The notes under the pieces were generated by a model that was not told the DNA's origin, made no database searches, and worked only from the letters and a program-made list of their open reading frames with translations. Shown piece after piece: positions 1 through 25,917 of a stretch of 25,917 bases of DNA. Each line of letters opens with the position of its first letter. The stretch's first letter is position 1. Position numbers and translations under genes: made by a program. The DNA is from a virus. Location: IMG/VR virus record IMGVR_UViG_3300009159_000276, positions 1-25,917 of that record; one strand, 5' to 3'.

Positions 1-1
1 T

Positions 2-271
2 AACAAAGAAAAACAACTACTCATCCAAATGCAAAACGAATTGCAGAAGGAACGACAATGCTGCGACATGCTCGCAGACGCGCTCATCCAAGGCGGACTG
101 GATCGGTCATTCGAAGCGTTGACTTTCCACGAACTGTTACGCAACGGCATGCAATACCTTGGTGCAACACTTGGCAAGCCACGCGCTAAACGCCGACGAA
201 ACCATCCCACCATGGGCTACTACACATATGGTGCCGAGCAGACACCATTCGACCAAGAAGAGGAGCAATAA
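2..271 (+). CDS. Small coiled-coil/acidic-tail hypothetical protein, 5' end missing
   Basis: The frame is open from the left edge of the window, so the gene very likely starts upstream. The first in-window ATG (29) has no Shine-Dalgarno sequence in front of it. The visible N-terminal part is rich in Gln, Glu, Lys and Leu and looks like an amphipathic helix or short coiled coil. It is followed by a basic patch (residues KPRAKRRR) and an acidic tail ending in EEEQ. I do not recognise a family. The stop TAA shares its last base with the ATG of the next gene (TAATG), so the two are probably translationally coupled in the early DNA-metabolism operon. A small DNA-binding accessory protein is possible but only a guess. 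Confidence 0.6.
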   Translation, partial: NKEKQLLIQMQNELQKERQCCDMLADALIQGGLDRSFEALTFHELLRNGMQYLGATLGKPRAKRRRNHPTMGYYTYGAEQTPFDQEEEQ

Positions 272-726
272 TGACATCCAATGAACAACACTTCAAACGG
301 GACGCATGGCTCTCAGGCAGACATCGCACCTGGGGCTACAACGTGCCGGCAATGGACCTTGACTTCCTCATGGTCGAATACGACAACTGTGTACCCAAAG
401 CAATCATCGATTACAAGCACGAACACGCCACACTTGATCTAACCAATGTCGGTGCCAAGACACTATGCAACCTTGGCAACTTGGCAAGCATCCCAGCGTT
501 CATCGTGCAGTACGGTCACTCGAATCAGGACGGGTGGTGGGGCGAAGTCGCCGAAGACTCTGTGCCATGGTTCGTGGTCTGGCCGCTCAATCAACACGCT
601 AAAACATTCATGGAGAACAAAGTTGAGAAAGTTGACGAGATTGGATTCGTAGAGTTCCTCTACCAGTTGCGTGGACGCAAAATACCATCCGACATACTCA
701 ACACCATCGTCAAAGGAATCAAATGA
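271..726 (+). CDS. Putative PD-(D/E)XK-superfamily nuclease (151 aa)
   Basis: The protein has the spacing of a minimal PD-(D/E)XK nuclease core. An Asp pair at D29/D31 lies in a hydrophobic strand (MDLDFLMVEYD). It is followed about 16 residues later by the strand AIIDYKH, where D47-x-K49 would be the D-x-K variant of the E-x-K signature. The two strands are separated by a tight turn, as in RecB-like and VRR-NUC-like enzymes. Such nucleases cut DNA with Mg2+ and serve in restriction, recombination or host-genome degradation. It starts on the previous stop (TAATG) and its own stop overlaps the methyltransferase ATG (ATGA). This tight coupling suggests a joint role with the methyltransferase. 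The family call is from motif spacing only; a structural protein with chance matches cannot be excluded. Confidence 0.55.
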   Translation: MTSNEQHFKRDAWLSGRHRTWGYNVPAMDLDFLMVEYDNCVPKAIIDYKHEHATLDLTNVGAKTLCNLGNLASIPAFIVQYGHSNQDGWWGEVAEDSVPWFVVWPLNQHAKTFMENKVEKVDEIGFVEFLYQLRGRKIPSDILNTIVKGIK

Positions 727-1733
727 TTCTTATAGGTGATGTTCGAGAAAAGTTAAAAGAACTACCAGATCAATCGGTGCATTGTGTTGTCACATCGCCA
801 CCATATTGGGGATTGCGCGACTACGGCGAAGATGGACAGATCGGTATGGAAGACACACCAGAACAATTCGTTGCGAACATGGTGGAAGTATTCCGAGAAG
901 TATGGCGTGTGCTGCGTGACGATGGCACACTCTGGCTCAACCTCGGCGATTCGTATGCGGGTTCAGGCAAAGGACGCAACCCAGACGGCACAGTCCATGT
1001 GTCTGCCATGATCGCAAAACAAGGCTCATCCGCAGGAACAGTCATGGGCAATGTCAAAGGCGGAATCGTGCCAGACGGACTCAAACCAAAAGACCTAGTC
1101 GGCATACCGTGGCGAGTTGCGTTCGCACTCCAAACAGAAGGCTGGTACCTACGGCAAGACATCATCTGGCACAAACCAAACCCGATGCCCGAATCAGTCA
1201 CAGACCGATGCACAAAATCGCACGAATATATCTTTCTGCTCAGCAAGTCACGCCAGTACTACTTTGACAACGAAGCAATCAAAGAACCAGCCAAGTACCC
1301 ATTCGATGACAGAGCATCTAGAGCAGATTCGCGTGCAGGTACATCAATGAATAGTGTCGGTGGTAAAACTGGTATTCGGTTTGGCGGCAACAAATACGGT
1401 GACAGCGACGATCCGAAACATGCAACAAAATCTGGGAACGAATACGAAGCAACAGGCAAACGCAACAAGCGTGATGTGTGGACAGTGACAACACGACCAT
1501 TCAAAGGCGCACACTTTGCAACCTTCCCACCACAACTCATCGAACCATGCATACTCGCAGGATGCCCACCAGACGGCACAGTCCTCGACCCGTTCTTCGG
1601 TGCAGGCACAACAGGGCTAGTCGCACAACAACACGGACGAAACTGGATCGGATGCGAACTCAATCCCGTGTACGCCGAGATGGCAGCCAAACGAATCAAA
1701 GACGCAGAACCACAACCAAAACTATTTATCTAG
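723..1733 (+). CDS. Site-specific DNA methyltransferase, beta-class (N6-adenine or N4-cytosine)
   Basis: Transfers a methyl group from S-adenosylmethionine to an exocyclic amino group of A or C in DNA. The catalytic motif IV, TSPPYWG, is at residues 24-30. The SAM-binding motif I, DPFFGAGTTG, is at residues 289-298 near the C-terminus, followed by an acidic-loop motif (GCELNPVY). The order catalytic motif first, SAM site last defines the beta class. SPPY fits N4-cytosine or N6-adenine enzymes; I cannot choose between them. The variable region between the motifs (roughly 90-260) should hold the target recognition domain. The 336 aa length is typical. It overlaps the nuclease-like gene by ATGA and precedes the replication gene. 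Likely roles are protection of phage DNA against host restriction or partnership with the upstream nuclease. Confidence 0.93.
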   Translation: MILIGDVREKLKELPDQSVHCVVTSPPYWGLRDYGEDGQIGMEDTPEQFVANMVEVFREVWRVLRDDGTLWLNLGDSYAGSGKGRNPDGTVHVSAMIAKQGSSAGTVMGNVKGGIVPDGLKPKDLVGIPWRVAFALQTEGWYLRQDIIWHKPNPMPESVTDRCTKSHEYIFLLSKSRQYYFDNEAIKEPAKYPFDDRASRADSRAGTSMNSVGGKTGIRFGGNKYGDSDDPKHATKSGNEYEATGKRNKRDVWTVTTRPFKGAHFATFPPQLIEPCILAGCPPDGTVLDPFFGAGTTGLVAQQHGRNWIGCELNPVYAEMAAKRIKDAEPQPKLFI

Positions 1734-1759
1734 ACTAAAGAACTTACCCAAGGAGAATC

Positions 1760-3622
1760 ATGAATGTGTTAGACACTGCACTCGCATACGCGCACAAAGG
1801 TCTACGAGTCATCCCAATCAAACAAGGCGGCAAATATCCGCCGATCGAAGGTTGGCAGAACGCAGCCACATCCAACCCAACACAAATCCAACAATGGTTC
1901 ACCGGTGCATTCAAAGACTGCGGACTCGGAATCGCCACAGGCAAGTTCGCAGACAAATACATTGTCGTCGTAGACGTGGACGACCGTGAAGAATACCGTG
2001 GCTCCGACACCCTCTACGACCTAGAACAACTACACGGCAAACTCCCAGACACACTCGAAGCCGTAACAGGATCAGGCGGACGACACCTCTACTTCTTCAC
2101 CGACCAACCAATCCACAACGAAGCATCAGGCAAACTCGGCCAAGGCATAGACATCCGTGGCATCGGAGGACAAGTCCTAGCACCACCAACAATCCACCCG
2201 AACGGCAAACCATACCAATGGTTAGACGGCCACAGCATCGAAGAACGCAAACCAGCAGACATGCCACTCTGGATGGTCCTACTACTCACAGCCAAACCCG
2301 AACCCACCACAACACCCACAACATCAGCGACGCTGTCACCGTTACTGCAAGATGAAGAAGGACCAGCATCCCGTTACTGTGCGGCAACAACTTGGCATGA
2401 CCTACTAAGGCAAGACGGATGGACACTTGCCCACACCGACCAGTCAGGCGAATCACACTGGGTACGACCAGGCAAAGACATCCGCGAAGGCACCTCAGCC
2501 ACAACAGGATGGCAAGGCAAAGACATCCTCAAAGTATTCACAACCAGCATCACCAACCTTCCAGCCGGTGCATATACCCGCTTCGGCTACACCGCATCCA
2601 TGCACCACCACGGCGACCGATCAGCGTTCGCAAAGAAACTCCTACAAGACACACGGTCACTGCAACCAGTAGAACAACCACGCATCACCGACAACATCCT
2701 CATCAACTGGCAAGACTTCTGGCAACAAACATTCCCAGAAGAAGACTGGCTCATCGAACCAATCATCCCACGCAACCAGCTCGTCGTCATCTTCGCACCA
2801 GGCGGAACAGGCAAGTCACTCCTTGCCCTCTACATCGCAGCAGGACTCGCCACAGGCCGCAACATGTTCGGACGCGACCACGACCCAGTCAACATCCTCT
2901 ACATGGACTACGAGATGCAACAAGCCCAACTCTACGAACGACTCGTCGCCATGGGCTACAACAAAGACACCGACCTCACACGACTCCACTACGCATCACT
3001 CCCACCAATCGGATCACTTGACAAACCAGAAGGAGCCAAACAGATCTGCGACCTAGCCCGCACCTGTCAAGCCGAACTCGTAATCATTGACACCTTCTCA
3101 CGCGCAGTCGAAGGAGCAGAGAACGACGCCGACACAGTCAGAGACTTCTACCGATGGACAGCACTCAACCTCAAACAAGAAGGACGATCACTACTAAGAA
3201 TTGACCATGCCGGCAAAGACATCAAGAAGGGCGCACGAGGCACCAGCGCAAAGAACGATGACGTGGACTTGGTCTGGGCAATGACCCGAGCAGGCGATGA
3301 CGTCCGCTTGTCACCAATCAAGAAACGCCACACATGGATCACACCGATAGATCTCAAAGTAACCAAAGACAACGAGATGTTCATGCAAGACATCAAAGGC
3401 GGACCACGCAACGAGAAGGTCATAGAGATCATCACCAAACACAACATCGACATTCATGTCGGCACCAAGAAGTTCTGGGACACAATCAAGCCACATGTCG
3501 AGACTGACACAGGCCGAGTCAGCCAAAAGGAATGCTGGAGAGTCCAAGCACAACTCATTAAAGAACACGAACAAGACGCCGAACGAGCAGGCCTAATTGG
3601 CTACACGCAAGAGGACTTCTAA
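1760..3622 (+). CDS. PrimPol-RepA-type replication protein (primase/polymerase plus RecA-like ATPase)
   Basis: A 620 aa two-domain replication protein. Residues about 1-180 match the bifunctional primase/polymerase (archaeo-eukaryotic primase) domain: an N-terminal helix followed by LRVIPIKQGGKYP, the metal-binding DVD at 72-74, and the GSGGRHLYF segment at 104-112. Residues about 330-560 form a RepA/AAA_25-like ATPase with Walker A APGGTGKS at 346-353, Walker B LVIID at 440-444, and the IDHAGKD/GARGTSAKND region at 481-500 typical of hexameric RepA-like helicases. A Pro/Thr-rich linker (about 178-192) separates the halves. The start is set by AAGGAG about five bases upstream of ATG 1760. It probably primes and unwinds phage DNA, and the candidate origin lies directly behind it. 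The gene has strongly A+C-rich coding strand usage compared with the terminase genes. Confidence 0.92.
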   Translation: MNVLDTALAYAHKGLRVIPIKQGGKYPPIEGWQNAATSNPTQIQQWFTGAFKDCGLGIATGKFADKYIVVVDVDDREEYRGSDTLYDLEQLHGKLPDTLEAVTGSGGRHLYFFTDQPIHNEASGKLGQGIDIRGIGGQVLAPPTIHPNGKPYQWLDGHSIEERKPADMPLWMVLLLTAKPEPTTTPTTSATLSPLLQDEEGPASRYCAATTWHDLLRQDGWTLAHTDQSGESHWVRPGKDIREGTSATTGWQGKDILKVFTTSITNLPAGAYTRFGYTASMHHHGDRSAFAKKLLQDTRSLQPVEQPRITDNILINWQDFWQQTFPEEDWLIEPIIPRNQLVVIFAPGGTGKSLLALYIAAGLATGRNMFGRDHDPVNILYMDYEMQQAQLYERLVAMGYNKDTDLTRLHYASLPPIGSLDKPEGAKQICDLARTCQAELVIIDTFSRAVEGAENDADTVRDFYRWTALNLKQEGRSLLRIDHAGKDIKKGARGTSAKNDDVDLVWAMTRAGDDVRLSPIKKRHTWITPIDLKVTKDNEMFMQDIKGGPRNEKVIEIITKHNIDIHVGTKKFWDTIKPHVETDTGRVSQKECWRVQAQLIKEHEQDAERAGLIGYTQEDF

Positions 3623-3632
3623 AACCATGCTT

Positions 3633-3669
3633 GCGTGTTGCTTGTTGCCAATCACAAGCAAGCACACGC
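3633..3669. other. Imperfect hairpin directly behind the replication gene
   Basis: The left arm GCGTGT+TGCTTG (3633-3644) pairs with CAAGCA (3655-3660) and ACACGC (3664-3669), leaving a 3-nt bulge and a 10-nt loop. It begins 11 bases after the stop codon. It has no T run behind it, so a DNA site (origin or regulator binding) is as likely as a terminator. Confidence 0.45.
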
Positions 3670-3758
3670 TGCGTGTAAATATTCACCAAACCCATAGCCC
3701 ATATGAACCCACCCAACAAGCAAAGCACAAGCAACACTCAACCGAGTCACTTGCTTGT
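3638..3758. repeat. Cluster of five ACAAGCAA octamers (iteron-like), candidate origin
   Basis: The noncoding gap after the replication gene holds five exact copies of one octamer. ACAAGCAA occurs at 3654-3661, 3716-3723 and 3727-3734. Its reverse complement TTGCTTGT occurs at 3638-3645 and 3751-3758. A near copy (agcaagca) follows at about 3785. Repeats in both orientations next to a replication gene are the usual look of binding sites for an initiator or regulator. No gene is present in 3623-3803. Confidence 0.5.
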
Positions 3759-3759
3759 A

Positions 3760-3786
3760 CTGTCGCGCTAACGTAGTTAGCGACAG
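3760..3786. other. Hairpin CTGTCGC-GC-TAAC / GTTAGCGACAG before the HNH gene
   Basis: An 11-bp stem with a 2-nt bulge and a 3-nt loop (GTA) lies 18 bases upstream of the HNH start. No T tract follows. It could end early transcription, form part of an origin, or fold in the HNH leader. Its position next to the octamer cluster favours a cis-acting DNA element. Confidence 0.45.
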
Positions 3787-3803
3787 CAAGCAGACCACGC
3801 AAC

Positions 3804-4103
3804 ATGCCCATATCTAGACCGTGTTTAACCTGTCGGCAACTCACCACCAACCCACGCCGATGCCCAGACTGTCAGACCACCTACAACCGTCTCCATCCCA
3901 AGCCAAAGCGTCCGCATTACTCAGGTGATTACCAAGCACGAGCGAAGGCTGTGCGCGACTCTGCCCAATACTGTTGGATCTGTCTCGAAGGCGCACGACC
4001 CGATGACCCGTGGACCGCAGACCATGTGATACCTGGCGACGTGGACTCACCTCTTCTTCCCGCGCATCGGTCGTGCAACTCGCGACGCGGCGACGCGAAG
4101 TAG
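3804..4103 (+). CDS. HNH endonuclease (99 aa)
   Basis: A small zinc-ribbon HNH nuclease. Cys pairs C7-x2-C10 and C20-x2-C23 form an N-terminal zinc knuckle. A second set, C57-x2-C60 (CWIC), precedes the HNH core: ADH at 72-74 with the catalytic His74, then H88-x2-C91-N92 (HRSCNSRRGD). This is the standard arrangement of phage HNH proteins encoded beside terminase. In HK97-type phages such proteins help the terminase cut cos ends. The position just before the small terminase supports that role over a free-standing homing endonuclease, though the latter is possible. No clear Shine-Dalgarno sequence precedes ATG 3804; the leader contains a hairpin instead. Confidence 0.9.
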   Translation: MPISRPCLTCRQLTTNPRRCPDCQTTYNRLHPKPKRPHYSGDYQARAKAVRDSAQYCWICLEGARPDDPWTADHVIPGDVDSPLLPAHRSCNSRRGDAK

Positions 4104-4123
4104 GCGGGTGTAGAGATGGAGGG

Positions 4124-4161
4124 TGGGTCAAAAGTTTGGACGCACAGGCGTCTATGACCCA
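4124..4161. other. Nested inverted repeat between HNH and terminase genes (cos/pac or terminator candidate)
   Basis: An outer stem TGGGTCA (4124-4130) / TGACCCA (4155-4161) encloses an inner stem GACGC (4139-4143) / GCGTC (4148-4152) with an ACAG loop. It lies between the HNH and small terminase genes, where cohesive-end or packaging sites often sit. There is no T run, which weakens a terminator reading. Confidence 0.4.
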
Positions 4162-4209
4162 TGCCGTTGGCGGACTTGTGCATGGTCGGTGGACGGGTCA
4201 CGGCTACCA

Positions 4210-4228
4210 TTGGTGGCATGGCCACCAA
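4210..4228. promoter_or_regulatory. Perfect 8-bp inverted repeat with the terminase small subunit ATG as its loop
   Basis: TTGGTGGC (4210-4217), ATG (4218-4220), GCCACCAA (4221-4228). In RNA the favoured start codon would sit in the 3-nt loop of a GC-rich hairpin. That could restrain translation. In DNA the same symmetry could be a protein binding or packaging site. Confidence 0.5.
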
Positions 4229-4760
4229 ATCAACTGGAGTCGGTCGCGGATCATCCGCAACTCCTACCGAGCGCAAGCGGTTGAAAGGCTCACGCATTCG
4301 CACAGGTTTGGCTGCTTCACCTATGCCAGAGACAGCACTCGCGCTAGTGGACATGGCAGTTGTGCCGGTCGCACCAAAAGGTTTGGGCAAGATCGGCAAC
4401 CAATACTGGACGGTCTTGTGGACTGGTGGTCGGCGTCATCTGTCGGAGTTGCACGATGGTCCGCTGATGGGTCGGCTCTGTCGCAACTATCAGAAGATCT
4501 ACGATCTAGAACTTTGGCTCGGCGACGATGTCACGACTCGCTGGTACACGTCACCAAACGGTCAGATTGTGACTCATCCAGCGGTGAAACAGATCGAGCA
4601 GATGGATGCACAATGCACGGCATGGATGTGCCTGCTGGGTTTCACTCCAAGCGACAGGGCGAGACTTGGTCTTGCCGAGATAAGGGTGGCCAATGAGCTT
4701 GACTCATACCGACAAAGGAACTCCAACTTGGTCGACGCCAAAGTTATACAGCCGATCTGA
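4218..4760 (+). CDS. terS: Terminase small subunit (P27-like)
   Basis: Binds phage DNA and loads the large terminase at the start of packaging. From ATG 4218 the protein is 180 aa. It begins with a basic Ser/Thr/Gly-rich N-terminus, then a helical body, and ends with the segment HPAVKQIEQMDAQ followed by LLGFTPSDRARLGL. That ending is the hallmark of the P27 family, where a helix is followed by GLTPSxRARL. The frame is open upstream to ATG 4161, which would add 19 residues. I prefer 4218 because the extension looks non-conserved, but neither start has a good ribosome site and 4218 sits inside a perfect hairpin. It overlaps the large subunit gene by 68 bases, an unusually long overlap that argues for coupled translation. 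Confidence 0.85.
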   Translation: MATKSTGVGRGSSATPTERKRLKGSRIRTGLAASPMPETALALVDMAVVPVAPKGLGKIGNQYWTVLWTGGRRHLSELHDGPLMGRLCRNYQKIYDLELWLGDDVTTRWYTSPNGQIVTHPAVKQIEQMDAQCTAWMCLLGFTPSDRARLGLAEIRVANELDSYRQRNSNLVDAKVIQPI

Positions 4761-6162
4761 CGGTCACAAAGTCGTTGACTTTGCCCGCACCTTCTTGCAT
4801 GTCAGCAAAGGTGTTCGCGCCGGTCAACCTCTGATTCTTACCAACTGGCAGGTCGCACTTCTTGATGCATTGTATGAGCGTCGTGATGATGGGTTGTTGC
4901 GGTATCGTCGCAGCCTGATCGGAATGGGAAGGAAGGGAGGCAAGTCGCTTCTCGGTTCGGTGATTGCGCTCTACGGTCTGATCGAAGGTGAGCCTGGTGC
5001 CGAGGTTTATTCGGCAGCGGGTGACAGACAGCAGGCACGAGTTGTGTTCAACGAGGCGAAGTGGCAGATCAGTCAGTCGCCTGCGTTGTCGGGTGTGTGC
5101 AAGGTGTATCGCGATGTTGTTGAGGTTCCTTCGACTGGTGCGATCTATCGTGTGCTATCCAGTGACGCAAAACTTCAGCAAGGTCTAAACGCATCAACCG
5201 TGATATTCGATGAGGCTCATATTCAGCCCAACGAAGAATTATTCAATGCACTCACGTTAGGTTCTGGTGCGCGTAAAGATCCAAACTTTGTCGCAATCAG
5301 CACCGCTGGGTACGACTTGGATTCTCTTTGCGGACGTCTGTACAACTATGGCAAGCGAGTCGTATCTGGTGATCAGGTTGACGAGCGGTTCGGATTCTGG
5401 TGGTGGGAAGCACCAGCCGATTGTGAAGTCTCGGATCGTGATGCTTGGGCTGCTGCGAATCCAAACTTGGCTGAAGGACTTCTTGACATGGAAGACATGG
5501 AGATCTCAATGATGCAGACAGCCGAGGTTGCGTTTCGCAGGTATCGCTTGAATCAGTGGGTTCGCACAGATGGCGAGAGTTGGTTACCGAAGGGCGGGTG
5601 GGAGTTGTGTCGGAGCGAAGATGAACTTGATCCGAACATACCTGTGTTCGTCGGCATTGACATGGCGTTAAAGCATGACTCGATCGCGGTCGTTGTTGCG
5701 CAACCGCAGGAGTCTGGTCGGATTGTTGTTCGTGCGAAGATCTGGCATCCTGATGGTGGTGTGATGGATGTGGCCGCAGTCGAGCAACACATCCGTGAAC
5801 TTGGTCGTGAGTTCACGGTGCAAGAGTTCGCTTATGACCCAGCGTTCTTTCAGCGTTCGGCTGAAGCGATGTCTGATGAAGGGTTCACGATGGTTGAGTT
5901 CTCGCAGTCGACTGCGCGTATGGTGCCTGCTTGCGGAACTTTGTACGAGATGATTGTGAATCAGAAGATTGCGCATGACGGCAATCCTGTGTTCGCCGAT
6001 CAGGTGTTGTCGGCTGCGCAACGGTCAACCGATATGGGTTGGCGATTATCGAAAGGTAAGTCGAAACGCAAGATTGATGCTGCGATAGCATTGGCTATGG
6101 CTGTTGATCGTGCGACGAGAAGAGTCGAGAGTGTTCAGCAACCAGGGTTCTTCAATGTTTAG
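4693..6162 (+). CDS. terL: Terminase large subunit (ATPase and nuclease)
   Basis: The packaging motor that pumps DNA into the prohead and cuts the concatemer. The N-terminal ATPase shows a phage-type Walker A GMGRKGGKS at residues 77-85, Walker B VIFDEAH at 170-176 with catalytic Glu174, and the coupling motif ISTAG at 202-206. The C-terminal RNase H-like nuclease begins with FVGIDMALKHDS (319-330), with D323 as the first metal ligand; further acidic residues lie in the last third. The 489 aa length is normal. The start at 4693 is backed by AAGGGTGG a few bases upstream. The gene is more G+T rich on the + strand than the replication gene. Confidence 0.96.
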   Translation: MSLTHTDKGTPTWSTPKLYSRSDGHKVVDFARTFLHVSKGVRAGQPLILTNWQVALLDALYERRDDGLLRYRRSLIGMGRKGGKSLLGSVIALYGLIEGEPGAEVYSAAGDRQQARVVFNEAKWQISQSPALSGVCKVYRDVVEVPSTGAIYRVLSSDAKLQQGLNASTVIFDEAHIQPNEELFNALTLGSGARKDPNFVAISTAGYDLDSLCGRLYNYGKRVVSGDQVDERFGFWWWEAPADCEVSDRDAWAAANPNLAEGLLDMEDMEISMMQTAEVAFRRYRLNQWVRTDGESWLPKGGWELCRSEDELDPNIPVFVGIDMALKHDSIAVVVAQPQESGRIVVRAKIWHPDGGVMDVAAVEQHIRELGREFTVQEFAYDPAFFQRSAEAMSDEGFTMVEFSQSTARMVPACGTLYEMIVNQKIAHDGNPVFADQVLSAAQRSTDMGWRLSKGKSKRKIDAAIALAMAVDRATRRVESVQQPGFFNV

Positions 6163-6172
6163 GAGCGGACAA

Positions 6173-6325
6173 ATGATGATTCTGATTCTTGAGATGATTG
6201 CGGTGTTGATGATTGCGGTTGGCATATTTTACATTGCACTTCCGCTTGGGCTAATATTCTTGGGCGCATCTCTGCTTGCCTTCACCTTGGCTTGGGAGCG
6301 GTCAAAGAAAGCGGATAGAAACTGA
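6173..6325 (+). CDS. Small membrane protein, 50 aa
   Basis: A 50-residue protein that is almost entirely hydrophobic. Two adjacent membrane segments (about residues 2-21 and 23-42) are followed by a charged end (WERSKKADRN). AGGAG at 6161-6165 selects ATG 6173; the upstream in-frame ATGs at 6104 and 6155 overlap the terminase gene and lack a ribosome site. Its stop overlaps the portal start (TGATG), so it is expressed with the head genes. The shape fits a holin or other small inner-membrane protein, but lysis genes are not normally placed between terminase and portal and no endolysin lies near. Function unknown. Confidence 0.7.
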   Translation: MMILILEMIAVLMIAVGIFYIALPLGLIFLGASLLAFTLAWERSKKADRN

Positions 6326-7854
6326 TGTTGTCAAGACTGTTCAACCCAAGAGGCGAAGAAAGAGCTGTCTCATATCAATCGCTCTTCGCTGCGGGTGACG
6401 CATTCCAGTTCACAACTAATGCCGGCACAGTTGTCACGCAAGAAGATTCACTCAAGATCGGAACCGTGTATGCGTGTGTCCGACTAATCGCGGACTCTAT
6501 CTCAACTCTGCCAGTCGACACGTTCATTCGTGTTGACGGTGATCGCCGACCGTATCGTCCACGACCTGACTGGTTGGATATGCCTGAAATTGGTTGCTCA
6601 CGCACCGATCACTTCCAACAGGTGCTTGTGTCAATGCTGTTGAACGGTAACTCGTTCACACGCATCATCCGTGACAACCAAGGCATTGCAGGGTTGACGG
6701 TGTTGAATCCTTTGAAAGTTGAAGTGAAGCGCGACGAGTCACGCCGAATCATCTATGTGTTTGACAACCGTGACGTGATCGAGCATGAAGACATGATCCA
6801 TCTGTCCGAGTTGCGTTTGCCTGGCGATCTTCGTGGCCGTTCACGCATCGAACTTGTCAAAGAGAACCTCGGACTATCGAAGGCTCTTGAAGAGTTCGCT
6901 GCAAGGTTCTTCGGTCAAGGTTCGCACACTTCTGGCATCATCGAGTTCCCAGGCAACTTGACACGCGAACAAGCGAAGTCGCTTGTTGACGGATTCGAAG
7001 AAGGTCACAAAGGTTTGCGTCGCGCACATCGTCCAGGCATTCTGTTCGGCGGTGCGAAGTACACGACAACTTCGGTTGCACCAGATGATTCACAGTTCTT
7101 GCAGTCACGACAGTTCGCAGTCGAGGAGATCCTTCGTGCGTTCCGTGTACCACCATCAATGGCTGGTGTGATTCAAGCAGGTGCGCAAGCGTACGCATCA
7201 GTCGAAATGAACGGCATCCACTTCGTGATGCACACACTCCGACCATACGTCACGAAGATTGAAGATGGATATTCGCGTCAACTTCTGACCAACGGTTCAT
7301 TCTTGAAGTTCAACCTTGATGGTCTGATGCGCGGCGACTTCGGTTCGCGTGTCGCAGGATATTCATCAGGACTGCAAGCAGGCTGGTTGTCAATCAACGA
7401 TGTGCGACGATTCGAAGATCTGCGACCAGCCGATGGTGGCGATACTTACCGTGTGCCGTTGGCGAACGTCGATCTTGGTGCGGCTGGACTCACAGAACTT
7501 GACCGCAAAACAATGATGGCTCAACGTCTCATCAACGCAGGATTCGAACCAGCATCAGTATTGAAAGCACTCGACGTTGATCCGATCACACACACTGGTG
7601 TCGCACCAGTTCTCTTGCAACAAGTCACCGAACCAGCACCAACCTACGATGTGAACCAGCGTGATGTGAATGTGACGATGCCAGAAGTCGTTGTCAACGT
7701 CCCACCAGCGAACGTGAACGTCGCAGCACCGATCATCAATGTTCCTGAAACTATTGTGCGTGTAAACGTCCCAGAGAACAAGCCGAGTGTGCGCACAGTT
7801 GAACGCGACAAAGATGGCCGCATCTTAACAATCACTGAAAGATCGGAAGACTGA
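6325..7854 (+). CDS. Portal protein, HK97 type
   Basis: The dodecameric ring at the capsid vertex through which DNA enters and to which the tail joins. Family features are an N-terminal AxSLKIGTVYACVRLIADSI-like helix (about residues 43-60), the NGNSFTRIIRD strand (about 108-118), the PLKVEV segment, and a later FRVPPSMAG motif (about 273-281) that is highly characteristic of HK97-type portals. At 509 aa it is longer than many because of a C-terminal tail of about 75 residues. This tail repeats short strands such as VNVPPANVNV and ends in ERDKDGRILTITE, an ending also found on other phage head proteins. The start codon shares a base with the stop of the membrane protein gene (TGATG). Confidence 0.95.
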   Translation: MLSRLFNPRGEERAVSYQSLFAAGDAFQFTTNAGTVVTQEDSLKIGTVYACVRLIADSISTLPVDTFIRVDGDRRPYRPRPDWLDMPEIGCSRTDHFQQVLVSMLLNGNSFTRIIRDNQGIAGLTVLNPLKVEVKRDESRRIIYVFDNRDVIEHEDMIHLSELRLPGDLRGRSRIELVKENLGLSKALEEFAARFFGQGSHTSGIIEFPGNLTREQAKSLVDGFEEGHKGLRRAHRPGILFGGAKYTTTSVAPDDSQFLQSRQFAVEEILRAFRVPPSMAGVIQAGAQAYASVEMNGIHFVMHTLRPYVTKIEDGYSRQLLTNGSFLKFNLDGLMRGDFGSRVAGYSSGLQAGWLSINDVRRFEDLRPADGGDTYRVPLANVDLGAAGLTELDRKTMMAQRLINAGFEPASVLKALDVDPITHTGVAPVLLQQVTEPAPTYDVNQRDVNVTMPEVVVNVPPANVNVAAPIINVPETIVRVNVPENKPSVRTVERDKDGRILTITERSED

Positions 7855-8237
7855 TGGCAACAGGACTTTCGACTTATCTTTGCAACTCGTTTCTCAATGC
7901 GCTCGGCAACAACACTTCCTATGCGGTCACACAGGTCTACATCAAACTTCATGTTGGTGATCCAGGTTCGGCTGCGACCGCAAACGCTGCAACCGAAACA
8001 ACACGCAAGTCGGTGTCGTTCGCTGCGGCTTCTGCCGGTGCGATCGCATCTGATGCAGATATCTCGTGGACAAACATCGCAGGTTCGCAAGACGCAACAC
8101 ACTTTAGCGCATGGGATTCTCTGACCGTAGGCAACTTCTTGTTCTCAGGCACGATCACAGGCAACGCCTACACCGCTGGTGACACTTACACGATCTCATC
8201 TGGCAATCTCTCTGCATCCCTAACAGTCGCAAGTTAG
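7854..8237 (+). CDS. Small virion protein resembling phage 'tail fibre-like' family
   Basis: A 127 aa beta-rich protein starting MATGLSTYLCNSFLNAL, with the conserved pattern YIKLHVGDPG (about residues 29-38), a central TTRKSVSF strand and a WDSLTVGNFLFSG segment (about 87-99) before a final AGDTYTI strand. Proteins of this pattern are widespread in actinophages and are often labelled tail fibre or hypothetical. Here it sits between portal and protease, so a head-associated or decoration role is equally plausible. Translation is coupled to the portal gene (TGATG). The family resemblance is from memory of its sequence pattern, so the functional label is weak. Confidence 0.65.
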   Translation: MATGLSTYLCNSFLNALGNNTSYAVTQVYIKLHVGDPGSAATANAATETTRKSVSFAAASAGAIASDADISWTNIAGSQDATHFSAWDSLTVGNFLFSGTITGNAYTAGDTYTISSGNLSASLTVAS

Positions 8238-8244
8238 TACCGCT

Positions 8245-8922
8245 ATGGCGGTGATCAGGTTCACGCTCGACGGGCCATCAACACTTGATGACATTGCATT
8301 CGGACTAGATGGCTTGCCATTCACTCTTGACACAAGCAAGTTGAACAGCACAGATGTTCTCAATGGTATTGAGTTCCTAACCACAGCCACAGGTGCAGCG
8401 TCACTTGGTGCAATCTTTGCGACTGCGACTGCGACTGTCACACACTTCGCAACCGCATCAGCCAACCTCGGCGAACTCATTGCTGAAGTTGCAGAAGTAA
8501 TCGTCACAACCGAAGCGACAGCCGAATCACAACTCGGCGGACTTGCCAGTTCGGCGACCGCAACTGTCGTGCTACCTGCAACCGCATCGGCTGACCTTGG
8601 CGGTCTTGCTGCTTCGGCGATCACAGCGGTTGAACAAAACGCGGTCGCATCAGCAGACCTTGGCGGACTTGTCGCGACCGCAAACTCAATCCCAACACCA
8701 CCAGAACCCGAACCAGAACCGACACCTTCGGGCGGTCGACAATACGCTGCACCACGACGCAAGAAAATTGAACCGCTACCAGAAGTCGAGATACCTGTCA
8801 TTCAACCGAAACGACGCTACGCGGTTGTCTCAACATCGTTGAACGGGATGCAAGCACAAGCGACAAGCACGATCACATTCAGCATCTTGGAAGATGATGC
8901 TGAGGTATTGTTGTTGGTCTGA
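8245..8922 (+). CDS. Ala/Thr-rich repeat structural protein with LD-motif N-terminus
   Basis: A 225 aa protein with three parts. Residues 1-45 hold Leu-Asp-rich motifs (FTLDGPSTLDD, FTLDTSKLNSTDVLNG). Residues about 48-148 contain five imperfect repeats of 21-22 residues with consensus A-x-ASAxLGGL-x-A; the LG pairs are at 54, 75, 97, 118 and 139. A Pro/Glu hinge (PEPEPEPTP, about 152-161) leads to a basic segment (APRRKK) and a short C-terminal beta region. No enzyme motif is present. It lies in the head module, seven bases after the previous gene, and is probably a virion surface or fibre-like protein. Its LD motif recurs in the tail hub protein (22480-23724). Confidence 0.7.
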   Translation: MAVIRFTLDGPSTLDDIAFGLDGLPFTLDTSKLNSTDVLNGIEFLTTATGAASLGAIFATATATVTHFATASANLGELIAEVAEVIVTTEATAESQLGGLASSATATVVLPATASADLGGLAASAITAVEQNAVASADLGGLVATANSIPTPPEPEPEPTPSGGRQYAAPRRKKIEPLPEVEIPVIQPKRRYAVVSTSLNGMQAQATSTITFSILEDDAEVLLLV

Positions 8923-8932
8923 GGTCACAATC

Positions 8933-9196
8933 ATGCCAATCACAAATGGATCTATTGCAGTCGGAACGGCTGCCACACTAATCACAACTTGCGGAGTGAA
9001 TCCAGGGACACTACACATCAGCAACCTTGACAACACCGACACAATCTTTCTTGGCGGTTCAACAGTCGCAGTCAACGCTGGACACACAATCCCGAAAAGC
9101 GGATCTGAAGACTTTGTTGTCTATGCAGGTCAACAGATGTTCGCAGTATCAACTAAAACAGGTCACTCAGTAGCGTTCACTCTGATCACACCCTGA
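8933..9196 (+). CDS. Small beta-rich structural protein (87 aa)
   Basis: The start at 8933 follows GAGG eight bases upstream; the alternative ATG at 8894 lies inside the previous gene and lacks a site. The protein begins MPITNGSIAVGTAATLITT and continues with short strands such as LHISNLDNTDTIFLGGSTV and a hydrophilic AGHTIPKSG loop. This layout is common among small phage beta-sandwich proteins that decorate heads or accompany fibres. There are no catalytic residues or membrane segments. The stop overlaps the protease start (TGATG). Function unassigned, probably a virion component. Confidence 0.65.
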   Translation: MPITNGSIAVGTAATLITTCGVNPGTLHISNLDNTDTIFLGGSTVAVNAGHTIPKSGSEDFVVYAGQQMFAVSTKTGHSVAFTLITP

Positions 9197-11022
9197 TGCC
9201 TTACTTCATTACCGACAAGTCACCAGATTGTTCTGGTTGGGCAACCGTCAAAGAAGATGGCGAAGTGATCGGCTGTCACACAACGAAACAAGATGCAGTC
9301 GATCAGATGGTTGCGGTATCTATTGCCGAAGACATGGAACCTGGTGGCGAACGTGCGTTGCCAGATAACTATCGGCCAGCGTTAGCACCAGATGTTCCTG
9401 AAGGTCGTGCTTGCGGGAACTGCCACTTCTACGACGAAGACAATGTGCAAGGCGAAGGAGACAACCTCAAGGCTTGGTGTGAAAGATGGGATGCTTATGT
9501 TGACGGCGGATTCTATTGCAATGCTTGGCAACCACATGAAGAAGAAGATGAAGAAGATCGTCAAGTCAATCTTGAAGTTCCTGTCTATATTCGCACCGCT
9601 GCGCGCAAAGGATTGGACTACTACGGCCAAGGTCTTGCGGGTGAAGGGCTGGTCGATCGAACCGTTCGTGAGGCACGAGACTTGGCACGAGGTCAAGTCA
9701 GCGAAGACAAAGTTGTGCGAGCGAATGCGTGGGCGCAAAGACACGCAGTAGATCTTCAAGCACCAAAGAACTCTGACGCAAGCAACGACGAGTTCCCTGG
9801 TGCGGGTGCGGTTGCGCATTATCTGTGGGGAATCAATCCGTTGAATCCGCAACCGGCACGAGATTGGTTTGAGCGTAAATCTGAGGCAATCAAATCTGAA
9901 CGCGCACCAGCTCCGCCGAAGGATCAGATCACAGGTTCGGACAAGAATCCGCAAGGTTCCGCAAAGGCTCCTGCTGGTTCTGCCACGATTGAGTTGACAC
10001 AAGCAATCGAAGATGGGTTGAAGAATAAAGTTGTTGAACACAACGACAAACTTGACGGTGCAGATCCTGCGTGGAAGCGGGCAACTGTCGGCATGTTGCG
10101 CACCGTGTTCCGTCGCGGTGCTGGTGCCTACTCGACTTCGCATCGTCCAGGTGTCAGCCGTAACCAGTGGGCGTATGCGCGTGTGAACGCCTACTTGTAT
10201 CTTCTTCGCAACGGCCGTCCAGAGAACCCTGCCTACATCACCGACAACGATCTACTTCCAAAAGATCATCCACGCTCCTCTAGAACTCTGCCCGTGAATG
10301 TTGTTATGATTGACGGAATGAGCGAATCACTAGAGACACGCCGCATTCAGATCAACGACTTCGAACTACGCGAAGGTCCAACAGGTGACGGAATGTCATT
10401 CACAGGATATGCAGCAGTCTTCAACTCTGATTCCGAACCGTTGCCATTCATCGAGCGAATCGCACAAGGTGCATTCAAAAAATCTTTGAAGAGTCGCATG
10501 CCAATCAAGATGTACATGAACCATGACTCATCAATGTTGCTTGCTTCGACAAGGTCAAAGACTTTGCGATTGCAAGAAGATTCAAAAGGTTTGCTCGTTG
10601 AAGCAGATCTTCCTGACACAACTGTTGGCCGTGACCTGAGCGTGTTGATGAAGCGCGGCGATGTTGACTCAATGTCGTTCGGCTTCTCCGTTCCGTCCGG
10701 TGGAGACAAATGGTCGGACGATGGCATGAGCCGTGAACTGCGCCAAGTACGTTTGCATGAAGTGTCGGTTGTGACAGGCTTCCCTGCCTACACCGCAACT
10801 TCGGCTTCTGTTCGTTCTCTGGACATTCTTGCCGAGCGCACAGGTGTTGACGTTGACAAACTCGCTGAAGCGATCACAGTCCTTGAAGCGGGTGGCACTC
10901 TGTCAGATGAGTCGGCTGATCTGTTGTCGGGTGCGGTCAGCAAACTTCGTGCCGAACCAGCCAAAGTTCCTTCGTCGGTGAGTTTGATGGCGAAGCATCT
11001 TGAACTGTTGAAAAATATCTAG
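9196..11022 (+). CDS. Multidomain prohead maturation protease (608 aa)
   Basis: Residues about 385-540 are the HK97-type prohead protease: FTGYAAVFNSDSEPLPF (402-418), the catalytic His in MYMNHD (H443) and the nucleophile region DSMSFGFSV (S494). It trims the capsid protein after shell assembly. Three segments precede it. Residues 1-115 carry four Cys in the pattern C73-x2-C76, C95, C108, likely a metal or Fe-S site. Residues about 132-232 are a helical module (VREARDLARGQVSE, PGAGAVAHYLWG). Residues about 264-360 are a second module (MLRTVFRRGAGAYSTSHRPG, DNDLLPKDHPRS). These extra modules occur in some actinophage proteins. The residues after 540 may act in scaffolding. The full length is about three times that of a protease-only protein. 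Stand-alone expression from an internal start near 10306 is possible, but no ribosome site is visible. Confidence 0.88.
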   Translation: MPYFITDKSPDCSGWATVKEDGEVIGCHTTKQDAVDQMVAVSIAEDMEPGGERALPDNYRPALAPDVPEGRACGNCHFYDEDNVQGEGDNLKAWCERWDAYVDGGFYCNAWQPHEEEDEEDRQVNLEVPVYIRTAARKGLDYYGQGLAGEGLVDRTVREARDLARGQVSEDKVVRANAWAQRHAVDLQAPKNSDASNDEFPGAGAVAHYLWGINPLNPQPARDWFERKSEAIKSERAPAPPKDQITGSDKNPQGSAKAPAGSATIELTQAIEDGLKNKVVEHNDKLDGADPAWKRATVGMLRTVFRRGAGAYSTSHRPGVSRNQWAYARVNAYLYLLRNGRPENPAYITDNDLLPKDHPRSSRTLPVNVVMIDGMSESLETRRIQINDFELREGPTGDGMSFTGYAAVFNSDSEPLPFIERIAQGAFKKSLKSRMPIKMYMNHDSSMLLASTRSKTLRLQEDSKGLLVEADLPDTTVGRDLSVLMKRGDVDSMSFGFSVPSGGDKWSDDGMSRELRQVRLHEVSVVTGFPAYTATSASVRSLDILAERTGVDVDKLAEAITVLEAGGTLSDESADLLSGAVSKLRAEPAKVPSSVSLMAKHLELLKNI

Positions 11023-11037
11023 ACTCTGATATATACT
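11008..11037 (+). promoter_or_regulatory. Strong sigma70-like promoter for the capsid gene
   Basis: TTGAAA (11008-11013), an 18-bp spacer and TATACT (11032-11037) match the vegetative consensus at 5/6 in each box. The -35 box lies in the last codons of the protease gene. Transcription would start near 11044, just before the first leader repeat. Confidence 0.65.
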
Positions 11038-11047
11038 CAGGTCTGCC

Positions 11048-11093
11048 GGTAAGCGTTCCGCTACGGCTAGAGATTGGTAAGCGTCCCGCTACG
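11048..11093 (+). repeat. Twin leader repeat GGTAAGCGT(T/C)CCGCTACG with hairpin potential
   Basis: Two copies, 11048-11065 and 11076-11093, identical at 17 of 18 positions and 28 bases apart. Each can fold as GTA(A)GCG-loop-CGCTAC, a small hairpin with one bulged A. They sit at the 5' end of the predicted capsid mRNA and could stabilise it or bind a regulator. The single difference is in the loop, so the stems are preserved. Confidence 0.6.
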
Positions 11094-11144
11094 ATCGGAA
11101 GACAACTTCCTGCGCACCACAACTTAACCAATCATGGAGTAATC

Positions 11145-12341
11145 ATGAAACAATTTATTGAACAACAAATGGCACAACGCGCAACAGCGTGGGAAGCCGC
11201 AAAGAAGATTCTTGATGTTGCAACCGCTGAGAAGCGTGACTTGTCAGCAGAAGAGACTCAGACATACGAGCGCATCAGCAAAGAACTTGATGAGCGCACA
11301 GCAACAATCGAGAAGCTCCGCGCCGATGAGGCCCGTGAACTTCGTTTGGATGCAGCAACACGCGAGATCGCAGACCAGGTTCGTCCTGTCGCTGACGCAC
11401 CACGCGCAGAGCGCAACGACAACGATGTGATTCGTTCGATGGCAAAAGGTGAAATTCGTTCACACATGTTTGAGAAGCGTGACGTTGTAAAGACATCAGC
11501 AGGCGCACCAGTACCAACATCGTTCTATGACCAAGTGATCATGCTTGCTCGTACGGTTGGTCCAATGCTCCAGACTTCAACAGTCTTGAACACAGCATCA
11601 GGCGAAAACCTTCAGATTCCATCACTTGCTCAGTATTCAACTGCCGCAATCGTTGGCGAAGGCACAGCAATCAGTGAGTCGGATCCAGTATTCAACTCGT
11701 TCATCACATTGGGCGCGTTCAAGTTCTCGTTCCTTGTTCAACTCTCACGAGAGTTGGTTGAGGATTCAGGCGTGGACATCTTGCGCTTCTTGGCTGATCA
11801 GACCGGTAATGAACTCGGTGTGCGTGTCAACTCGGCACTCACAATCGGTTCAGGCACAAACCAACCAAAAGGTATCGTTGCAGCATCAGCTGTCGGCGTA
11901 ACTGGCGGAACGGGTGTGACGGGTGCTTTCACCGCAGACAACTTGATCGACTTGGTCTACTCGGTAGACACAGCCGGTCGTCGTTTGGCTGGTTCAGGCT
12001 TCCAGATGAATGCATCATCAATCGGCAAAATGCGCAAGCTCAAGGACACAGCAGGCAACTATGTGTTCCAACCAGCACTCAGCGCAGACGCACAAGATCT
12101 GCTTCTTGGATACCCAGTATTCGAGAACCCAGCAGTCGTTGACACAGCACTTAGCGCGAAATCGGTTATCTTCGGACACCTTCCTTCGTACTTCGTTCGC
12201 TCGGTCGGTGGCATCAAGTTGGATCGAAGCGATGACTTCGCATTCAGCACTGATCTCATCACCTTCCGTGCAACAATGCGTGTCGATGGCAACTTGCCAC
12301 AAACATCGCATGTCAAACACTTCATCGGTAACGCTTCTTAA
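11145..12341 (+). CDS. Major capsid protein, HK97 fold
   Basis: Forms the icosahedral shell. Residues 1-about 90 are a charged coiled coil, the delta (scaffold) domain, with heptad-like Glu/Lys/Leu spacing. A linker rich in basic and acidic residues follows. The mature fold begins around residue 115 with KTSAGAPVPTSFYDQVI and continues through the E-loop region, IPSLAQYSTAAIVGEGTAI (about 158-176) and PVFNSFITLGAFKF. Cleavage by the protease is expected between about 90 and 118. The 398 aa length is usual. GGAG five bases before ATG 11145 gives the start. The gene has its own promoter and structured leader, and two hairpins behind it, as expected for the most abundant phage protein. Confidence 0.96.
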   Translation: MKQFIEQQMAQRATAWEAAKKILDVATAEKRDLSAEETQTYERISKELDERTATIEKLRADEARELRLDAATREIADQVRPVADAPRAERNDNDVIRSMAKGEIRSHMFEKRDVVKTSAGAPVPTSFYDQVIMLARTVGPMLQTSTVLNTASGENLQIPSLAQYSTAAIVGEGTAISESDPVFNSFITLGAFKFSFLVQLSRELVEDSGVDILRFLADQTGNELGVRVNSALTIGSGTNQPKGIVAASAVGVTGGTGVTGAFTADNLIDLVYSVDTAGRRLAGSGFQMNASSIGKMRKLKDTAGNYVFQPALSADAQDLLLGYPVFENPAVVDTALSAKSVIFGHLPSYFVRSVGGIKLDRSDDFAFSTDLITFRATMRVDGNLPQTSHVKHFIGNAS

Positions 12342-12366
12342 TTAGAGCAACCGATAACAAGACATG

Positions 12367-12384
12367 ACAGTCCGCAAGGACTGT
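12367..12384 (+). terminator. Hairpin ACAGTCC-GCAA-GGACTGT behind the capsid gene
   Basis: A perfect 7-bp stem closed by a GCAA (GNRA) tetraloop, 26 bases after the capsid stop. No T run follows, so it may protect the mRNA 3' end rather than terminate by itself. Confidence 0.55.
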
Positions 12385-12394
12385 GACTAGGATT

Positions 12395-12433
12395 AAGTCC
12401 ACGGCCTATTCGTGCAGGGTTGGCCGTGGACTT
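12395..12433 (+). terminator. Perfect 12-bp hairpin, likely main terminator of the capsid transcript
   Basis: AAGTCCACGGCC (12395-12406) pairs perfectly with GGCCGTGGACTT (12422-12433) across a 15-nt loop, followed by a pyrimidine-rich TCTCTAT. The stem is strong and GC-rich but the T tract is poor, so termination may be partial. That would let reduced transcription continue into the glycosyltransferase cassette. Confidence 0.65.
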
Positions 12434-12464
12434 TCTCTATATCTGCACTATTCTTAGGAGGATC

Positions 12465-12689
12465 ATGTGGCAAATCGTAATCGTGAAGGGCGTCCCAGTG
12501 GAGATGCCAGGGTACTTAGCGGAGCGTTTGCTCCGAGCGGGCGTGGCGCACTCGTTGGAAGTGTCCGACCTACCAATCCCGACCGACTCAGAGTCCTCTG
12601 GTATAGCAACGCACCTTGGACTCCCACCGGATACGGACAGCAAACCGCGCAAGTCATCGAAAGGCTCGCGAAAGAAAACCACCAAGTAG
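12465..12689 (+). CDS. Small protein (74 aa) overlapping the GT4 gene
   Basis: AGGAGG at 12456-12461 lies just before ATG 12465. The protein begins MWQIVIVKGVPVEMPGYLAERLL, a strand-turn-helix pattern, followed by RAGVAHSLEV and a basic tail (KPRKSSKGSRKKTTK). The N-terminal half resembles small phage proteins of the type 'strand, helix, L-x-x-G-x-A' found near capsid and connector genes; the 55-aa protein at 18010-18177 has a similar layout. It is read in a different frame over 223 bases of the glycosyltransferase gene, whose GTG start lies two bases later. The protein-like composition favours a real gene. The alternative is that only the glycosyltransferase frame is used. Confidence 0.6.
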   Translation: MWQIVIVKGVPVEMPGYLAERLLRAGVAHSLEVSDLPIPTDSESSGIATHLGLPPDTDSKPRKSSKGSRKKTTK

Positions 12690-13762
12690 CAGTCCACGCG
12701 ATGTACGGCCTCGCAGGCGCGTCATCGACATGGAACGGATTCAAAATCTACCCACAAGGACTCGCTGGATACAGCGACGATGTGCTTGTCGCGCACACGA
12801 TGGAATGGGCAAACCAAGATCCATCCACACCGACATTGATGATGACATTGTTTGATGTCTGGGTGTTGAAGTCTGACTCGTTGAAAACTTGGAAGAACAT
12901 TGCGTCATGGGTTCCAATCGATCATCAGCCAACGCCACCAGATGTGTTGGCTTGGTGTCAGCGTGACAACGTGAAACCGATCGCAATGTCGAAGTTCGGT
13001 TCACGAATGTTGGATCTTGCAGGTGTTGAACACTTGTATGTTCCTCACGCAATCGAACCTGTCTTCCAGCCGACCGAATCAATCACTTTGGCGAACGGGA
13101 ACAAGATGACTGGCCGAGAATTCATGGGCTGGGAAGAAGACAAATTCGTCGTGTCGATGGTTGCGACCAACAAAGGTTCTCAGCCTGCTCGGAAGGCTTG
13201 GGCTGAGAACATTCTTGCGTTCTCAATCTTTGCCAAAGATCATCCCGATGCGGTGCTGTACTTGTACACCGAACCTGATGGTGCGATGGCTGGTATCAAT
13301 CTGCCGACATTGTTGGATGCGGTCGGAGTATCAAAAGACAAGTACAAGGTTGTCGACCAGTACGCCTATCGGCATGGCATTCCACAGAATGTGATGGCTG
13401 CGATGTACACCGCGTCCGATGTTCTGTTGGCCTGCTCGATGGGTGAAGGCTTCGGCATCCCTGTCATCGAAGCACAAGCCTGCGGATGTCGAGTGATTGT
13501 CTCAAACTTCACGGCGCAACCTGAACTGGTCGGTGACGGCTGGACGGTTGAAGGTCAGCCTTGGTGGGATGCAGCACAGAAGTCGTGGTTCTTTACACCG
13601 AATGTGCCTGACATCGTGAATGCTCTCAAGTCGGCGTATGACGCGCCTAGGAGCCGTTCTGAGGACGCAATCACCCATGCCCTAGGGTACGGAGCCGATC
13701 AAGTATTTGAGCAGTATTGGAAGCCAACAATGAAGGAGTTGTCCGCATGGTGCCGGTTGTAA
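12467..13762 (+). CDS. Glycosyltransferase family 4-like (GT-B fold)
   Basis: Retaining GT-B glycosyltransferase that transfers a sugar from a nucleotide donor. The N-terminal Rossmann domain starts at RVLWYSNAPWTPTGYG (about residues 42-57). The donor domain shows GEGFGIPVIEAQACGC at 326-341 with the E327-x7-E335 motif of GT4 enzymes, preceded by a KPIAMSKFG segment and YVPHAIEP. The only possible in-frame start before the conserved core is GTG 12467, which gives a 40-residue Arg/Gly/Ser-rich extension that looks unlike the family. The shared ribosome site and overlap with the 74-aa gene are unusual. It heads a row of sugar-modifying genes placed directly behind the capsid gene, so capsid or fibre glycosylation is the likely role. 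Confidence 0.88.
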   Translation: MANRNREGRPSGDARVLSGAFAPSGRGALVGSVRPTNPDRLRVLWYSNAPWTPTGYGQQTAQVIERLAKENHQVAVHAMYGLAGASSTWNGFKIYPQGLAGYSDDVLVAHTMEWANQDPSTPTLMMTLFDVWVLKSDSLKTWKNIASWVPIDHQPTPPDVLAWCQRDNVKPIAMSKFGSRMLDLAGVEHLYVPHAIEPVFQPTESITLANGNKMTGREFMGWEEDKFVVSMVATNKGSQPARKAWAENILAFSIFAKDHPDAVLYLYTEPDGAMAGINLPTLLDAVGVSKDKYKVVDQYAYRHGIPQNVMAAMYTASDVLLACSMGEGFGIPVIEAQACGCRVIVSNFTAQPELVGDGWTVEGQPWWDAAQKSWFFTPNVPDIVNALKSAYDAPRSRSEDAITHALGYGADQVFEQYWKPTMKELSAWCRL

Positions 13763-14400
13763 TCATCCCAGTCCTAAACCGATATGACCTGCTTGAGAGG
13801 TGCATAGATTCACTTGACTTCCCTGTTGAGAAGATCATCATCATTGACAACGGAGGCAAGATCGAGCAGGACTGTTTGGTGATGCCACGCCACAGTCGCC
13901 ACGGCAAAACCTACGTCATGGACATGCCAAGCAATCTCGGTGTTGCGACATCTTGGAATCTTGGCATCAAGATGACACCGTTCGCAGCGGGTTGGATTCT
14001 TATGAACTCGGATGCTTGGTTCATGCCAAACAAACTTGAAGAGTTCTGGCAGTCATGCGACGTGAACGAGATCCATCTCACTGGTTCACCAGAGTGGGCT
14101 TGCGCGTGGATCGGTTCACAGGTTGTCAAAGATGTCGGCCTGTTCTGCGAAGCATTCCATCCTGCATACTTTGAAGACAACGACTATGAACGTCGCGCCG
14201 TGCGTCTTGGTAAAAACATTCGCAAGTCGCAAGACATCATCGTGCATGACAACTCGTCCACGCTTCTGTCCGATGTTGCATATCAGGCGAAGAACTCGGC
14301 AACATTCAACTCGAATCTTGAACTGTTCAAAATGCGGAACGCACGACTTGATGCAGGTCAGTGGGATCTGCAACGTCGACTAGATCTCAGTTGGGATTGA
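13747..14400 (+). CDS. Glycosyltransferase family 2-like (GT-A fold)
   Basis: Inverting GT-A transferase. It opens with VVIIPVLNRYDLLERCI (4-20), the nucleotide-binding strand and helix, then IIIIDNGG (30-37) and PSNLGVATSWNLGI (61-74). The metal site is NSD at 87-89 (MNSDAW), a variant of DxD. A later FEDNDYERR segment supplies the catalytic-base region found in this family. ATG 13747 is chosen because AAGGAG lies eight bases upstream; the longer form from 13717 has no site. It overlaps the GT4 gene by 16 bases and shares a TGATG junction with the methyltransferase, so the cassette is translated as one unit. The acceptor is unknown. Confidence 0.88.
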   Translation: MVPVVIIPVLNRYDLLERCIDSLDFPVEKIIIIDNGGKIEQDCLVMPRHSRHGKTYVMDMPSNLGVATSWNLGIKMTPFAAGWILMNSDAWFMPNKLEEFWQSCDVNEIHLTGSPEWACAWIGSQVVKDVGLFCEAFHPAYFEDNDYERRAVRLGKNIRKSQDIIVHDNSSTLLSDVAYQAKNSATFNSNLELFKMRNARLDAGQWDLQRRLDLSWD

Positions 14401-14969
14401 TGGCTAAATATCACAAGTATCTTGGCGACGATGCCGATGTTGAAGCGATGTATCAAGCGGAGGACGGCGAAGAGTTTGATGCCTGGTATCAGTCGGATCT
14501 GCGACCGATGGGATATCGACTTCTCTCGACTGCGATGGCCGCATATTCGTTCAACACAATTCTTGACATCGGTTGTGGTAAAGGCACACAGACACATCTG
14601 ATGGCGTTACGCAATCGCAAAGTTGTCGGCTACGACATCTCACCGACTGCGATACGCAAAGCAAAAGCCTCATACCCTGGCATCGACTTCTGTGTCGGTG
14701 ACGGTCTGACCGCAGCTAAGTCAGGTGAATATGATTGCGCGGTCATGTCGCAGACCTTGTACATGCAACCTGACTGGCGTGAAGTGATCGCCGAAACAGC
14801 GAAGCGATGTGACTGGTTGATTGTTCACGAGTTCATCCCATTGAAGACTCAATGGTGTGTGCCGGACATACAAACTTTGCAAGCCGAGTTTGAGAAACAT
14901 TGTTCTATTGATACAAAGATTGTGATGAACGACAACCGCATACTGCTAGTCGGCGAGACACACCGATGA
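14400..14969 (+). CDS. Class I SAM-dependent methyltransferase
   Basis: A Rossmann-fold methyltransferase of 189 aa. Motif I is LDIGCGKGTQT (55-65), the acidic end of strand 2 is GYDIS (77-81, D79 binding the ribose), and the motif III/IV region includes CVGDGLTAA and DCAVMSQTLYM. No DNA-methyltransferase catalytic motif (DPPY/SPPY) is present, so a sugar, small molecule or protein is the more likely substrate. Lying between glycosyltransferase genes and coupled by TGATG and ATGA, it probably O-methylates a glycan, as in many polysaccharide clusters. Start 14400 is preferred over 14361 because of that overlap. Confidence 0.88.
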   Translation: MAKYHKYLGDDADVEAMYQAEDGEEFDAWYQSDLRPMGYRLLSTAMAAYSFNTILDIGCGKGTQTHLMALRNRKVVGYDISPTAIRKAKASYPGIDFCVGDGLTAAKSGEYDCAVMSQTLYMQPDWREVIAETAKRCDWLIVHEFIPLKTQWCVPDIQTLQAEFEKHCSIDTKIVMNDNRILLVGETHR

Positions 14970-15700
14970 GAGTGTTTGACTGCATCCTGTTCAACCAAGA
15001 ACACGACATGCTTGAATGCCGACTGTCGGAGATCGGCGATGTCATAGACAAGATAATCATCGTTGAATCGTCCACAACTTTCATGGGTAAACCTAAACCG
15101 CACGGCATAGACCTTGACAGGTTCTACAAGTGGCGCGACAAGATCCACTACGAAACATTTGAACCGAATCCGAATCAACTTGGCTGGGCGGCGGAACACG
15201 CACAACGCGACCACCTGTTCGTTGCATTGCAAAAGTTCGCGCCAGAAGCCCAAGACATTGTGACTGTTGCCGACTGTGACGAAATATGGAACCCAGCCGA
15301 CATTGAGATACTGCAACAGGGTTGGCGTAGTTACATGATGAAGCGTCTAGTGATGTCGGCGTATTGGCGATTCACGGACGAAGTCACGATGGTCGCAGGA
15401 CTATACGGTCAACGGGCTGGTGGTGCGCAACACATCCGCTCGAATCGTGAACGGTTGCCGAACTTGAACTCAGGTTGGCATGTGTCGTGGATGGGTGGAC
15501 CTGAATGGGCTGCGAACAAGATGCGGTCGTTCTCTCACCAAGAACTGATGGTTGATGATCCTGAAGGGTTCATGGCTGAGAACTATCGGATCGGTCGCTC
15601 GATACGCGGCGAACAGTTGATTGAGGTGCAGATGGATGATTCGTGGATTCCGTGGATCCGTGAAGGGAAGGCTCCGTTGTCGTGGTATCGGCACCGGTAG
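14966..15700 (+). CDS. Glycosyltransferase family 17-like (GT-A fold)
   Basis: Matches the GT17 pattern best known from beta-1,4-N-acetylglucosaminyltransferase III. The N-terminus is FDCILFNQEHDMLECRL (4-20). It is followed by IIVESSTTFMGKPKP (31-45), the KIHYETFEPNP segment, E77-x2-QRD, and the metal-binding DCDEIW at 103-108 (D-x-D-E). The 244 aa length is right for bacterial and viral members. The ATG overlaps the methyltransferase stop (ATGA). It probably adds one sugar to the glycan built by this cassette. Family membership is firm; donor and acceptor cannot be read from sequence. Confidence 0.88.
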   Translation: MRVFDCILFNQEHDMLECRLSEIGDVIDKIIIVESSTTFMGKPKPHGIDLDRFYKWRDKIHYETFEPNPNQLGWAAEHAQRDHLFVALQKFAPEAQDIVTVADCDEIWNPADIEILQQGWRSYMMKRLVMSAYWRFTDEVTMVAGLYGQRAGGAQHIRSNRERLPNLNSGWHVSWMGGPEWAANKMRSFSHQELMVDDPEGFMAENYRIGRSIRGEQLIEVQMDDSWIPWIREGKAPLSWYRHR

Positions 15701-16347
15701 CGATCATCTCACCGTTCGAGCAGAACTATTGGGATCGGTTCGGTACAGCGTTCATTGAATCTGTTGAAGCGTTGACGGTCAAACCACAAGAGGTGATTCT
15801 GGTGACGACCGCCAGAGTTGATGTGCCTGACTGGTGGAAGGTTGTCCCGTATTGGGATGACCGCATCTGGCCGTGTGTCAATGTTGGTGTTCGCGAAGCG
15901 ACAGCCGAGTGGTGTACACATCTGCCAGTCGATGACACGATGGACCCAAACTTCTTTGATGGTCTAGTTCTGCAAGGTGACGCGGTGAATGTGCGTGGTC
16001 GGTGGGATGGCGGGTTGTGTTACGGCACACCTGAGCAATATAAGAATCTGATGAATCTGCAAAACAATGGTATGCCAGGGCTTGCGGTTATTCGTCGCAA
16101 GACTTGGTTGAAGATTCCGTACCGGTCACACAAGTATGTTGATTGGGTTCATTGGTGCGAGATGCGGTCACACAATGTTGAAGTGTCGTTTGATTCGCGT
16201 TGCGTGTGGACTTGGGTTCGACACGATGATGCACTGACTGCACAAAAAGATGATCAAGCAGAACAAGAAATGTTCAACTTTCGTAGACTGTTGGAATCTG
16301 GTCGAGTGATACCTGGTGAGGACTGGCCGCCGAAGTTGGCTGAATGA
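15682..16347 (+). CDS. GT-A type glycosyltransferase (GT2-like)
   Basis: A 221 aa protein beginning MVSAPVAIISPFEQNYWDRF and followed by a strand QEVILVTTARVD, as in family 2 transferases. NVGVREATAEWCTHLPVDD (67-85) is the segment leading to the metal site; D84, D85 and D88 are candidate ligands (DDTMD). The start is GTG 15682, inside the end of the GT17 gene, with GAAGGGAAG about a dozen bases upstream. Trp/Tyr-rich stretches follow the metal site. It shares ATGA coupling with the next gene. A transferase role is likely; the exact family is less certain than for the others. Confidence 0.75.
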   Translation: MVSAPVAIISPFEQNYWDRFGTAFIESVEALTVKPQEVILVTTARVDVPDWWKVVPYWDDRIWPCVNVGVREATAEWCTHLPVDDTMDPNFFDGLVLQGDAVNVRGRWDGGLCYGTPEQYKNLMNLQNNGMPGLAVIRRKTWLKIPYRSHKYVDWVHWCEMRSHNVEVSFDSRCVWTWVRHDDALTAQKDDQAEQEMFNFRRLLESGRVIPGEDWPPKLAE

Positions 16348-16961
16348 TTCTCCAAGACTTGAAAGACCGTCACAGCGGTGAACCTGTTTGGGTGTGTGGT
16401 TCTGGTCCGAGTATGGGATGGGTGACACCACAGTTCTTCGAAGGCAAGACTGTGGTCGCAATCAACGAGGTCGGATTCGTGTTCGGACTTCAAGACTTCT
16501 ACACGGCGACAAACTATTCAACCCATCATCCTGTTGTGGCAGGCAATGTGGCTGCGAACCCGCATCGAATCTTCATCACACCAGACATGAATCTAGAAGC
16601 AGGTGACATGACCGCAACCCATATCGGCACAGGTAGTCACATCACATTCCGACCACACGCACCATTCTGGAAACCTGACACCAACTGGCCAACCGATCCA
16701 GATGTGTTGATTACTGGTGGCACCTCGGCACACATCGCGATGCACCTCGCCTGCTACATGGGTGCGTCACAAATCAACCTGATCGGTGTTGACCTCGGTC
16801 TGTTAGATGGGCAAGAGAACTTCGCTGGGTATCGCAAGTCGAATGGGTCGATGGATGGTTGGCGTCAACAATTCAGTGTCGTCGTGAATAAGTTGCGTGA
16901 GTTGTATGGAGTAAGATTCTTCAGACTTCAGCCATCACTCGAGTTGTTGGTTGTTGAGTAG
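16344..16961 (+). CDS. DUF115 / sialyltransferase (GT42)-like Rossmann protein
   Basis: The opening EPVWVCGSGPSMGWV has the G-S-G-P-S motif (19-23) found in DUF115 (MAF/MptE-like) proteins and in GT42 sialyltransferases. It is followed by KTVVAINEVGF. A second block, GGTSAHIAMHLACYMGASQINLIGVDL, resembles the Rossmann core seen in DUF115-type enzymes. Known relatives handle nucleotide-activated acidic sugars or flagellin glycosylation. As the last gene of the cassette, 11 bases before the connector gene, it may transfer the terminal sugar onto a virion protein. It could also be a nucleotide-binding accessory protein. The ATGA overlap with the preceding transferase supports a shared pathway. 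Confidence 0.75.
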   Translation: MILQDLKDRHSGEPVWVCGSGPSMGWVTPQFFEGKTVVAINEVGFVFGLQDFYTATNYSTHHPVVAGNVAANPHRIFITPDMNLEAGDMTATHIGTGSHITFRPHAPFWKPDTNWPTDPDVLITGGTSAHIAMHLACYMGASQINLIGVDLGLLDGQENFAGYRKSNGSMDGWRQQFSVVVNKLRELYGVRFFRLQPSLELLVVE

Positions 16962-16972
16962 GATAGGAACCT

Positions 16973-17599
16973 ATGGCAATCACGAACGGCTATGCCACAC
17001 GCAACCAGATCAAGGCTGCTCTTCGTATCGGCACAGCCGACACACAAGACGACGAACTGATAGACAACTGTGCCGGTGCAGCGTCACGGCTCATTGACGG
17101 TTATGCGAACCGACAGTTCTGGGCATATAGTTCGGCAACGACACGAGTGTTCACCGCAGCCGATTCATTCGTGTGCGAGATCGATGACATCGCTGGAACT
17201 GCGATCACACTCAAAACACAAACAAACGCAGACGGCAACTTTGATGTCACTTGGACTCCAAGCGATTGGCAACTAGAACCAGTCAACGGAATCTTGGACG
17301 GCTTGACTGTCCCGTTCACACGCATCCGCGCAGTCGGCGACTATCTGTTCCCGACATTGAACGCAAACTTCGGACTTGAAGCATTAGTGCAACTCACCGC
17401 CATCTACGGCTGGCCGTCTGTACCTGAACCGATCACACAAGCCGTGATCATTCAGGCGTCAAGAATCTTCAAGCGTTACGATTCACCGCTCGGCGTTGCC
17501 GGCTTCGGAGACTTGGGTGCGATACGAGTGACACGCGCACTCGACCCAGACGTCGCACAACTTGTCGAGCCATATCGCCGAATGCGAATGTTCGCATGA
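16973..17599 (+). CDS. Head-tail connector, gp6-like
   Basis: A 208 aa protein with the helical N-terminus of HK97 gp6-type adaptors: YATRNQIKAALRI, then DDELIDNCAGAASRLIDGYANRQF (about 26-49). A beta insertion and the C-terminal block QLTAIYGWPSVPEPITQAVI (about 140-159) are also typical for the actinophage form. It forms a ring under the portal and closes the head for tail attachment. AGGATAGGAA precedes ATG 16973. It resumes the standard head-tail gene order after the glycosyltransferase cassette. Its stop overlaps the tail terminator ATG. Confidence 0.85.
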   Translation: MAITNGYATRNQIKAALRIGTADTQDDELIDNCAGAASRLIDGYANRQFWAYSSATTRVFTAADSFVCEIDDIAGTAITLKTQTNADGNFDVTWTPSDWQLEPVNGILDGLTVPFTRIRAVGDYLFPTLNANFGLEALVQLTAIYGWPSVPEPITQAVIIQASRIFKRYDSPLGVAGFGDLGAIRVTRALDPDVAQLVEPYRRMRMFA

Positions 17600-18006
17600 C
17601 CGCAACAGTCACCGAACTCAAAACAGGACTACAGACACGTCTTGCAACAATCACGAATCTTCGCGCATTCGCACAGCAACCCGACCAGGTCAACCCTTCG
17701 GTCGGCGGTATCGCATGGCCGACCTTAGAGTCAATCACCTATCACGGTGCGATGCGGGCAGGTCTGGTCACACATGTGTTCACGGTCAGTGTCATTGTTG
17801 GTCGTGCAGCTGAGCGCACAGCACAGAACTTGATGGACACATATCTGTCTTATGACAGCGGGATTCGTGCAGCAATCGAAGCCGACACAACCCTGGGCGG
17901 GTATGCGAAGACTCTGATCGTTGAAGAGGCATCCAACATCTCAACCGTTGACGCGAACGACACGACCTATCTAACGGTTGACTTTCGTGTCGTCGTGTAC
18001 GCTTAA
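17596..18006 (+). CDS. Tail terminator / completion protein
   Basis: A 136 aa protein coupled by ATGA to the connector gene and placed between connector and tail tube, where the tail terminator normally lies. The sequence has a helix-strand layout: TELKTGLQTRLATI at the start, a central VTHVFTVSVIVGRAAERTAQNL and a final YLTVDFRVVVYA strand. This fits the lambda gpU / minor capsid-like fold, which caps the tail tube and joins it to the connector. The assignment relies on order and length more than on motifs. Confidence 0.72.
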   Translation: MTATVTELKTGLQTRLATITNLRAFAQQPDQVNPSVGGIAWPTLESITYHGAMRAGLVTHVFTVSVIVGRAAERTAQNLMDTYLSYDSGIRAAIEADTTLGGYAKTLIVEEASNISTVDANDTTYLTVDFRVVVYA

Positions 18007-18009
18007 CCT

Positions 18010-18177
18010 ATGGCAAAGTTCCAGGTGGTTGAAGGCTTCACGGTGTTGGGTAAACAATATCCAGCCACTATTGATGGCGCAGATGTTGATCATCTAGACT
18101 CTCTACTGCAATCGGGTCGCATTGTCTTGGTCGCAGATAAATCAACCTCGAACGCCGATACGGCAGGAGATAAATAA
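18010..18177 (+). CDS. 55-aa small connector/tail-region protein
   Basis: ATG 18010 to TAA 18177 encodes MAKFQVVEGFTVLGKQYPAT followed by DVDHLDSLLQSGRIVLVADK and a short polar tail. It lies in the only gap between terminator and tail tube and fills it almost completely. The strand, loop, helix, L-x-x-G-x-V pattern is common in tiny phage proteins encoded near connectors. The 74-aa product at 12465 has a similar pattern. No function is known. It has weak ribosome-site sequence (CTTAACCT) but starts four bases after the previous stop, so reinitiation is likely. Confidence 0.7.
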   Translation: MAKFQVVEGFTVLGKQYPATIDGADVDHLDSLLQSGRIVLVADKSTSNADTAGDK

Positions 18178-18179
18178 TC

Positions 18180-18590
18180 ATGGCAAAGTTAGTTCTCACA
18201 AACTCAGTAGTCACTCTCAACGGTACAGATATTTCAAGTGACGTGGCCGCAATTACTCTAAGCACGACTGCAGCCGAAGTACCAACAACCAGTTTTTCAT
18301 CTGGTGGGGCGGTAACTCGCGTTGCAGGATTGATCGATAATTCTGTGACTCTCTCACTTCACAACGAATACTCGTCAGTTGAAGGTTTGGTCTATCCGCT
18401 TGTTGGATCAACAGCAGTGACCATGGTTATCAAACCAGCAGGAACAGCAGCAGCAGGAACGGCTTCGCCACATTTCACGTTCTCTGTTCTCGTAACGGAG
18501 TGGACACCCGTAAACGGCGCGGTGGGCGAATTAAACACAGCGGACGTAACCTGGCCAATTAGCGGAACGATCACAAAAGCAACCGCATAG
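18180..18590 (+). CDS. Major tail tube protein
   Basis: A 136 aa beta-rich protein: VLTNSVVTLNGTDISSDVAAITL at the start, then VPTTSFSSGGAVTRVAGL and VTLSLHNEYSS. This has the strand pattern of siphovirus tail tube subunits, which stack as hexamers around the tape measure. The position immediately before the tail-assembly chaperone pair is the conserved one. AGGAG upstream of ATG 18180 gives the start. It is shorter than lambda gpV but within the range of simple actinophage tubes. No C-terminal Ig-like domain is present. Confidence 0.85.
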   Translation: MAKLVLTNSVVTLNGTDISSDVAAITLSTTAAEVPTTSFSSGGAVTRVAGLIDNSVTLSLHNEYSSVEGLVYPLVGSTAVTMVIKPAGTAAAGTASPHFTFSVLVTEWTPVNGAVGELNTADVTWPISGTITKATA

Positions 18591-18618
18591 TTCTTAATAA
18601 AACAATCAGGAGGTAAGA

Positions 18619-18903
18619 ATGAAAATCAATCTAGAAGTGACCGAGCTGGACGGCGTAGTCAGTAAAGTGACCGCGCAGTTCGCAGACTTCATCGCCTTCG
18701 AAGGCGAGAAGAATCGTTCGGTCGCAAACTTCCAAACAGAACTACGCCTCACCGACCTCGCCTGGTTGGCGTGGCATGCAACGAAGCGCACGAAGAAGAC
18801 CGCAATGAAGTTTGAAGAATGGATTGAGACAGTCGAGAGTGTGGAGGTTGGAACCGATTCTGCGGTGATCAACCCTTTGGAGAATCCTCAGCCCACTGGC
18901 TGA
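18619..18903 (+). CDS. Tail assembly chaperone, short form (gpG-like)
   Basis: The 94 aa zero-frame product. It starts after a near-perfect CAGGAGGT site. Features are a beta N-terminus (MKINLEVTELDG) and a helical body with DLAWLAWHATKRTKKTAMKFEEWIETVESVEV. This protein coats the tape measure during tail building and is absent from the virion. The stop TGA lies 22 bases after a C CCT TTG slippery heptamer; ribosomes that slip make the longer form. Confidence 0.85.
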   Translation: MKINLEVTELDGVVSKVTAQFADFIAFEGEKNRSVANFQTELRLTDLAWLAWHATKRTKKTAMKFEEWIETVESVEVGTDSAVINPLENPQPTG

Positions 18904-19034
18904 TCGCATATCTAGCGTGTGAGACTCACATCGCTCCATCTTTACTTCTACAAGAATCACCTAGAATGCTGTACACGATGCTCGGCTATCTGCGCTGGAA
19001 GAGTGTCAAGATGAATCCGAACCAAAGGATCTAG
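18619..19034 (+). CDS. Tail assembly chaperone, frameshifted long form (gpGT-like, -1 shift at 18873-18879)
   Basis: After a -1 slip at CCCTTTG the reading frame continues from 18879 through 51 more codons to TAG 19032-19034, giving 138 residues in all. The added part reads HWLIAYLACETHIAPSLLL followed by RMLYTMLGYLRWKSVKMN. It is a clear helical protein sequence without a start codon of its own and ends two bases before the next gene. This matches the G/GT chaperone pair of lambda and most siphoviruses, in which the T part recruits tail tube subunits to the tape measure. Confidence 0.85.
18873..18879 (+). promoter_or_regulatory. Slippery heptamer C CCT TTG for programmed -1 frameshifting
   Basis: It fits X XXY YYZ exactly in the zero frame of the chaperone gene (codons AAC CCT TTG). 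Re-pairing on CCC and TTT moves the ribosome into the frame that encodes the T extension. The zero-frame stop is 22 bases further on. Confidence 0.82.
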
Positions 19035-19036
19035 CG

Positions 19037-19600
19037 ATGGCCTTTACAGGTAATAAGTTCTCAGCATTCCCTAACCTGCCAGGTGACACAGGTGCGACAA
19101 TCGGCAGTGCCGGTCAAGCAGCCGTCATGGCGAACACCGTCATCGTCAAAGATCTCTACGAAACTCTCCGCAAGTTTGATAGAGCCAGTTACGAGTTCAG
19201 CAAAGAACTGCGCAAAGTCGCATACACAATCGCCAAAGACTTATCAACCGAAGTCAGGATCACTGCGGGTACGGTCAGTCGAGCCAGTCAAGCAATACAA
19301 GTTGCCAAAGGATTACGGGCAAGCAACGATCGCATCCCGACTATCAAACTACGAGCCAACGAATCGTTCGTATCAAAGTCACGTCCGAACAGCAAACGCA
19401 AACGGAAGGTAACTCGCGGCGATGTCTTCTTCGGTGCAGAGTTCGGTGGCGGTCTAACACCTAAGACAAAACAGTTCCTTCGACATCGAGGACAGTCGGG
19501 ATACTTCTTTTGGCCAACGGTCCGCAGGCGAAAGAACGCGATTGCCAAGGAATATCTAGAAGGCATAGACCGTGTGGTTAAGGATCTAGGCATCGGCTGA
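19037..19600 (+). CDS. HK97 gp10-like tail/connector component
   Basis: A 187 aa basic protein. A helical first half (VIVKDLYETLRKFDRASYEF) is followed by a very basic stretch (KSRPNSKRKRKVTRG, about 114-128), a FFGAEFGGG strand and the ending GYFFWPTVRRRKNAIAKEYL. That ending matches the pattern F-W-P-x-x-R-x-x-x seen in gp10-like phage components. Such genes usually lie between connector and tail tube; here it lies after the chaperones. It may act as a minor tail or connector protein. Start ATG 19037 is two bases after the chaperone stop. Confidence 0.65.
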   Translation: MAFTGNKFSAFPNLPGDTGATIGSAGQAAVMANTVIVKDLYETLRKFDRASYEFSKELRKVAYTIAKDLSTEVRITAGTVSRASQAIQVAKGLRASNDRIPTIKLRANESFVSKSRPNSKRKRKVTRGDVFFGAEFGGGLTPKTKQFLRHRGQSGYFFWPTVRRRKNAIAKEYLEGIDRVVKDLGIG

Positions 19601-19603
19601 TAC

Positions 19604-19631
19604 TTGCATTCGGCTGAGGATTCGCTATCCT
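19604..19631 (+). promoter_or_regulatory. Candidate weak promoter before the primase-like gene
   Basis: TTGCAT (19604-19609), a 16-bp spacer and TATCCT (19626-19631) give a partial sigma70 match. It lies in the 52-base gap between the gp10-like gene and the inserted primase-like gene and would give that gene separate expression. Confidence 0.3.
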
Positions 19632-19652
19632 GATAGTCGGAGGTTCTGCACA

Positions 19653-20366
19653 ATGTTTGAAGTCGTCGGGTTCCCATCGGTCAAGTCCATCTACCCAAAG
19701 ACCATCGCCGAATCGTGGATGGAGTTTGCATCTATGCTCGGCAACCACCAAGAACGAGCAAACAAGTCTGACGGTTCGCTGTACTCGCCAGTCACCTACC
19801 GTGAACACACGACTCGTGGCAATCGCAATGTGTCGCACATCTGGGCATTGGTCGCCGACCTTGACGGTGAAGCATTTGAGAATGCTGATCTCGGATCGTA
19901 TATACACTTTGCGTACACGACCTGGTCGCATCGTGAAGACAATCCGCACTGGCACGTTGTCATCCCGTTTGAGCAGGCTGTGCCGGTACAGAACTGGGAA
20001 GAAGTTTGGTACGAGACACATGAGCGTCTTCGTCTCAAAGGCGACCCAGCAACCAAAGACCCAGCCCGTATCTTCTATCTGCCACAGCACGAAGCTGGCC
20101 AAGCATTCCGTACACATCATTCAGGTTGGCGATTCCTTGACCCGACGATCACCGATATTGCAGCACCGACACGCACATTCTCTACACCAAACATTCGCAC
20201 TACTCGTCAACCTCGTCGTGGTAATCCGATGCGATGTGTTCTTGATCCGAAGTGGTGGTCTGCTCCGATTGATATGTCGCAGTATGACGGGATGACACAA
20301 CAAGAGATTCACAAAGACATGCAACGCGAGTGGGCGGAACTGCGTAAACGGATGCTCGCTGACTGA
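19653..20366 (+). CDS. Archaeo-eukaryotic primase (AEP)-like domain protein inserted among tail genes
   Basis: A 237 aa protein with AEP-type features. The strand ALVADLDGE (65-73) carries D69-x-D71. YIHFAYTTWSH (83-93) and HWHVVIP (99-105) supply the His strand. TKDPARIFYLP (134-144) supplies the third acidic position (D136). This layout matches primase-polymerase domains of plasmid and phage replication proteins, where the segment 'DPA-K-DPAR-FYLP' is typical. No helicase follows. The C-terminal third is basic and Trp-rich. GGAGG lies nine bases before ATG 19653. Its place between a tail component and the tape measure is unusual and suggests a recently acquired moron. A priming role is inferred; a repurposed nucleic-acid-binding function is possible. 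Confidence 0.72.
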   Translation: MFEVVGFPSVKSIYPKTIAESWMEFASMLGNHQERANKSDGSLYSPVTYREHTTRGNRNVSHIWALVADLDGEAFENADLGSYIHFAYTTWSHREDNPHWHVVIPFEQAVPVQNWEEVWYETHERLRLKGDPATKDPARIFYLPQHEAGQAFRTHHSGWRFLDPTITDIAAPTRTFSTPNIRTTRQPRRGNPMRCVLDPKWWSAPIDMSQYDGMTQQEIHKDMQREWAELRKRMLAD

Positions 20367-20383
20367 GTAGAATTGCGTTCACC

Positions 20384-22477
20384 ATGGCAGGTGAGCGCAT
20401 CTTCAAAGTTCAGATCCTCGGTAACGCCGACGGTGCTATTGCGGCGTTCAAGAAACTTGCCAAAGAAGGACAAGAATCATTTGAGAGGGTTCAGTCAATC
20501 GGCTCAAAGTTAGGTGCCGCATTCGACTTCGTAAAGAAGGGTGCGTTCATTGCGCTCGGTGCGTTGACCGCGGTCGCAGGTGCAGCGACAGCAGCAGTCG
20601 CAGCAGCAGCAGCCGACGAAGCATCACAGAAAAGTCTTGAAGCACAGTTGATTCGTTCTGCCGGTGCAACACAAGCACAGGTTGAAGCCACGGAAGCGTT
20701 CGTGGAACAAGCCATGCTTGCGACCGGAATTGCGGACGATCTTCTTCGTCCGGCCTTCGGGAATCTAGTACGAGCTACAGGTGATCTAGAAAAATCTCAG
20801 CGTCTGTTCGCACTTGCACTTGACATCAGCGCGGCAACTGGGCGCGATTTGGAGGCCGTGACATTGGGTCTCGGTCGTGCGGCCACGGGCAACATCGGCG
20901 CACTTACTCGACTCGGCATCCCACTAGATGAGAACACTAAGAAAAGCAAAGACTTCGGTGCTGCGCTTAAAACTTTGGAAGAACAGTTCGGTGGTGCAGC
21001 GGCAACCGCAGCCGACACATTCGCTGGACGAGTAAAGATTCTCCGCACATCATTCGGCGAAGTAGTTGAAACAATCGGCTTCCTACTTCTGCCAGCGTTT
21101 GAGAAGATCGTCGAGTTCTTGCAGAAGCGAATCATCCCAGCGTTGAAAGCCGCAGTTGATGGATTCAAAGAAGAAGGTCTGACTGGTGCAGTCAAATACT
21201 TTGCTGCTGCGATGGGTCCAGTCTCGTTTACGGTCATCAACTCTATTGAGAGAATGATTCTTTCGGTAATTGAGTTTGAACAAGCAATCGTCAACTTCTT
21301 CAAACCAGCGTTTGCGTTCATTGATGTTCTGCGAGCGATTGCTTCGTCGGTCACAGGTGGCGACGGAATCATCACAGTCGAGCAGATGCTCATTGACCGA
21401 ACCAACAAAGTCACTGACACCTTCGACAAACTGCGACTGTCGGTAATCAATACAAGTGCGGCATTGAATCTGTCCGGCAACAAGATCTCACCATTGATTG
21501 AACAGACAGACAGACTAGGAACCAAAGTTCTGCCGAAGGCCAAAGAATCAACAGATGACTGGTCAACGTCGCTCGGCAATCTGGACAAGAAAACAGGCGG
21601 CGCAGCCAAGACAGTTGAGACTGCGAAACAGAAGTTTGAGAAGTACACGGATGCGTTGAAGTCTTCGACCTCGGCGCAGAAGGCGTTCAACAATGCGCAG
21701 ACTGCTTCGTCAAAGGCTGCGGATTCTTTGAAGGGTGCGCAGGACGATGTGTTCGCCAAGCAGAAGGCGTTGAATGATGCGGTCAATGGTTATGGTGCGG
21801 ATTCGGATCAGGCGAAGAAGGCACAGCGAGAACTGTCGGCGGCTCAACGTAATGTTGCGCAGGCTGGGTTCCGTGTTGAGGAGTCAGTGTTTGCGGTCGC
21901 TGATGCCGAGAAGGCACTTGCCGATCTGCGCAAAGATCCTGAATCAAGTGCGCAAGCAATTCGCCAGGCAGAGATTGACTTGGCACAAGCGAAGTTGGCT
22001 GTTGCCGATGCAAGCGATTCTGAGTTTGAAGCCACGAACAAACTCAAAGATGCACAACTTGTTCTGAACGAAGCGGTGAGCGGTGCGATCATCGGTTCGG
22101 ATACTTACAACAAACTTCTTGCAGACGTCGAGGATGCAAAGATTAAAGAGAAGGAAGCATCTGATCGTTTGACAGAAGCAGTCGAGCGTGAGACAGAAGC
22201 ATACGAGAATCTTGCCGAAGCAATCGCCAAGGTCGCTGAGGCTGCAAGAGTTGCTGGAGTCACCACCGGAATCCCAACCTTGCCGACAGTGCCAACACCG
22301 ACAGGCGGTGGCACAGGGTTCGCAGGCCAAGCAGATCCATCGGTGCAGATCGTCGTCAACACAGGTATCGGCACAAACGGTGTTGAGGCTGGACGACAGA
22401 TCGTGCAACTGTTGCAGCAATACACGGCAGTTGATGCGTTCGCGATTGACCGACTCGGCTTCGCGCCAAGAAGGTAG
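20384..22477 (+). CDS. Tape measure protein (697 aa)
   Basis: Sets tail length and exits with DNA at infection. The N-terminus has a hydrophobic helix (about 53-77, GAFIALGALTAVAGAATAAV). Conserved tape-measure segments include LATGIADDLLRPAFGNLVRATG (about 111-132) and GNIGALTRLGIPLDE. The middle-to-late part (about 415-620) is Ala/Lys/Asp/Glu-rich coiled coil with long heptads, and the C-terminus (QIVVNTGIGTNGVEAGRQIV) forms a beta-helix piece. At about 1.5 angstrom per residue the tail would be near 100 nm. No lysozyme or peptidase domain is visible. There is no strong ribosome site at ATG 20384. Confidence 0.93.
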   Translation: MAGERIFKVQILGNADGAIAAFKKLAKEGQESFERVQSIGSKLGAAFDFVKKGAFIALGALTAVAGAATAAVAAAAADEASQKSLEAQLIRSAGATQAQVEATEAFVEQAMLATGIADDLLRPAFGNLVRATGDLEKSQRLFALALDISAATGRDLEAVTLGLGRAATGNIGALTRLGIPLDENTKKSKDFGAALKTLEEQFGGAAATAADTFAGRVKILRTSFGEVVETIGFLLLPAFEKIVEFLQKRIIPALKAAVDGFKEEGLTGAVKYFAAAMGPVSFTVINSIERMILSVIEFEQAIVNFFKPAFAFIDVLRAIASSVTGGDGIITVEQMLIDRTNKVTDTFDKLRLSVINTSAALNLSGNKISPLIEQTDRLGTKVLPKAKESTDDWSTSLGNLDKKTGGAAKTVETAKQKFEKYTDALKSSTSAQKAFNNAQTASSKAADSLKGAQDDVFAKQKALNDAVNGYGADSDQAKKAQRELSAAQRNVAQAGFRVEESVFAVADAEKALADLRKDPESSAQAIRQAEIDLAQAKLAVADASDSEFEATNKLKDAQLVLNEAVSGAIIGSDTYNKLLADVEDAKIKEKEASDRLTEAVERETEAYENLAEAIAKVAEAARVAGVTTGIPTLPTVPTPTGGGTGFAGQADPSVQIVVNTGIGTNGVEAGRQIVQLLQQYTAVDAFAIDRLGFAPRR

Positions 22478-22479
22478 CC

Positions 22480-23724
22480 ATGCCAAAGACACTGAAGTGG
22501 GGTCAGGCATATTCGGTTCTGTTGGATGTCGGTGCGATCACTGACGCATTCACACTCGACTCATCACTACTCGACGGCACAGATGTACTAGACGGTTCAA
22601 CAGACTTCGTGGACGCAACCGAATATGTGTTGTCGGTCGCAATCCAACGTGGTCGCACAAGTCAGACCGACCAGTTCTCACCTGGCACCTGTCGAGTGTT
22701 GGCTGACGACCGTGCATCAGGCCGACTGTTTGACCCAGCGAACACCGCATCAACCTATTATCAAGGCGACTTCGACTTGGCTCCGAGACGCGCAATCAAA
22801 GTTCTTGCCGGCACAGCCGAACTGTTCGTCGGCGCAATCACCGACCTAGACATCACCTACGAGATGCCGAACCTATCGTTCGCGTCCATCGTGTCGGCGG
22901 ACGGACTGTACGAACTGTCACGCACCGCACTCACCGCATTCTCACCATCATCACAGTTGACCTCGGATCGAGTCACAGCAATCCTGAACCGACCAGAAGT
23001 GAACTTCTCAACCGCGTTACGAGACATCTCAACAGGTGTCGCGACCTGCGGTACCGTTGCCTACACAGACAACACGAACACGCTGTCGGCGTTGCAGGCT
23101 GTCGCAATCGCTGAGGATGGCAGACTGTTCGCGAACCGTCGCAATCAAATTGTGTTTGATCCTCGTATTGATTTTACGTTCTCTACCGCTATCGCATCGT
23201 TCGGTGGTACAGCGTCAAACAACATTCCTATCTTGGCCATCGGTGTCGCATACGGTCAAGAAACATTATTCAACCGTGTCCAAGTAGATGTTGATGGTGG
23301 CACAGCTGCACAAGTCGTGTCCGACGCAACAAGCCAAACAAAGTACGGTGTGCAAACATTGTCATTCTCAAGTGTGCCATTAGTGAGCGAAGCGGCTGGA
23401 GCGACTCTGGCACAGAACTTGTTGGACAAGTACAAGGAACCGAAGATCCGCTTCAACGAGATCTCAACCAGTTTGAACGCTTGCGGTTCAGCATTATGGC
23501 CGACAGTGCTGGCACTCGACGTGGGTGACGTCATCCAAGTTTCCAAACGATACGACCAAGGTCTGCCTGCTACGCGCACGGACTCCGTGTTTATTGAATC
23601 CGTTGCACACGACATCACACCATCCGATCATCGGATAAGATTTGGACTCGGTCAAGCACAACTCTTGACCGCATTCATACTTGACAGCGACACTCTTGAC
23701 GATGTTGATGTTGGATTAGGATAG
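22480..23724 (+). CDS. Minor tail protein / tail hub (Dit/Tal-like)
   Basis: A 414 aa beta-rich protein immediately behind the tape measure, the usual site of the distal tail or hub protein. It has the pattern of actinophage minor tail proteins: EYVLSVAIQRGRTSQTDQFSPGTCRVLADD (about 48-77) and RLFDPANTASTYYQGDFDLAP (81-101). Later it has DVGDVIQVSKRYDQGLP and FIESVAHDITPSDHRIRFGLG near the C-terminus. Two Leu-Asp motifs flank the fold: AFTLDSSLLDGTDVLDG near residues 23-39 and AFILDSDTLDDVDVGLG at the very end. Similar motifs occur in the head-region repeat protein at 8245-8922. No peptidase motif is visible. Confidence 0.85.
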   Translation: MPKTLKWGQAYSVLLDVGAITDAFTLDSSLLDGTDVLDGSTDFVDATEYVLSVAIQRGRTSQTDQFSPGTCRVLADDRASGRLFDPANTASTYYQGDFDLAPRRAIKVLAGTAELFVGAITDLDITYEMPNLSFASIVSADGLYELSRTALTAFSPSSQLTSDRVTAILNRPEVNFSTALRDISTGVATCGTVAYTDNTNTLSALQAVAIAEDGRLFANRRNQIVFDPRIDFTFSTAIASFGGTASNNIPILAIGVAYGQETLFNRVQVDVDGGTAAQVVSDATSQTKYGVQTLSFSSVPLVSEAAGATLAQNLLDKYKEPKIRFNEISTSLNACGSALWPTVLALDVGDVIQVSKRYDQGLPATRTDSVFIESVAHDITPSDHRIRFGLGQAQLLTAFILDSDTLDDVDVGLG

Positions 23725-23731
23725 GAGCATT

Positions 23732-23941
23732 ATGGCTGGAGCTGGATATCGCACATTCGCATCGGGAGAAGTCCTGACTAGTAATAATGTCATGACCTAC
23801 TTGATGGATCAGATGGTTCAGGTATACGCAGGCACCGCAGCACGATCATCAGCAATCCCATCACCATCAGCGGGAATGGTTGCGTATTCGACTGCTACAG
23901 GTTTGCAAGTTTTTAACGGCTCAACATGGGTTAATGTATAG
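23732..23941 (+). CDS. Short tail-tip module protein, first copy of a duplication (69 aa)
   Basis: GGATAGGAG lies a few bases before ATG 23732. It consists only of a module found at the N-terminus of tail-tip proteins: MAGAGYRTFASGEVLTSNNV, a YLMDQMVQVY helix and the strand pair AGMVAYSTATGLQVFNGSTW. It differs from the first 69 residues of the next gene at 10 positions. It stops exactly where the second copy enters a glycine-rich adhesin. This may be a stand-alone subunit, or the stump left after loss of a distal domain. The module probably binds the tail hub. Confidence 0.85.
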   Translation: MAGAGYRTFASGEVLTSNNVMTYLMDQMVQVYAGTAARSSAIPSPSAGMVAYSTATGLQVFNGSTWVNV

Positions 23942-24150
23942 ACATGGCTGGCGCAGGATATCGTACATTTCAATCGGGAGAAGTCCTCACTTCGACCAAC
24001 GTACAGACGTACTTGATGGATCAAGCTGTGCAGGTTTATTCTGGCACAGCAGCACGATCATCCGCAGTACCATCACCATCAACAGGCATGGTCGCCTATT
24101 CGACTGCAACAGGTCTACAAGTGTTCAACGGATCAGCATGGGTTGCTGCT
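23732..24150 (+). repeat. Tandem duplication of the tail-tip base module
   Basis: Copy 1 (23732-23938) and copy 2 (23944-24150) encode 69-residue segments that differ at 10 positions. Both start MAGAGYRTF and share the run GMVAYSTATGLQVFNGS. The copies are only five bases apart, which favours local duplication rather than two separate acquisitions. Confidence 0.85.
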
Positions 24151-24897
24151 GGTGGCGGGTATGGCGTGGCGACCGGAGGTGCATCAACCGCGATCACTGT
24201 AGGCGGAATAAATTACACTCTTTTAACTTTTAACAGCGACAGCAATCTTGTTGTTTCTACTGCAGGTTTGTTTGATGTTTTGCTTGTTGGTGGTGGAGCA
24301 GGGTCAGGCACAAATACTGGTGACGGAACCGGAGGCGGCGGCGCAGGGCAGTTAGTTGGTTTGCCAGCAACAGGTCTTGCAACAATTTTTCTTCCTGCTT
24401 CGACAGTTGCAGTCGATGTCGGCGCGGGCGGTGCGATAAATAGTTCAGGTCTTGGTTCAAACATTGGCAATTTTATTTCGGCTGCAGGTGGCGGACACGG
24501 TGGCTCAAATGATTCGACTGGTGGCGGTGGCGTTTCAGTTCGGCGCGGACAAAACGGCGGATCCGGTGGTGGCGGTGCGTTTTCTAGTGCGGTCGGCGGT
24601 TCGGCCGTCGGTTCGTTCGGTGGCAACGCAGGCGGAACAGCCGGATCCGGGACAGGCGGCGGAGCCGGAGGAGGAGGATCATCGGCTGTCGGTGCGAACG
24701 GAGTTGTCAACACGGTTGGCGCAGGCGGAGCAGGAAACGACATAACAGGATTTACAGGAACATCAGCCACAAAATGCGTGGGCGGAGCAGGCACAAACGG
24801 AGCAGGCGGCGGCGCAGCGGGCGCGGCCAACACCGGAAATGGCGGAGCAAACAACACAGGCGGCAGCGGGATCGTGCTAGTGAGATTTAAGGTCTGA
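23944..24897 (+). CDS. Tail-tip adhesin: duplicated base module plus glycine-rich domain (317 aa)
   Basis: Residues 1-67 repeat the previous gene (59 of 69 residues identical). Then GGGYGVATGGASTAITVGGINYT leads into a beta region and a long glycine-rich stretch (about 115-310) with many GGGGAG, GGSGGGG and GGAGGGG runs, closing with GSGIVLVRF. Such glycine-rich domains occur in phage tail adhesins and may fold as packed polyglycine-II helices whose loops touch the receptor. The ending with a strand and short basic tail is typical. It is two bases behind the first copy and has no strong ribosome site, so it probably depends on coupled translation. Confidence 0.85.
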   Translation: MAGAGYRTFQSGEVLTSTNVQTYLMDQAVQVYSGTAARSSAVPSPSTGMVAYSTATGLQVFNGSAWVAAGGGYGVATGGASTAITVGGINYTLLTFNSDSNLVVSTAGLFDVLLVGGGAGSGTNTGDGTGGGGAGQLVGLPATGLATIFLPASTVAVDVGAGGAINSSGLGSNIGNFISAAGGGHGGSNDSTGGGGVSVRRGQNGGSGGGGAFSSAVGGSAVGSFGGNAGGTAGSGTGGGAGGGGSSAVGANGVVNTVGAGGAGNDITGFTGTSATKCVGGAGTNGAGGGAAGAANTGNGGANNTGGSGIVLVRFKV

Positions 24898-24898
24898 T

Positions 24899-25213
24899 AT
24901 GGAAGCACAATACTTTGCACAAATAAACGAAAACAATGAAGTCATTACAGTTCATTGTGTAACAGCCGAATTTATGGCAGCAAACCCTGACCGCTACACA
25001 GGCACTTGGGTAGAAACATTTTACGACACCGTAGGCAAAACTTATGCTGGCATAGATTACGAATATCTAGAATCTGAAAAAGACTTTCGACGTCCACAAC
25101 CATATCCTTCGTGGACCTGGTCAAACAAAACTTGGAACGCACCAACACCGAAGCCTTCGACTGGTGGACCATATAGTTGGAGTGAAGAAGATCTTGAGTG
25201 GGTCGCCGTCTAA
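24899..25213 (+). CDS. Fibre accessory protein, aquatic-phage type (104 aa)
   Basis: The start is one base behind the adhesin stop. The protein is Trp/Tyr-rich: YFAQINENNEVITVHCVTAE, TGTWVETFYDT, KTYAGIDYEYL, RRPQPYPSWTWSNKTWNAPTP and SWSEEDLEWVAV. This ladder of a 'YAGIGYxYD'-like segment, 'PxPYPSW', and a final W-V end is widespread in cyanophage and pelagiphage tail proteins of unknown exact role, often next to fibre genes. It probably forms or assembles part of the tail fibre. Its presence here indicates exchange with other aquatic phage groups. The next gene starts inside its last codons. Confidence 0.8.
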   Translation: MEAQYFAQINENNEVITVHCVTAEFMAANPDRYTGTWVETFYDTVGKTYAGIDYEYLESEKDFRRPQPYPSWTWSNKTWNAPTPKPSTGGPYSWSEEDLEWVAV

Positions 25214-25917
25214 CAAGGTGGCTGATTCCGCTACCAGCAATCCTGTTCTCGATCTGGCCGACTACGGTTCAAGCCGAACCGATACCTGGATTGAACACGA
25301 CCTACTACACGATTGACGAGATCCCGCCAGTCCAGTCGACTGATGAATATCCTGTCTGCGGTACCGAAGTCGAGAACAACATCAACCGCAGTTATGACGG
25401 CGAACCATACGAAGATTGCACAGGCGATCTGTTCATGGTTCACATGACCGGCTACATCACGATTCCTGAACACGACACGATTGAGTTCATGTTGGCTCAC
25501 GATGACGGCGGTGAGATAACTATTGGTGACAACACGTTTGGTGGCTGGTGGGATCAGGGTTGTTCGTGGAGTGTGTCAGATCAATTAGAACTGAACGCCG
25601 AAAGTGTGCCGCTCGAATTGTGGATGTACGAGAACGGTGGCGCATCCTGCATACTTCTCGCTTGGAACATTGATGATGAAGGCTGGGCGATGGTCCCAGA
25701 CTCCGCGTTCACTACTACAAGTAGCCCAACCACCACAACAACAACCACGACCACGACAACCACAAGCACGTTGCCAGAAACAACAACAACAACTTCAACC
25801 ACAACCACGACTTCATCTACAACAACCCTTCCACCAGAAACGACCACAACGACTTCGACAACTCTTGCACCAACAACCACGCAAACGACAACAACAACGT
25901 CAACGACGACCATCCCA
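25198..25917 (+). CDS. Secreted PA14-like domain protein with Thr-rich stalk, 3' end missing
   Basis: GTG 25198 follows GAAGAAG about eight bases upstream, and the frame stays open for 240 codons to the window end. Residues 1-26 form a classic signal peptide: basic MGRRLTRW, hydrophobic LIPLPAILFSIWP, and cleavage likely after VQA (26). Residues about 50-165 resemble a PA14 domain: strands TGYITIPEHDTIEFML, the HDDGGEITIGDN motif (101-112, compare the sDDGsrLyIDG core), and PLELWMYENGGASCILLAW (138-156). Four Cys (54, 74, 122, 151) could form two disulfides, consistent with export. From about 172 it is almost pure Thr/Ser with PE and LP breaks, a mucin-like stalk. PA14 domains bind carbohydrate. 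An anchor or second domain may lie beyond the edge. It is exceptional in a tail cluster. Confidence 0.75.
   Translation, partial: MGRRLTRWLIPLPAILFSIWPTTVQAEPIPGLNTTYYTIDEIPPVQSTDEYPVCGTEVENNINRSYDGEPYEDCTGDLFMVHMTGYITIPEHDTIEFMLAHDDGGEITIGDNTFGGWWDQGCSWSVSDQLELNAESVPLELWMYENGGASCILLAWNIDDEGWAMVPDSAFTTTSSPTTTTTTTTTTTTSTLPETTTTTSTTTTTSSTTTLPPETTTTTSTTLAPTTTQTTTTTSTTTIP
25726..25917 (+). repeat. ACN-triplet low-complexity tract encoding the Thr stalk
   Basis: Runs of ACA, ACC and ACG triplets are interrupted by CCAGAA-type Pro/Glu codons. Synonymous codons are mixed, so it is not a pure microsatellite, yet it is prone to length change. The open frame on the opposite strand here is an artefact of this tract. 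Confidence 0.8.

Follow-up and report, generated by a model that had tools for sequence, protein, structure and literature searches.

The window (the whole stretch of DNA analysed) is an entire IMG/VR record of 25,917 bp, apparently a fragment. As portal, head-protease and tape-measure-like genes lie upstream of its fibre/adhesin end, the end of the window was taken to be the end of the head-tail gene cluster. The last ORF, of 240 aa, has no stop codon and encodes the beginning of a putative adhesin. The features of this region are as follows.

23944..24897, + strand: glycine-rich fibre gene (PF21722)
24899..25213, + strand: 104-aa tail-region ORF upstream of the adhesin gene (PHROG 14370/7759, unknown function)
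25198..25917, + strand: putative adhesin gene with a GTG start; 240 of about 500 codons are present, the 3' part being lost at the contig end
25198..25275, + strand: signal peptide, residues 1-26 (MGRRLTRWLIPLPAILFSIWPTTVQA), from a rule-based test with background control and from conservation
25285..25677, + strand: PA14 domain, residues 30-160, from Pfam PF07691 (E 1.1e-7) and fold matches
25501..25512, + strand: DDGG, residues 102-105, aligning with the calcium/sugar DcisD motif of MpPA14
25711..25917, + strand: first part of a Thr/Ser-rich stalk, the rest lying beyond the contig end

A scan of IMG/VR yielded 193 close relatives, the best 80 of which were 71-90% identical to the window protein. 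Loci of the scan overlap, so the counts given here refer to distinct sequences and should not be read as numbers of independent lineages. Among the 80, 57 were complete, with lengths of about 445-550 aa; the remaining 23 were cut as in the window, mostly within the stalk. The simplest explanation for breaks at this place is that the low complexity of the stalk disturbs assembly. An earlier note on this DNA had regarded the truncated GTG frame as a real gene interrupted by the end of the contig, and the conserved relatives bear this out on both counts. The start of the adhesin gene overlaps the 104-aa ORF by 16 nt, and the same overlap was found in L009, L016 and L028; translational coupling of the two is likely. 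The overlapped gene had been described earlier as a fibre gene. This has to be corrected, the glycine-rich fibre gene being situated one gene earlier. It may be mentioned that an ORF amid the tail genes of the window (19653-20366) matched a DNA primase/helicase PHROG (phrog_9765, E 3.6e-14), an odd location for a replication gene. Also, L012 and L070 turned out to be one 41-kb contig (IMGVR_UViG_3300042556_000844) with differing adhesin copies at both ends, whose identities to the window are 82% and 73%; these are either tandem paralogues across a circular join or the result of a chimeric contig.

The start codon was GTG in 65 of the 80 relatives and ATG in 14, one sequence being cut at its 5' end. 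Residues R7, W8, L9, I10, P13 and A26 were invariant in 37 relatives. Hence, GTG is the right start, as the earlier note had it, and not a codon downstream. Signal peptides and membrane segments were called by simple rules of hydropathy and motif, with a control on background genes. The N-terminus of the window protein, MGRRLTRWLIPLPAILFSIWPTTVQA followed by EP, passed the signal-peptide rule, and so did all 56 relatives tested, compared with 34 of the 733 remaining genes (at least 100 aa) in the same loci and none of the 26 other genes of the window. The proposed signal peptide on the GTG frame was thus upheld. It is of the AxA type, ending in VQA before EP, with the first Cys of the protein at residue 54, and it is retained in relatives that have diverged in sequence and in those with unrelated heads.

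Pfam PF07691 recognized the PA14 domain over residues 30-160, its score of 32.2 bits exceeding the cutoff of 24. An AlphaFold model of the head, built on 37 relatives (pLDDT 79.7), matched the PA14 domain of RsgI3 (Z 17.5), the sugar-binding domain of MpPA14/MpAFP (Z about 15) and yeast Flo1/Flo5/Epa1 (Z 12-13), in agreement with the domain assignment made earlier. The four cysteines (54, 74, 122 and 151) and the DDGG motif (D102-D103-G104-G105), both pointed out in the earlier note, were invariant in the 37 relatives. In the alignment, D102-D103 fall on Asp110-Asp111 of MpPA14; in that lectin, this DcisD pair binds calcium and contacts the sugar (PMC8092209). In loop 11, Gln156-Gly157 of MpPA14 correspond to Asn146-Gly147 of the window protein. 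Asp159, with which MpPA14 makes its third contact to the sugar, is matched by Ala149, at a position that varies in the adhesin family; by our own reading of the alignments, MhPA14, which binds sugar, has Ala there too. The head has the lectin-type fold and the DcisD residues, but not the third contact. It would bind a glycan, probably with calcium. No relative of the PA14 head was found in INPHARED. BFVD holds entries from uncultured Caudovirales phages named 'PA14 domain containing protein', the heads of which are 17-30% identical to the model.

The Thr/Ser/Pro stalk had a median length of 145 residues in 122 proteins; in complete relatives it goes on past the point where the window ends. As first thought, the stalk is real. 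Next in these relatives comes an acidic helical domain, which is conserved and gave a good AlphaFold model (pLDDT 84), but for which no convincing match was obtained in the PDB (best Foldseek E about 0.1). The proteins end in a tail of the form P-x-G-S-x-x-P-V-x-x-R-R, a hydrophobic stretch and a basic end (RRR). The hydrophobic stretch is short and moderately hydrophobic in the closest relatives, the best 17-residue mean being 1.31 for L007; for L202, it was 2.49. No LPXTG/sortase motif was found in the complete relatives, and L007 gave no Pfam anchor match. As the motif is absent, the adhesin is not an LPXTG protein. Of the membrane anchor and the sortase-like signal that the earlier note proposed to look for beyond the contig end, only the former has a counterpart, as a tail resembling a membrane anchor. 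A second exported-type protein, in L233 (6700-8184; IMGVR_UViG_3300023115_000065), has an Ig-like region, a TTTEAP stalk and an LPSTG-hydrophobic-RRK end that scored 15.6 bits with the LPXTG anchor model, just below the cutoff of 15.9. From its sequence, this would be another surface protein encoded by the phage, independent of the adhesin and anchored in the wall.

Directly after the stop codon of the adhesin gene, mostly with an overlap of 1-4 nt, lies a gene for a protein of about 55-62 aa in which two stretches are hydrophobic and a TLSG motif is invariant (PHROG 29041, function unknown). This partner was present in 97 of 97 distinct loci of complete relatives with enough downstream DNA (57 by seed search, 39 by reading the remaining loci, and one as a fusion). 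To limit circularity, IMG/VR was also scanned in reverse, with the partner alone. The C-terminal domain of the adhesin was encoded upstream in all 63 distinct hits, directly so in 62; in L224, the adhesin ends 211 nt upstream of the partner. The fusion occurs in Actinomycetia phage DSL-LC01 from Dishui Lake (PMC10611076), the only relative in INPHARED. Its protein WJZ48438.1 (944 aa) has a signal peptide, beta domains, stalks, the helical tail and, at the C-terminus, the partner; the C-terminal domain is shared with the adhesins, while the head is different. The fused part matched PHROG 29041 (E 1.8e-5) and was 36.5% identical to the stand-alone partner over 52 aa. This fusion is the strongest evidence that adhesin and partner may act as one membrane-anchored unit. 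Charge patterns suggest that both ends of the partner would be inside the cell, with the adhesin tail reaching the same side.

Across the loci, the signal peptide, stalk and C-terminal tail stay constant while the head varies. Most loci have the PA14 head. PA14 is combined with FN3 in L095 and L206, and an FN3-like head stands alone in L105; L202 has a beta head plus FN3, L093 another beta head, L135 a short Trp/Cys-rich head, and L233 and L237 longer composites. Of these assignments, Pfam confirmed the PA14 domains of L095 and L206 and, with scores above the cutoff, the fn3 domains of L202 and L206; the remaining heads were described by eye. When covariation was examined over 42 loci, the backbone genes co-varied tightly (rho 0.91-0.93) and the PA14 head was partly decoupled from them (rho 0.43-0.54). 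The value for the head and the fibre region was 0.54. With the whole region, the head/fibre test gave a partial rho of 0.47, which came down to about 0.2 when the region was split and near-duplicates were left out. Co-evolution of fibre and head was consequently set aside as proof of a shared receptor; the signal is no more than suggestive and can be accounted for by physical linkage. The partner gene and the swapped heads make the observation larger than the earlier note, which foresaw neither.

The probable hosts are actinobacteria. Many loci contain WhiB-type genes, the closest match of TerL was to Pontimonas phage phiPsal1 (38%), and the predicted host of DSL-LC01 is Actinomycetia. No cellular or prophage copies were found in the genome contigs scanned with the PA14 head or the C-terminal domain, so the host was not placed below 'actinobacterium'. 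The adhesin gene is co-oriented with late genes, which suggests late expression; this would be late for classical exclusion. Some neighbouring genes may be recorded here. A sulfotransferase gene (PF13469, E 3.8e-12) lies between the fibre and adhesin genes in L007 (7112-7780), and could act in modifying surface glycans; by eye, L017 and L036 have similar ORFs. Downstream of the lysis genes, L016 (11131-11703) encodes an exported-type protein of about 180-220 aa, with counterparts in L007, L009, L028, L036 and L049 and a conserved HGDxSWLPSL motif, for which no family match was found.

Among known proteins, MpPA14 (6X7J and others) and MhPA14 (6M8M), both adhesin lectins, share with the window head the fold (Z about 15), the DcisD aspartates and the Gly that follows in loop 11. 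They belong to giant RTX adhesins secreted by the type I route, whereas the phage protein is of the Sec type and has four invariant cysteines. Yeast Flo1/Flo5/Epa1 likewise consist of a signal peptide, an N-terminal PA14-type lectin, a Ser/Thr-rich stalk and a membrane end, a likeness that is likely convergent; in place of their GPI anchor, the phage adhesin has a helical domain and a separate two-helix membrane partner. Llp of T5 is a superinfection-exclusion surface lipoprotein made by a phage. So is Ltp of TP-J34 (PMC3952083). Like these, the adhesin is phage-encoded, of the exported type and apparently meant for display on the host, and the purpose is possibly shared, so that by analogy it may work as they do. 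It is not a member of their class, having no lipobox and no Cys before residue 54; where those have a lipobox Cys, its signal peptide is of the AxA type, and it differs further in its stalk, its exchangeable heads and its partner gene. A comparison with defence systems gave chance-level matches only. The surveys of freshwater phages and metagenomes that were read did not mention PA14, lectin or signal peptide, and nothing relevant was found in the literature on phage-encoded PA14 surface proteins. No paired system or function was found described for the adhesin and its partner, the DSL-LC01 and BFVD entries being annotated only as hypothetical or by domain.

The earlier suggestion that the infected cell displays an exported protein was strengthened by the signal peptide, the stalk, the anchor-like tail and the obligate membrane partner of the relatives, and it is highly probable from these features that the product is an adhesin of this kind. 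The window gene would then be the first, here truncated, of two genes that make up a surface-display cassette. The adhesin would be secreted by Sec; jointly with the small partner, its tail would cross or dock to the membrane, and the stalk would bring the head out across the cell wall. There the head, probably with calcium, would bind a glycan of the infected cell itself or of cells nearby. With the glycan receptor occupied, siblings, rivals and the phage's own progeny would be kept from adsorbing to infected cells and their debris, and head swapping would track changing surface glycans. Receptor occupation is favoured because the surface-binding heads change on a frame that is kept and because the gene adjoins fibre genes; as the purpose, however, occupancy or exclusion is proposed tentatively. 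The explanation as a whole, comprising the two-gene cassette, the glycan-binding head and receptor occupation, is the best one we have, and we give it an even chance of being right.

A displayed adhesin could instead bind in trans, making infected cells stick to other host cells or to particles, or holding released virions near new hosts, as yeast flocculins do for cells. The flocculin-like architecture and the similarity of the head model to Flo1/Flo5/Epa1 are in keeping with such aggregation or capture, which we consider rather unlikely; the data do not separate cis from trans. Less likely is a factor for lysis or release, in which head and partner would act with the adjacent holin and endolysin, for example with the partner being or regulating a holin and the head binding the wall or surface layer. 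The genes downstream of the pair in many small phages encode a holin-like protein (PHROG 443, E 5e-4), an endolysin of the VanY type (PF02557, E 1.9e-14) and a small membrane protein, and the partner has two helices, as do class II holins. But the small phages already have a separate holin-like gene, and head swapping is not expected of a lysis regulator. Moreover, a different set of genes, of fibre type and not for lysis, comes after the pair in L209, L212, L223 and L231 (contigs of 44 to 97 kb, around position 5001), and the genes after the fused protein of DSL-LC01 do not look like lysis genes, as assessed by reading and partly by searches. The link to lysis is therefore not essential, and this role, also raised in the earlier note, is weakened. 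It is very improbable that the product is an ordinary fibre or tail protein of the virion, its N-terminal hydrophobic stretch not being used for export. The gene is indeed co-oriented and overlapping within a tail-fibre cluster, and fibres commonly carry glycan-binding domains; yet the signal peptide is kept despite strong divergence and unrelated heads, the cysteines are invariant, and the membrane partner is obligate and in one case fused. Our order of preference is thus receptor occupation, aggregation or capture, lysis, and a plain virion protein.

Binding proteins of this type are as a rule produced by phages for the virion alone, which makes the proposed display unusual. The pair may represent a widespread modular platform for host-surface display, on which phages swap binding heads like tail-fibre tips and so remodel what the infected cell binds, a proposal we hold with slightly less than even confidence; that the platform is previously undescribed is a claim we make with the same reserve. 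If this is true, common aquatic actinophages would make the infected cell wear a receptor-binding protein, in addition to those borne by the particle. The loss of progeny to debris and to co-infection, the gluing of cells and the role of PHROG 29041 would then become testable, and the constant frame with exchangeable heads would be a natural display scaffold.
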